This document shows, piece by piece, positions 1 to 64,000 of a stretch of 64,000 nt of DNA. The first letter of the stretch is position 1. Every line of letters begins with the position of its first letter. This stretch comes from Phormidesmis priestleyi BC1401 (GTDB taxonomy: Bacteria; Cyanobacteriota; Cyanobacteriia; Leptolyngbyales; Leptolyngbyaceae), in the NCBI RefSeq assembly GCF_001650195.1, contig NZ_LXYR01000015.1, forward strand, positions 1 through 64,000, given 5' to 3'. Made by a program: the position numbers and the translations under genes. Below the pieces are notes generated by a model. The model ran no database searches. It was not told the origin of the DNA and saw nothing but the letters and a program-made list of their open reading frames with translations.

Positions 1-1
1 T

Positions 2-121
2 AAGGGCAAAAAAGTGCAAGATGGGTTGAAAAGCTATATTGGACTGAGTTTCAGAGAACTCACGAAAGAAAGCTTCAAGCTTGAGGAATTCTGCGGGTTT
101 AGCAGAAGTTCTACATTGTGA
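2..121 (+). CDS. C-terminal end of an unidentified protein (enters from left edge)
   Basis: An open frame of 39 codons runs in from the window edge and ends at TGA 119-121. The peptide (start KGKKVQDGLKSY, end FCGFSRSSTL) looks more protein-like than the other frames. I do not recognise the family; with an insertion sequence 280 bp downstream it could be the end of another transposase, but that is only a guess. No further gene is visible between it and the insertion sequence. Confidence 0.25.
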   Translation, partial: KGKKVQDGLKSYIGLSFRELTKESFKLEEFCGFSRSSTL

Positions 122-400
122 GACTGCCCCACTTTCTTTGCAGCATATAGGTTATATCTTTTTGAGGGTGAGCTGATCTGACTTTCCGTCTCACGAGCTT
201 GGGGCAGTTTGGCGTACTACAAAACGGCAATTGAGTTCAATTCTAGTCCAGTGCTTTTTTGAGACTGCCGCTCTCAGTTTAGGACAGAGACTTGTAAGAG
301 CAACGCTTTGGCAAAAGCGACGAGCCAGACTTTATCCTCACAGGATTTCCTTGCTCGGTGGCTCTCCAAGAGGGCGTAAAGGTAGCGAGGCTGCATCCAA

Positions 401-1225
401 GGGTTGTGTCGCAAATACTTTTTAGTGACAAACGAAGTATCTCGTTCGCGTTCCGTTAAGCGCTAATTCCAAAGAGTTCTTCGATAAACTTTGCTTGAGA
501 TACACTGTCCCCTTTGCTGATTCCCTTCACTTGCCCTTTGCGAATCATACTCATCGCTTCGATGCCTCTTAAGGTTCGTCTTGCCGTATTAAATGAGCCG
601 AATCCCATCATTGGCTTTGTCAATCGCTTGATGTTTCGATGATCCTGCTCGATGATGTTATTCAGGTACTTGCTCTGCCGTAACTTCGTCTCTGCTGCCA
701 GCGTTTCATCCGCTTTCAAGGCTTCGACTGCCACCGGATAAGCGGCATTTTTATCGACTGTAATTACCCGTGGAGTTTGAGTGTGAGTCGCCTTGAGAAC
801 TTTGCGGAAAAACCGTGCGGCTGCCTTGCCGTCCCGCTTTGCGCTCAACATGAAGTCGAGCGTGTTACCTATTGAATCGACGGCGCGGTAAAGGTATTTC
901 CACCCTCCTTTGACTTCGATATACGTCTCGTCCACCCGCCACGAATCGTTGGTCGGATTCAGGTGGGGTCGAATGCGCTTATCCAGTTCTGGGGCGTAGC
1001 TCAACACCCATCGGTGAATGGTAGAGTGATCCACCTCCACTCCTCTATCTGCCATCATTTCTTCCAAGTTCCGGTAGCTCAGGGGATAGCGACAATACCA
1101 CCGCACATTCAGCAAGATGATTTCTGGCAGGAAGTGCCGCCACTTAAACAAGGATTGGGCAACCATTTAAGATGAGACGAGAGAAAATTGAGCCTTCCAA
1201 CCCTATCATTTTTGCGACACAACCC
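401..1225 (-). mobile_element. IS6-family insertion sequence, complete, 825 bp
   Basis: A 15-bp perfect terminal inverted repeat bounds the element: GGGTTGTGTCGCAAA at 401-415 and its complement at 1211-1225. It contains a single DDE transposase gene on the minus strand. Size and one-ORF layout fit the IS6 family. The 8-bp flanks (gcatccaa on the left, gatcgatt on the right) are not direct repeats, so no target-site duplication is visible. This would be expected if the copy took part in replicon fusion or later recombination. Confidence 0.9.
456..1166 (-). CDS. IS6-family DDE transposase
   Basis: The 236-residue protein is full length for an IS6 (IS26-like) transposase. The N-terminal part contains a helix-turn-helix-like segment (YRNLEEMMADRGVEVDHSTI, about residues 31-50) that would bind the terminal repeats. 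The catalytic core has the first Asp in WRVDETYIEVKG (about residue 79), the second in VITVDKNAAYP (about 139), and the Glu region near NIIEQDHRNIKR (about 170-181). The frame is intact, so the element may still be active. It is the only gene in the element. Confidence 0.92.
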   Translation of the reverse strand: MVAQSLFKWRHFLPEIILLNVRWYCRYPLSYRNLEEMMADRGVEVDHSTIHRWVLSYAPELDKRIRPHLNPTNDSWRVDETYIEVKGGWKYLYRAVDSIGNTLDFMLSAKRDGKAAARFFRKVLKATHTQTPRVITVDKNAAYPVAVEALKADETLAAETKLRQSKYLNNIIEQDHRNIKRLTKPMMGFGSFNTARRTLRGIEAMSMIRKGQVKGISKGDSVSQAKFIEELFGISA

Positions 1226-1292
1226 GATCGATTGCATTCATCCGTGAATTTAATGTTTGAAGACGACCCATTGTTGGTCATGGCAAAATATT

Positions 1293-1330
1293 AGACGTTC
1301 TACCGGAACGTCTCTACGGCATTGGGTAAA
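1293..1330 (+). repeat. Dispersed palindromic repeat, GAACGTCT type
   Basis: AGACGTTC-taccg-GAACGTCT forms an 8-bp stem, followed by ctctacggcattgggtaaa. The same palindrome-plus-tail pattern recurs twice at 44664-44816 (gtctctacggcgttgggttaa), so this is a dispersed cyanobacterial repeat family. Confidence 0.6.
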
Positions 1331-1384
1331 TTTATTGTTGGTTCTATTTATGGCTTGGTTCGGTGCATCCTCTGCCTTTAAAAT

Positions 1385-1410
1385 AAAAAACCCCAGCCGT
1401 GAAGCCGGGG
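1385..1410 (-). terminator. Intrinsic terminator for leftward transcripts
   Basis: On the minus strand CCCCGGC-ttcac-GGCTGGGG forms a 7-8 bp stem (one G·U) and is followed by TTTTTTATTT. It points left and could end transcripts coming from the cry-DASH side. Confidence 0.6.
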
Positions 1411-1509
1411 TGAATAATCAGGGTGCATCTACCATTCCTTTATTCCCAAAATGAGAGATGCTATCCGGGAAAACCTGCGAAAATCTTTTTTCACCTTGAA
1501 ATTGAAGCC

Positions 1510-1840
1510 ATGCAGTATCCTCAAACCTCGGACGGGCGCTATTTTGTGGTTAAAGGGCGGCTCTGGCGATGTTCTAATCCTGCGTTGAGCGGAAGAGGCT
1601 CGATCGAACCTTGTCAAAGACCTAATGAGCGCCCGTCGAGCCGTCAGACACACTCTAGAGAACGGTGATGAAACCGCCTTGAAAGAGGCACGTCAGCACG
1701 TCGATGCTGCCAAAGTTGCGCTCGGCGAGCGAGGTGCCGTCTGGTGGACAGATGGCGAACCCGACTTTAACCGCAAGCTAGTTAAAAATACGCCCTATGC
1801 AGAGTGGTACGACACGATCGCGTCATCGTCTGCCCCTTAG
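1510..1840 (+). pseudogene. Small conserved protein (about 109 aa) broken by one-base frameshift
   Basis: Frame 1 from ATG 1510 reads MQYPQTSDGRYFVVKGRLWR then CSNPALS and continues out of frame. From about 1592 the continuation is in another frame, reading EEARSNLVKDLMSARRAVR to the end (TPYAEWYDTIASSSAP, stop 1838-1840). Removing one G of agcggaagag (about 1591-1592) joins the two into one protein of a family common in bacteria, with conserved SPDGRYFVVRGRLWR-like and GERGxVWWTDGxPD-like segments. The second half alone (from ATG 1625) is 71 aa. Function of the family is unknown to me. The lesion may be a real single-base insertion or a sequencing error. The 3' end overlaps the convergent cry-DASH gene by 18 bp. 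Confidence 0.75.
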
Positions 1841-3325
1841 TTTGGGCTTGGTTTGCGTGCCTGCGATCGAGAACGCTGCATTGTAGATTTTCTCGTTTGC
1901 CTCCGCCGACTTAAACAAATCAACAACGGGATTGGGATAATCAACGCCCAATCTCACCCCAAATCGCTGTTGTTCGACGGGCAAAAGCTTCCAGGGTTCA
2001 TGCACTTTAGACGCAGGCAGATTCGTCAGTTCGGGGAGCCAATGCTTCACATAGTCGCCTTGCAGATCGTAATCTTTGGCTTGTTTGGTGATGTTAAAAA
2101 ACCGAAACCCACGGGCATCATTGCCAACTCCGGCGGTATAGTTCCAGTTTGCCCAATTGCTGCACACGTCATAGTCAATCAGCAGCGACTCAAACCACTC
2201 GGCTCCCAGTTGCCAATTGATGCCCAGGTTTTTGGTGAGAAAACTCGCGACATTTTGCCGTCCGCGATTAGACATAAAACCCGTCGCCGCAATTTCTCGC
2301 ATGTTGGCATCCACGAGTGGAAATCCGGTTTTGCCTTCGCGCCAGAGATCAAACCGCTCCCAGTCTTCTTTCCAGGGTAGCGAGACTCCTTGCAAGCCCG
2401 ATCGTCTAAAAATTCGCGCCCCGTGCTTAGCACAGATAAATCGAAAATAATCGCGCCACAGCAACTCAAAAATTAGCCAATAGGTCGAGTCATTCTTAGT
2501 TCGCTGAGATTCATAATCCTGCACATGCCAGTAGATATAGCGAGGCGATAGACACCCCAGCGCCAGCCAGGGTGAGAATTTTGATGAATAATCTGCCCCC
2601 AGCATTCCATTGCGGGTTTCTTTATAAACTTTCAGATGGTCGTGTTGCCAAAAATAATGGTCTAGTCTGGCGATACCTGCCGTTTCTCCGCCCTTAAAGG
2701 CAATAACCCCACGCGGATCAGAGACGGGAGCGTCTAGCCCAAAATCGGACAGAATGGGCAACTCGCCCGCTTCGATATCAGGCAATGCAGGCAGCGATCG
2801 AGGGGTGGGAAACACCTCATAGACCTTAACCTCTTTTTCGACCTCTTTGCGAAACCGAGTAAAGAGTTCAGGAACGTCTTGAATGTCAAAAGGCAGATCA
2901 TCAGGATGATAAAGGGTGTGTCCCCAAGCGGCTACAGCCGGGATATTTGCCTCCTGCAACGCCGTCTCAAGGGCAGTCTCTACTGCTAGCTCTTCTGACG
3001 TAGTTTCGCGATAAAACCGAACGGTTGTGGCTCCTAATTCTTGTGCCAAAGTGGGAATAATTTCTTCGGGAAATCCTTGGCGCAGAATCAGATCGCTGCC
3101 GATCGCCCTCAATGACTCCCGCAAATCTGCAATGCTCTCAAGCAAAAACTGAGCACGAAACGATCCCGTCTTGGGAAATCCGTGAGAAGTCCTCCCAAAT
3201 TGTCTAGGGTCGAAACAATAAACCGGAATCACATCGCCTTCAGCCTTCAACGCTTTTGCGAGCGGCTCATGGTCGTGTAGGCGGAGGTCATTGCGATACC
3301 AAACGAGAATTCGTGGCTTAGTCAC
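1823..3325 (-). CDS. Cryptochrome-DASH / photolyase-family flavoprotein
   Basis: The 500-aa protein has the full length of cry-DASH. It has the N-terminal alpha/beta photolyase domain (ILVWYRNDLRLHDHEPL at residues 5-21, antenna chromophore side) and the helical FAD-binding domain in the second half. Diagnostic blocks include GCLSPRYIYWHVQDYE, LLWRDYFRFICAKHG and FMSNRGRQNVASFL, plus the flavin-site region CSNWANWNYTAGVGND. The family binds FAD and a folate antenna and repairs cyclobutane pyrimidine dimers, mainly in single-stranded DNA, using blue light. The C-terminus is short and basic. It is a single gene, convergent with the broken gene at 1510-1840. Confidence 0.95.
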   Translation of the reverse strand: MTKPRILVWYRNDLRLHDHEPLAKALKAEGDVIPVYCFDPRQFGRTSHGFPKTGSFRAQFLLESIADLRESLRAIGSDLILRQGFPEEIIPTLAQELGATTVRFYRETTSEELAVETALETALQEANIPAVAAWGHTLYHPDDLPFDIQDVPELFTRFRKEVEKEVKVYEVFPTPRSLPALPDIEAGELPILSDFGLDAPVSDPRGVIAFKGGETAGIARLDHYFWQHDHLKVYKETRNGMLGADYSSKFSPWLALGCLSPRYIYWHVQDYESQRTKNDSTYWLIFELLWRDYFRFICAKHGARIFRRSGLQGVSLPWKEDWERFDLWREGKTGFPLVDANMREIAATGFMSNRGRQNVASFLTKNLGINWQLGAEWFESLLIDYDVCSNWANWNYTAGVGNDARGFRFFNITKQAKDYDLQGDYVKHWLPELTNLPASKVHEPWKLLPVEQQRFGVRLGVDYPNPVVDLFKSAEANEKIYNAAFSIAGTQTKPKLRGRR

Positions 3326-3470
3326 AAAAGAACTTAAATCAAGATTGCTCTTTGATCTTAGCGTTTATAAAGAAAAGTAAAGGAACAACTCTCGCCAAAA
3401 AACAGAGGACGAAACGCCTATTGAGCGATCGTCCCCTATCTCTCTATTCGATAACCCCTCTAACTCACGA

Positions 3471-3767
3471 TTAGCCAAGCAGCGAATTCTGCATCGCCAC
3501 TGAGACTTGAACCTGCTCCAATGCACTTTTGAGTAATTGCAGCGCTAAGATTGCCAAAATCGCAGAGAAGTCGAGTCCGCCGAGAGGGGGAATAAACGAT
3601 CTAAAAATATTCAGGTAAGGGTCAGTAAGTTGAGTCAAAATTGAGAAGGGAGGGTTGAGCCAGTCAATTGTGGGAAACCAACTGAGCAAGATCCGAATAA
3701 ATAGCAGCACCAGATAAATGCCGACAAAGCCGCTAATAGTGCTGATGAGCAGTTGCAAAGGGTTCAT
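3471..3767 (-). CDS. YggT-family small membrane protein
   Basis: 98 aa with two hydrophobic segments (about residues 7-27 and 62-84) separated by the family loop FIRILLSWFPTIDWLNPPFS and LTDPYLNIFRSFIPPLGGLD. This matches the YggT / CCB3-type family, in cyanobacteria and plastids linked to membrane-protein or cytochrome b6 haem assembly. It precedes a 110-aa glycine-zipper-like gene on the same strand by about 100 bp. Function in this organism is not shown by the sequence. Confidence 0.9.
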   Translation of the reverse strand: MNPLQLLISTISGFVGIYLVLLFIRILLSWFPTIDWLNPPFSILTQLTDPYLNIFRSFIPPLGGLDFSAILAILALQLLKSALEQVQVSVAMQNSLLG

Positions 3768-3863
3768 AGAGTTGCGGATTCCTTGTTAGAGTCTAGTGAG
3801 TTTTATGATTTGCAGATAGTTTAAGCGATATTCGCATGGTTGAGATCGCTCTCACAGAGCATT

Positions 3864-4196
3864 CTAACGCTCTGGCTCCTCGGTGAATGACCGTTCTCGA
3901 TCGCTCTCAGTTGCCCGTCCATTCACGTTGCCTAGCTGGTGTCGCACATCGTCGATCGCATCATTGAGTTGAGCAATCTTATCTTCTAGGCTGCGTCGAG
4001 ACAGCTCCATATTCTGCTCGGTCGCGCCACGAAGCGATCGCTTCTTTTTACCGTCTTCAGGCTTTAACAGGGATTCTTCGGTCGCACCTTCAAGCCGTTG
4101 AGCCGTCAATAGAGATCCTAATACGCCTCCAATCACACTGCCCACGATCGCGCCCAGAACAAAACCACCAGAAAAATTATCTTGTTGACTCATCAC
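3864..4196 (-). CDS. YtxH-like conserved cyanobacterial protein with glycine-rich membrane segment
   Basis: 110 aa. Residues 9-32 (GGFVLGAIVGSVIGGVLGSL) form a glycine-zipper-like hydrophobic helix near the N-terminus. The rest is charged and predicted helical (RRSLEDKIAQLNDAIDDVRHQL, about 66-87), probably a short coiled coil. This layout resembles YtxH-domain proteins. The role is unknown. The gene lies between the YggT-family gene and upp, all on the minus strand. Confidence 0.75.
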   Translation of the reverse strand: MMSQQDNFSGGFVLGAIVGSVIGGVLGSLLTAQRLEGATEESLLKPEDGKKKRSLRGATEQNMELSRRSLEDKIAQLNDAIDDVRHQLGNVNGRATESDRERSFTEEPER

Positions 4197-4275
4197 TCAT
4201 CATGCTCACTTTAACTGAGTCTCACTTCCAGCTTAACGCCGTTCGATCAAAACGATAACTCGATTCACCTCAGAA

Positions 4276-4926
4276 TTAGGTGCCAAACGTGCGATCGCCC
4301 GCATCGCCCAACCCTGGAACGATGAAGCCTTTTTCGTTTAGCCCTTCGTCGATCGCCGCCGTATAAATATTCAAGCCGGGATAGGCAACACTCAGTTTTT
4401 GCAGCGCTGGAGGTGCCGCCACAACTGCCACAATTCTCACCAGTGCGGGATCGACCCCTCTTTTGGTCAATTCTTCCATCGCCGCGATCGTGGTTCCTCC
4501 CGTCGCCAGCATTGGGTCGGTAATCAACACATGGGTTTGCGGACTGATCTGGTCAGGAAGACGATTGAGGTAACAACTCGCCTCTAAAGTTTCCTCATTT
4601 CGCACAAGTCCAAGGTGATAAATCGAGGCTAAAGGCAGAATCCCTTGCGCTCCATCCAGCAGGGCGAGTCCGGCGCGAAGAATCGGAACCACCACGATCG
4701 GCACTTCGGGATTAATAAACGTCGCGGGACAAGGTGACAGCGGAGTCTCGATCGTGGTTTCAACCGTCGGAAGCCATTCACGAATCGCCTCGTAGGTGAG
4801 CCATCGCCCCAACTCAGTCATAGCGCTGCGAAAGAGCGCGGAAGGAGTCGCCGCATCACGGGCTACGCCCAACCAGTGTTTGATCAGGGGATGAGGCGGA
4901 ACGTAGACACGCAGTTGAAGAGTCAT
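4276..4926 (-). CDS. upp: Uracil phosphoribosyltransferase
   Basis: 216 aa, normal length. Converts uracil + PRPP to UMP (pyrimidine salvage). The PRPP-binding loop is ITDPMLATGGTTIAAMEEL (about residues 135-153). The uracil-binding C-terminus is GFIVPGLGDAGDRTFGT. The conserved VVPILRAGLALLDG block is at about 77-90. Start ATG 4926 fits the family N-terminus (MTLQLRVYVPPHPLIKHW). It is the first minus-strand gene left of a 500-bp intergenic region. Confidence 0.96.
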   Translation of the reverse strand: MTLQLRVYVPPHPLIKHWLGVARDAATPSALFRSAMTELGRWLTYEAIREWLPTVETTIETPLSPCPATFINPEVPIVVVPILRAGLALLDGAQGILPLASIYHLGLVRNEETLEASCYLNRLPDQISPQTHVLITDPMLATGGTTIAAMEELTKRGVDPALVRIVAVVAAPPALQKLSVAYPGLNIYTAAIDEGLNEKGFIVPGLGDAGDRTFGT

Positions 4927-5086
4927 AAGCGATCGAGCACCCGCAGCAGGTCAAAAGTTTGAACCATCATACTCTCTTCCTGTCTCTGTTTCAGGTAATC
5001 TCGGCAGGTTGCAGGTAAAAAGATTCTACTAACTCTGGTGAACAGGACTTCTCTAAAAGTCTGTTGAGATTTACTTGCAATAGTAT

Positions 5087-5116
5087 TGACAATAGTTCTC
5101 AACTAATTCTATAGTG
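5087..5116 (+). promoter_or_regulatory. Sigma70-type promoter
   Basis: TTGACA (5087-5092) and TATAGT (5111-5116) are separated by 18 bp, close to consensus. Transcription would start near 5122, directly in front of a hairpin-plus-T-run, and 300 bp before the serpin gene. Confidence 0.6.
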
Positions 5117-5121
5117 CTCTG

Positions 5122-5191
5122 TAGTGTTCTCCTCTCTAGAGGAATCGGCAGAAGGGGTCAGGCGGCAATTGCAGGCTAGTCCCCTTTTTTG
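5122..5191 (+). ncRNA. Candidate small RNA of about 70 nt (not a known family)
   Basis: Between the promoter at 5087-5116 and a T-run at 5186-5191 lies a short segment with a first small stem (CCTCT-ct-AGAGG, 5132-5143) and a GGGG...CCCC pairing (5155-5158 with 5182-5185) directly before TTTTTT. No reading frame fits inside. It could be a free sRNA or an attenuated leader of the serpin gene. I do not match it to Yfr1, Yfr2 or 6S RNA. Confidence 0.4.
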
Positions 5192-5279
5192 TTTGTGTGA
5201 AGCCGTCTTTTACCTGGATTTCACTTGAGGCGATGAGCGATCGCATTTTTTGCAGAGTTGGAGATGCCAAAGCTCACAC

Positions 5280-5369
5280 TCAAATTCTCGTCTCCCAGTC
5301 CTCAATCTGCAACTCCTCAATCCGCTCAAATTCTCGCGTGTTGTGCGTCACCAAAACCGTAACAAACCT
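5280..5369 (-). pseudogene. Remnant of a VapC-type PIN-domain toxin (C-terminal end)
   Basis: The minus strand reads VTVLVTHNTREFERIEELQI then EDWETRI and stop (codons 5363 down to 5280). This matches the typical VapC C-terminus (VTxNTREFxRVxGLxxEDW). Upstream the frame loses similarity and no start, antitoxin gene or catalytic N-terminal Asp is present. It is a fragment left in the upp/serpin intergenic region. Confidence 0.7.
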
Positions 5370-5432
5370 GACCGGAAATTGTAGATGCACTAGCGTAGCG
5401 AGTAGAGAGAAGATATTTGGTAGAACGTCACG

Positions 5433-6704
5433 ATGAGCAAATTTTTATTCGCCCGAATTAGCATCGCACTCTTAGCCGCGATCGTCACTTTAACGTCAGT
5501 TAGCTGCTCAGGTGCGGCAAGCTCAAACTTAAATCCGAAGCCGTCTCAGACCACTACAAAACCCGCTGCCCTTAAAATCGTGGTCAATTCCAAGCTTGTC
5601 GAGGCGAATACTCGTTTTAGCTTCAAACTGTTCTCAGAAATTCTTAAGCAAGACGGCAAAAAGAATGTGTTTGTGTCGCCTTCGAGTGTCGCGATCGCGC
5701 TTTCTATGGCGTATAACGGTGCCAAAGGTGAGACCCAGCAAGCGATCGCTAAAGCGCTGGAAATGCAGGGAATGAGCCTGTCAGACATCAATCAATCAAA
5801 CGCCAATCTCAAAACCAGTCTCGAAAGCAGTGACCCAGCCGTGCAGTTGACGATCGCCAATTCGCTTTGGGCAAGAAAGGGCGTTGACTTCAAGCCAGAA
5901 TTTATTCAACGAAATCAAGCGTTTTACGCCGCCGAAGTGACATCACTCGACTTTGCCGACCCGTCAGCCCCTACTCAAATTAACGGCTGGGTGAAAAAAA
6001 ATACGCAGGGCAAAATTAGCGAGATCGTCGATGATATTGATGCCGATCAGGTGATGTTTTTGATCAACGCCATCTATTTCAAAGGCAAATGGATGAATGA
6101 GTTTGATAAGAGCCAGACCGCTGATCAGCCGTTCACCCTAGCAGATGGTCGCCAAAAACAGCACCCGATGATGTCGCAAAGAGGCGATTATCGCTACACC
6201 GAAAATCAGCAGTTTCAAGCGGTGAGTCTCCCCTACGGCAAAGGGCGCACCAGTTTATATGTATTCCTACCAAAGCCAAACTCCAATCTTGCAGACTTTC
6301 AAAAAACGCTGACGGCTGAAAATTGGCAAACCTGGATGAAAACTTTCAGTAAGCGAGAAGGCTCGATTCAACTTCCGCGCTTCAAAATGGAGTATGAAAT
6401 CCAACTTAAAAAATCGCTCTCAGCCTTGGGAATGGGCATCGCGTTCGACCCCTTAAAAGCAGATTTTTCCAATCTCAGCGAAACTTCAACTCGCATTGAT
6501 GAAGTCAAACACAAAACCTTTGTCGAAGTGAACGAAGAAGGCACCGAAGCCGCCGCCGTCACCTCGATCGGGATTCGCGCTACATCTGCTCAAATGGAGG
6601 TTGCACCATTTTCGATGACGGTCGATCGTCCTTTTTTCTGCGCGATTCGAGACAACAAAACGGGCGAAATTTTATTTATGGGTGCGATCGTCAATCCAGC
6701 TTAA
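5433..6704 (+). CDS. Serpin (serine-protease inhibitor), probable lipoprotein
   Basis: 423 aa. A signal peptide with hydrophobic core at residues 10-22 ends in SVSC with Cys25, a possible lipobox, so the protein is probably exported and membrane-anchored. The serpin fold follows (NVFVSPSSVAIALSMAYNGA, ANSLWARKG, INAIYFKGKWMNEF, VSLPYGKGRTSLYVFLPK). The reactive-centre hinge is EEGTEAAAVTS at residues 368-378, with the small-residue pattern of inhibitory serpins. The C-terminal DRPFFCAIRDNKTGEILFMG block is intact. The target protease is unknown. The gene stands alone downstream of a candidate sRNA. Confidence 0.95.
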   Translation: MSKFLFARISIALLAAIVTLTSVSCSGAASSNLNPKPSQTTTKPAALKIVVNSKLVEANTRFSFKLFSEILKQDGKKNVFVSPSSVAIALSMAYNGAKGETQQAIAKALEMQGMSLSDINQSNANLKTSLESSDPAVQLTIANSLWARKGVDFKPEFIQRNQAFYAAEVTSLDFADPSAPTQINGWVKKNTQGKISEIVDDIDADQVMFLINAIYFKGKWMNEFDKSQTADQPFTLADGRQKQHPMMSQRGDYRYTENQQFQAVSLPYGKGRTSLYVFLPKPNSNLADFQKTLTAENWQTWMKTFSKREGSIQLPRFKMEYEIQLKKSLSALGMGIAFDPLKADFSNLSETSTRIDEVKHKTFVEVNEEGTEAAAVTSIGIRATSAQMEVAPFSMTVDRPFFCAIRDNKTGEILFMGAIVNPA

Positions 6705-6771
6705 AATTGCTTATCCTTTTCCGATTGAACCAGCTATTCTATTAGCGGAGTGCTTTACATAGGTCAAACCG

Positions 6772-7563
6772 TTGCATAGTCTCCGTTCTCAGTGGCTAAA
6801 TCTGGTCAGTTTCATGCAATCAAATTCTACAGACCGCGATCGTGGCTTTAAATCGTTTTCGTTGCGCCATTTGTCGGCACCCGGCGGCTGGCTTCTCATC
6901 ACGGGAGGCACGATCGGGCTGCTGTTTTGGAACGGTCGCTTGGTCGTGGCAACCGGAGCCGGAATTGCGGTAATGATGCTGGTTTACCTGAGTCAAGACG
7001 GCAATTGGAAAGCTCCTTGGTCAGACGTACAGAAGTTTTTGCAAGGCTGGAATCAGCCCTTTCTGTTAGCCGCAGCGAGTGGCAGTGCAGCAACCTTTGG
7101 GATTTATCTAGCCGCCTCTCTCTGGGCTGAAGTCGGCAGTCCTTGGATTGCAACCGGAATGATCTTGCAGCAAACCGCCACGATCGGAACCTTGGGCTTT
7201 TTGATCTGGCAAATGCTCAACCGTCAAGAAAGTCTCCCCACCACTCGCTTTAACCAAACTTTAGATGACTTAACCAATGGAGACCCGCTTAAGCGGTTGA
7301 TTGCTGTGCGCCGAATGACAGACACGATCGAGCAACAGAGCGATCGTGCCCAAAAACGTCAAATGGCAGATTATTTGCGCGTCATGCTGAGTCGAGAAGA
7401 AGACCCGATCGTCCGAGATGCTGTGCTTGAAGGATTGCAGTCTCTCGACATTATTCGTAGCCTTCCTGAAAGTAAGGTGCAGGCGATCGCGACTCCGATC
7501 GCGCTTCAGCGTTCTGCAACCCAAACTCGGAGCCGTCATCCGGTGTCTCAGACTGCCGACTGA
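6772..7563 (+). CDS. Conserved cyanobacterial membrane protein with armadillo/HEAT-like C-terminus
   Basis: 263 aa from a TTG at 6772; an in-frame ATG at 6814 (MQSNSTDRDRGF) is an alternative start. There are about four membrane segments between residues 40 and 150 (GWLLITGGTIGLLFW, VVATGAGIAVMMLVYL, PFLLAAASGSAATFGIYLAA, QTATIGTLGFLIWQM). A soluble helical part (residues 160-245: LIAVRRMTDTIEQ, RQMADYLRVMLSREEDPIVRDAVLEGL) resembles armadillo/HEAT-type repeats. Function unknown. Confidence 0.8.
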   Translation: MHSLRSQWLNLVSFMQSNSTDRDRGFKSFSLRHLSAPGGWLLITGGTIGLLFWNGRLVVATGAGIAVMMLVYLSQDGNWKAPWSDVQKFLQGWNQPFLLAAASGSAATFGIYLAASLWAEVGSPWIATGMILQQTATIGTLGFLIWQMLNRQESLPTTRFNQTLDDLTNGDPLKRLIAVRRMTDTIEQQSDRAQKRQMADYLRVMLSREEDPIVRDAVLEGLQSLDIIRSLPESKVQAIATPIALQRSATQTRSRHPVSQTAD

Positions 7564-7632
7564 GCTATGCATTCTGGCAGGCAAAGTCTCGTTTGTTATA
7601 GTGAAAGACACCTCTCAAGTTGAGATGATTTT

Positions 7633-7857
7633 ATGGATATCGCGGCAACTTTAGATCAGATCACGGCTTTGAGCATCGACGATCGAATTAATCTAGTTCA
7701 AGCAATTTGGGATAGCATCGCCGCAGAGCAAGCTCATCCTGACCTCACTCAAGACCAGCAGCAAGAACTCGATCGCAGAATCACTGCTTATGATGCCAAT
7801 CCTACTCAGGTAATGACTTGGGAAGAGATCAAAGCGTCGATTAAAGGGCAGCCATGA
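7633..7857 (+). CDS. Addiction-module antitoxin (TIGR02574-type)
   Basis: 74 aa with the family pattern LSIDDRINLVQAIWDSIA ... LTQDQQQELDRRITAYDANP and a C-terminal TWEEIKASI. These small helical proteins bind and neutralise RelE/ParE toxins and usually repress their own operon. The stop overlaps the start of the next gene (ATGA at 7854-7857), the usual coupling of a toxin-antitoxin operon. Confidence 0.9.
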   Translation: MDIAATLDQITALSIDDRINLVQAIWDSIAAEQAHPDLTQDQQQELDRRITAYDANPTQVMTWEEIKASIKGQP

Positions 7858-8150
7858 GCTTCGTGTTGATATTTCGTCCCGAAGTTCGTGAGGAGTTGAA
7901 CGAAGCTTACCAATGGTATGAAGGGCAGCAACTTGGGCTTGGAGACGATTTCATAGACTGCGTTGATGAAATGATCAATCGAATTTGTCAAATGCCTGAG
8001 TTGTATACGATCATTCATCGCGATGTGCGTCGAGCAGTGGTGCATCGTTTTCCGTATGCTGTTTACTACCGGATTGCACTCGATCGAGTCATTGTATTAG
8101 CGGTTCTTCACGGTCGAGGAAATCCAAAAGCGTGGCAAGCGCGAACTTGA
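7854..8150 (+). CDS. RelE/ParE-family toxin
   Basis: 98 aa with the RelE/ParE fold signature: FRPEVREELNEAYQWYEGQQ (helix 1), LGDDFIDCVDEMINRI, then RRAVVHRFPYAVYYRIALDRVIVLAVLHGRGNP in the beta-sheet/C-terminal part. It is probably a gyrase-directed or ribosome-dependent toxin; the sequence alone does not decide which. It is translationally coupled to the antitoxin upstream by a 4-bp overlap. Confidence 0.92.
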   Translation: MSFVLIFRPEVREELNEAYQWYEGQQLGLGDDFIDCVDEMINRICQMPELYTIIHRDVRRAVVHRFPYAVYYRIALDRVIVLAVLHGRGNPKAWQART

Positions 8151-8193
8151 TAACTCAGTTGAAGTCTGAGGTTAGTCTACTCGCAAAAATCCC

Positions 8194-8222
8194 TAAAAAA
8201 GGGCGCATTGTATTGCACCCTT
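8194..8222 (-). terminator. Intrinsic terminator of gnd
   Basis: On the minus strand AAGGGTGCA-atacaa-TGCGCCCTT forms a 9-bp stem (one G·U) followed by TTTTTT, 45 bp after the gnd stop. Confidence 0.75.
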
Positions 8223-8267
8223 GTTCGTAAGTAATTTGGCTACGAAGCCGTTAAACCCAAAGCTTAA

Positions 8268-9776
8268 TTAGCTCTTGATTTGCACTTCTTTGACTTGCAC
8301 ATCTTCAACCTTGGCGGCTGGCTCATCGGCAGTTAGCTTCCGAGGAGTCGAGACATTTGCCGATGCGATATCGCTCCAATCGGTGTGAAAAACGCCTTCT
8401 TTATCGGTTCGCAAATAGGTGTGAGCGCCAAAATAGTCGCGCTGTGCCTGAGTGAGATTTTGAGGCAGCCGATCGCGCCGATAGCTATCAAAATAATCCA
8501 GCGATGCGCTAAAAGCAGGAACCGCGATCCCCATCTTCGCCGCTTGTGAAACCACTTCTCGCCAAGATTCTTGCTTGTCTAGAATGGTCTGCTTAAATTC
8601 AGTCGATAACAGCAGGTTTGGCAGATCAGGATCTTCGTTAAAAGCATTCTTGATTTTGTCCAGGAATCTGGCACGAATGATGCAGCCACCCTTCCAAATC
8701 CGGGCACATTCGCTCAAGTTGAGGGCATAGCCATACGTCTTAGAAGCCGCACTCAGCAACGCCATCCCCTGCGCGTAAGAACACATTTTGGAGCAATAAA
8801 GCGCATCGCGCACCATGTCAATAAACGCCTTTTTGTCTCCTGTAAACTGAGCGATCGGACCCGCTAAAGACTTAGAAGCCTCCACCCGCTCGGTCTTATA
8901 AGACGACATAATGCGAGCCGTGATCGCTGCAATAATCGTCGGGATCGCAACGCCCTGTTCGAGCGAGTCAATCACCGTCCAGCGTCCGGTGCCTTTTTGT
9001 CCAGCAGCATCGAGGATTAACTCCACGATCGGGTGCCCCGTATCGGGATCAATCCTCGTGAAAATATCCGCCGTAATCTCAATCAGATAAGAATTGAGTT
9101 CGTCGGTGGTGTTCCACTGAGTGAAAACGTCGTGTAACTCGTCGTGATTTAAGCCGACAATGTTTTTGAGCAGATCATAGGCTTCTGCAATCAGTTGCAT
9201 ATCGCCATACTCAATGCCGTTGTGCACCATTTTGACATAGTGACCCGCTCCACCCGGACCGATATAGGTGACGCAGGCTCCATCGTCAACCTGAGCCGCA
9301 ATCTTAGTCAAAATCGGCTCTAGATATTCGTAAGCCTTTTTAGTGCCTCCGGGCATCAAACTCGGACCGTTGAGTGCGCCTTCTTCACCTCCGCTCACGC
9401 CCATGCCGATGAACGTAAACTTGGCTTCTTCGAGGTGACGAGCGCGACGGGCGGTGTCAGTAAACAGGGAGTTGCCTCCATCGATCAGGATGTCGCCTTC
9501 GTCGAGAAGGGGAGTCAGTTGCTCGATCACTGCATCCACGGGGGCACCCGCTTTTACCATGATCAAAATTTTACGTGGGCGTTCTAGAGACGCGACGAAC
9601 TCTTCGATCGTATAAGTCGCCACTACATTTTTACCCTGCGCCCGTTGTTCCATAAATGCGTCAGTCTTCTCACGGGAACGGTTGTAGACAGAAACGGGAA
9701 AGCCATTGCGCTCCACGTTCAGCGCCAGGTTTTCGCCCATCACTGCAAGACCGATTACGCCAAAACTTTGTGCCAT
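8268..9776 (-). CDS. gnd: 6-phosphogluconate dehydrogenase, decarboxylating
   Basis: 502 aa from ATG 9776 (MAQSFGVIGLAVMGENLALN). The frame is open to 9815, but homologues start at MAQ. Converts 6-phosphogluconate to ribulose-5-phosphate and CO2 with NADP+ in the oxidative pentose-phosphate pathway. The Rossmann motif GLAVMGENLALNVE is at the N-terminus. The substrate signatures GVSGGEEGALNGPSLMPGG and GHYVKMVHNGIEYGDMQ and the C-terminal RDRLPQNLTQAQRDYFGAH are present. The last 30 or so residues beyond FHTDW (TPRKLTADEPAAKVEDVQVK) extend past the usual end and look like an added charged tail. A clear terminator follows. Confidence 0.96.
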   Translation of the reverse strand: MAQSFGVIGLAVMGENLALNVERNGFPVSVYNRSREKTDAFMEQRAQGKNVVATYTIEEFVASLERPRKILIMVKAGAPVDAVIEQLTPLLDEGDILIDGGNSLFTDTARRARHLEEAKFTFIGMGVSGGEEGALNGPSLMPGGTKKAYEYLEPILTKIAAQVDDGACVTYIGPGGAGHYVKMVHNGIEYGDMQLIAEAYDLLKNIVGLNHDELHDVFTQWNTTDELNSYLIEITADIFTRIDPDTGHPIVELILDAAGQKGTGRWTVIDSLEQGVAIPTIIAAITARIMSSYKTERVEASKSLAGPIAQFTGDKKAFIDMVRDALYCSKMCSYAQGMALLSAASKTYGYALNLSECARIWKGGCIIRARFLDKIKNAFNEDPDLPNLLLSTEFKQTILDKQESWREVVSQAAKMGIAVPAFSASLDYFDSYRRDRLPQNLTQAQRDYFGAHTYLRTDKEGVFHTDWSDIASANVSTPRKLTADEPAAKVEDVQVKEVQIKS

Positions 9777-9984
9777 AAGACTCTCTGCTAACTCTGTGTA
9801 TGCTGGGGCTGACAATTACCATCACGGTAGCTTGATCCCCCAAAGATAGCCTGGAAGATTAGATTAAGACTCTCACTTTAGAAGGGACAGGGGAGGAAAA
9901 ATGCGTGTGCCCAGCGCGATCGTTTGAGGAAATCGTGACAAAACTGTGTGAAGTTTCTGCGAAGCTCACGTCTGTGAATGATTA

Positions 9985-10000
9985 CTCTATTGCGATAGAG
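9985..10000. promoter_or_regulatory. Inverted repeat, possible ArsR-type operator
   Basis: CTCTAT-tgcg-ATAGAG is a perfect 6-4-6 inverted repeat 53 bp upstream of the ArsR-family gene, in the intergenic region it shares with divergent gnd. Its position suggests autoregulation; binding is not shown. Confidence 0.4.
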
Positions 10001-10052
10001 AACTCTAGTCGATAAGATCTGGTGATCCCCAGATAGTCTGCCTGCAATTGAC

Positions 10053-10406
10053 ATGAAAACTGCAAAGCCTGTTCCTCAAGAAGTCGTTCAGCAGGTCGCT
10101 GACTACTTTAGTGTCTTAGGTGAGCCGATGCGCCTCCGAATTCTCAATCTGCTGCGAGATGGTGAGAAATGCGTTCAGGATTTAGTTGACGTGATGGATA
10201 CGAGTCAGGCAAATGTCTCAAAACACCTGAAGGTGATGCTGCAAGCTGGAATTTTGACCCGTCGCAGCAAAGGCACTCTGGCTTATTACAGTGTTGACGA
10301 TGAGTTGACCTTTGAGCTTTGCAATTTGGTCTGCGATCGTCTTGCCTGCCGAATCGAAGAACAAGCTAAATCGTTTCGGGCATTCAGTTTGGCAAGCAAG
10401 CGCTAA
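10053..10406 (+). CDS. ArsR-family winged-helix regulator
   Basis: 117 aa with the ArsR/SmtB fold: VADYFSVLGEPMRLRILNLL, CVQDLVDVMDTSQANVSKHL (helix-turn-helix, about residues 46-65) and LTRRSKGTLAYYSVDDE (wing). The helix-3 metal motif ELCVCDL of arsenic/cadmium sensors is not present as such; Cys residues occur at about residue 46 and near LCNLVCDRLAC (about 95-105). The inducer is therefore uncertain. It is divergent from gnd and not followed by an obvious resistance gene. Confidence 0.9.
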   Translation: MKTAKPVPQEVVQQVADYFSVLGEPMRLRILNLLRDGEKCVQDLVDVMDTSQANVSKHLKVMLQAGILTRRSKGTLAYYSVDDELTFELCNLVCDRLACRIEEQAKSFRAFSLASKR

Positions 10407-10442
10407 TCGACCCTACTCAAGGGTGGGGAACCTGAACGAAGG

Positions 10443-11630
10443 TTACTTCACCTCGATTTTGGCAAGCGTCACGCCCGTGTAGTAATGCCCCATAATTTGC
10501 TGATAGTTTAAGCCTTGCTGTGCCATGCTGTATGCGCCCCACTGACTCATGCCTAGCCCGTGACCAAAGCCATACCCAATCACGATGAAACTGGGTTCTG
10601 GTGGATTATTGCTCTTAGAGGCAACCTGATTGGCTTGAGGAGCAATCGAGAAAAAGGTGCTTTTTAAGCCGAGAGCAGATTGCAGCTTCTCTCCACTAAT
10701 GGTGGTGCTTCCTTTATCACCTGTCAGTCTCATTGTGACGACTCGCCTACAAGACCGTGTGCCTTGCTCAATTTTCGCCTCACGAACTCGACCCACTCCT
10801 GGCGCAATGCTACTTAACTGACTCTGGCTCACAGATTTGCTCCACCGATAGACAGGAGCGCCTTGATCATAGTTATCTTTGACCGATCGTAGATACGGCA
10901 ACGGCTGCATCCAGACATCTTCGACGTTCTCAGTGCAGCCGCCCGACGACGAGTGAAAGACTGCTTCAACAATTTGCTGGTTATAAGTGAGAACCTGTCC
11001 AGCGGTTGCATTCACCGCCATCTGAGTGCCGCTCGACTCATCCTGCACGCCGCGATAAACCTGCCACTTTGTGGTGTCGCCCAAGTCATAGACGGCGTTG
11101 GCTGAATTTTGGCGTTTGTGAAGCGCATAAGAACGGGCGACCACTGCCTGAGCTTTGAGTGCTTCTTGAGGCCAATTGCCATTCATCTCGCCGCCCAAAA
11201 CGCTGTAAAGATATTGCTCTAGATCAACATAGTTGACCACCGTGAGTCCTTGTTTAGCAGGGGCAAGATAGGCGCGACCGCGATACCAGCGATCGCCAAT
11301 CCACACTACGCCATCGCCTGTTGGCTCGATCCAGAGTCCGCCTGATCTCCAGTTGTTAATCGCGACTCCTCCCCCCGATACCTGAGCCGCAAAGCCGTTC
11401 ATGCCCTGAATGACACCCAGAGAACGCCCAGACGAATCTTTGATCGCGGCATTAGTCGAGCTACCGACGTTGACTTGTTCGACTCCCTGTTTGATTAAAA
11501 CTCGCAGATCGAGGGCTGCTGATGCAGGAGCGATCGTCACGATCCAAATCAGAGCGGTGAGCCACCAGCCCCGTCCTGTCGTGAATTTTAGTTTAGACAA
11601 CAGAAATGAGAGGAGCGAGGGAGATAGCAT
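10443..11630 (-). CDS. SpoIID/LytB-domain protein, secreted
   Basis: 395 aa from ATG 11630 (MLSPSLLSFLLSKLKFTTGR). The frame extends to 11714, but this start gives a good signal peptide (GWWLTALIWIVTIAPASAAL). The SpoIID domain is clear: YLYSVLGGEMNGNWPQEALK, AQAVVARSYALHKR, VFHSSSGGCTENVEDVW, LPYLRSVKD, and the C-terminal GYGFGHGLGMSQWGAYSMAQ. Family members are peptidoglycan lytic transglycosylases acting on denuded glycan; the catalytic Glu would be that of GGEMNGNW. It is likely periplasmic and involved in wall remodelling. Confidence 0.92.
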   Translation of the reverse strand: MLSPSLLSFLLSKLKFTTGRGWWLTALIWIVTIAPASAALDLRVLIKQGVEQVNVGSSTNAAIKDSSGRSLGVIQGMNGFAAQVSGGGVAINNWRSGGLWIEPTGDGVVWIGDRWYRGRAYLAPAKQGLTVVNYVDLEQYLYSVLGGEMNGNWPQEALKAQAVVARSYALHKRQNSANAVYDLGDTTKWQVYRGVQDESSGTQMAVNATAGQVLTYNQQIVEAVFHSSSGGCTENVEDVWMQPLPYLRSVKDNYDQGAPVYRWSKSVSQSQLSSIAPGVGRVREAKIEQGTRSCRRVVTMRLTGDKGSTTISGEKLQSALGLKSTFFSIAPQANQVASKSNNPPEPSFIVIGYGFGHGLGMSQWGAYSMAQQGLNYQQIMGHYYTGVTLAKIEVK

Positions 11631-11714
11631 GTTCTGACAAGTCCTTGTAGGTTCAACTATTACAGATCTCAGCGCTGGCAGTGCTAAATCTGGAGCGATT
11701 TGCGGTGAGATCAA

Positions 11715-12031
11715 ATTGCTAACGTTGCTTAATATAGGCGAATTTGCCGAGGGTCGCGCTACTAGGATTTCTTAACCGATTAAGAGAAGTAGGTCAGAAG
11801 TTCCGTAATTAGAGTCAGAAAGTCAGCATTCTCGGATACTGACTCTGGATGTAGCGTCACAGCGATTTATAAAATTTAATGTTCAGCCTAGAAAAGTTCT
11901 TAATTACTCTCGTTACAGCTTTTATCGACCTTGATTTTGGCGCTAAGTTCCCTGGGTTACACCCCAACGATCGACAGACGAAGTACCATAAGATGAAGTG
12001 ACTCATCGCAAAAAATTAGGTTAATGAAGCC
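11715..12031. other. Intergenic region, nothing recognised
   Basis: About 320 bp between the divergent SpoIID-like gene and rnz. No ORF, RNA gene or clear repeat was seen; it must hold both promoters. Confidence 0.4.
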
Positions 12032-12988
12032 TTGCAGATTACGTTTTTAGGAACTAGCTCTGGTGTGCCGACGCGATCGCGCAATGTCTCCGCAGTTGCC
12101 CTCCGGCTTCCTCAGCGAGCAGAAGTCTGGCTATTTGACTGTGGGGAGGGCACTCAGCACCAACTGCTTCGCAGTGATTTACGAGTGAGTCAGATTCGCC
12201 GCATTTTTGTCACTCACATGCACGGCGACCACACGTTTGGCTTGATGGGGTTACTTGCAAGCTGCGGTCTAGCCGGAAACCCGGAGCGCATTGATATCTA
12301 CGGTCCGCCTGACTTAGACGAGTATCTAAGGGCATGTAGCCGCTATTCTCAAACTCATTTCTCCTATCCGGTCAAGGTGCACACGGTCAAACCGGGCGTA
12401 GTGTTTGAAGATGAAGAGTTTTCGGTGAGTTGCGCCCCACTAAAACATCGCGTTCCTGCTTTTGGCTATCGCATCACTGAAAGAGACCGTCCGGGGCATT
12501 TTGATGTCGAGAAAGCTAAAGCTTTGGGAATTCCATCGGGTCCACTTTATGGTCAGTTAAAGCGCGGAGAATGGGTCACGCTTCCTGATGGGCAAAAAAT
12601 CAATGGTGCAGAGTTGTGCGGTCAAATAGAAGTGGGTCGCAAAGTGGTGTACTGCACTGATACGGTCTATTGCGAGAACGCGATCGAACTGGCTCACGAT
12701 GCAGATGTGCTGATTCATGAAGCCACCTTTGCCCACCAAGATGCAGAGTTAGCCTATCAGCGACTGCACTCAACTTCGACAATGGCGGCTCAAGTCGCGT
12801 TGACCGCGCACGTCAAGCAGTTAATCATGACGCACTTCAGCCCTCGCTATGCGCCAGGCAACTCGATCGAGCTAAGAAACCTGTTAGAAGAAGCCCGTTC
12901 GATCTTCCCCAACACCCAACTCGCGTCTGACTTTTGGACTTACGAAGTTCCCCGTCGAATCGCCAAAGGTGTGCCTGCCAAGGCGTGA
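12032..12988 (+). CDS. rnz: Ribonuclease Z
   Basis: 318 aa, usual length. Endonuclease that trims 3' trailers of tRNA precursors. The TTG start at 12032 gives the conserved N-terminus [18 protein letters not shown]; the nearby ATG at 12024 is out of frame. The metallo-beta-lactamase zinc motif HMHGDH is at residues 62-67, with further ligands in [25 protein letters not shown] and [10 protein letters not shown]. It ends 10 bp from the convergent cobU. Confidence 0.96.
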
Positions 12989-12997
12989 GCAAACCCT

Positions 12998-13537
12998 TTA
13001 GGGTAACGGTGTTCCGATTTGACTTAGATTCAGGGCATGTCCTCCAGTGACGAGATAAACCGGACTCGCGATCGCGCCCACCTGCCGGGTCAGCATTCCC
13101 AACCGATCGCGAAAGGTGCGCCCGATCGGATAAGCAGGCACAACCCCCCAACCCGCCTCTTCTGCCACCAAAATCACATCTGCCGAAGCATTTATAAGAC
13201 TTTGCAGCAAGACTCGCAGGGTTTCTTGCCAGGTCGCCTCATCGTCTTCTAGCAGGTTTGTCAACCACGTTCCTAACGAATCTACGAGCAGACAATCCGC
13301 AGGGGTTGCCGATCGCAGAGTCGCGGATAGCTCGATCGGAACGTGCAGCGTCGTCCAATCAGACGGGCGACGGAGACAATGCGTTTCGATGCGGGCTTGC
13401 CACTCTCGATCGGCGGGATCTACCTGAGAAGTCGCGACATACACAACCGATTTACCGGACTGAGTGGCTAAATGTTCTGCCCATTCGCTTTTGCCCGATC
13501 GAGCCGGTCCAGTGACTAAAATAATTTGGCGTGGCAT
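12998..13537 (-). CDS. cobU: Adenosylcobinamide kinase / phosphate guanylyltransferase
   Basis: 179 aa. CobU phosphorylates adenosylcobinamide and activates it with GMP for cobalamin assembly. The P-loop GPARSGKSEWAE is near residue 10. The motif YVATSQVDPADREWQARI and the nucleotide-binding His region THCLRRPSDWTTLHVP follow, then LLVDSLGTWLTNLL and EEAGWGVVPAYPIGRTFRD. No other cobalamin gene lies in the window. Confidence 0.95.
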   Translation of the reverse strand: MPRQIILVTGPARSGKSEWAEHLATQSGKSVVYVATSQVDPADREWQARIETHCLRRPSDWTTLHVPIELSATLRSATPADCLLVDSLGTWLTNLLEDDEATWQETLRVLLQSLINASADVILVAEEAGWGVVPAYPIGRTFRDRLGMLTRQVGAIASPVYLVTGGHALNLSQIGTPLP

Positions 13538-13683
13538 GAATCGAGGGAAGGGTTACAACTTGAGAGAGGTGCGCGATCGCACTCAACTTAACTAAATTAG
13601 CAGATGACTTCTCAGGAATCCTTCAGGTTAAGCGCCATCATTCATCAGTCAACATCCTGCCTTAAACCGTCTTCACGAGAACC

Positions 13684-15003
13684 TTGATGCGTTATTTACC
13701 TTTGTTGCTGCCGATATTGGCAACTCTATCAGCCTGTGACTCCGCTATTCGTAGTCAAATCGCACCCCCGCAAGTAGGCTCTCCTCAGCAATCAACGCCT
13801 CGCCCTGCTCAAGTGGTTAAAACCGAACCTCTGTCACCCCAGCCGATTCGGATTGCCCTCAACCAGCTTCCGCCGCCCTACGCCAGTGAGAGCGCTTCTA
13901 AGTCTCCCAAAGTCATAGCGATTCCTCAAAACCCAGTGCTGCAAGTGCCAGCAGGTTTTGTCATCAACGTCTATGCAGAAGGGTTAGATCGTCCTCGCTG
14001 GTTGGCGTTGACTCCTGATGGAGATGTGCTAGTAACCGAGACGCGTCAGAATCGAATTCGACGATTGCGCGACACAAACGGCGATGGCGTTGCAGATGTC
14101 AAAGAAACTTTCGCCACCCCTAACAATGGACTTAATCAGCCATTTGGTATGGCATTTGCAGGAAATTCTTTTTTTCTAGGCAACACCGACGCAGTGCTGC
14201 GTTTCCCTTATCAGAAAGGGCAAGGGCAAATTACAGGCACAGGTCAGCAAATCGCCAAGCTGCCAGCAGACGGATATAACAACCACTGGACGCGCAACGT
14301 CGTCACCGCGCCCGACGGGAAAAAGCTATATGTCTCGATCGGGTCTGGCACTAACGCCAGTGAAGAACCTTCGCCTCGCGCTTCAGTGCAAGTGATGAAC
14401 TTAGACGGATCGGGTCGTCAAACGTTCGTCTCCGGTGTCCGCAATCCCGTCGGGCTAGACTTTCACCCCCGCACAGGCGAACTTTACGCCACCATCAACG
14501 AGCGAGATGGATTAGGCGATAGCTTAGTGCCAGACTATTTGACGCGACTGCGATCGGGCGAGTTTTATGGCTGGCCCTATGCCTATTTGAGCCGCGATCG
14601 ACTTGACCCCCGCCTCACACAAAATGGCAAAAGTCTCCGCCCCGACTTGGTTGCCAAAACTCGCACCCCTGACGTGTTGTTTGAAGCCCATTCTGCCGCG
14701 TTAGGGCTGCGATTCTACAACGGCAACACCTTCCCAGCAAAGTATCGGAATGGCGCATTTGTCGCCTTTCGAGGCTCTTGGAATCGCAGTCAAGGCACAG
14801 GCTATAAAATCGTCTTCGTGCCCTTCAACGCCGAAGGACGATCGCAGGGATATTACGAAGACTTCTTGACAGGATTTCTCACCGATCCAACGGTGCCCAC
14901 CACTTGGGGCAGACCCGTCGGACTGTTAACGCTCCCTGACGGCAGTTTGCTGATCACCGAAGAAGCCAACAACCGCATCTATCGCGTGCAATATCAGGGG
15001 TAA
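13684..15003 (+). CDS. Sorbosone/glucose dehydrogenase-like beta-propeller lipoprotein
   Basis: 439 aa. A signal peptide ends in lipobox LSAC (Cys18), so it is probably a membrane-anchored periplasmic lipoprotein. A Pro-rich linker follows to about residue 90. A PQQ-dependent sugar-dehydrogenase-type six-bladed propeller is marked by LDRPRWLALTPDGDVLVTET, NNHWTRNVVTAPDGKKLYVS, GVRNPVGLDFHPRTGELYAT and WGRPVGLLTLPDGSLLITEE. The family oxidises aldoses or sorbosone using PQQ in some members; substrate and cofactor are not proven here. It is convergent with the next gene and overlaps it by 10 bp. Confidence 0.88.
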   Translation: MMRYLPLLLPILATLSACDSAIRSQIAPPQVGSPQQSTPRPAQVVKTEPLSPQPIRIALNQLPPPYASESASKSPKVIAIPQNPVLQVPAGFVINVYAEGLDRPRWLALTPDGDVLVTETRQNRIRRLRDTNGDGVADVKETFATPNNGLNQPFGMAFAGNSFFLGNTDAVLRFPYQKGQGQITGTGQQIAKLPADGYNNHWTRNVVTAPDGKKLYVSIGSGTNASEEPSPRASVQVMNLDGSGRQTFVSGVRNPVGLDFHPRTGELYATINERDGLGDSLVPDYLTRLRSGEFYGWPYAYLSRDRLDPRLTQNGKSLRPDLVAKTRTPDVLFEAHSAALGLRFYNGNTFPAKYRNGAFVAFRGSWNRSQGTGYKIVFVPFNAEGRSQGYYEDFLTGFLTDPTVPTTWGRPVGLLTLPDGSLLITEEANNRIYRVQYQG

Positions 15004-16037
15004 AACGTTTCTGGAGGCGAGATGCTCACCTTGGCATCTGACGGCTGCGAGTGCGTTTTAGAAGAGGGAGTGATTTGAGAAGAATCCAGGTCAAGAGCGC
15101 CAGGAGCATCAGGTGGAGCCGATTGTCGAGACAGCCAAAACAGCCCTCCTGCCATCAAAGCAGCATAGCCAACATATAAATGCACAGGCTGAACGGCAAG
15201 TCCTCGAATGCCGATCGCTTTGGTCGGCGGATGATACCAGGTCGGCAAAATCGCTTTTTCAGGATCAGGCTTAGAAAGCGATGCCAATAAGCTAGAGCTG
15301 TCTATCTCTAAAGCCTTGCAAATGCGCTGAACAAACCCCCGGAGATAAATGTCTTCAGGGAGGTGAGCACCGTGTCCGGCTTCTAAGGCTTGAATTTGAT
15401 GCACAGGTACGAGAGTTTTGCTGTGCAGTTGTGCAAGCGACATCGATCGAGCCAGCCGTGCCCGTTTAATCTGCTCACCCAACGTCTGCAACTGATCGTC
15501 TCGTTCTTGAACCGCTTGCTCAGCTAATTCTGCGGCTGAGACCTTTCTACGCCCTTTTTGAGAAGTAAATTTAGCAGACGTTTGCTCTTTAATTGAGCTG
15601 ACTCGACTCGCAATCGTATGAGCAACCGTCTCAGAACAATCTTGCACCGCCTTGACGATCGTGTTGGTAGGAAACTCCGCCATGTTAGACGAGTGAGAAC
15701 CCAAAGCACGCGAAAAAGCGGCTACCGGAAATTCATCTAGCTCCTGTTCTGCTTCCTGAATTTCTTTGGTTTCAGCCTCTGCTTCGCTCTGTCGAACAAA
15801 GTGTCGCAGCGTCAAACGAATCGCCTCTCTCCCGATCGCTTTTATCAAAAACTGAGCGCTTGTTGTGCCCTCTGCTGCCGTTTTCTGCGCCGTGTCGATC
15901 GCTCGACGATAGACTTCGCTGCGATATAGCTCTGCCTCGATTTGACCGAGAACCGTTCGTAGATTGTCTAGAGAAACCTCGATCGTCGTCTTGTTACCAG
16001 GTAACCCAAAACAGAATGTGGTATCTTGCGCCAACAT
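14994..16037 (-). CDS. RodZ-like helix-turn-helix membrane protein
   Basis: 348 aa from ATG 16037 (MLAQDTTFCFGLPGN), which has GGGGAG just upstream; the frame is open to 16091. The N-terminal half (to about 180) is cyanobacterium-specific and charged. A HTH_25/RodZ-type domain follows: LGEQIKRARLARSMSLAQLH, VPVHQIQALEAGH, LPEDIYLRGFVQRICKAL. A single membrane helix (LYVGYAALMAGGLFWLS) is at about residues 286-302, with a short Pro/Ser-rich outside tail. Cytoplasmic HTH plus one TM helix is the RodZ layout (cell-shape/cytoskeleton anchoring), but the long N-terminal part is unusual. Confidence 0.8.
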   Translation of the reverse strand: MLAQDTTFCFGLPGNKTTIEVSLDNLRTVLGQIEAELYRSEVYRRAIDTAQKTAAEGTTSAQFLIKAIGREAIRLTLRHFVRQSEAEAETKEIQEAEQELDEFPVAAFSRALGSHSSNMAEFPTNTIVKAVQDCSETVAHTIASRVSSIKEQTSAKFTSQKGRRKVSAAELAEQAVQERDDQLQTLGEQIKRARLARSMSLAQLHSKTLVPVHQIQALEAGHGAHLPEDIYLRGFVQRICKALEIDSSSLLASLSKPDPEKAILPTWYHPPTKAIGIRGLAVQPVHLYVGYAALMAGGLFWLSRQSAPPDAPGALDLDSSQITPSSKTHSQPSDAKVSISPPETFYP

Positions 16038-16448
16038 CTCCCCATCCTCGCCGTTGAATAAGACTAACAAACAAATCTTGAAGATTTGCAACGTCGCAGC
16101 TTCGTGAGACTACTTAGATGCTTTCTTCGTTGAATGAATACTTAATTCAGGGATAAATGACGAAATCTGGACACTCTTGTACTAAGTTTACGCAACATGC
16201 ACCTTAAAACTCATGTCCCCCTTTTTCAATACTCCGGACAAAATTTGAGCAGATTTTAAGGCTCAAACCCTTATTCTGCCGTGGACAAGATCTTTTTTTC
16301 CAAGTCAGAGGCAGAGCTAACTTTGAAAAAATAGCTCGATCCTTGAACCATAAACTCTGAAAGCCTTGTGGAACCGTTCAAAAAAATGTCCGGAGTATTG
16401 CCTTTTTAAGACATTGAGCACCTCAGACCTGAGAGAATAATCTGGGTC

Positions 16449-16486
16449 TTGACATCCTCTTCGTCCCAAAGGGGCGGAGATTTCTC
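16449..16486 (-). repeat. Orphan IS200/IS605-type end (TnpB guide-RNA-like hairpin)
   Basis: TTGACATCCTC followed by a CTCTTCGTCCC-aaa-GGGGCGGAG hairpin matches the conserved end of TnpB-encoding IS200/IS605 elements, where the minus strand reads ...GGGG-AGGATGTCAA at the 3' end of the guide RNA. No tnpA or tnpB gene is nearby, so it is a relic or a non-autonomous copy. Confidence 0.55.
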
Positions 16487-16539
16487 ACCAAGCGACACCC
16501 GAAGAAACCCCTCGCTTGCTCTCAAGCAAAGGTCGATAG

Positions 16540-16630
16540 CTCAGATCTTGCACCAGTCTATTCGCTGCGGTTCTGTCCCGCCCGTGAATGCCAGAAACGA
16601 GAGAGTTTTAGTTTAGGTGCAAGATCTCAG
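16540..16630. repeat. Inverted-repeat element, short form (copy A, 91 bp)
   Basis: Terminal repeats CTCAGATCTTGCACC (16540-16554) and GGTGCAAGATCTCAG (16616-16630) bracket about 61 bp. The interior (agtctattcgctgcgg ... gtcccgcccgtgaatgcc ... cgagagagtttta) matches both flanks of the element at 34473-34682 but lacks that copy's ~120-bp hairpin core. Confidence 0.8.
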
Positions 16631-16639
16631 ATAGCCCTG

Positions 16640-16929
16640 AGCAGGTGTCAACCGGATGCAGCAAGTTGGAAGGATAGGCAGACGTAGCCACTGAAAGTTG
16701 AAAGATGGAGTCCATGAGTAGAGTGAAAATGTCACGAGCCAGTCGTTAGTACCGATTAGGTATGAATGGGAAACGATCCACTGGCGCAAAGCTAGAGGTG
16801 AAAGTTTTCAAGCTCCAAAAGAGAATCTATCAAGCCTCATTGCGTGGAGATGGCAGATTAGTCCACAAACTAAATCCTGAAATGGATGGAGGATTACCCG
16901 CAAGGAACATTAGAACCTTGACAGTTTGA
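16640..16929 (+). mobile_element. Truncated group II intron relic
   Basis: The segment from about 16644 (gtgtcaaccgg..., a GUGYG-like 5' end) reads like a group II intron 5' part. It is followed by an open frame 16798-16929 starting VKVFKLQKRIYQASLRGD then GRLVHKL. That is the typical N-terminus of cyanobacterial group II intron reverse transcriptases. After about 25 residues similarity is lost and the frame stops. No reverse-transcriptase core, maturase or domain V is visible. Confidence 0.6.
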
Positions 16930-17241
16930 TAGTCATACGGGTAAGGTCGCCATCCTGGAACCCCAACCGTCCTCCAGGTGCAGGAGGGCAATGAGGAAGT
17001 GACTCCAGAATTTTGGGCAGGGTTGCGATCGTCGGTGCTGAAGGCTCCTGGAGCTGAGTCATCTGAGCCGTTTGAGACATGAGTTATCGGTTAATTATTA
17101 AAGATCCTGCAACGCAAATCGAGGTCTGTCCCTAAAAGATTCTGGCGCGTTGCTGGCGATCGTCCTCTGGAGCAGTTGCGTCTCTGAGTAAACTAGAGAT
17201 ACGAATACTCGGTCAGCGAGACTACCGTCAGAGAAGAGAGC
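16930..17241 (+). other. Intergenic stretch with a short open segment
   Basis: A frame of about 44 codons (ending at TGA near 17080) reads LQVQEGNEEVTPEFWAGLRS then SVLKAPGAESSEPFET. It has no start codon and I do not recognise it; it may be the tail of a gene destroyed with the intron relic. The remainder is the leader of xisH. Confidence 0.25.
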
Positions 17242-17658
17242 ATGGCAGCAAAAGATCTGTTTCATGAGGCAGTAAAGATTGGGTTATGGAAGGAACAGTG
17301 GATTGTGACTGATCCATTCAAGCTGGATGTAGGAGGGACGAAGTTTGAAATTGACTTGGGTGCAGAACGGCTCCTGGCTGCCGAGCGTGCAGAGGAAAAA
17401 ATCGCAGTTGAGATTAAGACGTTTTTGGGAGATTCTCCATTGACGGATTACCATGCTGCATTGGGGCAGTTTCTCAACTATCGTCTTGCTCTAGAACTGA
17501 AAGACCCCGATCGACTGCTATATTTGGCGATTCCAATTGCGGTGCATGAGTCTTTTTTTCAGCGAGAATTCGCGCAAATTTCGGTGGAGCGCTATCAAAT
17601 TAGCCGACTGATTTATAACCCAGACCAAGAGGTGATTGTGAAATGGATCACACTATAG
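17242..17658 (+). CDS. xisH: XisH, fdxN-element excision-controlling-factor family
   Basis: 138 aa, full length. Conserved blocks are AAKDLFHEAVKIGLWKEQW, GGTKFEIDLGAERLLAAER, KIAVEIKTFLGDSPLTDYHA, ALGQFLNYRLAL, LYLAIPIAVHESFF and the C-terminal PDQEVIVKWI. The DLG...EIK spacing resembles a PD-(D/E)XK nuclease fold. In Nostoc/Anabaena XisH and XisI are needed for excision of the fdxN element in heterocysts, but paralogues are widespread in other cyanobacteria and behave like a mobile two-gene cassette. It overlaps xisI by 16 bp. Confidence 0.95.
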   Translation: MAAKDLFHEAVKIGLWKEQWIVTDPFKLDVGGTKFEIDLGAERLLAAERAEEKIAVEIKTFLGDSPLTDYHAALGQFLNYRLALELKDPDRLLYLAIPIAVHESFFQREFAQISVERYQISRLIYNPDQEVIVKWITL

Positions 17659-17981
17659 AACGCTATCGACAACTGATTCAGGCGTATCTGAGTGAGTATG
17701 TCTCAACGCCGATCGCGAATGGTGAGATTGAATCGTATACGGTGTTTGATACGCAACAGGATCATTATCAAGCAATGAATGTGGGATGGGATGGATATCG
17801 CCGGGTGTATGGCTGTGTGTTGCATCTCGATATTCGGGATGGCAAGATTTGGCTGCAACAGAATATGACCGAACGGCAGGTTGCCCATGATTTGATGGCG
17901 ATGGGGGTGCCCAGTCAGGATATTGTGCTGGGGTTTCAGGCTCCAGGGGTGCGATCGCATACAGGCTTTGGGGTGGCGTAG
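17643..17981 (+). CDS. xisI: XisI, partner of XisH
   Basis: 112 aa with the family blocks YRQLIQAYLSEYV, VFDTQQDHYQAMNVGWDG, RRVYGCVLHLDIRDGKIW and QQNMTERQVAHDLMAMGVP, ending in FQAPGVRSHTGFGVA. Its start lies inside the end of xisH (16-bp overlap), so the two are translated together. Its molecular role is unknown; it is always found with XisH. Confidence 0.95.
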   Translation: MDHTIERYRQLIQAYLSEYVSTPIANGEIESYTVFDTQQDHYQAMNVGWDGYRRVYGCVLHLDIRDGKIWLQQNMTERQVAHDLMAMGVPSQDIVLGFQAPGVRSHTGFGVA

Positions 17982-18033
17982 GGAAAGACGACGCTAGAGG
18001 CGCAAATACTCTGTGTAGCGAAGCTCTCGCTGC

Positions 18034-18222
18034 TCTTCAAAGCGCGATCGTTCGTCTTCAAAGCGCGATCGTTCGTCTTCAAAGCGCGATCGTTCGTCTT
18101 CAAAGCACGATCGTTCGTCTTCAGAGCACGATCGTTCGTCTTCAGAGCACGATCGTTCGTCTTCAGAGCACGATCGTTTGTCTTCAGAGCACGATCGTTT
18201 GTCTTCAGAGCACGATCGTTCC
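18034..18222. repeat. 21-bp tandem repeat, 9 units
   Basis: Nine head-to-tail copies of TCTTCAAAGCGCGATCGTTCG and close variants, without spacers. Units 1-3 are identical. From unit 4 on, cgc becomes cac; from unit 5, caaagc becomes cagagc; units 7-8 end in tttg. Each unit contains the CGATCG core of the HIP1 site. The gradient of variants shows stepwise expansion. No frame is conserved across it. Confidence 0.92.
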
Positions 18223-18239
18223 CTGATTAACAGGGAGCG

Positions 18240-18320
18240 ATCGCATCTTTTGCAGAATTGATTATCTCAACAATAGGACGGCTAGGAGGAGAACGAAGAG
18301 GAATTGCAGGAGGGCGATCG
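18240..18320. repeat. 81-bp direct repeat, left copy (duplicated 3' end of STAND gene)
   Basis: Nearly identical (one mismatch seen) to 19038-19118. The right copy contains the last 59 coding bases of the STAND gene. On the minus strand this left copy still encodes LLQFLFVLLLAVLLLR and stop, detached from the gene. The DUF433/DUF5615 pair lies between the copies. Confidence 0.9.
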
Positions 18321-18369
18321 AGGGTTTCTGTTTTATCGTCGGCTTCGCAGGTTCAAAAAGAACACATTG

Positions 18370-18723
18370 TTACTGATGGACGATGATTTCATCGCGGCTC
18401 AGTTCGAGATATAAATGTTGTTCTAATAGGTCTACGATTTGGGGCAAGTTTTGTGTAACCAGTGCCTCTAATTCTGCATTTTTGATGTTGCCTGTAGTGA
18501 TTAGCAACAATTTATAGGGTTGCTGGAGGATCAGAAAGGAGTTGAGGAAGTCTGTATCTTTTGTGATGACGATGCGCTGTTGTGCGATCGAGAGGGTGTT
18601 GATATCGAGGTCGGGCGTTGCGTTTTGCTGAGGGAGATCTCGTGTGTGCAGGGTGTCATATCCCAATTCAGAAAGTAGCCGTGCGAGGCGAAGCGGCAAT
18701 TGAGCATCGACCAAGAATTTCAT
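18370..18723 (-). CDS. DUF5615-family PIN-like toxin
   Basis: 117 aa starting MKFLVDAQLPLRLARLLSEL, with GYDTLHTRDLPQ, IVITKDTDFLNSFL and LLLITTGNIKNAEL. The acidic residues in FLVDAQLP, HTRDLP and KDTDF are those of the PIN-like nuclease active site. Its start overlaps the stop of the upstream DUF433 gene by 4 bp (18720-18723), a usual toxin-antitoxin arrangement. The pair is flanked by the 81-bp duplication. Confidence 0.9.
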   Translation of the reverse strand: MKFLVDAQLPLRLARLLSELGYDTLHTRDLPQQNATPDLDINTLSIAQQRIVITKDTDFLNSFLILQQPYKLLLITTGNIKNAELEALVTQNLPQIVDLLEQHLYLELSRDEIIVHQ

Positions 18724-18956
18724 GAGGCAATTCTATGAATGCTTTTGACTTGGCTGAGGCGGGCGGCGAAGAGAAGAGATGCCAAGATGTCTTCGCGTTC
18801 TAGATCGTCGTAGTCTGCCAAGATGTCTTCGATCGTCATGCCAGAACTGAGGAGTTCTAGGAGAAATTCGACGGGGTAGCGGAGTCCTCGGATGCAGGGT
18901 TTGCCGTGACAAATGTTGATGTCGTGGGTGATGCGCTGTAATAAGTTGGTTTCCAT
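18720..18956 (-). CDS. DUF433-family antitoxin
   Basis: 78 aa. The family motif is ITHDINICHGKPCIRGLRYP then VEFLLELLSSGMTIEDILADYDDLEREDI. These are small VapB-like winged-helix proteins paired with DUF5615 toxins. A competing longer frame on the same strand (to 19044) is out of frame with this conserved sequence and is rejected. It is coupled to the toxin gene by a 4-bp overlap. Confidence 0.92.
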   Translation of the reverse strand: METNLLQRITHDINICHGKPCIRGLRYPVEFLLELLSSGMTIEDILADYDDLEREDILASLLFAARLSQVKSIHRIAS

Positions 18957-19037
18957 GAGGGTTGAGAGGAGGTCTTGTTCTATTTTGCAGTGTGATTGAC
19001 GCGGTTGAAGGGAGCGATCGAGCCACTACATGAAGTA

Positions 19038-19118
19038 ATCGCATCTTTTGCAGAATTGATTATCTCAGCAATAGGACGGCTAGGAGGAGAACGAAGAGGA
19101 ATTGCAGGAGGGCGATCG
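19038..19118. repeat. 81-bp direct repeat, right copy
   Basis: Right copy of the 18240-18320 repeat; bases 19060-19118 are the 3' end of the STAND gene. The offset between copies is 798 bp, which equals the DUF433/DUF5615 cassette plus one repeat. A further shared agggagcgatcg lies just left of each copy (18231-18240 region and 19009-19020). Confidence 0.9.
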
Positions 19119-21906
19119 GGCTTCTCACAATTAGCAGGTGCGATGCGAAAAAAAGCAAGAGCAATCCGAGGGTGAGGTCAATCAGCAGGATGCGCCAGAG
19201 CTTGTGGGTGCGGCGACGGGTGGCAGGATGGGTGCGACCGAGAACGCTTGTGCTGATTTTGACCGATCGACGAGCGAGATCAGTAGTTTTCCAAAGTTTG
19301 GACAGGATGATTGGAGTATCGTATAGCCCTGCTAGATTGTGGAGCGTGATGAGATAGCTGGGATGCTCTTCACCCAGCACCTGTTTTTTGATGTCTCGCA
19401 CTTTGAGGTAGAGAGGTTCTGCGTCTCCATGTCGCCCTTGCGATTTGTACAGCCCTGCTAGATTGTGGAGCGTGATGAGATAGCTGGGATGCTCTTCACC
19501 CAGCACCTGTTTTTTGATGTCTCGCACTTTGAGGTAGAGGGGTTCTGCGTCTCCATATCGCCCTTGCGATTTGTACAGCAATGCTAGATTGCCGAGCGTG
19601 GTGAGATAGCTGGGATGCTCTTCGCCCAGCACCTGTTTTCGGATGTCTCGCACTTTTAGGTAGAGGGGTTCTGCGTCTCCATATCGCCCTTGCGATTTGT
19701 ACAGCGATGCTAGATTGTGGAGCGTGGTGAGATAGTCCGGGTGGTCTTCGCCCAGCACTTGTTTTCGGATGTCTCGCACTTTGAGGTAGAGGGGTTCTGC
19801 GTCTCCATATCGCCCTTGCAATTTGTACAGCAATGCTAGATTGTGGAGCGTGGTGAGATAGCTGGGATGCTCTTCGCCCAGCACCTGTTTTTTGATGTCT
19901 CGCACTTTGAGGTAGAGGGGTTCTGCGTCTCCATATCGCCCTTGCGATTCGTACAGCGATGCTAGATTGTGGAGCGTGGTGAGATAGCTGGGATGCTCTT
20001 CGCCCAGCACTTGTTTTCGGATGTCTCGCACTTTGAGGTAGAGGGGTTCTGCGTCTCCATATCGCCCTTGCAATTTGTACAGCAATGCTAGATTGTGGAG
20101 CGTGGTGAGATAGCTGGGATGCTCTTCGCCCAGCACCTGTTTTTTGATGTCTCGCACTTTGAGGTAGAGGGGTTCTGCGTCTCCATATCGCCCTTGCGAT
20201 TCGTACAGCGATGCTAGATTGTGGAGCGTGGTGAGATAGCTGGGATGCTCTTCGCCCAGCACTTGTTTTCGGATGTCTCGCACTTTGAGGTAGAGGGGTT
20301 CTGCGTCTCCATATCGCCCTTGCAATTGGTACAGCAATGCTAGATTGTGGAGCGTGGTGAGATAGCTGGGATGCTCTTCGCCCAGCACCTGTTTTTTGAT
20401 GTCTCGCACTTTGAGGTAGAGGGGTTCTGCGTCTCCATATCGCCCTTGCGATTTGTACAGCAATGCTAGATTGTGGAGCGTGGTGAGATAGTCCGGGTGG
20501 TCTTCGCCTAGACGATCGAGCACCACTTCCGCACCTTTCTCTAGCCAAGGTTCAGCAGCAGCATACGCGCCTTGACCTTGGTAAAAGCGAGCTAATCGGT
20601 TGAACAGAGTCATCAGCATCTCGTCTGGCACCAATCGCAGATCAGATGCAGCAATTGCTTTCAAATGGGGAATCGCTGGAGAAAATTGCGCCACTTGAGT
20701 CAATGTGATTGGGTAAAGAATCTCTGCGGCGACTTCTACTAACGCTTTTACATAGACCGATCGCACCTCCTCCCCGTTCTCCGACTCATCTAACTTAAGC
20801 GCAAAAAACTCTCGCATCAACGGATGCAGCCGAAACCTCGTCAGCGTCACCTCTTGCAGCAAATGCCGAATCGCCAGTTGCTCCCGTGCCTCCTCCATTG
20901 TCTCAGTTGCCCAATCCAACGCCTCCGTCACCCGTTGCACCAACTCACACGGAATCTCAGCCGCCGTAAACAAGCTCAAAAACCGCCCCATTGCCATCGC
21001 CGCATCGCCCAGTTCTTGCCAACTCAACTCAAACGCAGCTCTGACTCCCTTTTGTGCCGTCATCACATAGTTGGGGTCACGATCGTCTAGCGATCGATGC
21101 TGAAACTGCACCTGTGCTTTGAGATCAAACAGCGATAGAAATGGTTTTGGTGCCACATATCGCCCAATTAGCTCCACGCCCAACGGCAATCGCCCCAACC
21201 ATTCACATAAATCTTCCGCCGTTGCCCGTTCTGCCTCCACTCGACTACTACCAATCAACTTCGCCAACAGTTCGATCGCCTTATCTAGGGGCAAAACGTC
21301 TAGCGACATCTCCACAAAGTCAGCATCCAGACGTTTGCGGCGCGTCGTCAGCAACACTTTAAAGCGCGGGGGCAGATGTTGGAGGAGCGATCGCAGGTTT
21401 TTCATCTCCGCGACATCATCCACAATCAGCAACACCGCCCCCGATGGCTGCCAATGCTCCCGATACCAGACAAATTGCTGCTCGATCGTGGTCAGTGTCT
21501 TCTCAAGTGCGGGAGGTAGCTTGAGGGAGAGAACTGTGCGGGCAAAGGTGACCACTTGCTCAAACAAATCCGTTTGAGTGCCGTTGAGCCAGCAAATGCC
21601 GCCTGGATATGCCTCCGCATTTCGCACCGCATACTGGATGGCGAGTTCTGTTTTGCCAACACCGCCCATTCCAGCAATGGCTGAGATGATCACCCGATCG
21701 CTCGTCTGCATTTCTCGGTGAATCGTCGCCAACTCAGTCTCGCGTCCGACAAATTTTGTCGCACCCCTCATCGGCACATTTTGAGGAATGCTGTTTAACT
21801 GGGCGCGTTCCTCCCGTTGATCGAGATAGAGCTTCCCAATCCGAATATCACCCTGCTCTGCATAAGCGCCAATCTTCTCAGCCCGTTTACGATCGCTCTC
21901 TGTCAT
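19060..21906 (-). CDS. STAND (NB-ARC) NTPase with near-identical TPR array and C-terminal membrane hairpin
   Basis: 948 aa. Residues 7-29 carry a short motif (KRAEKIGAYAEQGDI, then I, L, D) shared with the C-terminus of the neighbouring small protein. NB-ARC follows: FVGRETEL, Walker A GMGGVGKT (79-86), Walker B VLLIVDDV (about 155-162), LLTTRRKR, RLPLGVELIG (GLPL box) and FRLHPLMREFF. From about residue 450 there are nine almost identical 42-residue kinesin-light-chain-type TPR units (YLTTLHNLALLYKSQGRYGD) and a degenerate tenth. The end (about 900-948) has two very hydrophobic segments (LTLGLLLLFFASHLLIV, LLQFLFVLLLAVLLLR). STAND proteins are signal-triggered oligomerising switches, many in anti-phage defence or cell death. 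The gene starts 11 bp after the small protein gene, so they form an operon. Confidence 0.9.
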   Translation of the reverse strand: MTESDRKRAEKIGAYAEQGDIRIGKLYLDQREERAQLNSIPQNVPMRGATKFVGRETELATIHREMQTSDRVIISAIAGMGGVGKTELAIQYAVRNAEAYPGGICWLNGTQTDLFEQVVTFARTVLSLKLPPALEKTLTTIEQQFVWYREHWQPSGAVLLIVDDVAEMKNLRSLLQHLPPRFKVLLTTRRKRLDADFVEMSLDVLPLDKAIELLAKLIGSSRVEAERATAEDLCEWLGRLPLGVELIGRYVAPKPFLSLFDLKAQVQFQHRSLDDRDPNYVMTAQKGVRAAFELSWQELGDAAMAMGRFLSLFTAAEIPCELVQRVTEALDWATETMEEAREQLAIRHLLQEVTLTRFRLHPLMREFFALKLDESENGEEVRSVYVKALVEVAAEILYPITLTQVAQFSPAIPHLKAIAASDLRLVPDEMLMTLFNRLARFYQGQGAYAAAEPWLEKGAEVVLDRLGEDHPDYLTTLHNLALLYKSQGRYGDAEPLYLKVRDIKKQVLGEEHPSYLTTLHNLALLYQLQGRYGDAEPLYLKVRDIRKQVLGEEHPSYLTTLHNLASLYESQGRYGDAEPLYLKVRDIKKQVLGEEHPSYLTTLHNLALLYKLQGRYGDAEPLYLKVRDIRKQVLGEEHPSYLTTLHNLASLYESQGRYGDAEPLYLKVRDIKKQVLGEEHPSYLTTLHNLALLYKLQGRYGDAEPLYLKVRDIRKQVLGEDHPDYLTTLHNLASLYKSQGRYGDAEPLYLKVRDIRKQVLGEEHPSYLTTLGNLALLYKSQGRYGDAEPLYLKVRDIKKQVLGEEHPSYLITLHNLAGLYKSQGRHGDAEPLYLKVRDIKKQVLGEEHPSYLITLHNLAGLYDTPIILSKLWKTTDLARRSVKISTSVLGRTHPATRRRTHKLWRILLIDLTLGLLLLFFASHLLIVRSPIALLQFLFVLLLAVLLLR
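19370..20510. repeat. 126-bp tandem repeat array coding for the TPR units
   Basis: Nine consecutive 126-bp units within the STAND gene are almost identical at DNA level. Two kinds alternate (LALLY..LQ..RKQ and LASLYESQ..KKQ), so part of the array expanded as 252-bp double units. Such arrays change copy number by slippage or recombination and can be collapsed in assemblies. Confidence 0.9.
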
Positions 21907-21917
21907 GCGAACGGTTC

Positions 21918-22376
21918 CTAATCCATATTCAAGGTTGTAATCGTGATGTCGCCCTGTTCTGCATAAGCCCCGATTTTCTCAGCCCGTTTGCCCACGTTTT
22001 CGGGTTTAGGTGGCTGTGCCTTCACCGCATCCAACACCTGTTGAATCATCGCCTTTAACTCTGGGTCAGCAGTTGCCTGCGCTGCGATCGCTAACGCCTC
22101 GGCTGAAGTCACGATCGCCGCATCTCCCTGCGCCGCCGCCTCAATTTCTACAACCGCATTGCCCAGGTCTACAGGTTTTAGAGTCGATTGCTCAATTTGG
22201 CTCACCAATTCTGGTTTGTGCTGCCGCAATGCTGCCAGAAACTTCTCCACTGCGGTAAACACCTTTTCACCAGACTTTTCGCCAACCTTCTCTACTGCTT
22301 TTCCGGCAACCTTTGTCCCAGCAGTCGCGATCGCTGCCCCAACAGCAGTAGCAATTACACTAAAAAGTTCCATCAT
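21918..22376 (-). CDS. Small protein sharing a motif with the STAND NTPase; candidate effector
   Basis: 152 aa. The N-terminus (MMELFSVIATAVGAAIATAG, residues 1-20, continuing TKVAGKAVEKVGEKSGEKVF) is a Gly/Ala-rich hydrophobic then amphipathic helix, as in membrane-disrupting HeLo/Bell-type effector domains. A predicted helical middle follows (FLAALRQHKPELVSQIEQS; ATADPELKAMIQQVLDAVKA). The last 23 residues hold KRAEKIGAYAEQGDI then I..L...D, the same motif as residues 7-29 of the STAND protein encoded 11 bp downstream. Known amyloid-signalling pairs have exactly this order: motif at the effector C-terminus and at the sensor N-terminus. The family assignment is inference; the shared motif is directly seen. 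Confidence 0.75.
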   Translation of the reverse strand: MMELFSVIATAVGAAIATAGTKVAGKAVEKVGEKSGEKVFTAVEKFLAALRQHKPELVSQIEQSTLKPVDLGNAVVEIEAAAQGDAAIVTSAEALAIAAQATADPELKAMIQQVLDAVKAQPPKPENVGKRAEKIGAYAEQGDITITTLNMD

Positions 22377-22647
22377 TTCCTCTGGTACAAAGACGCACCT
22401 TAGTTTTAACCCAATCTTCCATCCCGTCTAGAGAATCGTCGAGAAACATTTGAGAATAGAGGACTATGCGATGGCAATGATTTAGCTGTAAGTGCAGTTT
22501 TTAGTTCTGAAGCCAGGAACCCTCTAATGTCAAAGCAGAGCGGTTCTCATCGGTCATCGCAGTCAGCGCTAAAAGTTACACACATCGCTGTGCGCGTTTG
22601 CAGAAGCTCTGCCATGATCAGCCCATCAATCTAAAGGGCGATGGCAC

Positions 22648-25600
22648 ATGGAACAACCCAACCGCTTGATTCAGCTTGATTTGAGAGTGCGCCCCGATCA
22701 GGTTGAGCTTCTAGAAGGGCTAGACTTCTGGCTGCAATTGGGGTTGCTCTCCCATCAACAAGTACGACAGTTGGGGCAACACTCGCTGACCTGTCCATTG
22801 CCCGATCGAGCCATCATCCCAACGTCAGCCCCCTACGCAGCAGACTTCATCTCTGAGCCAGCTCTAATATCTGTTCCACAAGTCTCTCCTGAACCTCGCC
22901 GCACGGTTAGACCGTCTTGGGTCGGTCAGATGCTCTCGTCGCTGATGGCAGAGATTAGCGTCGTCTGGCTGCTGTTTTTGGGCGTGTTTATGGTCGTTGT
23001 GTCGTCTGCGGTGTTAGCAGCGACTCAGTGGAAGAACTTCTCGATCGTTGGGCAATATTCAATTCTGTGGGGTTACACGATCGCGTTTGGGCTGGCGGGG
23101 CTGTGGGCTGGCGCGAAATCGAACCTGCGCCTCACGGGACGAATGCTGCAAATTGCCACGCTGCTGCTCGTTCCGGTCAACTTTTGGATGATTGATGGCT
23201 TTGGGCTTTGGCAAAATGAGCTGGGTTGGATAATGGGCGCAATCGCGGCATTGAGTCTCTCGGCTCTGTCGTTTCGACTGTTGCGATCGAGTCCTCGCAC
23301 GACGCTGTTAAATGTCTGGGGGTTGAGTTGGCTGCACTGGGGCTGGGCGATGCCCGGAATTCCCCTGATCGCGGCGTATGTGGGCACGATCGGGACGGCT
23401 GTTTTGCAAGTCAGAATCCGTGAGCGTGAAGAAGAATCGTCGGCTCAATTTCCGCTTGATTTGGGGAGCATTGCGATCGCGTTCTCAACGCTGCTGCTAA
23501 TCGGGAGAGCCGTCTTAGTCAAAGGAATCCCGCTCAGTCGATTAGGGCTGGCGCTGGGAATCTGTGGCTGGATTCTCTGCTGGATGAATCGCCGCAACTC
23601 AAAGCCACTCTGGACACCAGCCGGAGCCGGATTGCTCGTGGTTGGGTGGGCGGTGACGGTCATGACCGATCAATGGCAAGCTTTAGCGGTGAGCGGGTTA
23701 GTGCTGTGGCTGTTGACCGATCGACTGCGGCGGTTTTGGCGGGTGCAAGAGATGGTGGCTCTAATTCTCGTAGGGCTACAAACCTATGCGTTGCTGCGCG
23801 TCATTTTTCCGCCTGCGGTGCGTCGTAGCGTGATGGCAATCATTGCTGAATCGGCGCATCTTCAGCAAGGTGCCTGGGAACTGACTGGGTTAGGGTTTTT
23901 TCTATACGTTCTGATTACGTTGGGGTTTGCAACCTATTTGCGACGATCGCAGCATTCTGATTTAGCGATCGCTGCCGAACAAATGGCGTTAGGTTTAGGA
24001 ATCCTGTTAGTAATTCCGGGTGCATTAAATCCGTTCGTTCGAGCGATCTATTTACTGATCGCTGGGCTGACCCTCGGTATTCGTTTACCAGGACGATTAT
24101 CTAGCAAGGTTTGGTATATCTATCTCACTCATCTCACCGGGATACTGGCTGTTTTCGCCTGGATTGACTGGGGATTTCCGACTCTTGCAGCGCGGAGTTG
24201 GGCGATCGTGCTTTTAATCAGCATGGTGACAGAATGGGGGCTGTGCGCGACTGTTCAAAGCCGTGGATGGCAACTCAGCGCTTGGTATTTTGGCATTGGA
24301 TTTGCTGCCTGTAGTTATGCGTTATTGATTTCCGCTAACGTTGTCAATGCTGAAGGCAATCTCATTTGGTTAGTGACTCCGATTCTACTCACGCTACTGT
24401 CGCGTCGTCCTCAATTTCTGCATTCTCGTTGGGCAAGTTGGCTGAGTGTAATTGCATTATTGATTGCTCCATTATTGACGATCGCGCAACTCAATCCTCT
24501 GCTGATCGCGCTGGCGATCGCAACTGTTGTGATGTCCGTCAACACGCAACAGCTACAGAAATTAAGAGCAGCGGCAATTACTGTTGGCTTTGGAGCAAGT
24601 TTTGCAATCACCCTGCTGTGGCGAATTTGGAACTCGGCTCCACTATTTTGGGTGTTGTCTTGGGTAGCGATCGTCACCGCAGGACTCTGGCTAATTCGTC
24701 ATTTATGCAGCCGCCGAGAAACTGTTCTCGCAAGTCTCTACACCTGCGCTTTAGATGGCTGGGCAGTTGCCCTCAGTGTCACTAATCTCTGTTTGTTCAC
24801 TTTGATTATCGTCAATCAAGAACTCACGCCATTCAGTTCGATCGAGTGGCAATCTGCGTTAGCGATCGGGCTAGCTACGGGTGCGATCGTCTATCGCATC
24901 GCACAGCAACCCACTAATTTAGGACTGTGGGGAGCAGCGTGGGGCATTGAGTTACTAGCGGTCAGCGTCGTTCATTTAAGCAAAGGAACCTGGGACGATA
25001 TCGCGATCGTCACGCTCAGTTTAGGATTGCTCAGTCAACTCTTAGGCGATGTTTGGCTGCGTCGTCATCCCGATTCTGTCCTCACCAGTCTGCATGGAAT
25101 CCCACCGTTATACGTGATTATTGGCGGATTTTTGGCTCACGATCACTTCACCTCAACAACTGGATTGTTTACTCTTGCAGCAGCATTGCCGTTAATCGGA
25201 GTCGGTCGTCGTCAGCCTGACCTCAAACTCCTGACTTATTTGGGAATCTTGACTGTCTCGATCGCCGCTTATGAAGGGTTGACCTACCAATTGCTGCACA
25301 GTTCTGGAGGGGCTGTGGGAGATGGCTTAACGCTACTGGCAGGGTTAGCAACCGCGATCGCCATTACTTATCGTCTGGTTGCCCAATCGCTACAGTTCTA
25401 TTGGCGACTCACGCGATCGCAGCTTTTGACGGTGACGCACATCCATTGGCTCGGCGGCAGTATTCTCGCCTTTGTTGCTCTCATAGCGCCTCTCAGCCCT
25501 ACTGGACTTCTGATGTGGATTGTAGTCACAACCCTGTTAGCAGGTTATGCAATCTGGCAAGGGCGGACGCGAGAAGAATGGGTGTATCTCGGTGTGGTTG

Positions 25601-26385
25601 AAGGATCTGCCGCGATCGCCCACGCGCTCTCTCAAACGCTGCCAGAATCGATGCTGTTGAGTTGGGGAGCCGCGATCGCGAGCCTATTCGCCTTTGGACT
25701 CTACACCTTGCCCTGGCAGACTTGGGGATGGTCACGCCGACCCTGGCAAACCTCAGCCGCGCTGTTGCCCGGAGCGATCGTGCTGATCACCAATGAAACC
25801 ATCACGGTACAAAGCCTATTGCTCACGGCTGCATTTTATGCCTGGTTTGCAAGAGCCACGGCTCAAATTCGTCTCAGCTATCTGGCGCTTGGGCTGGCAG
25901 ATTGGGCGATTCTCAAGGTGTTAAACGAGTATTCACTGACCAATCCGCTATGGTTTACGACGGTCATTAGCGGTTCAATTCTCTATGGTGTGCAGATTGA
26001 TCCGGCTTTGCAATCGTCCTCATCTCGCGAAGTGCGTCATCTTTTGCGTTGTTTAGCAGTAGGGCTGTTTTGTTTTACGGCTCTCTATCAGTCTGATCGC
26101 AGTTGGGTGCAGGGACTGTTCACGATCGCGTTCAGCTTAGGATTAGTCGGGGCTGGGTTAACCTTGCGAATTCGCGCCTTTTTATATGTGGGCACCGCAA
26201 CGTTTGTGCTCAAGGTAGTTCGTCAGCTTTGGTTTTTTATCAACAACGAATCGCTACTTTTGTGGGCAATGGGCATCGTTTTGGGACTGGCGTTTATCTG
26301 GATCGCTGCCACCTTTGAAGCGCGGCGCAGCCGAGCGATCGCGCTGGTGCAATATTGGCTTATAGAACTCGATCATTGGGAATAA
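22648..26385 (+). CDS. Giant polytopic membrane protein, function unknown
   Basis: 1245 aa. About 110 N-terminal residues are probably cytoplasmic (LDLRVRPDQVELLEGLDFWL, LGLLSHQQVRQLG). They are followed by some thirty or more hydrophobic segments to the end, rich in Trp and Leu (e.g. SVVWLLFLGVFMVVVSSAVL, LLLIGRAVLVKG, ALPLIGVGRRQPDLKLL). No catalytic motif is visible. The N-terminal part followed by many TM helices resembles large cyanobacterial proteins annotated with DUF2157-like regions, but I cannot name the family firmly. The frame is intact over 3.7 kb. It stands alone, divergent from the STAND operon. Confidence 0.75.
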   Translation: MEQPNRLIQLDLRVRPDQVELLEGLDFWLQLGLLSHQQVRQLGQHSLTCPLPDRAIIPTSAPYAADFISEPALISVPQVSPEPRRTVRPSWVGQMLSSLMAEISVVWLLFLGVFMVVVSSAVLAATQWKNFSIVGQYSILWGYTIAFGLAGLWAGAKSNLRLTGRMLQIATLLLVPVNFWMIDGFGLWQNELGWIMGAIAALSLSALSFRLLRSSPRTTLLNVWGLSWLHWGWAMPGIPLIAAYVGTIGTAVLQVRIREREEESSAQFPLDLGSIAIAFSTLLLIGRAVLVKGIPLSRLGLALGICGWILCWMNRRNSKPLWTPAGAGLLVVGWAVTVMTDQWQALAVSGLVLWLLTDRLRRFWRVQEMVALILVGLQTYALLRVIFPPAVRRSVMAIIAESAHLQQGAWELTGLGFFLYVLITLGFATYLRRSQHSDLAIAAEQMALGLGILLVIPGALNPFVRAIYLLIAGLTLGIRLPGRLSSKVWYIYLTHLTGILAVFAWIDWGFPTLAARSWAIVLLISMVTEWGLCATVQSRGWQLSAWYFGIGFAACSYALLISANVVNAEGNLIWLVTPILLTLLSRRPQFLHSRWASWLSVIALLIAPLLTIAQLNPLLIALAIATVVMSVNTQQLQKLRAAAITVGFGASFAITLLWRIWNSAPLFWVLSWVAIVTAGLWLIRHLCSRRETVLASLYTCALDGWAVALSVTNLCLFTLIIVNQELTPFSSIEWQSALAIGLATGAIVYRIAQQPTNLGLWGAAWGIELLAVSVVHLSKGTWDDIAIVTLSLGLLSQLLGDVWLRRHPDSVLTSLHGIPPLYVIIGGFLAHDHFTSTTGLFTLAAALPLIGVGRRQPDLKLLTYLGILTVSIAAYEGLTYQLLHSSGGAVGDGLTLLAGLATAIAITYRLVAQSLQFYWRLTRSQLLTVTHIHWLGGSILAFVALIAPLSPTGLLMWIVVTTLLAGYAIWQGRTREEWVYLGVVEGSAAIAHALSQTLPESMLLSWGAAIASLFAFGLYTLPWQTWGWSRRPWQTSAALLPGAIVLITNETITVQSLLLTAAFYAWFARATAQIRLSYLALGLADWAILKVLNEYSLTNPLWFTTVISGSILYGVQIDPALQSSSSREVRHLLRCLAVGLFCFTALYQSDRSWVQGLFTIAFSLGLVGAGLTLRIRAFLYVGTATFVLKVVRQLWFFINNESLLLWAMGIVLGLAFIWIAATFEARRSRAIALVQYWLIELDHWE

Positions 26386-26389
26386 GTAG

Positions 26390-26530
26390 TTAACATCCTC
26401 TACGCCCAGTCCTCTTCTTGCTCAATCCCTTATGGAGGGAAACCTTCCCACAAGGCTAGCGGTTCGGGTAGGAACATCGTTCTGCCCCCGGCTTTTTCGC
26501 TGGCAGAACGCTTTCAACAACAACCTTTTG
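26390..26530 (-). repeat. Second IS200/IS605-type end with hairpins, no transposase
   Basis: It begins TTAACATCCTC, the same ACATCCTC end as 16449-16486. It then contains gctagcggttcgggtagg and a perfect 9-bp stem CGTTCTGCC (26478-26486) / GGCAGAACG (26502-26510). These features resemble the non-coding end of tnpB elements. It lies directly after the giant membrane protein gene and may also act as its terminator. Confidence 0.45.
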
Positions 26531-26544
26531 TCGTAGATAGGCAG

Positions 26545-26643
26545 CTAGTCATATCGTTTAGGATCTTTCTTTGGCTTCTTTGTTTCGTCCGGTTGTGCTT
26601 TTGGTTTTTTGACTTCTTTGTTGCTTTTTTTCTCTTTTGACAT
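26545..26643 (-). CDS. Very small lysine-rich protein (32 aa)
   Basis: ATG 26643 to TAG 26545. The peptide begins MSKEKKSNKEVKKPKAQPDE and ends KKDPKRYD, almost entirely charged and Lys-rich. A good ribosome-binding site (AGGAG, 5-6 bases before the ATG) supports translation. Short Lys-rich proteins beginning MSKEKK are common in bacteria without known function. A longer overlapping frame on this strand (26514-26726) reads through in another phase and looks artificial. Confidence 0.6.
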   Translation of the reverse strand: MSKEKKSNKEVKKPKAQPDETKKPKKDPKRYD

Positions 26644-26719
26644 AGCTGCTCCTGAGTGAAGGTTTTCTTATTATACAAACCAGTATCAGACCGATCGTGT
26701 GGTTTATCGCCAGTTTGAT

Positions 26720-26905
26720 CAGTCAACGCGTTCTATAGTCAAAGTCACGTCTGCGATCAAAGCTGCACTTTGCAGCACTAAGCTGATTACATTAATGGGG
26801 TCAACAATCGCTGTTGCAAACAAATCAGCAAGTTCTTCTGTTGCCGTGTCATGACTTACCTTGAAGTTTTTTTCTTTTACTGGTGAACCCTCCCGGCTCT
26901 AATTA
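26720..26905 (-). pseudogene. GroEL C-terminal fragment
   Basis: The minus strand reads REGSPVKEKNFKVSHDTATE then ELADLFATAIVDPINVISLV and LQSAALIADVTLTIERV, stop at 26720-26722. It aligns with the GroEL apical-to-equatorial C-terminal region ([38 protein letters not shown]), but key residues are changed (IDPAKVTR to VDPINVIS) and an in-frame stop lies upstream. Only about 60 residues remain, so it is a decayed extra groEL copy. Confidence 0.75.
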
Positions 26906-26974
26906 GCATAAAGGATGAGTTGAGAGATTTTCCAGAACGGTGGGTCAGGAATCCATCAACTCAAGATTGACAGG

Positions 26975-27229
26975 CTATGACTGTTCACCAGAGAGATCAG
27001 TAGCCACATCTTGATTGGAACCTTTAGCCTGTAGTTCTACCAGGGCATCTCGCTGAAACCGAACAACGCGCGAAATTGAATTTCGGGAATGCTCAGAGGT
27101 AGAAACGGATAGGGTGATGTTGCTGAGAGTTGGATCAATAATGTGCTTTACAGTACAGACTTGCATCTTGTTGTTGCAATAGGCAACGATGCGATCGCCC
27201 GACTGAATCTCAACTGCTTGAATCTTCAA
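26975..27229 (-). CDS. Hypothetical protein, 84 aa
   Basis: TTG start at 27229 preceded by GAGG. The sequence reads MKIQAVEIQSGDRIVAYCNN then KMQVCTVKHI, with LSNITLSVSTSEHSRNSISR in the middle. The pattern of short beta strands around GDRIVAY...CTVKHI suggests a small beta-barrel (SH3-like), but I recognise no family. Frame composition is plausible. No partner gene is evident. Confidence 0.45.
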   Translation of the reverse strand: MKIQAVEIQSGDRIVAYCNNKMQVCTVKHIIDPTLSNITLSVSTSEHSRNSISRVVRFQRDALVELQAKGSNQDVATDLSGEQS

Positions 27230-27712
27230 GGGAACCTCAAATTTGCTACCAAATCAACCGAGATAGCTACATCAAAAACTTCTGCTGAAATATCTGAATA
27301 ATTAAAACCCGCCTTCCCTGAATAGCACTGGAGAGTAAATGCTCTCGATCACCGCTTAAGGAAAGAAAAACCCAATATTACGTTTGAATCGGTCAAGCAT
27401 ATAGCTCTTACATTCACTATACACTAAAGCAGGTGAGACCGCTATCAAAACTCGTGTTCTACTGTCAAGGTAGTTTATACTCAAAAAGTTACTAGATCTA
27501 GGTTTAATACTCGATTCCCTCCACAACTCACCCTCAATGCCTGTCCTAATACGAGCAGATCTGCTGACCTCCCGATACGTTAGGGCATTCGTCAACAGCG
27601 TTTCGTCACACCGGAGTTGATAATCGATCGCTGCAACAAGAGCAGGGCGTTTTGTTCTTGGCTAAGTTGTGCATCACTGCTTTGACTCACTTCTAGGCAA
27701 TAGAATAGCTTC
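27230..27712. other. Intergenic stretch, no convincing gene
   Basis: A 79-codon minus-strand frame (27356-27595) exists but has no family-like sequence or ribosome-binding site. Nothing else was recognised. Confidence 0.35.
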
Positions 27713-28216
27713 ATGCTCAATGCGCGATCGCGGCTTCTTCTGATTGGTATCACTGCCTTCCTCGCTGTAATCGTGACCAAAATTGGCGGATATGCGATCG
27801 TGGACATGGGCGAATTGGTTCATTTTAACTGCCGCTCTCAAAGCAATCGCGTGAGATGTGAACTCACCCACGAACCGCTGATTGGTCGCCTACAAACGCT
27901 GTACCTTGCCAAAACTGACCTCACGCGAACGCGTGTGCAGTCAAAAAACGACATTGCCGGAAATCGTATTTTTCGACTGGTCTTGGTCACGCAGTTACAA
28001 ACAGAAATTCCGTTGACTCGCCGTTGGTCAAGGAGTGCGAATGAGCAATTATTCATGCAACGCGATCAGCGTGATCAGTTCCTCAACAATCCCCAAGCAA
28101 AAGCTCTTAGCGTTAGAACTCATCGTCCCAGTCAGCTTTGGGCAATTCTAATAGGGTTGGGAGCCATCAGCGGCATTGTGGGAACCAAGATGTGGTTACC
28201 AAGCTTCACGCGTTGA
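27713..28216 (+). CDS. Hypothetical protein with N- and C-terminal membrane helices
   Basis: 167 aa. There is one hydrophobic helix at residues 8-31 (LLLIGITAFLAVIVTKIGGYAIV, given in part) and a second near the end (LWAILIGLGAISGIVGTKMW, about 142-161). Between them is a soluble part with two Cys (HFNCRSQSNRVRCELTHEPL) and charged strands, and a FLNNPQAKALSVR segment. Its shape is like small cyanobacterial signal/PH-like membrane proteins, but no function can be assigned. The start ATG 27713 gives the natural N-terminal helix. Confidence 0.65.
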   Translation: MLNARSRLLLIGITAFLAVIVTKIGGYAIVDMGELVHFNCRSQSNRVRCELTHEPLIGRLQTLYLAKTDLTRTRVQSKNDIAGNRIFRLVLVTQLQTEIPLTRRWSRSANEQLFMQRDQRDQFLNNPQAKALSVRTHRPSQLWAILIGLGAISGIVGTKMWLPSFTR

Positions 28217-28508
28217 AAAAAGTAGCTGTCCAAGATAGCTGCTAGTCATCTCGTGAGATTGATTTGGCTCTCAAATTAAAAGCAATATTCTAGCCATAAA
28301 GATCAAGTATTAAAACATCTCGTCCAAATTTAAAGCGGACTGATGAACCAGTGAGCACATACTTCTCAACATTGGTGTAAGTTAGACAACCCACAAAAAT
28401 GCAGGACAGAAGAGAGTTTCGATCTACAAGGATGACTCCAAAAACACAAGTATCCTGTGATTCCCTAAACCGCGAGATTATGGGATATTTAAGTCCGTCT
28501 TTAGAAAT

Positions 28509-28581
28509 GGCTCAAGCGGGATTTGAACCTGCGACCTTGGGCTTATGAGTCCCCTGCTCTAACCAACTGAGCTACTGAGCC
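28509..28581 (-). tRNA. tRNA with CAU anticodon (elongator Met, or Ile2)
   Basis: The 73-nt cloverleaf reads GGCTCAG...TTGAGCC in the acceptor stem, GCTC/GAGC in the D stem, GGTTCAAAT in the T loop and CTCATAA in the anticodon loop. The 3' CCA is not encoded. Both elongator tRNA-Met and tRNA-Ile2 (lysidine-modified) carry CAU; the choice cannot be made by eye. In my fold the anticodon stem (GGGGA/GCCCA) and one T-stem pair (A-C) are imperfect, so integrity deserves a check. Confidence 0.85.
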
Positions 28582-28649
28582 AATTTTTTCATTACTTTCG
28601 ACAGCTTACCACACATGCTTGAACGAAATCTACAGCGATTCTAGAAATC

Positions 28650-28674
28650 AAAAAGAGGAGCAATGTAGCTCCTC
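28650..28674 (-). terminator. Intrinsic terminator of the LysM-M23 gene
   Basis: The minus strand GAGGAGC-tacatt-GCTCCTC followed by TTTTT lies 30 bp after the peptidase stop: perfect 7-bp stem plus T-run. Confidence 0.85.
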
Positions 28675-28703
28675 ATTCATAAAATAATCAATCGCTGAGA
28701 TCC

Positions 28704-30758
28704 TTATCCTCGGAACTGAGGTAAATGAGCGACTGGATTGACCGCACCTTGACCTGGAAGGTGAACCTCAAAGTGAGAGTGCGGACCTGTGCTGAACCCT
28801 GTACTACCCATATCAGCAATCTGCTGACCTTGAGCCACAGTCTGTCCCACTTTCACTAAAATGCGGCTGTTATGACCGTAGAGAGTGACACTGCCATCGG
28901 CGTGCTGCACTTCAACCAAGTTGCCATAGCCACCATCATTCCATCCAGCCGTGATGATTTTTCCAGGCGCGGCAGCAACAACAGGCGTTCCAACCGGAGC
29001 CGCGATATCGACCCCTTTGTGCATCCGTCCCCAGCGCCAACCGTAGCCTGAAGTGAGCATTCCTTTCGCAGGCCAAATGTAGCCATTGAATTTGCCACTA
29101 TTGCCGGGTAAGTAGGCATCGGGCTTTCCGATCGGAGGCAGACTTGGCGAGACCATCTTACCCACAGAAGAGCGTACTAAAGGCGCATAGGATTCTGACC
29201 CAGCCGGAGCCATCGCGACAGTTTGAGTCTTGGGCTTGGAGGCATCTGCAGCCAGAGAATTCGTCTTGGTTTGAGAACCAGATGCAGCCGTGCGATCGCT
29301 CTGCAAACTCCGAAGCTCTGCCTGCAAGCTTTCTAGATTGCGGCTCGGCTTGAACTCTGGATTAACTCGATGATTGCCAGTCGGAGAGAGTGAGGCAGGA
29401 ACTAGCGCCTGAGCGGGGGCGAAAGATTGGGGTCTATCCCGAACGCTGACAGGCTTCGACTGATATTTTTCGCGCAGTTTAATGATCTCAGTGACTAGAC
29501 TGCTCACATATTGACCGTCATCCTGACGAACGTTTGCAGGTGCTTGAATGCCCATGTAGGAGTGCCCTGCCGATCGAGCAGGATTTAGAGCAACCTGAGG
29601 CGCATCGCCCCCGATCCCAATCGGAGTCGTGACTTCAGTGCTCGGCAAAACTACAGGATTTGAAGAGGTTACAGTCGCGAGACTAGGCACCGTTGGCAGC
29701 GGCACTGAGGCAGCCTGAGGCAGATCAGAAGGCATAGAGGACGGCACTTGAATCAGAGCGGCATCCGAAGACAGAGGTGACACAGCTTGAGATTGAGGAA
29801 CCTTGATGAACTGGTTGACCTCAAGCAAGTTTGGGTTCGTCAGTTGGTTAATTTTAGCAAGCTCTGAGGAAGAGATGCCGTGGGTTTGGGCGATCGCCGT
29901 CAGAGTGTCTCCTGGGCTGATCTGATAGCTCACCAAACTTGCCGCTTCTTTACCCAGAGACTGATGAGCATTGGCTTGAACGGACTTCGATGCGTTCTTA
30001 GACTCCTCAGACTTCAACTCCGCCAGACTCAGCTTCAAACGATCTCGCTCTTGCTTCAGATTCGCCACGGCGACATCCTGACGAGATTTGAGCAGTTGTT
30101 GAGCCTCTGCTGGGGAGGCATAAGTCCCTGGTTGGCTAGAGGCAATGATGGAAACAGGCTCAGTCGGGAAAGTTGCGACGCTATCTGGCGCTAACTGACC
30201 GACTTCCTGGCCCATAGGGAGTTGGGCAGTCTGCCCATCTATTGGAACCTGCAAGACTTGCCCCACATAAAGCACAGCGCTTGAGCGCAGATGGTTTGCC
30301 GCTGCAAGACGTTGAACATCAACCTGATAAAACTTGGCAATCTTCCAAAGAGTTTGACCCTCTTGAACCGTATGTTCAACCGTTTGGACGATCGAGGGAG
30401 CCATAGCTGCGGAGGCAACTTCGGGCACAGACTGAATGACCGCAACCTCAGATGGGTTAGAAACGGTTGGGACTGTCTCTGCCGCGATCGGTTCAGCGGC
30501 AGCGGCAGCATCACCCTGCTGCGGAGCAAGTAGACTGTAAGCACCCATTGAAATGGCAGCAAGCCCAATCATAGCGGCAGATGTGCGACCCCGGCGGTTT
30601 GCCTCAGGGAGCGCTTGTTTAAACTGTTCAGTTACCACATCATTGCTAACAGTAGAGAACGGAACAGGAATTGATTCTCCTTGCGGGAATGCTCGTTTCA
30701 AAAAACGACCTCCTAAATGACCAGCGTTTAACTGTCCTTGAGCCATTGAATTCACCAT
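28704..30758 (-). CDS. LysM-M23 peptidoglycan peptidase (NlpD/EnvC type)
   Basis: 684 aa. A membrane-spanning or signal segment is at about residues 61-78 (AMIGLAAISMGAYSLLAP). LysM 1 is VQEGQTLWKIAKFYQVDVQR ... LYVGQVLQVP. LysM 2 is ISPGDTLTAIAQTHGISSSE ... EVNQFIKVP, followed by a long Pro/Ser-rich linker. The C-terminal M23 domain has zinc residues in MHKGVD (His579, Asp583) and HSHFEVH. It probably cleaves peptide cross-links in the periplasm, or activates amidases, during division. Metal ligands are present, unlike in degenerate EnvC/NlpD. It is well separated from its neighbours, with a strong terminator. Confidence 0.93.
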   Translation of the reverse strand: MVNSMAQGQLNAGHLGGRFLKRAFPQGESIPVPFSTVSNDVVTEQFKQALPEANRRGRTSAAMIGLAAISMGAYSLLAPQQGDAAAAAEPIAAETVPTVSNPSEVAVIQSVPEVASAAMAPSIVQTVEHTVQEGQTLWKIAKFYQVDVQRLAAANHLRSSAVLYVGQVLQVPIDGQTAQLPMGQEVGQLAPDSVATFPTEPVSIIASSQPGTYASPAEAQQLLKSRQDVAVANLKQERDRLKLSLAELKSEESKNASKSVQANAHQSLGKEAASLVSYQISPGDTLTAIAQTHGISSSELAKINQLTNPNLLEVNQFIKVPQSQAVSPLSSDAALIQVPSSMPSDLPQAASVPLPTVPSLATVTSSNPVVLPSTEVTTPIGIGGDAPQVALNPARSAGHSYMGIQAPANVRQDDGQYVSSLVTEIIKLREKYQSKPVSVRDRPQSFAPAQALVPASLSPTGNHRVNPEFKPSRNLESLQAELRSLQSDRTAASGSQTKTNSLAADASKPKTQTVAMAPAGSESYAPLVRSSVGKMVSPSLPPIGKPDAYLPGNSGKFNGYIWPAKGMLTSGYGWRWGRMHKGVDIAAPVGTPVVAAAPGKIITAGWNDGGYGNLVEVQHADGSVTLYGHNSRILVKVGQTVAQGQQIADMGSTGFSTGPHSHFEVHLPGQGAVNPVAHLPQFRG

Positions 30759-31618
30759 TTGTCAGTGATCGTTACTGCTCCGAAAAGCGATCAAGATCAC
30801 AATCGGTAATTACACTTAGGCAAGATTACCCTGCTTTTTCGATTTAGACAAGTTCACATCATTCAGCAAATATCTAATGATGTACTAGACTCAAATCGAT
30901 AACAGATTTTCTCAACTGATGTCAACTCATTGTGACGAGAAGCCTAACAGTTGTCCAATCTAGACAAATCCAAAGAGGAGTTTAACCTACTCTGCGGAAA
31001 TTGCAACATGGAAACTGAGATTGCCATCCAAAGTCCATGCTCGATAGACGAGTGAGAGGTAGAGTCTGTTTAAGATCTCTAGACCAATAGTAAGGGCTTC
31101 GTCAAGCTAACGTTTGTGAGCACGTAATGACTCGAAGTTACGGTAAAGATGAATCGCTATCAACCGTAGAATCATGCAGACGCAGCCTACTCTAGGGAAA
31201 GCAACTCCCTTATCTCAAGCTTACGTACTTTCTCAACAATCCCCACAGCATATAGCTCGTAAGACACTCAACGAGTCAGGTAATTGAGGTCAGTGGGTAA
31301 AGTTACTGCATCTTTTGGAGCTACTTCATAATCAGATACAAATTTCTTATCGAATTATTGCGTTTTAGTGTTCTAGATAACTTATCTGGTTGGGATGCAT
31401 CTCATGAAGACAGTGAGGCGTGAGGGACCGGCGACGCTGGTCAGTATCGTTTCTCCTCGGTTATCTTCTCGATAGTCAGACGCATACATCTCGATATTTA
31501 GACGCATATATATAGATGCAGTGATATTCAGCTTTGAGAAGACTGTAACTCTTCTAGCAAAGAGGCTGAAGCCCTTTATTGACCTCCCGTTAACCCTAAA
31601 AGGAATTAGAGGGTATTT
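30759..31618. other. 860-bp intergenic region, no gene seen
   Basis: It separates the divergently oriented LysM-M23 gene from the 3' end of trmL. I searched for a c-di-AMP (ydaO) riboswitch, since these precede cell-wall hydrolase genes in many bacteria, and did not see its conserved blocks. No tRNA, repeat or convincing ORF. The peptidase leader may be long. Confidence 0.4.
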
Positions 31619-32080
31619 CTACTCTAGATGCCCTAATTGTCGGTGGGCTTCAAATAAGCCAACAGCCGCGCTGACAGAGAGATTTAGGCTTCGGACATTG
31701 GGCTGATTCATGGGAATGCGAACCACCGTAGAACAGAGAGACAGCACGTCGGCAGAAAGCCCCTGAGTCTCACTGCCAAAAAGCAGCCAATCTCCTTCGA
31801 CGTACTGAAACTGAATATAGCTACAGCTTCCTGAAGTGCTGAAGCCGATCCAGCGTCCGCCTTGCTGTTGATGAAATGTCTGAAACTCTTGTAGAGAGGC
31901 GTGAACCCGTAGATTGACATAGGGCCAGTAGTCTAACCCAGCGCGTTTAAGATAGCGATCGCTAATCTCAAACCCTAGTGGACCGACAAGATGCAGTTCG
32001 GTGCCTGTAGCGGCACAGGTTCGGGCGATGTTGCCTGTGTTGGGTGGAATCTGAGGATGGACAAGAACGACTCTGAGCAT
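31619..32080 (-). CDS. trmL: tRNA (cytidine/uridine-34-2'-O)-methyltransferase TrmL
   Basis: 153 aa. SPOUT fold with trefoil knot. Methylates the wobble ribose of tRNA-Leu. Family blocks: MLRVVLVHPQIPPNTGNIAR, LHLVGPLGFEISDRYLKRAG, LDYWPYVNL, LLFGSETQGLS (SAM site), and IPMNQPNVRSLNLSVSAAVG in the knot. Length and start are normal. Single gene. Confidence 0.95.
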   Translation of the reverse strand: MLRVVLVHPQIPPNTGNIARTCAATGTELHLVGPLGFEISDRYLKRAGLDYWPYVNLRVHASLQEFQTFHQQQGGRWIGFSTSGSCSYIQFQYVEGDWLLFGSETQGLSADVLSLCSTVVRIPMNQPNVRSLNLSVSAAVGLFEAHRQLGHLE

Positions 32081-32451
32081 AGCGATAACAGTAGTTTTGC
32101 GATTCGGTGGAGGGTTAGATCAGAAGATGGGCTAATCCGCACGAATCATATCTTTTTTTAATCAACAGGAAGACAGCAACGAATGATTAGATATTTTAAT
32201 TTATGAGCAGCATCAGCCTATGGATAGATTAAAGATTTAGTTTTGTCAGAGTTCTTTGATTTTGCGCAGAAAAAACTGTAGTCGGCTCACTTACCAATCA
32301 GTAGTCTGGCGTAGAGTATTCAGCCAAATGGCTTAGTGAACGTTGCATACGTTTGAGAGGTGGGTAGCTGATCGCCTACTACAGCCCATAAAGGAAGACT
32401 TTAAGAGAGGCATTGTCTCGCTAAACGCTGGCTGAAAACACCAAAGCAGTG
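32081..32451. other. Intergenic, nothing recognised
   Basis: About 370 bp of AT-rich sequence between trmL and the prs terminator. No ORF or repeat seen. Confidence 0.35.
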
Positions 32452-32487
32452 AAGGGGCAGTTGCCAACCTATAAACAACTGCCCCTT
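32452..32487 (-). terminator. Hairpin terminator of prs
   Basis: AAGGGGCAGTTG (32452-32463) and CAACTGCCCCTT (32476-32487) form a perfect 12-bp stem with a 12-nt loop, 26 bp after the prs stop. No long T-run follows, but position and strength fit a terminator or 3'-end stabiliser. Confidence 0.65.
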
Positions 32488-32513
32488 CATAAAGCAGACA
32501 TTATTGCGTGGGT

Positions 32514-33506
32514 CTAGCGAAACATACTGCTAACAGACGTGTCTTCATGAATCCGCCAGATCGTTTCGCCTAGAAGATTGGCGACTGAAAGAACGGTCAA
32601 CTGTGAGAAGCGGTTTTCTTCAGCGACAGGAATTGTATTAGTCACGATGACTTCTTCGAGGCAACCACTTGAGAGACGCTCGATCGCAGGGGGAGAAAAC
32701 ACCGCATGGGTCGCACAAGCATAGACTTGTCGCGCTCCTTGCTGCCGCAAAATCTTGGCAGCCTCGGTGATCGTGCCTGCCGTATCGATCATGTCATCGA
32801 CTAGCACTGCTGTTTTGCCGCGCACATCTCCGATCACGTTCATGACTTCGGCAACGTTATGAGCTTGACGACGCTTATCAATAATCGCGAGAGGCGCGTC
32901 ATTCAGCTTTTTGGCAAACGCTCTGGCACGAGCTACCCCGCCAACATCAGGCGAAACCACCACAATGTCTTGAAGCTGCTTGCTTGCTAGATAGTCGATC
33001 AAAACAGGTGAGCCGTAAACATGATCAAGCGGAATATCAAAATAACCTTGGATCTGAGCAGCGTGTAGATCCATTGCGAGAATGCGACTTGCCCCCGCCT
33101 GAGTAATCAAGTTTGCCGCCAATTTTGCGGTGATCGACTCGCGACCTGCGGTTTTACGATCGGCTCTTGCATAGCCATAATAAGGAATCACTGCCGTAAT
33201 CTGCCGCGCCGAAGCCCGCCGACAGGCATCTACCATAATCATCAGCTCCATGAGATGATCGTTGACAGGGCGACAGGTTGGCTGAATTAGATAAACATCA
33301 CAACCCCGAATCGATTCTTGAAGTTGAATATAAAGTTCGCCATCCGCGAACCGTTTGCGCACCATAGGACCGAGATCAATTCCCAGGTAGCGTGCAACTT
33401 CTTGAGAGAGAGCAACATTCGCCGAGCCAGAAAGCAGTCGAAGCCGATTGTTGTCAGGAACCGCTGCAAATGCAGCAGGAATAGTTAACGTTGCAGAACG
33501 GATCAC
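32514..33506 (-). CDS. prs: Ribose-phosphate pyrophosphokinase
   Basis: 330 aa. Makes PRPP from ribose-5-phosphate and ATP for nucleotide, His and Trp synthesis. Blocks: LRLLSGSANVALSQEVARYL, RFADGELYIQLQESIRGCDV (ATP site), YYGYARADRKTAGRESITAK (flexible loop), MDLHAAQIQGYFDIPLDHVY, VVSPDVGGVARARAFAKKL, and the PRPP loop VLVDDMIDTAGTITEAA. The start at 33506 includes about 20 residues before the conserved core, normal for cyanobacteria. Single gene ending in a hairpin. Confidence 0.96.
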   Translation of the reverse strand: MIRSATLTIPAAFAAVPDNNRLRLLSGSANVALSQEVARYLGIDLGPMVRKRFADGELYIQLQESIRGCDVYLIQPTCRPVNDHLMELMIMVDACRRASARQITAVIPYYGYARADRKTAGRESITAKLAANLITQAGASRILAMDLHAAQIQGYFDIPLDHVYGSPVLIDYLASKQLQDIVVVSPDVGGVARARAFAKKLNDAPLAIIDKRRQAHNVAEVMNVIGDVRGKTAVLVDDMIDTAGTITEAAKILRQQGARQVYACATHAVFSPPAIERLSSGCLEEVIVTNTIPVAEENRFSQLTVLSVANLLGETIWRIHEDTSVSSMFR

Positions 33507-34013
33507 AATAAGCCCTCGAACGCATTCATCGCAATCTTATCACCGGGGATTAAAAACTTCCCCCATTTTTTATTAATCTACCGTTTTTATTCATATCTTT
33601 AGACTTTGACACAACCTTAGGCGAAGACTGAACGATTGACTAGGCAAGTGATCTAGTCAAAGCGATCGTGATTTCCTAAATAAATAGAGCAGTCGTCAGA
33701 GCAGCGCATCGATTCAGAAATTAATTCGTCAAACTAAATCTAACCTCTCTTAATATTGCCAAATCTAATCATCGACTGCAATGAGAATTTGTAACCCTTC
33801 AGGTAGGAAATCTTAGTAGGAATTTAAGTAAAAATAAATTGGTTTTGATAAAAAATATACTCATAAAAATCAAGGATTTAAGCGATAACAGTGATCGATC
33901 TATCAATAGCAGCTAGTGAGTAGAAATGAAACTTTAGTCTCTAGAGAAAAGTCTATTCAACCTGATTCATCTGCGTTATCTTGGAATCCGGAAGAAAAAG
34001 GAGAGTCTGTCGA
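33507..34013. other. Intergenic, AT-rich, nothing recognised
   Basis: It lies between the divergent prs and YqeY-family genes and must hold both promoters. No RNA gene or repeat seen. Confidence 0.35.
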
Positions 34014-34472
34014 ATGAGCCTGAAAGATAGCATTACTAAGGATATTCAAGCGGCGATGAAGTCTAAAGACAAGGTGCGGCTGGAAACCCTGAGAAGCATT
34101 AAGAAAGTGCTGTTAGAGAAAGAGGTGAGCGTTCGTCCGCTGGGGCAAACTGATCTGACAGAGGCACAGGAAACCGAAGTGTTGGTGCAGGTGGCAAAGC
34201 AGCGTCGAGACTCGATCGAGCAATATCAAAATGCCAAACGCGATGATCTAGCACAACAGGAGGCACAAGAGTTAGCGATCGTAGAAGAATTTTTGCCGCA
34301 GCAACTCTCTGATGATGAAGTGGCTCAGGCGATCGACAGCATTATCGCCCAAGTCGGGGCAACCTCGGCTAAAGATATGGGTAAGGTGATGGGTCCAGCG
34401 ATGCAGCAGTTAAAGGGCAAGGCAGACGGCAAAAAAGTTCAGGAATTCGTCAAATCTAAATTAAATGGTTAG
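34014..34472 (+). CDS. GatB/YqeY-domain protein
   Basis: 152 aa from ATG 34014 (MSLKDSITKDIQAAMKSKDK), chosen because AAAGGAGAG lies 8-15 bases upstream and homologues start here; the frame is open to 33981. The YqeY domain is shared with the tail of GatB: VRLETLRSIKKVLLEKEV, AKQRRDSIEQYQNAKRDDLA, ELAIVEEFLPQQLSDDEV and DMGKVMGPAMQQLKGKADGK. It is thought to bind tRNA or act in tRNA-dependent amidation; the exact role is unknown. The inverted-repeat element B begins on the base after its stop codon. Confidence 0.92.
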   Translation: MSLKDSITKDIQAAMKSKDKVRLETLRSIKKVLLEKEVSVRPLGQTDLTEAQETEVLVQVAKQRRDSIEQYQNAKRDDLAQQEAQELAIVEEFLPQQLSDDEVAQAIDSIIAQVGATSAKDMGKVMGPAMQQLKGKADGKKVQEFVKSKLNG

Positions 34473-34682
34473 CTGAAATCTTGCACCAGCCTCTTCGCTG
34501 CGATTCTGTCCCGCCCCGGACTAAAAGTCGGGGCTAGCCTTGCGAAGTCCCCTAAAGGGACTGGGAGAAGGTTTAAGGTATTCAGCCCCTTCAGGGGACT
34601 TCGCACTGTTAGACCGTGATTTTCAATCACGGGCGGGTGAATGCCAGCAACGAGGGAGTTTTAATCAGGTGCAAGATCTCAG
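34473..34682. repeat. Inverted-repeat element, long form (copy B, 210 bp)
   Basis: Ends CTGAAATCTTGCACC (34473-34487) and GGTGCAAGATCTCAG (34668-34682). The outer arms match copy A almost base for base. Inside the gtcccgcc site lies a ~120-bp core: hairpin CCCCGGACT-aaa-AGTCGGGG, AGTCCCC-taa-AGGGACT, and CCGTGATT-ttc-AATCACGG. The same core in opposite orientation is in copy C (62399-62611). It follows the YqeY-family stop codon directly. Confidence 0.88.
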
Positions 34683-34871
34683 TCAGCGTTCTACTTTTAC
34701 TGAGAAGCAATCCGTAGCTCATATCTTTTGAGGTGTAGCTACTTTCAGCCCTGCCCCTCTATCAGAATATGAAGGACTAAGGTGCAGCGTGTCCTGGTTT
34801 GGGCTGTAGACTTTAGACTGGAATCGTCGGGTCAACTCTTAAGCACCCCCTTAACCATTATTGAAGTGTAA

Positions 34872-36770
34872 GTGACTGAATCTACTATGCAGACAGCTAT
34901 CCCTACCGGAACTATTTTGCAGAATCGTTATCGAGTTCTGAGCATTTTGGGGCAAGGTGGATTCGGTCGAACTTATTTGGCAGAAGACCAGGGGCGATTT
35001 AATGAGCTGTGCGCCCTCAAAGAACTCCTTCCGCCGCAAGATAATGCCTACGCCCTAGAGAAGTCTAAAGAACTATTTCAGCGAGAGGCACAGATTCTCT
35101 ATCAAATTCAGCATCCGCAGATCCCTCAGTTTCGAGCAACGTTTGAGCAAGACCAGCGGTTTTTCTTGATGCAAGATTATGTCGAAGGCAAGACCTATCG
35201 TGCACTCCTTGACGAACGCAAAACTCAGGGCTACGTCTTCTCAGAAGCGGAGGTGATTCAGATTTTGCAGCAAGTCTTGCCCGTGCTGTCTTACATTCAC
35301 GGCAAGGGAATTATTCATCGCGATATTGCACCCGACAATATTATGCTGCGGCAGAGCGATCGGCTCCCCGTCTTAATCGATTTTGGCGTGGTGAAAGAAT
35401 TGGCAACTCGGATTCAGTCGCCCGACACGGTTAGACAATCGACGACGGTTGGCAAGCTGGGCTATGCTCCCACTGAGCAAATGCAGACGGGGCGCGCTTA
35501 TCCCAATAGCGATCTCTATGCCTTGGCGGTGACTGCGGTTGTGCTGCTCACTGGGCGAGAGCCACAAGAATTATTTGACGAAACTACGATGACTTGGCGC
35601 TGGCAGCGATTGGTGACTGTCAGTCCGGCTTTTGCGATGGTGCTCAACCGGATGTTGAGCTATCGCACCACCGATCGCTATCAGTCAGCCCAAGACGTGC
35701 TTCAGGCGATTCAGTCTCCGCCCAATGTTACGCCTGTTCCGCAAACCTCTCCTCCGATCGCCACCCAGCCCCAACCTCAGCAACAGCCTCCTTCAAGCAT
35801 GGGCACGGTAGCCGTGGGGCGACGCAACATCGATTCCACCATCACTCCTACAAATGTTACTCGCTCAGATCCGAGCATTCCGACGCGCGGCTCTCTGTGG
35901 GATGACCCTTGGGCAGTAGGCGCGATCGGCACTGGATTAGTATTATTGACTGGCTTAGGTTCCTGGACGCTGGTACGCGCTTTGATGAATCCGTCTACGC
36001 CAACGCCAACCCCGACTCAAACGATCGTCGCGTCTCCTAGCCCAACGATTACGCCGAGCCTTCGTCCGTCGCCAACTCCTAGCCCTAGCACTCAGCCTGT
36101 CAATTATCAGCAGCGTCTCAATTTGGCTGCGGGAGAAAATGCTGCTAAAAATGGGACGTTACGATCGAATGAGACTCTCAGCTTTGTGATTCCGGGTCAG
36201 CAAGGAGAGACGTTGAGTGCAGCATTGGCAAGTGAGGGAGTTTTGCTGAGTGTCTTGGCTCCCAATCAAGACCCGGTGGACAATCGTGCCAGTCGTGTTT
36301 CTCGCTGGGATGGCGAGTTGCCGTTTACGGGAGACTATACGATCGAACTTAAAACCGTGAAGGGCATTCCAAAAACGGACTATAAGCTAGACGTAAGTTT
36401 GAAAGCACCGCCGACTCCGACTCCTTCAACGCCATCGCCATCGCCGACTCCGACTCCAAGTGTCACTCCGACCGTTCAGACTGAGCAGGTTAGCTTTCCG
36501 GCAGGTCAGACAGGAACCTCGATCGCAGGTCAGACGACTCCAGCCATTATTCGGCGCTATTTGGTGAATGCTCAAAAAGGACAAACGTTGAGTGTGCAGC
36601 TCAATTCGGGTGCGGCAACGTTAGTGATTCGATATCCCAATGGAAAGCTGGTCGAAGATTCTTCGGGCGTTGTGAACTGGCAGGCTCAACTGTCAAGAAG
36701 TGGTGATTATCAAATTGATGTGATTGCCAGTCAAGACACTGATTATCAGTTAGAGGTGAATGTTCGGTAA
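34872..36770 (+). CDS. Serine/threonine protein kinase, membrane-anchored, with two PPC-like domains
   Basis: 632 aa from GTG 34872 (ATG at 34887, MQTAIPTG, is equally possible). The Hanks-type kinase has a glycine loop LGQGGFGRTYLAED, the lysine in CALKELLP, the catalytic loop IIHRDIAPDN (H149, R150, D151) and DFG in LIDFGVVKE. A Pro/Gln-rich linker precedes a single TM helix (VGAIGTGLVLLTGLGSWTLV) at about residues 353-372. Outside are two Thr/Pro-rich stalks, each followed by a beta-rich domain (GTLRSNETLSFVIPGQQGET; GTSIAGQTTPAIIRRYLV) like bacterial pre-peptidase C-terminal domains, probably sensors. Common in cyanobacteria. bioD overlaps its 3' end. Confidence 0.94.
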   Translation: MTESTMQTAIPTGTILQNRYRVLSILGQGGFGRTYLAEDQGRFNELCALKELLPPQDNAYALEKSKELFQREAQILYQIQHPQIPQFRATFEQDQRFFLMQDYVEGKTYRALLDERKTQGYVFSEAEVIQILQQVLPVLSYIHGKGIIHRDIAPDNIMLRQSDRLPVLIDFGVVKELATRIQSPDTVRQSTTVGKLGYAPTEQMQTGRAYPNSDLYALAVTAVVLLTGREPQELFDETTMTWRWQRLVTVSPAFAMVLNRMLSYRTTDRYQSAQDVLQAIQSPPNVTPVPQTSPPIATQPQPQQQPPSSMGTVAVGRRNIDSTITPTNVTRSDPSIPTRGSLWDDPWAVGAIGTGLVLLTGLGSWTLVRALMNPSTPTPTPTQTIVASPSPTITPSLRPSPTPSPSTQPVNYQQRLNLAAGENAAKNGTLRSNETLSFVIPGQQGETLSAALASEGVLLSVLAPNQDPVDNRASRVSRWDGELPFTGDYTIELKTVKGIPKTDYKLDVSLKAPPTPTPSTPSPSPTPTPSVTPTVQTEQVSFPAGQTGTSIAGQTTPAIIRRYLVNAQKGQTLSVQLNSGAATLVIRYPNGKLVEDSSGVVNWQAQLSRSGDYQIDVIASQDTDYQLEVNVR

Positions 36771-37482
36771 AGTTAAGAGAAGTTTTGAGTGGATTTGCTT
36801 GAACGCACTACTAATTACCGGAACCGACACCGACGCGGGAAAGACCGTTTTGACAACTGCGCTGATTGCATATTGGCAGACTTATTGCAAAACTCGATCG
36901 CTCGGTGTGATGAAGCCCATTCAGTCGGGCACGGGCGATCGTGAACTCTATGATCGTCTGTTCTCGCTCGATCAAACCTTGGACGAGTTGAATCCTCTCT
37001 ATTTTGAAGCGCCGATCGCGCCTCCTTTAGCCGCTGAAAAAGAAGGGAAGCGCATCAAACTAGAAAAGGTTTGGCAGAGTTTTGAGAGATTGTGCCAAAC
37101 GCGAGACTGGGTATTAGTAGAAGCGTTGGGCGGATTAGGCTCCCCGATCACACGAGAAACGACGGTGGCAGATTTGGCATGGGATTGGAGAATTCCAACC
37201 GTGTTAGTGGTGCCCGTGAAGCTGGGCGCGATCGGGCAAGCAGTTGCCAATGTTGCGTTGGCTCGATCGCGCCGCGTTCATCTCAAGGGCATTGTTCTAA
37301 ATTGTGTAAAGCTTTGCTCTGATGACGATGTTGAAAACTGGGCACCTGTAGATTTAATCGAATCGTTGACCAGTGTTCCGGTTTTGGGCTTGATTCCGCA
37401 TCTGTCTGACCCAACTGATTTAGTCAAGCTGGCTCAAGTGGCATCTGGTTTAGATCTAGAGCGATTGATTCCTTTAAGTTAG
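36760..37482 (+). CDS. bioD: Dethiobiotin synthetase
   Basis: Closes the ureido ring of dethiobiotin from DAPA, CO2 and ATP in biotin synthesis. P-loop GTDTDAGKTVLTTALIAYW, then LGVMKPIQSGTGDRELY, EAPIAPPLAAEKEGKRI, VLVEALGGLGSPITRETTVA and VLVVPVKLGAIGQAVANVAL. 240 aa from ATG 36760, which overlaps the kinase stop. The conserved part begins at NALLITGT, so a TTG at 36799 may be the true start (227 aa). Overlap with the kinase gene suggests co-transcription without functional link. Confidence 0.93.
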   Translation: MFGKVKRSFEWICLNALLITGTDTDAGKTVLTTALIAYWQTYCKTRSLGVMKPIQSGTGDRELYDRLFSLDQTLDELNPLYFEAPIAPPLAAEKEGKRIKLEKVWQSFERLCQTRDWVLVEALGGLGSPITRETTVADLAWDWRIPTVLVVPVKLGAIGQAVANVALARSRRVHLKGIVLNCVKLCSDDDVENWAPVDLIESLTSVPVLGLIPHLSDPTDLVKLAQVASGLDLERLIPLS

Positions 37483-37487
37483 AGGGG

Positions 37488-39042
37488 CTAAATCGTGCAG
37501 GTGAGATCGCCAGCGCGTTGGGTGAATCGGAGATTTTCTCGATAGTCGATCGGGCAATCAATCACTGCCGGAACGTCTTGAGCGAGCGCTTCTTTTAGAG
37601 TGGGAATCAGGTCAGCGCAAGACTCAATGCGATAGCCCTTGAGACCCATGCTTTCGGCAAACTTGACAAAATCGGGATTGCTGAATTTGATGAACGATGA
37701 ATGTCCAAACTGATTTTCTTGCTTCCATTCGATCAGTCCATAGCCGCCATCGTTGAAGATAATCGTGACAAATGCTGTGCCGATTCGCAGGGCGGTTTCT
37801 AATTCTTGACAGTTCATCATAAAGCCACCGTCGCCCGTGACCGCGACCACTTTTTGATTGGGGTGAACAAGTTTAGCGGCGATCGCGCCGGGAATCGCAA
37901 TGCCCATCGCCGCAAACCCGTTGGAAATAATGCAGGTGTTAGGACGGTGACAGTGATAGTGGCGCGCCATCCACATTTTATGCGCCCCCACATCAGAGAT
38001 CACGATATCATCAGGTGCCATGACTTGCCGCAGATCATAGATCAGCTTTTGCGGCTTAATTGGAAAACCATCATCATGCTCATATTGAGCATAGTCCGCT
38101 CGAATCTCGGCACGCAGTTCTAGCGCGTAAGGTTCGGGTTTGCCTGCTCGATCGGCGCGATACAAAATCTCTTGGAGGGAATCTGAGATATCACCGACCA
38201 CTTCAGCCATCGGACTGTAGCTGCTGTCAATCTCAGCCGGAGTGACGCTGATATGCACGATCGGAATATCTGCTTTGGGGTTCCATTTTTTGGGTGAATA
38301 TTCAATTAGGTCATAGCCGACCGCGATGATTAAATCAGCCTGATCAAAGCCACAGCTAATATAGTCTCGCTGCTGCAATCCCACCGCCCACAGCGCGAGA
38401 GGATGCGTGAAGGGAATCACGCCCTTGCCCACCAAAATCAGCGGATTTTTGGCTTCAGAAATGGCGATCGCTGCTTTCTCAATGCTGTGAAATGAAGCGT
38501 AGGTTTTCTCGATCGCTCCGGTGGTTAGAGGCTCTCCTACAACGGGCATCGCGGCAATATTTTCGGGCAGATCAATGTGGACGGCTCCAGGGTTTTCGGT
38601 TTAAGCAATTTTGAAGGCTCGACGAACAATTTCTGAAGTGTTGCTAGGGCGAACAATTTGAGCGTTCCACTACTGGGGCAAACATCGCCACCAGATCGAG
38701 ATATTGATGAGACTCAATGTGCATCCGATCGGTGCCCACTTGCCCGGTGATGGCGACTAGCGGAGCGCGATCGAGGTTTGCGTCGGCAACTCCGGTCATT
38801 AGATTAGTTGCCCCCGGACCGAGCGTTGAGAGACACACTCCCGCCCGTCCAGTTAAGCGCCCATAGACATCTGCCATGAATGCCGCACCTTGTTCATGAC
38901 GAGTCGTGATGAATTGAATCGAGGAATCTTTCAGCGCTTCTAAAACGTTAAGATTTTCTTCTCCTGGCAGCCCAAAAATGTATTCTACGCCCTCATTTTC
39001 TAAGCAGCGAATCAGTAGTTCAGCCGTGTTCACTTCGCTCAT
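37488..39042 (-). pseudogene. 2-oxoglutarate decarboxylase-like TPP enzyme, broken (TCA-shunt gene)
   Basis: Two frames together cover one ThDP-dependent enzyme of about 550 aa, usually annotated as acetolactate synthase. The N-terminal piece is 38644-39042 (FGLPGEENLNVLEALKDS, catalytic Glu in TTRHEQGAAFMADVYGRLTG). The C-terminal piece is 37488-38549 (TPP-binding VAVTGDGGFMMNCQELETAL and NDGGYGLIEWKQ). Between them the reading continues as WNAQIVRPSNTSEIVRRAFK, IA, stop, TENPGAVHIDLPENIAAMPV. So there is a frame change near 38670 (after MFAPV) and an in-frame TAA at 38601-38603 where homologues have Gln. Next to succinate-semialdehyde dehydrogenase this is the cyanobacterial 2-oxoglutarate decarboxylase gene. 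Decay or sequencing errors cannot be told apart here. Confidence 0.85.
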
Positions 39043-39350
39043 GATTCTACCCTCCGGGAAAAGGGATTAAGTGTGAATAATGCAGCTTCAGGCTTGTTTT
39101 CGAGACTTGAAATCTTTAGATAAATCGATTCAGTTTCTATCAAGAATTCAGCTTAAAACCGAGTATCTAAATCAAGGACACCTGTAGGGCTTTTGTAAAA
39201 TTCGACTCTGGAGTTTCTAAAATTTACGTAACATCAAAAAGCCTTTAGACCAATAGATTGGTGCTTCTCAAGAAGGGAGATTTGACCCTTTCAAGTTATA
39301 GCTGATCTCTTCACTTTCAAAGCTTAAGCCTGAGAATCGATTCGCCCAGC
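39043..39350. other. Intergenic, nothing recognised
   Basis: 308 bp between the dehydrogenase stop and the start of the broken decarboxylase, both minus strand. Probably holds the decarboxylase promoter. No repeat or ORF seen. Confidence 0.35.
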
Positions 39351-40718
39351 CTATTTTTCCCAAATTGTTTTGATGTTAACAAACTCATGAATTCCTTCTT
39401 TTCCTAACTCGCGACCATAGCCCGATCGCTTGATGCCGCCAAAAGGCAAGCGCACATCAGATTTGACCATGCTGTTGATAAAAACTGAACCCGATTCGAT
39501 TTCTTCGATGAAGCGATCGCGCTCTTTTAGGTCAGTCGTCCAAGCACTCGCCCCCAAGCCAAACGGGGAATTGTTGGCGCGTTGAATCGCCGCATCAATA
39601 TCAGGAACTCGGAACAATAATGCCACCGGTCCAAAAAACTCGTCGTGCTCTGCCAAACAGCCGACCGGAATCTCACTCAAAATGGTCGGCGGATAGAAAT
39701 TACCGGGACGATCGTGCAACGGCTCACCCCCGATTAAGAGTTTGGCTCCTTGCTGGACACTGGTTTTGACCTGCTGGTCTAAATCGTTGAGGATTCCAGG
39801 AGTAGCGAGCGGTCCGATATCGGTGTCGGGTAAAAGCGGGTCGCCAATCTTGAGCGCGCGATATTTATCGAGCAGGCGATCGATAAAGTCATCGGCGATC
39901 GCGTCCGCTAAGATGAACCGCTTCGCCGCGATGCAAGACTGTCCATTGTTGATCATGCGAGCGGTTACAGCAGTCGAAACGGCAGTTTCTAAATCAGCGC
40001 TGGGCATGACGATAAACGGGTCGCTGCCGCCCAGTTCTAAAACGACTTTTTTGAGGTGCTTTCCGGCTGTCGCGGCTAAACTCATCCCCGCAGGTTCGCT
40101 GCCTGTAAGAGTTGCCGCTTTGACGCGATCGTCTGCCACGATCGCCGCGACCTTATCCGCTCCGACTAATAGCGTTTGAAATGCCCCGGTTGGAAACCCT
40201 GCCCGATGAAGAATTTCTTCGATCGCCAAAGCTGACTGCGGCACGTTTGAGGCGTGTTTGAGCAAGCCGACATTGCCTGCCATCAGTGCCGGAGCCGCAA
40301 ATCGAAACACCTGCCAAAATGGAAAATTCCACGGCATGACTGCCAGAATAATACCTAGTGGCTGATAGCGGATAAAACTATGACTGGCATCGGTTTGAAC
40401 GGAAACATCCGCTAAGAGATGAGACGCATTTTCGGCGTAATAGCGGCAAACCGAGGCGCATTTTTCGACCTCTGCGATCGCTGCCTTTAAAGGCTTGCCC
40501 ATCTCCAAGGTCATCAGTTTGCCAAAGCGATCGCGCTCTGTCTCTAAAATCTCAGCCGCCCGATTGAGCCAGACCGCTTTTTGCACCCTAGGGACAGCGC
40601 GATAGCTAAGAAACGTCTGCTGGGCATGAGCAATTTTCGTGTCGAGGTCTCGATCGCTCAATGACTCAAACGTTTGCAAGACTTCTCCCGTTGCAGGGTT
40701 TGTCGTAGCAATTCCCAT
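39351..40718 (-). CDS. gabD: Succinate-semialdehyde dehydrogenase, NAD(P)+
   Basis: 455 aa, the length of the cyanobacterial enzyme that closes the TCA cycle together with 2-oxoglutarate decarboxylase. Aldehyde dehydrogenase fold: MPWNFPFWQVFRFAAPALMA (active-site Asn), TLTGSEPAGMSLAATAGKHL, general base Glu in VVLELGGSDPFIV, catalytic Cys in NNGQSCIAAKRF, C-terminal LPFGGIKRSGYGRELG. It lies upstream of the broken decarboxylase on the same strand, separated by 308 bp. Intact itself; it may now serve GABA or other semialdehyde breakdown if the decarboxylase is really lost. Confidence 0.94.
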   Translation of the reverse strand: MGIATTNPATGEVLQTFESLSDRDLDTKIAHAQQTFLSYRAVPRVQKAVWLNRAAEILETERDRFGKLMTLEMGKPLKAAIAEVEKCASVCRYYAENASHLLADVSVQTDASHSFIRYQPLGIILAVMPWNFPFWQVFRFAAPALMAGNVGLLKHASNVPQSALAIEEILHRAGFPTGAFQTLLVGADKVAAIVADDRVKAATLTGSEPAGMSLAATAGKHLKKVVLELGGSDPFIVMPSADLETAVSTAVTARMINNGQSCIAAKRFILADAIADDFIDRLLDKYRALKIGDPLLPDTDIGPLATPGILNDLDQQVKTSVQQGAKLLIGGEPLHDRPGNFYPPTILSEIPVGCLAEHDEFFGPVALLFRVPDIDAAIQRANNSPFGLGASAWTTDLKERDRFIEEIESGSVFINSMVKSDVRLPFGGIKRSGYGRELGKEGIHEFVNIKTIWEK

Positions 40719-41097
40719 AGTTTACGCTCCAAGCAATAACTTAAGACTCTACTTTTTAAAGAGTAATCAACTCGGCTAAATTAAAAAAGATGTAACGTTG
40801 AGCCATGTTGCTTAACACAATAGCGTACAAATTACTTTCCTTTACAAACCGCGCCCTGATCTAAATCTAACCTTTGATTCTTTTTAGGTTTTCATTAAAA
40901 AGCTATTGCTTATATAACTTTGCAAAGAGTTAGAATTGCATTTAGAGCATTCACGTCTCTTATAACACTTTCAGAATGGAGAAATTCTGTTCGTCACTAC
41001 GACACCTATGACAGAAATCATTTCCATCATCGCAATGACGCACTTGCTAGAGATGACTATAGAAGCAATTCTTACAATCTTAAAGAGCTAGAAGCGA
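40719..41097. other. Intergenic, AT-rich
   Basis: 380 bp upstream of the succinate-semialdehyde dehydrogenase. A 96-codon plus-strand frame (40920-41210) runs antisense into the next gene and has no family-like sequence. Nothing else seen. Confidence 0.35.
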
Positions 41098-41517
41098 TCA
41101 CTCTGCGTCGTCTAAATCCGTGTCACTCTTGGATTTGCGAGGTGCTTGCGGCTCCCGAAACAAGGGGACATCGGCTAAGACCGCGATCGTGCCGGTCCTT
41201 CCAGTCTTAAGAGTGGCATCGGTTAAAACATCAATAACTTCAATTCCGACGACTTCTTGAATTAACTCTGTCAGTTGAGGATTGAAGGCTTTATCGAGAT
41301 CGTCTCTCACTTGTTCTGCCAATTCTTCTTGACCACTTGCCACCAAAACCTGTTCAGTTTTCGTAATAGAATCTTCTAAAATAATGACAATCTTACCGTC
41401 GAAGATTTGACACTGAACGCGACTTGGCTGCTGCCCAAGCTGAGTTCGATAGAGGGCTTGAATACGTTGAGAAAGAGTGCGTTCTAGCTGCCCACGAGTT
41501 TGAGTTTCAGAATTCAT
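41098..41517 (-). CDS. DUF2294-family protein
   Basis: 139 aa with the family pattern QLERTLSQRIQALYRTQLGQ, QIFDGKIVIILEDSITKTEQ, LVASGQEELAEQVRDDLDKA and IEVIDVLTDATLKTGRTGTI. DUF2294 proteins are small cytoplasmic proteins of unknown role; conservation in cyanobacteria is good. The C-terminus (REPQAPRKSKSDTDLDDAE) is a charged tail. Single gene. Confidence 0.9.
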   Translation of the reverse strand: MNSETQTRGQLERTLSQRIQALYRTQLGQQPSRVQCQIFDGKIVIILEDSITKTEQVLVASGQEELAEQVRDDLDKAFNPQLTELIQEVVGIEVIDVLTDATLKTGRTGTIAVLADVPLFREPQAPRKSKSDTDLDDAE

Positions 41518-41705
41518 AGTGCATCAATTTGAGAATACAGGGTCTTAACAATTAAATAGAAACTATTGCTTAACTCTGTTATTATCGCGATTGCTGAAGT
41601 CAGAACAATCCATCTCAAGACGGGTTTGAAGTCACCAAAGATTAACCAACAAACTCCTACTTTGGTATCAGAAGCAACTGGTTTGAATTGAAAACGATTG
41701 AGTGT

Positions 41706-41885
41706 TTATCTCGTCTCAATGAGTCCGTTGACGATCGCCAGCACGATCGACAGCAAAATCAGCACCCACAAGACAAACCCCGGAATGAAGGTGAACAACC
41801 CTATGCCTCGGAGAATCCAGACTAGGGCGGTCAGCCCAATGACTCCAAAAAAGACGACGACCCGCGAGTTGGATGACTTACTCAT
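41706..41885 (-). CDS. Small membrane protein (59 aa)
   Basis: ATG 41885 (preceded by AGGAGAAATT, a strong ribosome-binding site) to TAA 41706. The sequence begins MSKSSNSRVVVFFGVIGLTA, with two hydrophobic helices (VVVFFGVIGLTALVWILRGI; FIPGFVLWVLILLSIVLAIV) joined by GLFT and ending NGLIETR. It is a conserved type of short cyanobacterial inner-membrane protein without known function. The plus-strand frame over the same bases is a shadow. Confidence 0.8.
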   Translation of the reverse strand: MSKSSNSRVVVFFGVIGLTALVWILRGIGLFTFIPGFVLWVLILLSIVLAIVNGLIETR

Positions 41886-42103
41886 AATTTCTCCTGATAA
41901 TGATGCGTGTTCTCGCCGATTGCTTCAGCGTGAGCCAGCTTATCTGAATCTTCATCGAAAAACGGCTGATTTTTATGGCAAGGTGTCAATTATATTGATA
42001 ACTTGACCTTGGTAGGAGCGCGATCGACGACTCGTTACAAGCGTAATCTGCTCTGCATAGCCGAAATGCCATGCTGACCTTTGTTGAGGAGTGCTGAATT
42101 AAG

Positions 42104-42706
42104 ATGACTTCATCAAGCAAGTCCAATTCGCTTCAAAAATCTACAGAACCTTCGTCTGTCATTCCAGAGATTCGTGATGTTCAGCGCACGTCTCTGATGA
42201 ACGGTGAAATTCTGCTCAAAACTCGCTCCTACAATGCTTGGGGAGGGGCAGTCACTGCCCAGATGTATCTGCCCGTCTCTCCGGCTCAAGTCTGGCAGCA
42301 GTTGACCGATTATCCTCGCTGGACGCTGTTTTTTCCTGACATCACGCGCAGCGAAGTGGTGCATAACGGGATCAGTGGCTCTAGTGCAACGGTGCTGAAG
42401 CGGCAGGTCAAACGCATCCATCAAAAAGCCAGCAAAGCCTTTTTGTTTCTGACAGCGCAGGTTGAGATTCACCTCAAAGTCTTAGAAACTCAACATCAGC
42501 GGATTCAGTTTTATCTTGAGTCAGGAAGTTTTCATGATTTTAGCGCTGACTTGCAGCTACAGGCGTGCGAAGGTGGCACAATTTTGACCTATTCGGTGCA
42601 GGCGACTCCAATCATTCCGATTCCGGGGATGTTGATTGAGCAAGCCATTCAGTTTGATTTGCCAATCAATCTTGAGCAGATGCGGCGAGTTATTTGTGGC
42701 AAGTGA
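42104..42706 (+). CDS. SRPBCC-family (polyketide cyclase/START-like) protein
   Basis: 200 aa. After about 45 variable residues the helix-grip fold begins: AQMYLPVSPAQVWQQLTDYP, RWTLFFPDITRSEVV, FLTAQVEIHLKVLE, QRIQFYLESGSFHDFSADLQ, GTILTYSVQATPIIPIPGML, IEQAIQFDLPINLEQMRRV. Family members bind hydrophobic ligands (ubiquinone-like molecules, lipids). The substrate is unknown. It is 18 bp upstream of the PPC-domain gene, so probably co-transcribed. Confidence 0.88.
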   Translation: MTSSSKSNSLQKSTEPSSVIPEIRDVQRTSLMNGEILLKTRSYNAWGGAVTAQMYLPVSPAQVWQQLTDYPRWTLFFPDITRSEVVHNGISGSSATVLKRQVKRIHQKASKAFLFLTAQVEIHLKVLETQHQRIQFYLESGSFHDFSADLQLQACEGGTILTYSVQATPIIPIPGMLIEQAIQFDLPINLEQMRRVICGK

Positions 42707-42724
42707 TGAAGAGCGATCGCGTCT

Positions 42725-43150
42725 ATGAAAGTCTTTGCTCTGCGACTGAAACCCGATCAAGATTTGCGCCAAAGTTTGAAGGAGTTTGCTCTTTTAAATA
42801 ATATTCAGGCGGGGTTTGTGTTGTCGGCGATCGGAAGTCTTAAACAGGCTGCGATTCGATTTGCTGATCAGCCAAATAGTGAAATTTTGCAAGAAAGATC
42901 TGAGATTCTCTCCCTCAACGGGACGCTTTCAATCAATGGAATTCATTTGCATATTTTGGTAGCTGATTCAACCGGAAAGGTGATTGGTGGACATCTCAAT
43001 GACGGCAATCTTATTTACACGACTGCCGAGATTGTCATCGGAGAAAGTGAAGATTTAGTGTTTCTAAGAACGCCTGATGAACGAACTGGATTTCTAGAAT
43101 TGGAGATTAAATCAAATCCGATTGGTGAATCAGATCTCGCTGTTGATTAA
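42725..43150 (+). CDS. PPC/DUF296-domain protein
   Basis: 141 aa. Pattern of the plant-and-prokaryote conserved domain: FALRLKPDQDLRQSLKEFAL, AGFVLSAIGSLKQAAIRFA, LSLNGTLSINGIHLHILVAD, GKVIGGHLNDGNLIYTTAEI. In plants this domain is joined to AT-hooks; bacterial ones are stand-alone trimers and may bind metal (HLHILVAD/GGHL). Function unknown. It overlaps the convergent gene on its right by 44 bp. Confidence 0.92.
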   Translation: MKVFALRLKPDQDLRQSLKEFALLNNIQAGFVLSAIGSLKQAAIRFADQPNSEILQERSEILSLNGTLSINGIHLHILVADSTGKVIGGHLNDGNLIYTTAEIVIGESEDLVFLRTPDERTGFLELEIKSNPIGESDLAVD

Positions 43151-43481
43151 TGCGATCGCGCCAGACTTGACTTTGCTCGATCGTCAGCACAATCTTTTTA
43201 TAGAATTCATTTTCTAGCTCAAGTGTCAAACAGTCTCCGTCACGATTGACGACCCAAAACTCCCGTCCTCGACTTGTATAGTAAGTGCCCGCCTTGATCA
43301 CACCTGGAAGAAATGTACCGGGTAATCGAACCTCTTTCCAATCGGTTTCGGGTTTTTCAACGGTGGCTTGGTGAATGTGATTTAAGGGAATTTCAAGCGT
43401 TTGATTAAAGAAAAATGCAAGGATTCGTTCCCAAGCATTGAGATCAATTCGTAAGCGATCGTGGTTAATAGATAGCTGCAT
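43107..43481 (-). CDS. Conserved hypothetical protein, PH-domain-like
   Basis: 124 aa. A beta-rich sequence (LSINHDRLRIDLNAWERILA, LEIPLNHIHQATVEKP, VRLPGTFLPGVIKAGTYYTS, REFWVVNRDGDCLTLEL) reading like a bacterial pleckstrin-homology-type fold found in many small proteins. No catalytic residues. It starts 3 bp from the stop of mnmH on the same strand, so it is the second gene of that transcript. Confidence 0.8.
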   Translation of the reverse strand: MQLSINHDRLRIDLNAWERILAFFFNQTLEIPLNHIHQATVEKPETDWKEVRLPGTFLPGVIKAGTYYTSRGREFWVVNRDGDCLTLELENEFYKKIVLTIEQSQVWRDRINQQRDLIHQSDLI

Positions 43482-43483
43482 AA

Positions 43484-44548
43484 TTACTTCCTGTTTATTA
43501 CTAACTCTTGTGCTGATACCTGCTTTTCTGAAAGAATCTCTCTAGATTTATCGATCAGTCGATCGACACTTTCACTATCAGAAAGTCCAGACACATCAAT
43601 TGGATAAATCGCTACCTCTCGTTTCATCAAATCATACAAATAAGACTTGTCGTAATAATCTAAAACGGTCTCGATCGCGGGGGCTAAGTTTCCTTCTCGA
43701 ATGTGAGCGATCGCGGCTTGAGTATTTTGTCCGCCCAGCTTTTTACTAATTCGCTGCGTGGCGGCAATCAGTTCTTCAGGATCAGCCGACCCGTAGACTT
43801 CTAGCAAAATCGCAATTCGTTCTGAGCGCGATCGCTCAATTTGCACGACAGGCGACTCAACCATTCGTAAAAAAATCTCATCGGGGACACGACACAATCC
43901 GACGCGACTGCTTTCGGCTTCGATCCACACGGGGCGATCGCGATCGAGGCTCACCCACTGCACCGCAAGCAGATTTTCATAATGCTCATTGCTGGGCTGC
44001 GGCGGTAGCCCCAAACTGCCATAGCTGCTGCCGCGATGATTGGCTAAATGTTCTAAGTCGAGAATCTGCTCTCCTCGCTCTGCCAACGCGTTGAGCAGAA
44101 TCGTTTTTCCGGTGCCCGTCATGCCGCCCAAAGTCACGATCGCTTGGGGTGTCGCGAGAGTAGACCGCACCCACTGCCGAAATGCTTTATGGCCACCTTC
44201 TAGCAGAGAGACCTGCATTCCTGCCGTTTCGAGCAGCCACGCCATACTGCTGCTTCGCATTCCGCCGCGCCAACAGTGAAGTCGAATCGGATGATCGGGA
44301 GACAGTTTTTTAGCCGTTTGGACAAATTGGGTGAGTTTTGACCCGACGATCGTCAAGCCAAGCTCGATCGCGAGATCTTTGCCCTGTTGCTTATAGCAAG
44401 TCCCGACTTGAGCGCGTTCGTCGTCGCTAAACAGCGGAAAGCTGACGGCTCCAGGAATATGTCCATGAGCATATTCAGCCGGACTGCGAACATCCAAAAT
44501 AATGCCAGGAGCGTTGAAAAATTCGTCGGGTGACAGGATTTGCGGCAT
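43484..44548 (-). CDS. mnmH: tRNA 2-selenouridine synthase
   Basis: 354 aa from ATG 44548 (MPQILSPDEFFNAPGIILDV); the frame is open to 44635. Rhodanese domain with active Cys in RLHCWRGGMRSSSMAWLLET (about residues 94-113), then a P-loop ATPase-like part with VTLGGMTGTGKTILLNALAE (about 141-160) and DLEHLANHRGSSYGSLG. It exchanges sulfur of geranylated 2-thiouridine at the tRNA wobble position for selenium. No selenophosphate synthetase gene lies in this window. Confidence 0.95.
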   Translation of the reverse strand: MPQILSPDEFFNAPGIILDVRSPAEYAHGHIPGAVSFPLFSDDERAQVGTCYKQQGKDLAIELGLTIVGSKLTQFVQTAKKLSPDHPIRLHCWRGGMRSSSMAWLLETAGMQVSLLEGGHKAFRQWVRSTLATPQAIVTLGGMTGTGKTILLNALAERGEQILDLEHLANHRGSSYGSLGLPPQPSNEHYENLLAVQWVSLDRDRPVWIEAESSRVGLCRVPDEIFLRMVESPVVQIERSRSERIAILLEVYGSADPEELIAATQRISKKLGGQNTQAAIAHIREGNLAPAIETVLDYYDKSYLYDLMKREVAIYPIDVSGLSDSESVDRLIDKSREILSEKQVSAQELVINRK

Positions 44549-44663
44549 GAAGACAATTAGCTGATGAATCAATCCTAAATCGGTTGTAGCGCAAATTGAT
44601 GGATGATGATAGCCATTTAATTTTGGATGTGACAAATCATTTTTGCGTCACCACGAAATCGCT

Positions 44664-44816
44664 GTAGAGACGTTTCGGTGAAACGTCTCCACGCTATCGG
44701 GTTAATGCACGATCTGGTTCGGAAAATGTGACGGATTATCTTTGCGTCATTGCATAATCAATGAGACATTTCACCGAAACGTCTCTACGGCGTTGGGTTA
44801 ATGCACGATCGGGTTT
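44664..44816. repeat. Two copies of a palindromic repeat (GAGACGTTTC type)
   Basis: Copy 1 (44664-44717) begins GTAGAGACGTTTC-ggt-GAAACGTCTC. Copy 2 (44763-44816) has GAGACATTTC-acc-GAAACGTCTCTAC. Both continue with gttaatgcacgatc. The third family member is at 1293-1330. The stems make strong hairpins between the mnmH and clpB genes. Confidence 0.75.
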
Positions 44817-44840
44817 ATGGAATTGGAATGATGGGTCAAC

Positions 44841-44869
44841 AAAAAGAGGGCAGGACTTGCCTACCCTCA
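44841..44869 (-). terminator. Intrinsic terminator of clpB
   Basis: Minus strand GAGGGtAGG-caagt-CCTgCCCTC followed by TTTTTG, 9 bp after the clpB stop. Confidence 0.8.
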
Positions 44870-44877
44870 ACTTTATA

Positions 44878-47502
44878 TTAATGAGTGGTCAACACTTCAG
44901 ACGGCAAGCGTCGAAACTCCAATCGCTCCGTTTCGCCCACGTCAACAAAGATCGTGTCACCTTCGTTAAACTCACCTCGCAGAATCAACTTAGCGATTTG
45001 AGTCTCTAACTCACGCTGAATCGCACGCTTGAGCGGACGCGCCCCAAACACAGGGTCAAAGCCCACCTCAGCTAAGAAATCTAGCGCCGAGTCAGACAAC
45101 TTGAGCGACATCTTACGATCGGACAACCGCTTCTCAAGTCGCTGCACTTGCAGTTTGACAATCTCACGCAACTCAGCCTTGTTGAGACTGTGGAAGATGA
45201 TGATTTCATCAATGCGGTTGAGAAACTCAGGACGGAAGCTCGATCGCATCGCATCCATGACGCGCGATCGCATTTCTTCATATTGAGTGTCATCACCCGC
45301 CAGATCCAAGATATATTGCGACCCGATATTGCTGGTCATGATGATGATGGAGTTTTTAAAGTCCACCGTGCGACCCTGCGAGTCAGTAACGCGCCCATCG
45401 TCCAAAATTTGCAGCATGACGTTAAACACATCAGGATGCGCTTTCTCGATTTCGTCAAACAAAATCACCGAGAACGGACGACGACGAACCGCTTCAGTCA
45501 ACTGTCCGCCTTCTTCATAGCCGACATATCCCGGAGGCGCACCGATTAGACGAGAGACTGCGTGCTTCTCCATATACTCAGACATATCGATTCGCACCAT
45601 CGATTCTTCGGTGTCGAAAAGATAGACGGCAAGGGCTTTTGCGAGTTCGGTTTTGCCGACACCTGTGGGACCTAAGAAGATGAAGCTTGCGGTCGGTCGA
45701 TTGGGGTCAGCCAATCCAGCACGCGATCGCTGAATGGCATCTGCCACTGCCGTCACCGCCTCGTCTTGACCCACCACGCGGTTGTGCAACTCATCTTCTA
45801 GATGCAGCAGCTTTTGCATTTCCGACTGCACCAGTTTACTGAGCGGAATGCCCGTCCACTTCGAGATGATTTCGGCAATGTCAGCCTCGGTGACTTCTTT
45901 ACGCAGCAGAGACGTACCACTCTTTTGATTTTGAGCCAGGTTGGCTTCTGCTTCTTGAAGTCGGCGGTTGAGATCGGTCAGGGTGCCATACTTCAATTCA
46001 GCCGCTTTGCTGAGATCATAATCGCGTTCTGCCTGCTGGACTTCGAGATTGACTTGATCGATCTCTTCTTTTAGCTCACTAAACTGAGCAATTACCTTTT
46101 TTTCCGCTTGCCATTGGGCATTGAGAAGGCTTTGCTCCTCTTTCAAATCCGCCAGTTCTCGCTCTAAGCGATCGGAGCGGTCGCGCGATGCCGGATCGGT
46201 TTCTTTTTGTAGAGACAACCGCTCCATTTCCAATTGCAGAATCTTGCGATCGACCTCATCGAGTTTTTCTGGTTTTGAGGTGATCCCAATATTCAGCTTG
46301 GCAGCGGCTTCGTCTACCAGGTCGATCGCTTTGTCGGGGAGGAAGCGATCGCTGATATATCTCGCTGAAAGAGTCGCGGCGGCAACCAGGGCGCTATCAG
46401 AAATTGTCACCTTGTGGTGAACTTCGTAGCGCTCTTTTAACCCGCGCAAAATCGAAACGGTATCTTCAACACTGGGCTGATCGACAAAGACCTGTTGAAA
46501 TCGACGCTCTAATGCGGCATCTTTTTCAATGTACTTGCGATATTCATCCAGCGTAGTTGCCCCAATGCAGCGCAGTTCGCCCCGCGCCAACATTGGCTTG
46601 AGCAGGTTTCCGGCATCCATTGCGCCTTGAGTCGCCCCTGCACCCACAACGGTATGAATTTCGTCAATAAACAGAACGATTTGACCTTTAGAGTCAGTCA
46701 CTTCTTTGAGAACCGCTTTCAGCCGTTCCTCAAATTCGCCGCGATATTTGGCACCTGCAATCAGAGCGCCCATATCTAGCGCGATCAGTTTGCGATCTTT
46801 CAACGACTGCGGCACGTCTCCACTGAGAATCCGCTGTGCTAGTCCTTCCGCGATCGCCGTTTTACCCACGCCAGGTTCACCAATCAGAACCGGATTATTC
46901 TTCGTCCGACGCGAGAGAATTTGAATCGTGCGGCGAATCTCATCATCGCGCCCGATTACAGGATCTAACTTGCCTTGACGAGCGTATTCTGTCAGATCTC
47001 GTCCATATTTTTCGAGTGATTCGTACTTGCCTTCTGGGTTTTGATCCGTCACCTTTTGACTCCCTCGTATCTGTTCGATCGCTGATTTAAGCTTAGGTTC
47101 GTCGAGTTTAAATTCTGCAAATAGCCCTTTGCCAAATCGATCATCTTTTGCATAGCCCAGCAGCATATGCTCGATCGAGATGAATTCGTCCCCGAATTGT
47201 TTACGGTAATTTTCGGCTCGATCGAACAGCGTATCCAAACTGCGACCGAGATAAACCGATCCGCCGCTGCCAGAGATCTTGGGCTGACGGCTGATAAACT
47301 CATCGGTGCGATCGCGCAGTTTTTGCACATTAATGCCGAGCTTGTTAAAGACGCTGGTGGCTAACCCATCTTGCTCAATCAAGGCGCGCATCAGGTGTTC
47401 GCTTTCGATTTGCTGATGGTTATATTGTTTGGCAATTTCTGGGGTACGAACGATCGCTTCCCAGGCTTTTTCGGTAAATTGATTGGGGTTGGTTGGCTGC
47501 AT
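44878..47502 (-). CDS. clpB: ATP-dependent disaggregase ClpB
   Basis: 874 aa, normal length. N-terminal Clp-repeat domain ([20 protein letters not shown]), NBD1 with Walker [10 protein letters not shown] and [12 protein letters not shown], the long coiled-coil middle domain (about 410-520, rich in Glu/Lys) that distinguishes ClpB from ClpC, and NBD2 with [15 protein letters not shown] and [14 protein letters not shown]. It resolves aggregated proteins with DnaK after heat stress. The C-terminal [18 protein letters not shown] is intact. Single gene with a terminator. Confidence 0.97.
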
Positions 47503-47649
47503 TGGTTCCCCCTCTACATCTCATATCGGTTGATCTTAATACAGCCATTGTAGAGAAGTCAGCCGATTCTGAAAGGTCGGTGTTCACCCCTCTTTGATGC
47601 GTATTGCCGAATTGCGACCCGTTTTAGTCCTGAATTCAAGGCGATCGCT

Positions 47650-48237
47650 CTAAATTTCTCGGCGAAAAGCTCTAATCGCTGCTCCAGTGTCAGTCTCAGC
47701 CATCAAGATACAACGTCGCAGCAAATCTAGATCGAGGTCATTGAGTCCAGGTAGCTGACTGCGATCGATCGGTTCATAAGTGTCATCTTGAAGACGGTAA
47801 AGCTTCAGCACCCGATCTTCCCAAAACCAGACTTCAGGCACACCCAACGCTTTGTAGCGCTCTAGCTTACTGATGCCACCGCTTGTAAAGACGACTTCAA
47901 TGGATAAATCTGGGATGGTCTTGGCGCTCTCAATGCAGTAGGACTCATCTGCTTGAGCCGAAACTACCCCTTCTTTTTCCTGTGTCATTGCTCCTGTTGG
48001 CTGAAAGAAAATACCTTTCTCAGTCAGGAAGGTGGTCACTAAGTAACCAATCAGCCGCGAAAAGATTTCGTGTTCGCGTCCCGGCATAAGCACCTCGATC
48101 GCGCCCTCATAGTAGGACAGTCGTACGCCAGGAGATCCATCAAAGCCCTTTTGAATGAACTTAAACTGTTCCCAAGTGCCACTATGGACGATGCGTTGGT
48201 CAGTCGTTTTGTCGAGTAGTGAGGGCATTGTATTCAC
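47650..48237 (-). CDS. Uma2-family (DUF820) PD-(D/E)XK protein
   Basis: 195 aa from GTG 48237; ATG 48228 (MPSLLDKTTDQ) is an equally good start. Uma2 pattern: GVRLSYYEGAIEVLMPGREH, the nuclease-like core IPDLSIEVVFTSGGISKLER, YKALGVPEVWFWED, and C-terminal LPGLNDLDLDLLRRCI. This family is greatly expanded in cyanobacteria; it has a type II restriction-enzyme fold, but its target is unknown. Confidence 0.93.
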   Translation of the reverse strand: MNTMPSLLDKTTDQRIVHSGTWEQFKFIQKGFDGSPGVRLSYYEGAIEVLMPGREHEIFSRLIGYLVTTFLTEKGIFFQPTGAMTQEKEGVVSAQADESYCIESAKTIPDLSIEVVFTSGGISKLERYKALGVPEVWFWEDRVLKLYRLQDDTYEPIDRSQLPGLNDLDLDLLRRCILMAETDTGAAIRAFRREI

Positions 48238-48449
48238 CGCCAGCTAGTCCTGTTTGCATTGTGGCATATCCCTTGCCAGACTAGCGATCGCTCCTCAATG
48301 ATTGACTCAAGCGCGATCACAGCTTCTCGAATCGTCACAACCCTCACCTCTGCCAAAATCTTTGGTGCGATCGATATCAATGAGTTTGAGATTGTGACTT
48401 TATCTGAGGGCATTCTAGAGCCGTAAACCCAGACAGAGAGCAATCTACG

Positions 48450-48923
48450 ATGACCACAAATCAAATCAGTGCCACGATGACCCAGACCGATCGGGATGCG
48501 GTGTTGGCAGCCGTTGCCACAATCAAAGAGAAGCTACCGTTTTTGATGGATCTGACCCCAGAGCAGCGCAAGTCGTTGCCGAAGATGGGCGATAAGAGTC
48601 AGGCGTTTGTGAATAAGGCGTTGGAGGTGGCAACGCAGAATCCCGATTTCTTGCCGAGGTCGTTTGACCTGGAGGAGATGAAGCGGGATGTGGAGTTGTT
48701 TCAGGCGTTGTATCCGGTTTCTTTGTCGCTGACGCAGTTGCAAGAGTTGGTGGATGATACGGTGATGGCGGTGGGCAGTGATGCCTATGCAGCAGCGCTG
48801 GTGGTCTACAGCTTTGCCAAAGCCAGCGGCAAGGGTGCGGGGCTGGATGCGGTGGCGGATGAGATGGGTAAGCGGTTTGCCCGTAAGTCTCGGAAGGCAC
48901 AGTCAGAAGGAACAACGGCTTAG
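48450..48923 (+). CDS. Conserved hypothetical protein, 157 aa
   Basis: A helical soluble protein: AVATIKEKLPFLMDLTPEQR, KSLPKMGDKSQAFVNKALEV, LPRSFDLEEMKRDVELFQAL, and AYAAALVVYSFAKASGKGAG with a basic tail. The family occurs in cyanobacteria and some Bacteroidetes without known function. The frame is well coded (strong third-position G bias), so the gene is real. It lies between the Uma2 gene and the STAND island and shares a direction with the latter. Confidence 0.8.
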   Translation: MTTNQISATMTQTDRDAVLAAVATIKEKLPFLMDLTPEQRKSLPKMGDKSQAFVNKALEVATQNPDFLPRSFDLEEMKRDVELFQALYPVSLSLTQLQELVDDTVMAVGSDAYAAALVVYSFAKASGKGAGLDAVADEMGKRFARKSRKAQSEGTTA

Positions 48924-48949
48924 ACAATAGCTCAGTGATTTGACCTCAA

Positions 48950-49140
48950 AGGTCGAAAGCTGAGGCTCAGAGCTTGGATGTTGGAGCAATTTGCTCGGCA
49001 TTCCGGGTTCTGAGCTTTATTTTTGAAGCAAAAAGCCTGGGTTGGCGGGTTTAAGGGGCAAAGCTTTGGGCAAAAAGGCTGAAGTTTTGAGTTCAGAGGT
49101 TGGAAGGTGAGAGTTAGAGGTCGATCGCTGCTTGAAATAG
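48950..49140 (+). repeat. Low-complexity degenerate repeat tract (GAAGTTTGAGG-like)
   Basis: A stretch built from loose 10-11 bp words (ggctgaagttttgagttc, agaggttggaaggtgag). A similar tract in the opposite orientation lies at 53770-53990, on the other side of the STAND/toxin-like island. Confidence 0.5.
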
Positions 49141-49182
49141 CTAAAATACCCCTTGTAAGCAGGAAAATAGCTCAAAAATTAT

Positions 49183-52100
49183 ATGAGCGAATCTTCAAAA
49201 AACAAACCTGACGAATATGACTCGACCACCGACTATCACTATCTCAAATTTGAGAATCGGTGCCTCCGGGGAAATGGTGATGACTTTCAAGAAATCTTTG
49301 AAGAGATCATGGTACGGGCTAGACCCGGAGAATTTGAGCGCGTTCGTCCATATGGGAGGTTTGGTGATCGCAAGTGTGATGGTTTGATCGAATCTGAAGG
49401 TATCATTTTTCAAGTCTACTCACCAGATAAGTTAAAGCAGGCGGAAGTTCAAAAGAAGATCGATGAAGATCTTGAGGGTGCTGTTCAACATTGGAGTGAC
49501 ATTCTAAAGAAGTGGGTGTTCGTCTACAACGCTAAGCGAGGAACATCTTCAGATATCAAGCTAACGCTGCAACAAAAACAGAAACAATATCCCGACATTG
49601 AGATTGATAGCTGGAGTAATGACTATCTTTGGGAAATCACTCGTGAATTGAGTCTTCAGCAGCGATCTGAGATTCTGGGTGCCTCGCCTCAATGGAACGT
49701 TGAGAAGCCAAAGAGCAAGGCTCACATACCAAATCTACCATTTCATTTTCTAAAGCGTTCCACAGATTTGGATACGCTCAAAAACTTGGTACTTTCTAGC
49801 TCAATCCAATCTACAGGTATCACCAGAAGTACTTTAAAGGTTGGTGTGTATGGGATGGGCGGCATTGGAAAGTCTGTTTTGGCTGCAATGCTAGCGCGAG
49901 ATCCAGAAGTACGTGCCGCTTTCCCAGATGGCATATTCTGGATAACACTGGGTCAAGAACCAATTTTGGCATTAAGGCAACTTGATCTGGCGCGCATCTT
50001 GGGTGATGCTTCCCTTCCATTTCAGGATGTGCAGCAGGGTAAGATTCACCTAAGCCAGTTGTTAGGGGATAAAACGTGCCTGCTAATTTTAGATGATGTA
50101 TGGAAAGCAGATCATGTTGCTGCATTCAATATTTTGGGTGAACAGAGTGGGCTTCTGTTCACAACACGAGATAGCAGCATTGTTAAAGCACTCAATGCGT
50201 CTGAGCATCGGGTGGATCTTTTAAGTGATGATGAGGCGCTTGAATTATTGACAGCTTGTTCTGGACAGTGCCAAGAAACTCTACCGATCGAGGCGCATGA
50301 GATCGTGAAGGAATGCGGTAACTTACCGCTGGCTCTGTCTATGATTGGGGCGATCGCGAAGGCTAGACCTGATCGTTGGGATAATCTTCTGTATAAGCTC
50401 CAAAATGCTGATCTAGACAAAATTCGACACGAGTTCCCTGATTATCCCTATCCAGATTTGCTTAAAGCAATTCAGGTTAGTGTAAATGCACTAGAACCAG
50501 CAGTAAAGGTACGCTATCTCGATTTTGCAGTTTTCCTAGAAGATACCGCAATTCCTGAAACCACTTTGAGAACGTTTTGGGAACCAGAAGGACTGGATGA
50601 GTATGATACTCAGGATGTCATTGATACATTGGTGGAGCGATCTCTAGCTCGATGGGATGAAGCTGGTAATTTAACAATTCATGATCTTCAGTATGATTAT
50701 GTAAGAAAACAAAACTCTGATTCGACTGCACTTCACAACAGACTCTTAGATGCTTATGCGACTCACTGTATTAATGGATGGTATACAGGGCTAAATGATG
50801 GATATTTTTTTGAAAATCTGACTTTTCACTTAATAAAGGCGGAACGTAAAGAAGAACTTTATCGCTTACTTGTTGGATCACCGGACTGGATGGAGGCTAA
50901 ATTTATCAACTGTAGAGGTGACTCATCCTACGTTGCTGATATAAAGATGGCAATAGACGAACTCAATAACTCATCGGATGCCAGTCAACTTCTAGTTCTG
51001 GTGAGATTAAATGCTGCCCATCAAGTAGTGTATGAGCGGAGTAGTCAATACGATAATGATTATTTAGAAATTCTAGCTTGGTTGGGACGTGAGGCAGAGT
51101 CTATAAGCCATGCCCGTCTTACTCTTGATATAAACCGAAGATATATCAAACTGCTTGCAATTTATGATGCCCTGCGAAAGCGAGGGAAAGATACTTCCGC
51201 GTTGCTTGATGAACTTTGGCAAACTGCACGACTCACTCAAAACAATGGGCATGAACCTATCGATACATGGGCTTTGGGGGGAGTAGCTGTACGGTTGTAC
51301 GCTTCTGGTAGGCAAGAGGACGCTAACTTAGCTCTTGCAGAAGCCGAGGTAACCGCATTAAAACCCAATCCTGATTGGCTATATTACGTCCTGGGACAAC
51401 GAAATCCAGATAGCAGAGCAACTGATGTTCAAGCTAAAGATGAAAGCAAGATTTTTACTCGCGATTGGCTTCGAGTAGAAGCAATTAGACAATTAGCAAT
51501 AGCTTTTTCTCAATGTGGCAACAATAGCGAAGCTTTTAAAGCTCTTAAAAAAGCCAAACAGATTGCAGTTAACCTTGATGATAGCCAGCAGTCTGGCTCA
51601 TATAAAACCAAAGTACAACTGCTTGAGAGAATTGGATTATCTATGGTTAGAGCGGGCTATTTAGAAGATGCTAAATCAACTCTTCATCTAGTCATAGATG
51701 AAAGTAATTCAGCAGAAATATGGCGCAATTTAGGGCTGGAACTTAGTAAGATGCCAAGCTGTCAGATTGAAATCAAAGATGCTTTTAGGAAAGCAGAGAG
51801 ATCAATCTACAGAACAGAGGATAAGTATTTACAAGTAACTCAAATTGCATACCTGGCAGTGGCACTAATTCAAGCAGGAGAACCTTACAGAGAAAAGGCA
51901 GTTAGTAATTTCAATCAAGCACTTCTGCTTGCCGAAACATTTGACGAAGAATATCAAAAAACACAAGCTCTAAAAGCTTTAGTAAATGCTTATGCTCAAG
52001 CAGGTTACTTTATAGAGGCAAAAGAAGCTCTACAAAAAATTAACCACTACGATAAATCTTGGGCTTTGAGAGATTTAGCAGTAAAAATGGCTGCGGCAGG

Positions 52101-52911
52101 GTTCCCTGAAGCTGAGAAAACTGCACGAACAATCTCTGATAGAGATGAACAAGTAGAAGCATTAGTAGGATTAGCCCTCACTTTTGCTCGCTCAGGTAAT
52201 ATCGAAGATGCAAGTAGAATTTTTTACGAAGTTCAAGAGAAAGCTAATCCATCGTTCGCTGAGAAACATCTAGATTCTAGGCTGCTACACGATATAGCAT
52301 TAGCTTTGATTGAAGCTAAGGAGTTCTCAAAGGCTGAGAGCGTCATTGAATCTATTCATATTGATCCAGCTAACGGATATAAAATATTTCAAGGTGATGC
52401 TTGGCGCAAAATAGATGTAATGATTGAGTTTGCTTTATCACTTACTCAATCAGGTAATGCCAGAAGATCGCGACAGGCTTTTAACAATGCAGAGGATATG
52501 TTGGAAAGACTTGAGATTAAAGAAGATAAGTTAAAGCTGTATAAAAAACTAAAGCTTACATTAATTAACGCCAATTATCTAGAGGAAGCTAATAAAGTCT
52601 CTAAGAAAATCGCAAAAACGTTTAAACAGGATGTTGAAATTCGACTTTTTGTACCTGTTAACGTCTCAGATATAGAAGCGAAAGAGAAGTCTACTAGTCA
52701 ATTGCTTTTTGAGGGGAATATTAAAGAAGCCTTTTCTGAATTAGTTTGTCAAAGCTTAATTGGCTTTCTGTGCAGTCTGTCAAAAGAGGCAGCAGCCTTT
52801 GAGAGTATAGAAAAAGGGTTATCAATAGCGGTATTAAAAGAAGCGCTTTACATTGCAACTTGGAAACGCCCAAATTATCAAAAAATTTATGAACTTATAC
52901 GATCTATATAA
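49183..52911 (+). CDS. STAND NTPase with N-terminal nuclease-like domain and TPR-like solenoid
   Basis: 1242 aa. Residues 30-85 (DDFQEIFEEIMVRARPGEFE; GRFGDRKCDGLI; IIFQVYSP) match nuclease-like N-termini of bacterial conflict proteins (Mrr/Cap4-like PD-(D/E)XK). D62 and D66 are present, but the usual E-x-K is Q77-V-Y79. NB-ARC follows: Walker A GMGGIGKS (224-231), Walker B CLLILDDVW (299-307), LLFTTRDS, CGNLPLALSMIG, then a winged helix and NLTIHDLQYDYVRKQ. From about 560 to the end is a helical solenoid with TPR-like units (IRQLAIAFSQCGNNSEAFKA; AYAQAGYFIEAKEALQK), probably the ligand sensor. The second half is clearly more AT-rich than flanking genes, suggesting transfer. Architecture fits an Avs-like anti-phage sensor. 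Confidence 0.88.
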   Translation: MSESSKNKPDEYDSTTDYHYLKFENRCLRGNGDDFQEIFEEIMVRARPGEFERVRPYGRFGDRKCDGLIESEGIIFQVYSPDKLKQAEVQKKIDEDLEGAVQHWSDILKKWVFVYNAKRGTSSDIKLTLQQKQKQYPDIEIDSWSNDYLWEITRELSLQQRSEILGASPQWNVEKPKSKAHIPNLPFHFLKRSTDLDTLKNLVLSSSIQSTGITRSTLKVGVYGMGGIGKSVLAAMLARDPEVRAAFPDGIFWITLGQEPILALRQLDLARILGDASLPFQDVQQGKIHLSQLLGDKTCLLILDDVWKADHVAAFNILGEQSGLLFTTRDSSIVKALNASEHRVDLLSDDEALELLTACSGQCQETLPIEAHEIVKECGNLPLALSMIGAIAKARPDRWDNLLYKLQNADLDKIRHEFPDYPYPDLLKAIQVSVNALEPAVKVRYLDFAVFLEDTAIPETTLRTFWEPEGLDEYDTQDVIDTLVERSLARWDEAGNLTIHDLQYDYVRKQNSDSTALHNRLLDAYATHCINGWYTGLNDGYFFENLTFHLIKAERKEELYRLLVGSPDWMEAKFINCRGDSSYVADIKMAIDELNNSSDASQLLVLVRLNAAHQVVYERSSQYDNDYLEILAWLGREAESISHARLTLDINRRYIKLLAIYDALRKRGKDTSALLDELWQTARLTQNNGHEPIDTWALGGVAVRLYASGRQEDANLALAEAEVTALKPNPDWLYYVLGQRNPDSRATDVQAKDESKIFTRDWLRVEAIRQLAIAFSQCGNNSEAFKALKKAKQIAVNLDDSQQSGSYKTKVQLLERIGLSMVRAGYLEDAKSTLHLVIDESNSAEIWRNLGLELSKMPSCQIEIKDAFRKAERSIYRTEDKYLQVTQIAYLAVALIQAGEPYREKAVSNFNQALLLAETFDEEYQKTQALKALVNAYAQAGYFIEAKEALQKINHYDKSWALRDLAVKMAAAGFPEAEKTARTISDRDEQVEALVGLALTFARSGNIEDASRIFYEVQEKANPSFAEKHLDSRLLHDIALALIEAKEFSKAESVIESIHIDPANGYKIFQGDAWRKIDVMIEFALSLTQSGNARRSRQAFNNAEDMLERLEIKEDKLKLYKKLKLTLINANYLEEANKVSKKIAKTFKQDVEIRLFVPVNVSDIEAKEKSTSQLLFEGNIKEAFSELVCQSLIGFLCSLSKEAAAFESIEKGLSIAVLKEALYIATWKRPNYQKIYELIRSI

Positions 52912-52965
52912 AAATTTACTTTTCAAAATTGTCATTATTTATTACAAGAAATAGGAGAAATATCA

Positions 52966-53202
52966 ATGAGTAGCCCAATTATTACGAAAGTCATTGAAGA
53001 AATGAGCGACTTACCTGATGATATACAACAGCAGGTTTTAGAGTTTGTTGTGACTCTGCGACAGCAACATACACAAACAACTGGTAATGCATGGGATGTG
53101 CTGGAATCTCTCACTGGAACCGTTGAAGCCCCTGCCGATTGGTCAGCCGAACATAATCATTACCTCTACAGCACACCCAAACGCCAAAAAGCTGACTTAT
53201 GA
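52966..53202 (+). CDS. DUF2281-like small protein, probable antitoxin
   Basis: 78 aa: MSSPIITKVIEEMSDLPDDI, QQQVLEFVVTLRQQ (helical DNA-binding-like N-terminus), then a variable tail with DVLESLTGTVEAPADWSAEH. Such proteins precede toxin genes in cyanobacteria. AGGAGAAATATC lies upstream. Its stop overlaps the start of the next gene (53199-53202). Confidence 0.8.
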   Translation: MSSPIITKVIEEMSDLPDDIQQQVLEFVVTLRQQHTQTTGNAWDVLESLTGTVEAPADWSAEHNHYLYSTPKRQKADL

Positions 53203-53519
53203 GCAGCGATCGTCTATTCTTCACTGCCCAAACTCCGCTTAATTGCAGCATTCGCGTCACCGTTGCCTACTGGAACATCATCACCCAGATCAAACACCCA
53301 ATCATGAACGGGCAGGAATCAGCAGTACAGGCGACTCTAACCCAACCTAATGAAATCCGCCGCAGCCGCAGTGATCCAAATGTTTACCTGTTTTACAAAC
53401 TTCAGCGAGAAAAACGATGGCTCTGTGCCGTTATCAGACAACTCAACGGAGAAGGCTTCTTGATTACCACCTATCCCACTGATGCAGTTAAAGAAGGAGA
53501 AACGATATGGCAGAAGTGA
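53199..53519 (+). CDS. Small nuclease-like (toxin-type) protein
   Basis: 106 aa with the pattern IRVTVAYWNIITQIKHPIMN, QATLTQPNEIRRSRSDPNVY, LFYKLQREKRWLCAVIRQLN, GEGFLITTYPTDAVKEGETI. The H...R...RRSRSD...Y arrangement is like small RNase-fold toxins or phage-type PBECR nucleases. The family is common next to DUF2283 genes in cyanobacteria. Activity is inferred from context, not shown. It overlaps both neighbours (4 bp and 13 bp). Confidence 0.75.
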   Translation: MSSDRLFFTAQTPLNCSIRVTVAYWNIITQIKHPIMNGQESAVQATLTQPNEIRRSRSDPNVYLFYKLQREKRWLCAVIRQLNGEGFLITTYPTDAVKEGETIWQK

Positions 53520-53719
53520 AAGTTTATTACGATCAAGTGGGTAATACCTTAACCGTCTGGTTTGGCGATCCCCAGGATGAATACACCTCTGAAGAAACCG
53601 GAGATGAAGTGATCTTGATGAAAGATCGCAACGGGCAAGTCATCGGCTTTGAAAAACTCAACTACACCATTCCATCCACCACAAATCTCAAAATTTCCTT
53701 TGAAACGGCAAATGCATGA
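53507..53719 (+). CDS. DUF2283-family protein, probable antitoxin
   Basis: 70 aa with the family pattern VKVYYDQVGNTLTVWFGDPQ, EETGDEVILMKDRNGQVIGF, EKLNYTI. DUF2283 proteins are small beta-rich partners of toxin-like genes. Overlap with the preceding gene (13 bp) indicates translational coupling. Confidence 0.92.
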   Translation: MAEVKVYYDQVGNTLTVWFGDPQDEYTSEETGDEVILMKDRNGQVIGFEKLNYTIPSTTNLKISFETANA

Positions 53720-53769
53720 TAGTGATTCCTTCGGAGAGCTTCGCTAACGCCCTTCATCTTTCACCCGTC

Positions 53770-53990
53770 AACCTGCGATCGCCAACTTCCGACCTTTGAT
53801 CATGGAATGTTGGGTTGCGATCGCCAAACTTCGCCTTCAGAGCTTGAACATCTGCCTTTGCTATGCAACGCTTCACGAACAAACCTCGGAACTTCAACTT
53901 CGGAGCCTGAAACTTTGACCTCAAAACTTCAACCTTGAGCTTCAAAGCCTGAAACTTGAAGATCTTTACAGTTCGATCGGGTCTTAAATC
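53770..53990 (-). repeat. Low-complexity degenerate repeat tract, inverted relative to 48950-49140
   Basis: On the minus strand the words ggctttgaag, ctcaaggttgaag, ttttgaggtc and aggctccgaag recur with loose 10-11 bp spacing. The composition resembles the tract left of the island, in opposite orientation. A 91-codon frame across it (53754-54029) is a by-product of the repetition. Confidence 0.5.
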
Positions 53991-54044
53991 TGGTTTTTGG
54001 CTTTGAGTTGCAGATAGCGATCGACCCACGGTTCTGCAATATCG

Positions 54045-54380
54045 TCAGTCGGGCAAGAAGAAATCGGGCGCGTCTTCATCAATTGAGAGGGCATGGTTGC
54101 GACAATAAAGCTCTAAATCTAAGCGGCTGATCGAGCGTTCGGTCGGGTTAGAAAAGAAGGCTTTGACTCGAATATAGCGCCGCAACCCTTCTGCACTGGC
54201 ATCTTCGGCGGTCGCGTCTTTAAAGTCTTCTGGAAAGGTGTCGGTGACTTTGATCCACGCCTCTTGTAAAATCGCTTCAATTTCATCACTGGGCGATGAG
54301 TCGAGCAGGTCTTCAAGCCCTTCTAGAACGTCGATCGCTTTCAATATTTGCGGAGTAATTTCTGAACTGGAATTAGCCAT
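54045..54380 (-). CDS. Conserved hypothetical acidic protein, 111 aa
   Basis: Acidic, helical: ITPQILKAIDVLEGLEDLLD, SSPSDEIEAILQEAWIKVTD, TFPEDFKDATAEDASAEGLR, RYIRVKAFFSN, DLELYCRNHALSIDED. Looks like a cyanobacterium-specific small protein. No function can be given. Single gene with a normal start (ATG 54380). Confidence 0.7.
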   Translation of the reverse strand: MANSSSEITPQILKAIDVLEGLEDLLDSSPSDEIEAILQEAWIKVTDTFPEDFKDATAEDASAEGLRRYIRVKAFFSNPTERSISRLDLELYCRNHALSIDEDAPDFFLPD

Positions 54381-54673
54381 TCACGTCAATCTCAAATGAA
54401 AACAGAGGTTAGATACCTGAGTAAGGGGCGTTCTATGATTGTATTCGATCGCAGATTCTGGCTCGATCGAGTCTGCATTCGATAAAGGTTACATTTTTAG
54501 TCACTTTGTTTCGGGCAGATCCCAAGAATTGCAATACGACTTAGTTATTGTGGGTCTGTTTGACTTTTAAATTGCGAAAGTTGCGTTTTGCGTCATAAAA
54601 GTCTAACTTTCGCCAGAGACTACTACACCAAAATGCACTAACGAGGACGCTCAGACATCAGGAGTGACCTCTC

Positions 54674-54826
54674 ATGGAACGTGTCTCGATCGATCTGATG
54701 ATGCCGTTAATGCCTGATCTGAGCACGATTCGCACACTGCGGCGCACCAATCCCAATCTTGAAGTAGTAGCAATGTTAATCCACACAGCCACCAATCAAC
54801 GATCGAGAGCCGCCATTGATGCTTGA
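54674..54826 (+). pseudogene. Response-regulator receiver fragment (50 codons)
   Basis: ATG 54674, preceded by AGGAG, to TGA 54824. The peptide MERVSIDLMMPLMPDLSTIR then TLRRTNPNLEVVAM resembles the phospho-acceptor region of receiver domains (DLMMPxMDGxxTIRTLRRxNPxLxVIAM), including the Asp of IDLMMP. The rest of the receiver domain and any output domain are absent. It overlaps the 3' end of the aldo/keto reductase gene. Confidence 0.5.
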
Positions 54827-55782
54827 GGATAGCGATCGCCCGCTGTCGCATTTTTAGGCGCGATCGCATCTAAGCGATCGAGGTCTTCTGAGGTCAACTT
54901 AATCTCCACGGCTGCGACATTTTCTTCTAGATAAGTGCGGCGTTTTGTCCCTGGAATGGGAGCAATATCGTCGCCCTGAGCTAGAAGCCACGCCAGCGCC
55001 AACTGTCCGGGAGTCGCGTTTTTTTGAGATGCGATCTCTTTGACGCGATCGACCAGTTCGAGATTTTTATAAAAGTTTTCGCCCTGAAATCTAGGCAGAT
55101 TTTTACGAAAATCATCGGCGGCAAAATCATCGGGGCTAGTAATCTGTCCTGAGAGAAAGCCGCGACCCATCGGACTGTAGGGCACAAACCCGATTCCTAA
55201 TTCGCGAATTGTGGGGAGAATTTCATCTTCGGGTTCACGAGTCCAGAGCGAATATTCTGACTGAAGGGCAGAGATGGGATGGACGACATGAGCGCGACGA
55301 ATCGTGTTCGCAGCCGCTTCTGACAGCCCCAAATAGCGCACTTTGCCTTTGTGGACGAGTTCTGCCATTGCCCCGATCGTGTCTTCGATCGCGACGTTGG
55401 GATCGACGCGATGCTGATAATACAAATCGATGTAGTCAACGTTTAAGCGTTTGAGTGACGCATCGCAGGCTTGACGCACATATTCAGGTTTGCCGTTGAT
55501 GCCGCGAGAGGCAGGATCGTCACCGCGCTGAATGCCAAATTTAGTGGCGAGAATGACGCGATCGCGCTGCCCTTTCATTGCCTTGCCGACGAGTTGCTCG
55601 TTTGCCCCAATGCCATACATATCGGCAGTGTCGAGAAAGTTAACGCCTAGCTCTAGGGCGCGATGAATGGTGGCGATCGATTCGTTCTCATCAAGGGTGC
55701 CGTAGAATTCTGACATTCCCATACAGCCGAGTCCGAGTTCTGATACCGTAAGTCCTTGGCGACCCAATGTTCGTGTTTTCAT
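54796..55782 (-). CDS. Aldo/keto reductase (AKR13-like)
   Basis: 328 aa. TIM-barrel NADPH-dependent reductase: [20 protein letters not shown], catalytic D and Y in [11 protein letters not shown] in VILATKFG and H in DLYYQHRVD, then [19 protein letters not shown] and the NADPH-binding [15 protein letters not shown] near residue 276. It reduces aldehydes; the physiological substrate is unknown. It begins 5 bp after a MerR-family reading frame that has decayed, so it belonged to a MerR-regulated operon. Confidence 0.95.
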
Positions 55783-55787
55783 GATAG

Positions 55788-56213
55788 TTAATTTCCGTTT
55801 TGAGAACTGTTTGCAAATTGATTGCGAGGGTTTCTAGTCTTTGAGTGACGCTGTTCAATTTCTTTATAGTTTTGAATCTTCTATTGAATCATCTCCAGGC
55901 TTTGAGTCAGTTCTTGAATACGTTGTTGAACTTCACGTTCGTGGGATTCCAAAAGTTCTCCACGTTCATTAAATACTTCGGGTTTTTGGCGCAGAGAAAT
56001 TGCGTGGTTTCGTACTTATCGAATTGACATCCCGGTTATTCTCGATTTTGTTAAGAATTCGATTAGAGTCATGTCGATAACTGAATAGCGTCGATGTCGA
56101 TTTGCAGCCCGATCGATTGGCTCCAAAAGTTCGTTACGCTCGCAGTAGCGGAGCGTGTAGACACTCAACCTTGTGCGTTCAGAAACCTGTTGAATCGTGA
56201 GTTCTGCATTCAT
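55788..56213 (-). pseudogene. MerR-family regulator with two in-frame stop codons
   Basis: The frame from ATG 56213 (MNAELTIQQVSERTRLSVYT, LRYCERNELLEPIDRAANRH, RRYSVIDMTLIEFLTKSRI) is a complete MerR DNA-binding domain, ending at TAA 56016-56018. The same frame continues VRNHAISLRQKPEVFNERGE, LLESHEREVQQRIQELTQSL, EMIQ, TAG (55881-55883), KIQNYKEIEQRH to TAA 55788. Without the two stops (expected Glu and Tyr) it is a normal ~141-aa regulator. It sits directly upstream of the aldo/keto reductase it would have controlled. Confidence 0.85.
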
Positions 56214-56230
56214 GCCCATCCCCTTAGCGG

Positions 56231-56251
56231 TTAGAGTGCGCTCTAAGTCAA
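56231..56251 (-). promoter_or_regulatory. MerR-type operator/promoter
   Basis: On the minus strand TTGACT (56251-56246) is directly followed by the dyad TTAGAG-cgca-CTCTAA (56246-56231) in the spacer, and a 19-bp spacing leads to a weak TAAGGG. A dyad inside a long -35/-10 spacer is the hallmark of MerR-regulated promoters. It lies 18 bp before ATG 56213 and excludes the more distal ATG at 56255 as start. Confidence 0.6.
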
Positions 56252-56340
56252 CCATATTTCATTCACACTTTCCCCTCCATTAGTTAGAGGAATTTGTAAG
56301 CTATGTCTTTAGAATGAGAGGAGTTCAATGAGAGTTCGCT

Positions 56341-57894
56341 ATGTCGCAGTTTGTTGCTGATGTCGATCGAGTCATGGTTCCCCCAATGGATCAATACAAT
56401 CAGGAGTTGATCAACAACGTCCATCCGCCCGATTGGGTGAATCCTGATCCGGCTCCTCGCTATGATTTGGTAGTGATTGGGGCAGGCGCAGCGGGATTGG
56501 TCACAGCAGCAGGGGCGGCGATTTTTGGGGCAAAAGTGGCTCTGATCGAGAAGCATTTAATGGGAGGCGACTGCACGATCGTCGGCTGTGTGCCCTCAAA
56601 GGCGATGATTCGATCGGCGCGAGTCGTCGCTGACATTCAAAGCGCGGCACGATTTGGCATTGGCACATCCGACGAGATTAAGATCGATTTTGCAGCGGTG
56701 ATGAAGCGATTGCGACGGGTGAGAGCCGAGATTAGCCCCAATGACTCGGCAAAGAAATTTCAGCAAGACTATGGCGTGGATGTCTTTTTTGGCGAAGCGA
56801 AATTTACCAGTGCTGACACGGTGAGCGTTGCAGGCAAGAATCTAAAGTTTCGCAAGGCAGCGATCGCCACAGGTTCTCGTGCGGCGGAGTTGACGATCGA
56901 CGGTCTCGCCGAAGCGGGATATCTCACGAATGAAAACGTGTTTGAGTTAACCGAACGTCCCGATCGGCTGGGAGTAATTGGTGGCGGCTATGTAGGCTGT
57001 GAACTGGCACAAACCTTTCGACGACTCGGCTCGGAAGTCACATTATTCCAGCATGGTTCTCGCCTTTTGAGCCGTGCGGATGACGATGCAGCCGCAATTA
57101 TCCAACAAGTATTTGACCAAGAAGGCATTCAGTTGATTTTGCAATCTAAAATCACACACGTTGAGCGTCGGGGTGCCGAAAAAGTGATTCACTACGAATT
57201 AGACGGGAGAGAACACTCTGTCACCGTCGATGAAATTTTGGTCGGAGTCGGGCGATCGCCCAATGTTGAGAATCTGAACCTCGAAACAGTCGGCGTAGAC
57301 TATGACCAAAGGCGCGGCGTGCTCGTCAACGATTATCTGCAAACGACGAATCCAAAAATCTATGCGGTGGGCGACATTTGCATGGAGTGGAAATATACTC
57401 ACGCGGCAGATGCGGCAGCTCGAATTCTGATTCAAAATGCGCTGTTTGCCGTTCTCGGCTTGGGACGAAGAAAGCTGAGTTCGCTGGTGATGCCGTCCTG
57501 CACGTTTACCGATCCAGAAGTGGCAACGGTTGGGATGTCGCTTAAAGAAGCCCAACAGAACGGCATTGAAGTCCATACTCTCTACGTGCCAATGAATAAA
57601 GTCGATCGAGCGATCATTGATGGTGAAACAGAAGGATTTACGAAGATTTATCTACAAAAAGGAACCAGCAAAATAATCGGAGCGACGATCGTTACGAGAC
57701 ACGCTGGAGACATGATTAATGAAATCACACTAGCAATGACTCACAAATTAGGAATCGGTGCGCTAGCGAGTACGATTCATCCTTACCCAACCCAAGCCGA
57801 AGCAATTCGCAAAGCGGCAGACGAGTATAGCCGCGATCGCTTAACGCCGTTTATAAAAAAGCTGGCTTCTATCTGGATCAAGCTGAGACGATAA
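56341..57894 (+). CDS. Mercuric-reductase-like FAD/NAD(P) disulfide oxidoreductase
   Basis: 517 aa. FAD motif DLVVIGAGAAGLVTAAGAAI, redox-active disulfide GGDCTIVGCVPSKAMI (CxxxxC), NAD(P)-binding LGVIGGGYVGCELAQTFRRL, FAD-binding IYAVGDICMEWKYTHAADAA, and the dimerisation domain ending in ALASTIHPYPTQAEAIRKAA. The N-terminal HMA domain and C-terminal vicinal Cys pair of true mercuric reductase are missing, so the substrate is not Hg(II) with certainty. An N-terminal extension of about 40 residues precedes the FAD motif. The gene is divergent from the merR operon. Confidence 0.93.
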   Translation: MSQFVADVDRVMVPPMDQYNQELINNVHPPDWVNPDPAPRYDLVVIGAGAAGLVTAAGAAIFGAKVALIEKHLMGGDCTIVGCVPSKAMIRSARVVADIQSAARFGIGTSDEIKIDFAAVMKRLRRVRAEISPNDSAKKFQQDYGVDVFFGEAKFTSADTVSVAGKNLKFRKAAIATGSRAAELTIDGLAEAGYLTNENVFELTERPDRLGVIGGGYVGCELAQTFRRLGSEVTLFQHGSRLLSRADDDAAAIIQQVFDQEGIQLILQSKITHVERRGAEKVIHYELDGREHSVTVDEILVGVGRSPNVENLNLETVGVDYDQRRGVLVNDYLQTTNPKIYAVGDICMEWKYTHAADAAARILIQNALFAVLGLGRRKLSSLVMPSCTFTDPEVATVGMSLKEAQQNGIEVHTLYVPMNKVDRAIIDGETEGFTKIYLQKGTSKIIGATIVTRHAGDMINEITLAMTHKLGIGALASTIHPYPTQAEAIRKAADEYSRDRLTPFIKKLASIWIKLRR

Positions 57895-58378
57895 ACCGAT
57901 TAACAAAAAACGCAACTTCGGGTTGTCTACAGCGAAAATGATTTAACCGTAAAAGACAAAGAGGCGTTGCTGAATAAAGGGTACAGATTTTCTTTCTCGA
58001 CCTCAAATTAGCCCTGCCAATTTTGGGGGATTTAGGGGGCGAAAGATTTTAGCAATGACCGATCAACCGACTTGTGTAGACACAGCAGCTCCATTTGGGA
58101 GAGGGCAAGCTTCTTGCTCATCCCCAAATTCAGCAGCGCCAAAACAACTTGGAAGACTACAAATTCTCAAACAAAAAGCCTCTGGACGTCTTGCCGTGTT
58201 TCGACTCCAGAGGCTCTTCGATTCGATTTGCTCCTCACACCTCCATACAATAGCAGCACCCGACCGAATTTGTCTATCTAAATCTGTGACAGATTTCAAA
58301 CTGGCTGAAGGGTTTAGCCCCAAATTTCCCAAGACCGCAACAATCGCCGAAGCCAAACTGACGCTCGATCGAGGGCAC
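57895..58378. other. Intergenic; only repeat-like sequence
   Basis: It includes ccaattttgggggatttagggggcg (about 58017-58042), a sequence type dispersed in cyanobacterial genomes. Two overlapping frames (58055-58384 plus, 58063-58380 minus) oppose each other and neither reads like a protein family. Confidence 0.45.
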
Positions 58379-58412
58379 AAATAGCGATCGCTCCAAAAAA
58401 CGATCGCTATTT
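58379..58412 (-). terminator. Hairpin downstream of glnN
   Basis: AAATAGCGATCG (58379-58390) pairs with CGATCGCTATTT (58401-58412): a 12-bp perfect stem built on HIP1-like sequence, 24 bp past the glnN stop. No T-run follows. Confidence 0.5.
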
Positions 58413-58435
58413 AGCAAGCTATTCAGCTTGATTTA

Positions 58436-60610
58436 CTATTTGATAAACAGCATCTCCTGATACTTGGGCAAGGGCCACAGATCGTCCGCCACGTCACCTT
58501 CGATCGCGTCCGCAAATTCGCGAACCTGATCCATTATTGGACGCAGCGTTTTGGCGCAGTACTGCATCTGTTCCTCGATCGTAGCGAAATCATGCTTGGC
58601 GATTGCGCTGTCCAATTTGCTAACGGCATCCATCATTCGCTTTGTCAACGCAGCAACCGTTTCTGCACTTTCTTGCTCAAACGCAATCCCGATCTGTTTC
58701 AGGTTACTAATACTGGTAGAAAGCTCTGACAAGTAGCGGAATGCGGCAGGATAAATCACCGTTTTCGCCAGACTGATCACGAGCTTGGCTTCCATCTCAA
58801 TCACCTGAACATATTGCTCTGCATACACATCAAAGCGGCTTTCCAGTTCAGAAGCAGACAGCACTCCCGTTTTTTCAAACAGTTCCTCGATATACTTCTC
58901 TTTCAAAATGGGCAACGCGTCTGCTGTGGTAGGCAGGTTCAACAACCCGCGTTCCTCAACTGCCATTTTGTGCCACGCCTCAGAGTAGCCATTGCCGCCA
59001 AAGACAACAGCGCTGTGATCCGTCATGACTTCTTTCAGCACGGCAAAGGCAGCATCTTCTAGCGTCAGCCCTTTTGCCAGTTCAGCTTCTAACTCATCTG
59101 CCATCCAGGTCAGCGAATCGGTCAGAATCGTGTTCATTGCAACCAGCGGACCGGAAACCGATTGGTTCGACCCAACTGCTCGAAACTCAAAGCGATTGCC
59201 CGTGAAGGCAAAAGGTGAAGTGCGGTTGCGATCGCCCGGATCTCTAGGAAACACTGGCAACGTTAGCACACCCAAACTCATCACACCCGCATGAGTAGAG
59301 CTTTTGACCTCTCCCTGCTTGATTTGCTCAAACACATCTTCGAGCTGGCTGCCCAGATAGACTGAAATGATCGCGGGAGGAGCTTCATTGGCACCGAGTC
59401 GATGATCGTTACTTGCAGTCGCAACCACGGCTCTCAGCAAAGGTCCATATTTGTGAACTCCGCGAATCACCGCTCCGCAAAACAGCAAAAATTGCAGGTT
59501 GGTATGAGGGTTATCACCCGGATCGAGCAGGTTGCCTTGAGTTGCATTGCCCACCGACCAGTTGACGTGCTTCCCAGACCCGTTGATGCCTGCAAATGGC
59601 TTTTCGTGTGATAGACAGACAAAGCCGTGTTTCTTAGCAGTGTTCTTGAGAATGGTCATCGTCATCTGCTGGTGGTCACTCGCCACGTTTGCTGCTTCAA
59701 AAAATGGAGCAAGCTCAAACTGACCGGGAGCCACTTCGTTATGTCGGGTTTTTGCTGGAATTCCCAGTCGATACATCCGCTCTTCTACATCTTGCATGAA
59801 GACCTGGACGCGCTCTGGAATTGCACCAAAATAGTGATCATCAAACTGTTGCCCTTTGACAGCAGGTCGCCCAAACAAAGTTCTGCCCGTCAATAAAATG
59901 TCCGGGCGGCTGTGGGCAAAATGAGCATCGATCAAGAAGTATTCTTGCTCTGTGCCACAGCTAGAGTTGACGGTCGCCACATCCGAATGTCCCAACAGTT
60001 TGAGCAGTCGGGTTGCCGCTTTGCTCATCGCTGCATTCGATCGCAGCAAGGGCATTTTCTTGTCTAGCGCTTCCCCGGTTCAAGAAATGAACATGGTGGG
60101 AATGCACAACGTCACCCCATTATCGGTTTCCATCACATAGGCGGGGCTAGTGACATCCCAAGCAGTGTAGCCCCGCGCTTCAAACGTAGAGCGAATGCCA
60201 CCATTGGGAAACGATGAACCATCCGGTTCGCCTTGCACCAGCACTTTGCCAGCAAATTCGGTCATCGCCGAGCCGTCACTTTGCACAGAGATAAACCCAT
60301 CGTGCTTTTCGGCGGTGATGTTGGTCATCGGGTAGAAAACGTGAGCGTAATACAATGCGCCCTTAGAAACCGCCCAGTCTTTCATCGCTGCGGCAACGGT
60401 TCCGGCAACAGACACATCCAGCTTTCCACCCGTCTGAATGGTGTTCTTGATCGACTTGAAGACATCTTTGGGTAAGCAAGCCTGCATTTTGCCCAGGGTA
60501 AATACGTCGGTTACCCAGAGTTCCTCCAGACGGCTGGGCGTTTTGGGGGGAAGCTTTTCGCGATCGGTGACTTGACAAATTGCCTAAAAGCGAAGTTCAT
60601 TACCACTCAT
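58436..60610 (-). pseudogene. glnN: Type III glutamine synthetase with two in-frame stop codons
   Basis: One uninterrupted frame of 724 codons, exactly the length of cyanobacterial GlnN, runs from ATG 60610 (MSGNELRF) to 58436. It contains TAG at codon 9 (60584-60586, expected Gln) and TGA at codon 177 (60080-60082, expected Trp in [17 protein letters not shown]). All else is conserved: [101 protein letters not shown]. The enzyme assimilates ammonium during nitrogen starvation. As given it would be cut into three pieces. An alternative is restart at M (60487) and at 60055. Confidence 0.9.
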
Positions 60611-60687
60611 AGTTGTCGTTCCTTTGGAGATGAAATTAGTGTGAAATCAAAAACGGGCGCGATGAGAACGATTGCTCTTACTCGCCA

Positions 60688-61641
60688 TCAATAGACCTGT
60701 GGAACAAAGAACTGCTCGTTGCGCGGGGGTCGCACATAGTCATGAGCAGACTTGCGCGGCGGCAGTTCTAGCGGTTCTGGAGTCATATCCACATAGGGAA
60801 TCTTGCTGAGAAAGTGATGGATGCAGTTGAGACGAGCGCGTTTTTTGTCGTCGGCTTCAACGGTGAACCAGGGCGCTTCGGGGATGTTGGTGTAAGCAAA
60901 CATCGTGTCCTTGGCTTGGGAATATTCCACCCAGCGATCGCGCGACTCCAAATCCATCGGGCTAAGTTTCCAACGACGGGCAGGATCGATCGTGCGAGAT
61001 TGAAACCGCCGCTCTTGCTCCTCGTCGCTGACCGAAAACCAGTACTTCAGCAAAATGATGCCAGACCGCACCAGCATTCGCTCAAATTCGGGACAGGTTT
61101 GCATAAATTCCTGATACTGTTCGTCGGTGCAAAACCCCATCACATGCTCGACCCCGGCGCGGTTATACCAACTGCGATCGAAGCAGACAATTTCGCCTGC
61201 TGCTGGTAGATGAGGCACATAGCGCTGGAAGTACCATTCGGTTTTTTCACGATCGCTCGGTGTTCCCAACGCGACAACCCGACAGCCGCGTGGATTTAAC
61301 GGCTCAGTAATCCGCTTAATCGTGCCGCCTTTCCCTGCGGCATCACGACCTTCAAACGAGATCACAATTCGGGTGCCCGTATGTTTTGCCCAATACTGCA
61401 TTTTCACCAGCTCTACTTGCAGTCGGGCGAGTTCTTTCTCATAATCTTTACTAGAGAATTTAGACTTACTCTCCTGCTGAGAAGCGAGTAGGTAAGTCAT
61501 GGGTGGCGGAGTATAGTGGAGTTTGGTTTTTTTGTGTTTCTTACCTTTCTTCTTTTTTTTCTTTGTGGTCAGATTAGCGGATTCTGGAGTGAGGAATTCT
61601 GCGATCGTAGAGTTCTCTCCATTCATAAAGTCGGATTCCAT
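60688..61641 (-). CDS. ppk2: Polyphosphate kinase 2
   Basis: 317 aa from ATG 61641 (MESDFMNGENSTIAEF), with GGAGAAC at a proper distance; the frame is open to 61692. A charged Lys-rich N-terminus (KKKKKKGKKHKK) precedes the kinase core: Walker A ISFEGRDAAGKGGTIKRITE, lid and acidic residues in VCFDRSWYNRAGVEHVMGFC, then LSPMDLESRDRWVEYSQAKD. It phosphorylates nucleotides from polyphosphate or the reverse; class (I, II or III) is not decided. It neighbours glnN; both fit nutrient-stress use. Confidence 0.94.
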   Translation of the reverse strand: MESDFMNGENSTIAEFLTPESANLTTKKKKKKGKKHKKTKLHYTPPPMTYLLASQQESKSKFSSKDYEKELARLQVELVKMQYWAKHTGTRIVISFEGRDAAGKGGTIKRITEPLNPRGCRVVALGTPSDREKTEWYFQRYVPHLPAAGEIVCFDRSWYNRAGVEHVMGFCTDEQYQEFMQTCPEFERMLVRSGIILLKYWFSVSDEEQERRFQSRTIDPARRWKLSPMDLESRDRWVEYSQAKDTMFAYTNIPEAPWFTVEADDKKRARLNCIHHFLSKIPYVDMTPEPLELPPRKSAHDYVRPPRNEQFFVPQVY

Positions 61642-61692
61642 ACTTGTTCTCCAGTGACTGAAATGACCATGAGACAGACAACAGCAAACCAA

Positions 61693-62094
61693 TCAAGGTT
61701 AGGGGAACCTGAGCTTTGAGAAAACCTGCACTGACAATTATAGTGGCGACATTCGATGTGAAGCAGTCTGTGACTCAGCCTATTAGGTTGACATCGCTAA
61801 CTCAAAATCCTCTTCGACAAATATAACAAGTAAAGCCAACAAAGTCCTTACTTGAATCGAGTCTGAATCTTGCTAAAGGTTATGCGTTCCGACTTATATT
61901 AAGAACAGCGAATCGAGACGTTTGTATCAAAGATTACAGAGCAAGATAAAAGGTAGAAAGCCTGTCCAAGACGTTCTCAAAACGACGTAACAGAAATCTG
62001 TTTAAAGTCTAATTGACACGCTTGCTAGGTCTGTAGAGGATATCAGCTTCAGCAAAACTGTCTACAACAATAAACAAATTTTGTATCGATAGCC
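61693..62094. other. Intergenic, nothing recognised
   Basis: About 400 bp between the divergently placed ppk2 and the permease remains. No RNA gene or repeat seen. Confidence 0.35.
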
Positions 62095-63540
62095 ATGGAG
62101 TCGAGAGTTTTCTTTGTCGAAGATGATACTCGTAACATCGGCAGATTGTCGTGCATTGCTCTACTGACAGCTAGTTGCTATGCCACACTCTCCAAAGCTT
62201 ATCCTGAGGCGGGTGCGGGTAGTTCTTACTATTACGCCGAGGCAGCAATTATGGTCAACGAAGAACATAAGCATTTTCGGTTAGCTCGTCTGGCAAAGTT
62301 TGTCACAGGTTGGGCAGCGCACCTCTACTAATGGGTGTATCCCGGCATCATGATTAGCTTTATGGGAACGCTGGTCGCTTACGTTGGGTAACTGTTTAAG
62401 AGGATGTTTTAAAAGTAGTCGTTGATGGCATGACCCGCCCGTGATTGAAAATCACGGTCTAACGGTGCGAAGTCCACTAAAGGGACTGAAAGCCTAATGT
62501 CGTCTGGATTTAACCCGTTGAAACGAGTTTCGCACCGTTAGCCCCGACTTTCAGTCCGGGGCGGAGCGCGATCGTAGCGAAGAGACTTTCCATACTTTTC
62601 AACCATCCTCTGATCCTGGGTTTGCCTCAGATTGGTTCAGTAAAGTTTTAATCTGTTTCATTTTTGCTGGGCTAGTGGGCGGCATCGCAATGGTAGGTGT
62701 GACGGGATCGACACTCGTCAACATTGTCATTAAGATTATTCAAATCACTTCTCTGGTGTTCTTGTGGTTGTTGATGATTTTGTATCGATTGGGTCATCCC
62801 AACGTTACTTATAAACACACCAATGCATTTAGCGTTGTGATTCCTCACGATTTTCTGGGGTTAATTTATCAAGCTACGATCGCCATTCTTCTAGTCGTTG
62901 GTTTTGAATCTGCAACAGCAATGGCAGGAGAGGCAGTCAATCCTCGGCGTAATATTCCTAGAGGTGTGATTCTGTCACTGTTCATTCAAGCCTGTGTCTG
63001 CTACTTTTTTGAGTATTTTGCTGCAAACTTCTTCGTTGGCGATCAATATACTGCGATCGTGGACGGCAAGACTGTTACTGGATTTGCTGCCGCATTCTCG
63101 TCAGGTGCGCCGATTGGTGACATGGCGAAGATTTTGGGTGACACTCTATTGTTTGGCAACGGCTTTTTGTTGCAGATTACGATCGCCAGCACCTTGGCAC
63201 GTTTATGCTTTACGGCATTACCTGCGGGGTTATGCTAGTCGCAACGTTAAAGCATTTGCTAGACGAAGAGCGCAATCCCATCCAAACGATCGTCATTCCT
63301 ATATGAGGTCTAGGGGCGAATCTATTTATGGTTTGCGGCATCTTTTACTATAGACTGGCTGGAGCAGGAAGCGCCAAAATTAACTCAATGACTGCGATCG
63401 GGATTTTGATCGCTTTCTTTGTCGCCGGATTTGCTTATCTGATTGGCGATAGCTTGCTCAAAAATAAGCCTCTGTTTTTGCCTTCTGACTTGAGTCATCC
63501 TTTGCGCGATCGTGCAGGTGCTTCGAAGGAACGTAGATTT
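62095..63540 (+). pseudogene. APC-type amino-acid permease, multiply broken
   Basis: Fragments of one APC-superfamily transporter follow in order. First: LTASCYATLSKAYPEAGAGS, SYYYAEAAIMVNEEHKHFRL, AKFVTGWAAHLY, TAA (62329), WVYPGIMISFMGTLVAYVG, TAA (62389). The 213-bp element C interrupts at 62399-62611. Then GFASDWFSKVLICFIFAGLV to LLQITIASTLARL (to about 63195), a frame change near 63200, GITCGVMLVATLKHLLDEER, NPIQTIVIPI, TGA (63304), GLGANLFMVCGIFYY and SMTAIGILIAFFVAGFAYLI. Expected residues at the stops are Tyr, Gln and Trp. The N-terminal helices are also missing, so the gene is dead irrespective of base-calling errors. Confidence 0.88.
62399..62611. repeat. Inverted-repeat element, long form (copy C, 213 bp), inserted in permease
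   Basis: Ends AGAGGATGTTTTAAAAGTA (62399-62417) and the complement of AGAGGATGGTTGAAAAGTA (62593-62611), 17/19 matching. The outer arms match copies A and B in reverse orientation (gtcgttgatggcatgacccgcc; ggcggagcgcgatcgtagcgaagagact). The core holds CCGTGATT-gaa-AATCACGG, gtgcgaagtccactaaagggact and CCCCGACT-ttc-AGTCCGGGG hairpins. It interrupts the coding sequence of the permease. Confidence 0.85.
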
Positions 63541-63551
63541 ATTAAGGTGCA

Positions 63552-63655
63552 ACTTCTCACCCTCACCCTAGCCCTCTCCCCCAGGAGAGGGAACAAGACT
63601 CTAACTCCCTTCTCCTGGGAGAGAAGGGTTGGCGAGGGCTTGCCCCACTTTGTGA
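63552..63655. repeat. REP-like inverted repeat (CCCTCTCCC type)
   Basis: tcaccctagccctctcccccaggagaggg ... ccttctcctgggagagaagggttggcgaggg: two GC-rich hairpins in tandem, a widely dispersed bacterial intergenic repeat type. It follows the permease remains. Confidence 0.65.
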
Positions 63656-63745
63656 GGAGGGCAGAAGACGCTCACAAGTCTTACGGGTTATTTAATCCAC
63701 GATCCTAAGGGTTCTAAACCGTATTAGAGTTCAGATCGCTCTTGC

Positions 63746-64000
63746 ACGACAGAATCTTTACCCATCGCTAATCAGATCACAGCGATTGTCACTCAGACCA
63801 GCATTTTGCGCGTGTTTGACCCGATCGAGATGCATGACACGATTGAAACCCTTCAGCAATTGGGTCTAACGGCTCCCCACCTACATGATGACGGAGTTGC
63901 GGCGAGTGCTGACGCTCTCCAGCAAAATAGTCAGCCCAAAGATGAGATCGATCCTTTCAACGCTGGAGAACTCAAGCACAATCTTTCCAGTCAGAGAAGA
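63746..64000 (+). CDS. Unrecognised protein, runs off right edge
   Basis: An 85-codon open frame begins at ACG 63746 (T-TESLPIANQITAIVTQTSI) and continues LRVFDPIEMHDTIETLQQLG, LTAPHLHDDGVAAS, LKHNLSSQRR to the edge. The sequence is protein-like, with coherent amphipathic helices. There is no ATG/GTG/TTG at its beginning; ACG occupies the place where an ATG followed by TTES would be natural. It may thus be another damaged gene. Family unknown. Confidence 0.4.

Follow-up and report, generated by a model that had tools for sequence, protein, structure and literature searches.

The gene at positions 49183-52911 of the window (the whole stretch of 64,000 nucleotides from Phormidesmis priestleyi BC1401 that was analysed) probably encodes a laterally acquired, single-protein bacterial NLR, an antiviral STAND whose N-terminal effector is a PD-(D/E)XK-like nuclease with K92 as the likely catalytic lysine. 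What is new in this protein is an Apaf-1-like bacterial NLR carrying a PD-(D/E)XK-like effector of the Q-x-Y type that is common to CBASS and Lamassu-type systems.

Gene and domain architecture

The reading frame is intact on the forward strand, starting at an ATG and specifying 1242 amino acids (ORF list and translation). Promoter and terminator scans gave no excess over shuffled sequence. The protein has three parts: an N-terminal domain of about 170 residues, an NB-ARC switch that continues into winged-helix and helical domains of the Apaf-1 type (together residues 220-613), and TPR repeats. Pfam matched NB-ARC at residues 220-435, APAF1_C at 515-613 and TPR_12 (E 1.5e-5), and the Apaf-1 winged helix at 443-506 scored below the curated cut-off (Table 1). 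The C-terminal repeat matches are of the TPR/PPR type, the best of them at residues 992-1053. The nearest PDB sequence is Apaf-1, aligned over residues 220-573, followed by plant NLRs and AfsR. The P-loop GMGGIGKS at residue 224, LLILDDVW at 300, LPLAL at 381 and the MHD-like IHD at 499 are all intact, and the protein has every element of an NLR-like switch: P-loop, Walker B, GLPL-like and MHD-like motifs and a winged helix. An earlier note on this DNA, made from the letters alone, had proposed the same STAND/TPR architecture.

Table 1. Features of the STAND gene and its flanks (window coordinates)
Feature	Position	Strand	Basis
157-aa gene, repeatedly found 5' of defence genes in this cyanobacterial family	48450-48923	+	neighbourhood comparison
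5' flank common to L072 (85-89%) and L074 (72%)	48380..49035	+	
N-terminal PD-(D/E)XK-like effector domain (putative), residues ~1-170	49183..49692	+	relatives with other C-terminal partners, 52-62% identity; model and Foldseek
GDRKCDG, residues 61-67 (D62 and D66, motif II; K64)	49363..49383	+	D62, D66, G67 28/28; K64 25/28
FQVYSP, residues 76-81, motif III strand; Y79 at canonical Lys position	49408..49425	+	Q77 26/28, Y79 27/28, P81 28/28
K92, candidate migrated catalytic Lys, motif IV helix	49456..49458	+	invariant 28/28; model helix 86-104
NB-ARC STAND NTPase, residues 220-435	49840..50487	+	PF00931 E 2.5e-31; Apaf-1 E 6e-43
Apaf-1-type winged helix (443-506) and helical domain (515-613)	50509..51021	+	PF21296 E 1.2e-4, PF17908 E 4e-10
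C-terminal helical/TPR region, probable sensor, AT-rich	51022..52908	+	TPR_12, TPR_14, PPR; GC3 0.27
3' flank common to L072 (83%) and L074 (76%)	52953..53222	+	antitoxin-like ORF 52966-53202 and first codons of PIN-like toxin gene

Fold of the N-terminal domain

The N-terminal domain matched no Pfam or PADLOC family, and neither single-sequence nor profile searches gave it a relative of solved structure; fold comparison alone gave matches. An AlphaFold2 model of residues 1-190, built from 13 sequences (pLDDT 84.3, pTM 0.77), has the predicted order helix-helix-strand-strand-helix-strand-helix-strand and is least certain at residues 59-61, adjoining motif II. The top Foldseek match in the PDB was EcoT38I (E 8.5e-4, prob 1.0), and further matches included FANCM, a CdiA-CT toxin, Can2, EcoO109I, XPF and Hef, all of which we take to be PD-(D/E)XK-type proteins, as well as a few unrelated structures such as a chaperonin; the TM-scores were moderate, about 0.5. 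Phage restriction endonucleases were among the top matches in a search of BFVD. The model thus points to a PD-(D/E)XK-like core, as the earlier note had predicted, and its nuclease reading stands as far as the fold is concerned.

Relatives of the N-terminal domain in other defence systems

Relatives of this domain occur in five contexts: as fusions with SAVED, with CTD10 or with another STAND ATPase, beside a NACHT ATPase, and alone in a phage. The SAVED fusions come from Xenococcus (L021), Chloroflexi (L022) and Planctomycetia (L023); Pfam recognised SAVED in the first two, and PADLOC profiles of SAVED effectors match all three. A CD-NTase gene follows L022 (PADLOC Cyclase, E 6e-70), HORMA and TRIP13 genes precede L023, and L021 adjoins JAB, E1-E2 and HNH-SAVED genes; the three loci are CBASS. 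The N-terminal end of the PDC-M68A profile matches the HNH part of the HNH-SAVED protein (L021, 7359-8534), and therefore that ABC-3C effector family, too, shares an effector with CBASS.

The fusions to CTD10 (found in L044, L038 and L042) belong to ABC-3C and are accompanied by a middle component and an SMC-like DUF2326 ATPase. They were found in cyanobacteria, on plasmids of Proteobacteria, Hymenobacter and Streptomyces, and on IMG/VR contigs. The Lamassu superfamily takes in ABC-3C (PMC10586767). In L030 the domain is fused to a different STAND ATPase with TPR and SEC-C, and in L032 it is encoded in a frame that overlaps that of an adjoining NACHT ATPase; the two frames (3785-5627) look like a frameshifted fusion gene. 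The phage relative (L047, 4977-6020) is 347 aa long and lacks a recognised C-terminal domain; its gene, between the tail and baseplate genes of a P2-like Klebsiella phage, is likely to be a phage-borne defence gene. Related domains are also present on many Klebsiella plasmids (91 records). Among cyanobacteria, a single-sequence search of 390 matched six genomes; a profile search (alignment A2) of 386 returned the present gene alone, a count that depends on the first-look filter and the sample and that we do not use.

Judged from these fusions, the N-terminal domain is a portable effector, joined to SAVED, to CTD10 or to other STAND ATPases, or standing alone in a phage. The connection to nuclease effectors of conflict systems drawn in the earlier note is borne out by these relatives in CBASS, ABC-3C/Lamassu and other STAND systems.

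An altered motif III and a candidate catalytic lysine

GDRKCDG and FQVYSP are present at residues 61 and 76, as the earlier note had read them, which places D62, K64, D66, Q77 and Y79. We aligned 28 relatives from six phyla, with pairwise identities of 20-95%. G58, G61, D62, D66, G67, P81 and K92 are invariant in this set, and the conservation of D62, D66, G67, P81 and K92 is far beyond chance. The motif II aspartate, D66, is therefore always present, while the lysine of a canonical motif III, (D/E/Q)-x-K, is absent: Y79 takes its position in all relatives except one, which has Phe, and Q77 is kept in 26. As motif I glutamate we tried E40, which is invariant in nine close relatives but present in 12 of the 28 in the wider set.

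The Q-V-Y alteration seen in the earlier note is real but not local. Across the alignment, Q-x-Y is a fixed rule of the domain family, including the CBASS and Lamassu-type effectors, rather than a lesion or decay of one copy. A pseudogene with a decayed active site was ruled out, since the reading frame is unbroken and the family as a whole has the altered motif.

From conservation and topology together, K92 most likely replaces the motif III lysine and would supply the positive charge alongside D62/D66 and Q77. In the model it sits in the helix that follows the third strand. A survey of the superfamily describes PD-(D/E)XK families that lack the motif III lysine and have a basic residue in the motif IV helix instead (PMC1913061). 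DUF506, DUF790 and DUF1626 in that survey resemble the present domain in having lost this lysine and conserved a basic residue in the next helix; in contrast to them, our domain has a motif III that starts with Gln and ends with Tyr, and it is found in the context of defence effectors.

With the motif III lysine missing and E40 not conserved, the domain could instead lack catalysis and serve to bind nucleic acid or to oligomerise, bringing in another effector, and some STAND systems do recruit effectors in trans via adaptor domains (PMC10907252). We think this rather unlikely. The inactive or binding-only class allowed for in the earlier note is disfavoured because, among the CBASS effector proteins and ABC-3C operons that we examined, no other effector domain was recognised: in the operons it holds the effector slot, alongside the middle component and ATPase alone, and in the SAVED proteins it takes the position of the nuclease. 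The strict retention of Asp and Lys at 20-30% identity also fits catalysis.

Less likely still is an enzyme that is active through D66-Q77 with K64, and not K92, standing in for the missing lysine from the adjacent strand. K64 was the replacement suggested in the earlier note; it is found in 25 of the 28 relatives and lies two residues ahead of D66, at the start of the second strand in the model. However, it is Ser in two Streptomyces sequences (L094 and L096) and Gly in the phage orphan, while D62, D66 and K92 persist in all three. With these losses K64 was demoted, and K92 is preferred because it is strictly invariant.

Domain exchange and lateral acquisition

Comparison with two STAND relatives places an exchange point between effector and switch at about residues 170-185. 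L030 has the N-terminal domain alone in common with our protein, from residue 1 to about 170, and L031 has the NB-ARC and helical part (40% over residues 189-684) with an HTH domain replacing the effector. The two alignments indicate that effector and switch have been swapped independently of each other.

The base composition of the gene (GC 0.41, GC3 0.32) differs from that of its neighbours (GC 0.49-0.55, GC3 0.50-0.68). GC3 falls from 0.43 in the N-terminal domain to 0.39 in NB-ARC and 0.27 in the TPR part, so that the second half is far more AT-rich than the flanking genes, as had been noticed earlier. This pattern suggests that parts of the gene may have different origins.

In a sister species (G001) the clpB region is 85% identical up to position 47611 of the window and is then followed by unrelated genes, and the ortholog of the aldo-keto reductase is on a separate contig. 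Both flanks of the STAND gene are matched in L072, which is from another genus, and in L074 (Table 1). Between them L072 has a restriction-modification pair and L074 a SMEK-NACHT gene. Because the same flanks enclose different genes, we take this as direct evidence of cargo exchange. Lateral acquisition of the STAND gene as exchangeable cargo between conserved flanks is supported, and with it the horizontal origin proposed in the earlier note.

A possible defence-exchange site

The 157-aa gene upstream has many copies in this cyanobacterial family (recorded in the window and in L072-L078, L082, L085, L098, L099 and L105). Among the 21 copies with 60% identity or more to that in the window, 13 have a same-strand defence gene downstream (STAND, TIR-STAND, NACHT or restriction-modification), sometimes past one short ORF, versus none of the 8 copies below 60%; the Fisher p of 0.003 is descriptive only, because the copies share ancestry and the 60% cut was picked with the data in view. 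The protein matched no Pfam or PADLOC family, and no viral relative was found. A strict association with defence was rejected, since the sole plasmid relative, on a Thiodictyon plasmid, lies in a metabolic neighbourhood and not beside a defence gene.

Degenerate short repeats at 48946-49101 and 53768-53957 bracket the STAND gene in inverted orientation and include an inverted pair of 27 nt that is 85% complementary (49075-49101 and 53910-53936). Frames adjoining other copies of the 157-aa gene (L081, L082, L098, L100 and L107) encode repetitive peptides, which suggest similar repeats there; such repeats are possible recombination anchors. Downstream, at 52966-53519, a PIN-like toxin gene reduced to its first codons comes after an antitoxin-like ORF (families judged by eye), and the toxin gene is full-length in L072 and L074.

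It is possible, if doubtful, that the STAND gene belongs to the cargo of a defence-exchange site not described before. Its constant parts would be the 157-aa gene with the degenerate repeats behind it on one side and the toxin-antitoxin remnant on the other, and STAND, restriction-modification or SMEK-NACHT genes would be swapped between them. In that case the exchange might be promoted, or the cargo regulated, by the 157-aa protein or by the repeats.

Comparison with known systems and proposed mechanism

Avs proteins with a Cap4- or Mrr-type nuclease share with our protein an N-terminal effector of nuclease fold, a STAND NTPase and C-terminal helical repeats. They differ from it in that our protein has NB-ARC with Apaf-1-type domains and an effector of another PD-(D/E)XK subfamily, with Q-x-Y. 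The comparison with Cap4 and Avs effector domains that the earlier note proposed gave no match at the level of sequence models: a PADLOC scan of the protein gave no family at E up to 1, Avs profiles included, and neither the Pfam model of the Cap4 nuclease (DUF4297) nor a Cap4-type PADLOC model matched the N-terminal domain. Apaf-1 and plant NLRs likewise have NB-ARC, a winged helix and a helical domain, but our protein ends in TPR-type repeats and not WD40 or LRR, and begins with a nuclease-like domain and not CARD, CC or TIR.

The N-terminal domains of the three SAVED proteins, which are Cap4-like CBASS effectors, are 48-57% identical to ours; activation there runs through SAVED, a domain that Pfam did not find in our protein, and not through a STAND switch. 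Identity to the N-terminal domains of the Lamassu/ABC-3C CTD10 effectors (PADLOC PDC-M68A and the LmuA profile PDLC03852) is 24-37%, and the LmuA profile matches 14 of 19 relatives. In those systems CTD10 docks to a complex with an SMC-like ATPase, whereas our protein has no docking domain: Pfam found no CTD10 in it, and no gene of the size and kind of an SMC-like ATPase was seen in the ORF list of 46000-56000.

Tripartite antiviral STANDs with N-terminal nuclease effectors trigger cell death (PMC10907252). Our protein would work like an Avs or bNACHT protein. The TPR part would sense a component of the invader, and the core of NB-ARC, winged-helix and Apaf-1 helical domains would then exchange nucleotide and oligomerise. 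This would cluster the PD-(D/E)XK-like domains, which could then cleave nucleic acid and halt the phage, probably in the manner of abortive infection. An AfsR-like STAND protein that regulates transcription or cell physiology and plays no part in phage defence is improbable, for although the NB-ARC core is common to AfsR and the closest relative of the chassis, L031, has an HTH domain where the effector would be, our protein has no HTH, its N-terminal domain is found elsewhere in CBASS, Lamassu-type and other STAND systems, and its relatives hold defence genes at this locus.

Significance

A single effector domain links four defence architectures, namely STAND/NLR, CBASS, Lamassu/ABC-3C and a phage-borne orphan, and its active site departs from the textbook motif in a way that is itself conserved. 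D66, Q77, K64 and K92 offer a clear mutational test of how the domain acts. The comparison of L030 and L031 shows that the effector and the switch of a bacterial NLR exchange independently, and the arrangement of the flanks is a place to seek further defence genes in this cyanobacterial family.

Follow-up and report, generated by a model that had tools for sequence, protein, structure and literature searches.

The window analysed here, the whole 64,000-nucleotide stretch of DNA from Phormidesmis priestleyi BC1401, contains a frame on the minus strand (58436–60610) that raises the question of why a gene for type III glutamine synthetase (GSIII), glnN, should be kept at full length while being interrupted by two stop codons. 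Translation of the minus strand gave 724 codons and a final TAG, and the only internal stops were a TAG at codon 9 (60584–60586) and a TGA at codon 177 (60080–60082), with the frame otherwise unbroken, as a previous sequence-only reading of this DNA had claimed; against relatives of 724 residues we found no insertion, deletion or frameshift. The conceptual product matched the GSIII of PDB entry 3o6x over residues 5–724 (E-value 5.5e-189), and the domains PF12437, PF00120 and PF18318 are present on a relative with 92% identity to it; owing to the TAG at codon 9 and the TGA at codon 177, however, no uninterrupted frame here could encode the entire GSIII. Because codon 9 is CAG in the nearest relatives (L013, L039 and L017) and codon 177 is TGG in all relatives that we aligned, each stop lies one transition away from the expected codon, in agreement with what had been proposed from the sequence.

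We compared the product with 100 other GSIII proteins, six duplicate proteins and a remnant described below (L037) having been removed before counting; the 100 are not fully independent, since a few rows are the same record obtained through two collections (e.g., L006 and L055). Column 177 was W (TGG) in 100/100 of these proteins and column 9 was most often Q (Q 80, K 10, H 3, A 2, T 1, gap 4), and in neither column did any of the 100 have a stop, i.e., both stops are private to the window. Among 275 invariant columns only 177 was altered in the window copy, and as its 724 codons otherwise keep every invariant GSIII residue the frame is no chance ORF. The earlier description of the remainder as perfectly conserved goes too far, for the protein shares 92% identity with its nearest relative (that of G036; next is the MAG Aphanocapsa sp. 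GSE-SYN-MK-11-07L, L039, at 91%) and differs at six columns of at least 95% conservation besides the stop at 177. Seven of its residues were found in no other sequence, placing it at rank 22 of 101.

A search of 42 genomes of the family for GSIII matches at E-values of 1e-100 or less (the order-level search covers the same 42 genomes) identified a match in 27 and none in 15. At the level of the class, 62 of 156 sampled genomes had GSIII, and stops inside the match occurred only in the window genome and in G048; that 60 of the other 61 GSIII-bearing genomes had no internal stop is what one expects of a pseudogene with lesions of its own. The same scan showed the GSIII of G048 and of G071 to be divided between frames as well. 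In G004 we identified an older GSIII remnant (L037, G004:C1:2179-3021) that retains residues 441–724 only, at 60% identity and with five stops; this and the window copy are both instances of GSIII loss within one family, the window copy being far younger. A further candidate for a nonsense-bearing GSIII in the family, at G010:C22, was rejected: its single TGA is at position 692 of 692 of the aligned stretch, as would fit a frameshift close to the 3' end, and the lesion differs from that of the window. Separately, three glnN copies in Scytonema and Rhizonema MAGs (L075, L080 and L091) are without the first ~28 codons and have unrelated sequence upstream; their dS to window glnN (0.61–0.71) is under the 0.85 to L013 and their dN/dS is raised (0.14–0.18), and they are probably transferred and loosened copies.

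Most likely, the window glnN is a case of ordinary gene decay at an early stage, and we put at about 0.86 the probability that a dispensable second glutamine synthetase was inactivated here very recently, in a locus that was already decaying. The neighbourhood of the gene bears on this. Upstream of glnN is an intact ppk2 gene (polyphosphate kinase 2; 60688–61692, minus strand; TIGR03707 above cut-off); 77 bp separate its stop codon from the ATG of glnN. The dN/dS of window ppk2 against five of six relatives was 0.015–0.033 (dS was saturated for the sixth), and so this gene is still under selection; values between pairs of relatives were left unused, their N-terminus being poorly aligned. Upstream sequence of 1.8 kb or more was available for 67 genome_contigs loci; ppk2 was directly before glnN in 12 of them, and six of these 12 had an NtcA-type box. 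In the window the putative promoter upstream of ppk2-glnN, of the form GTA-N8-TAC-N22-TAATAT, reads GTAATCTTTGATAC followed by 22 bases and TAATAT (61938 to 61897, minus strand), and the layout is common to the window, L153, L039 and L152; we take GTA-N8-TAC to be the NtcA consensus. This motif is absent from the 300 bases directly before window glnN and was present at that place in just 10 of 100 copies. Judging by the gap of 77 bp and the conserved NtcA-type promoter, ppk2 and glnN may form one nitrogen-controlled operon, with window glnN likely to be under NtcA control; section 2.8 of PMC6316151 describes the glnN of Synechocystis as NtcA-regulated. We also note two RNA matches in the window, one to Cyano-1 just downstream of glnN (58170–58244, minus strand) and one to NsiR1 (nitrogen stress-induced RNA 1; 1382–1434, minus strand).

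Three relatives, G036 (L153), G001 (L152, L055) and Aphanocapsa (L039), have glnN behind ppk2 and, opposite, a divergently oriented amino-acid permease gene followed by a PII-family gene (L153:5211-5603 on the minus strand, G001:C54:166054-166389 and L039:1370-1753); a CBS-domain gene is located farther on in G036 and G001. The window permease is a pseudogene by comparison with G036 (62137–63528, plus strand), consisting of pieces ~77–82% identical to the G036 gene with the first ~50 codons unrecognisable, stops at 62329–62331 (TAA), 62389–62391 (TAA) and 63304–63306 (TGA), and a frameshifting deletion of ~229 bp at 63192. A MITE-like element of ~214 bp (62399–62612, plus strand) with 19-bp terminal inverted repeats is inserted at a single, exact position in the ancestral permease sequence; it has 64 matches in the genome, many of them partial, including two other full-length copies at 93–94%. 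A related copy of this repeat is found at 34488–34653 of the window, and the repeat occurs in dozens of other places in the window genome (G000). The dN/dS of the permease remnants was 0.071–0.098 to three relatives, versus 0.026–0.049 among intact copies. Of the CBS-domain gene a relic of ~30 residues remains (63781–63868, plus strand, recognised by comparison with relatives), and the stretch between it and the permease, including the PII-family gene, is deleted. This cluster PII-family gene, present at the locus in G001, G036 and L039, is absent from the whole window genome, whose two PII-family genes lie away from the glnN locus (G001 has three and G036 four). Since these neighbours are far more damaged than glnN, the locus appears to have been decaying before glnN was hit, an order that we infer from the amount of damage. 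The pairing of a PII-family gene with an amino-acid permease resembles that of GlnK with AmtB, although the transporter differs, and the PII-family, permease, ppk2 and glnN genes are perhaps a nitrogen-linked module. Among the papers listed for glnN with ppk2, none contained 'polyphosphate kinase 2'; the neighbourhood may still have been described before.

The age of the glnN lesion was approached by seeking relaxed selection in tree tips, dN and polarised changes, and none was found: the tip length in the protein tree was 0.046 for window glnN versus 0.041 for its intact sister L013, dN to L039 was 0.051 for both, and dN/dS to L039 was 0.028 for the window copy and 0.032 for L013 (0.049 between the two). 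The broken copy lacks the raised dN/dS of relaxed selection, a rise that is expected only for an old loss. The neutral expectation is 20–23 nonsynonymous changes for each nonsense change, so that, given the lack of excess amino-acid change, both stops must be much younger than the split, unless at least one of them is not genuine. Under plain drift, two nonsense changes with no excess of missense changes or indels would be somewhat unlikely, and this leaves room for base error or for selection for loss. On the window glnN branch we counted 25 GC-to-AT and 13 AT-to-GC changes, as against 12 and 13 on that of the sister, a lean that is compatible with recent drift or base damage, the counts being too few to decide; the polarised counts include only sites with agreeing outgroups, and the N/S figures from them (19/25 for the window, 13/18 for the sister) are not dN/dS. 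We also observed that glnN shares only 80% identity with its counterpart in G001, of the same genus, and 92% with that of G036, whereas ClpB is 91% identical to G001 and 84% to G036 (six ClpB neighbours are 77–91% identical to G001). From this discordance the glnN segment seems to have a history different from that of the core genome; to judge from the identities, it was probably transferred or replaced.

The best surviving competitor, to which we give a small but real chance, is that the draft, of 213 contigs, has a sequencing or assembly error at one stop or at both and that the gene of the living organism is intact. Two stops that each took one transition, in a gene not otherwise accelerated, and the GC-to-AT lean of its branch, are what such errors could look like; however, we identified no internal stop in 88 ABC_tran matches of the same genome, nor in seven window genes with orthologues in G001:C104 (77–91% identical), and the damage to the permease also counts against it because base errors do not make insertions and deletions.

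It is very improbable that glnN is functional through readthrough or suppression of both stops, and our tests for suppressor tRNAs and recoding lent no support to this option, which had already been ranked as the less likely one. While it could account for the lack of excess amino-acid change and for the retained NtcA-type promoter, and while further tRNA-Gln and tRNA-Trp genes are found in two large extra tRNA arrays of the genome, the cell would have to decode two different stop codons, the glnN stops are in no relative, and ARAGORN called none of the anticodons CTA, TCA and TTA among 83 tRNA matches (150 of 315 first-look candidates were scored). For a few array tRNAs uncalled by ARAGORN the anticodon loops were taken from a simple stem score; the top guess from this score, CTA at C33:46487, was discarded since ARAGORN calls GAG for the same gene, and the array tRNA gene at C33:44635 has no clear anticodon. 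Genome-wide recoding was rejected on the stop-free ABC_tran matches together with the tRNA anticodons; we found no cognate suppressor tRNA among the 83 matches, the glnN stops are not conserved in relatives, and in-frame stops did not recur in the other genes examined. Just as improbable is a version in which GSIII is made only by starvation-induced readthrough, the two stops being a translational switch on an NtcA-controlled gene, which near-cognate tRNA-Gln and tRNA-Trp from the extra arrays would help. The arrays themselves (L149, G000:C33:44635-47740, 33 genes; L150, G000:C31:38836-41122, 14 genes, by ARAGORN) have a partly common gene order, and PMC10272220 describes a long tRNA operon in Anabaena PCC 7120. 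Least probable of all is that fragments rebuild GSIII by restarts at M42 (~135 residues) and near codon 186 (539 residues), for although mechanical ORFs exist at 60080–60487 and 58436–60055, the second stop falls within the GSIII_N domain (residues 29–191 in the intact copy L153) and a clean split at that point occurs in no relative searched.

We thus favor very recent inactivation of glnN in a decaying locus, and its course might have been as follows. Ancestrally, glnN would have been the downstream gene of a ppk2-glnN operon, beside the divergent amino-acid permease and PII-family genes. The neighbours would have been lost first, deletions, the mobile-repeat insertion and stops wrecking the permease and removing the PII gene; the damage is observed, while the order is deduced. 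Later, two C-to-T type transitions, one per strand, would have made the TAG at codon 9 and the TGA at codon 177, leaving as glnN output under the standard code an 8-residue peptide or N-terminally truncated fragments only. GlnA would carry glutamine synthesis, making the loss of GSIII tolerable, and ppk2, which lies upstream of both stops, stays intact. Retention of the NtcA-type promoter and of ppk2 is a point against this course of events.

Window glnN is the sole GSIII of its genome, and the check for a second glutamine synthetase gene called for earlier turned up a normal, intact glnA elsewhere in it (TIGR00653, 646 bits versus a cut-off of 429). Two further glutamine synthetase-like proteins match TIGR03105, which despite its name is a model of 435 positions and not of the 724-residue GSIII. 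The loss of glnN would be tolerated because the type I enzyme GlnA carries glutamine synthesis, its sufficiency being drawn from the Synechocystis literature. The unaccelerated branch, the intact GlnA, the sporadic absence of glnN and the older decay of its neighbours all speak for the very recent loss that had been suggested from the sequence alone. We regard the locus as a snapshot of a cyanobacterium shedding a starvation-type glutamine synthetase, in which the transporter and PII-family gene went first and glnN next, with the presumed operon partner ppk2 kept. The order of loss in a PII-family/permease/PPK2/GSIII neighbourhood with a common NtcA-type promoter hints at a functional link, and the interest of the case, a staged loss of a nitrogen-linked gene neighbourhood, is modest.

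Compared with the characterized glnN genes of Synechocystis PCC 6803 and Synechococcus PCC 7942, the window gene is of the same family and of full length and likely shares their NtcA control; unlike them, it has two stops that prevent synthesis of the enzyme if the standard code applies. In section 2.8 of PMC6316151, GSIII is described as dispensable in Synechocystis and as missing from all sequenced Prochlorococcus strains, and the same source mentions a possible early GSIII loss in Synechococcus WH7803. The window case resembles this recurrent loss in cyanobacteria such as Prochlorococcus (PMC6316151) in that a dispensable second glutamine synthetase is shed and GlnA is kept, and differs from it in its early stage: glnN has just two point stops, the permease beside it is an older wreck and the PII gene is gone.
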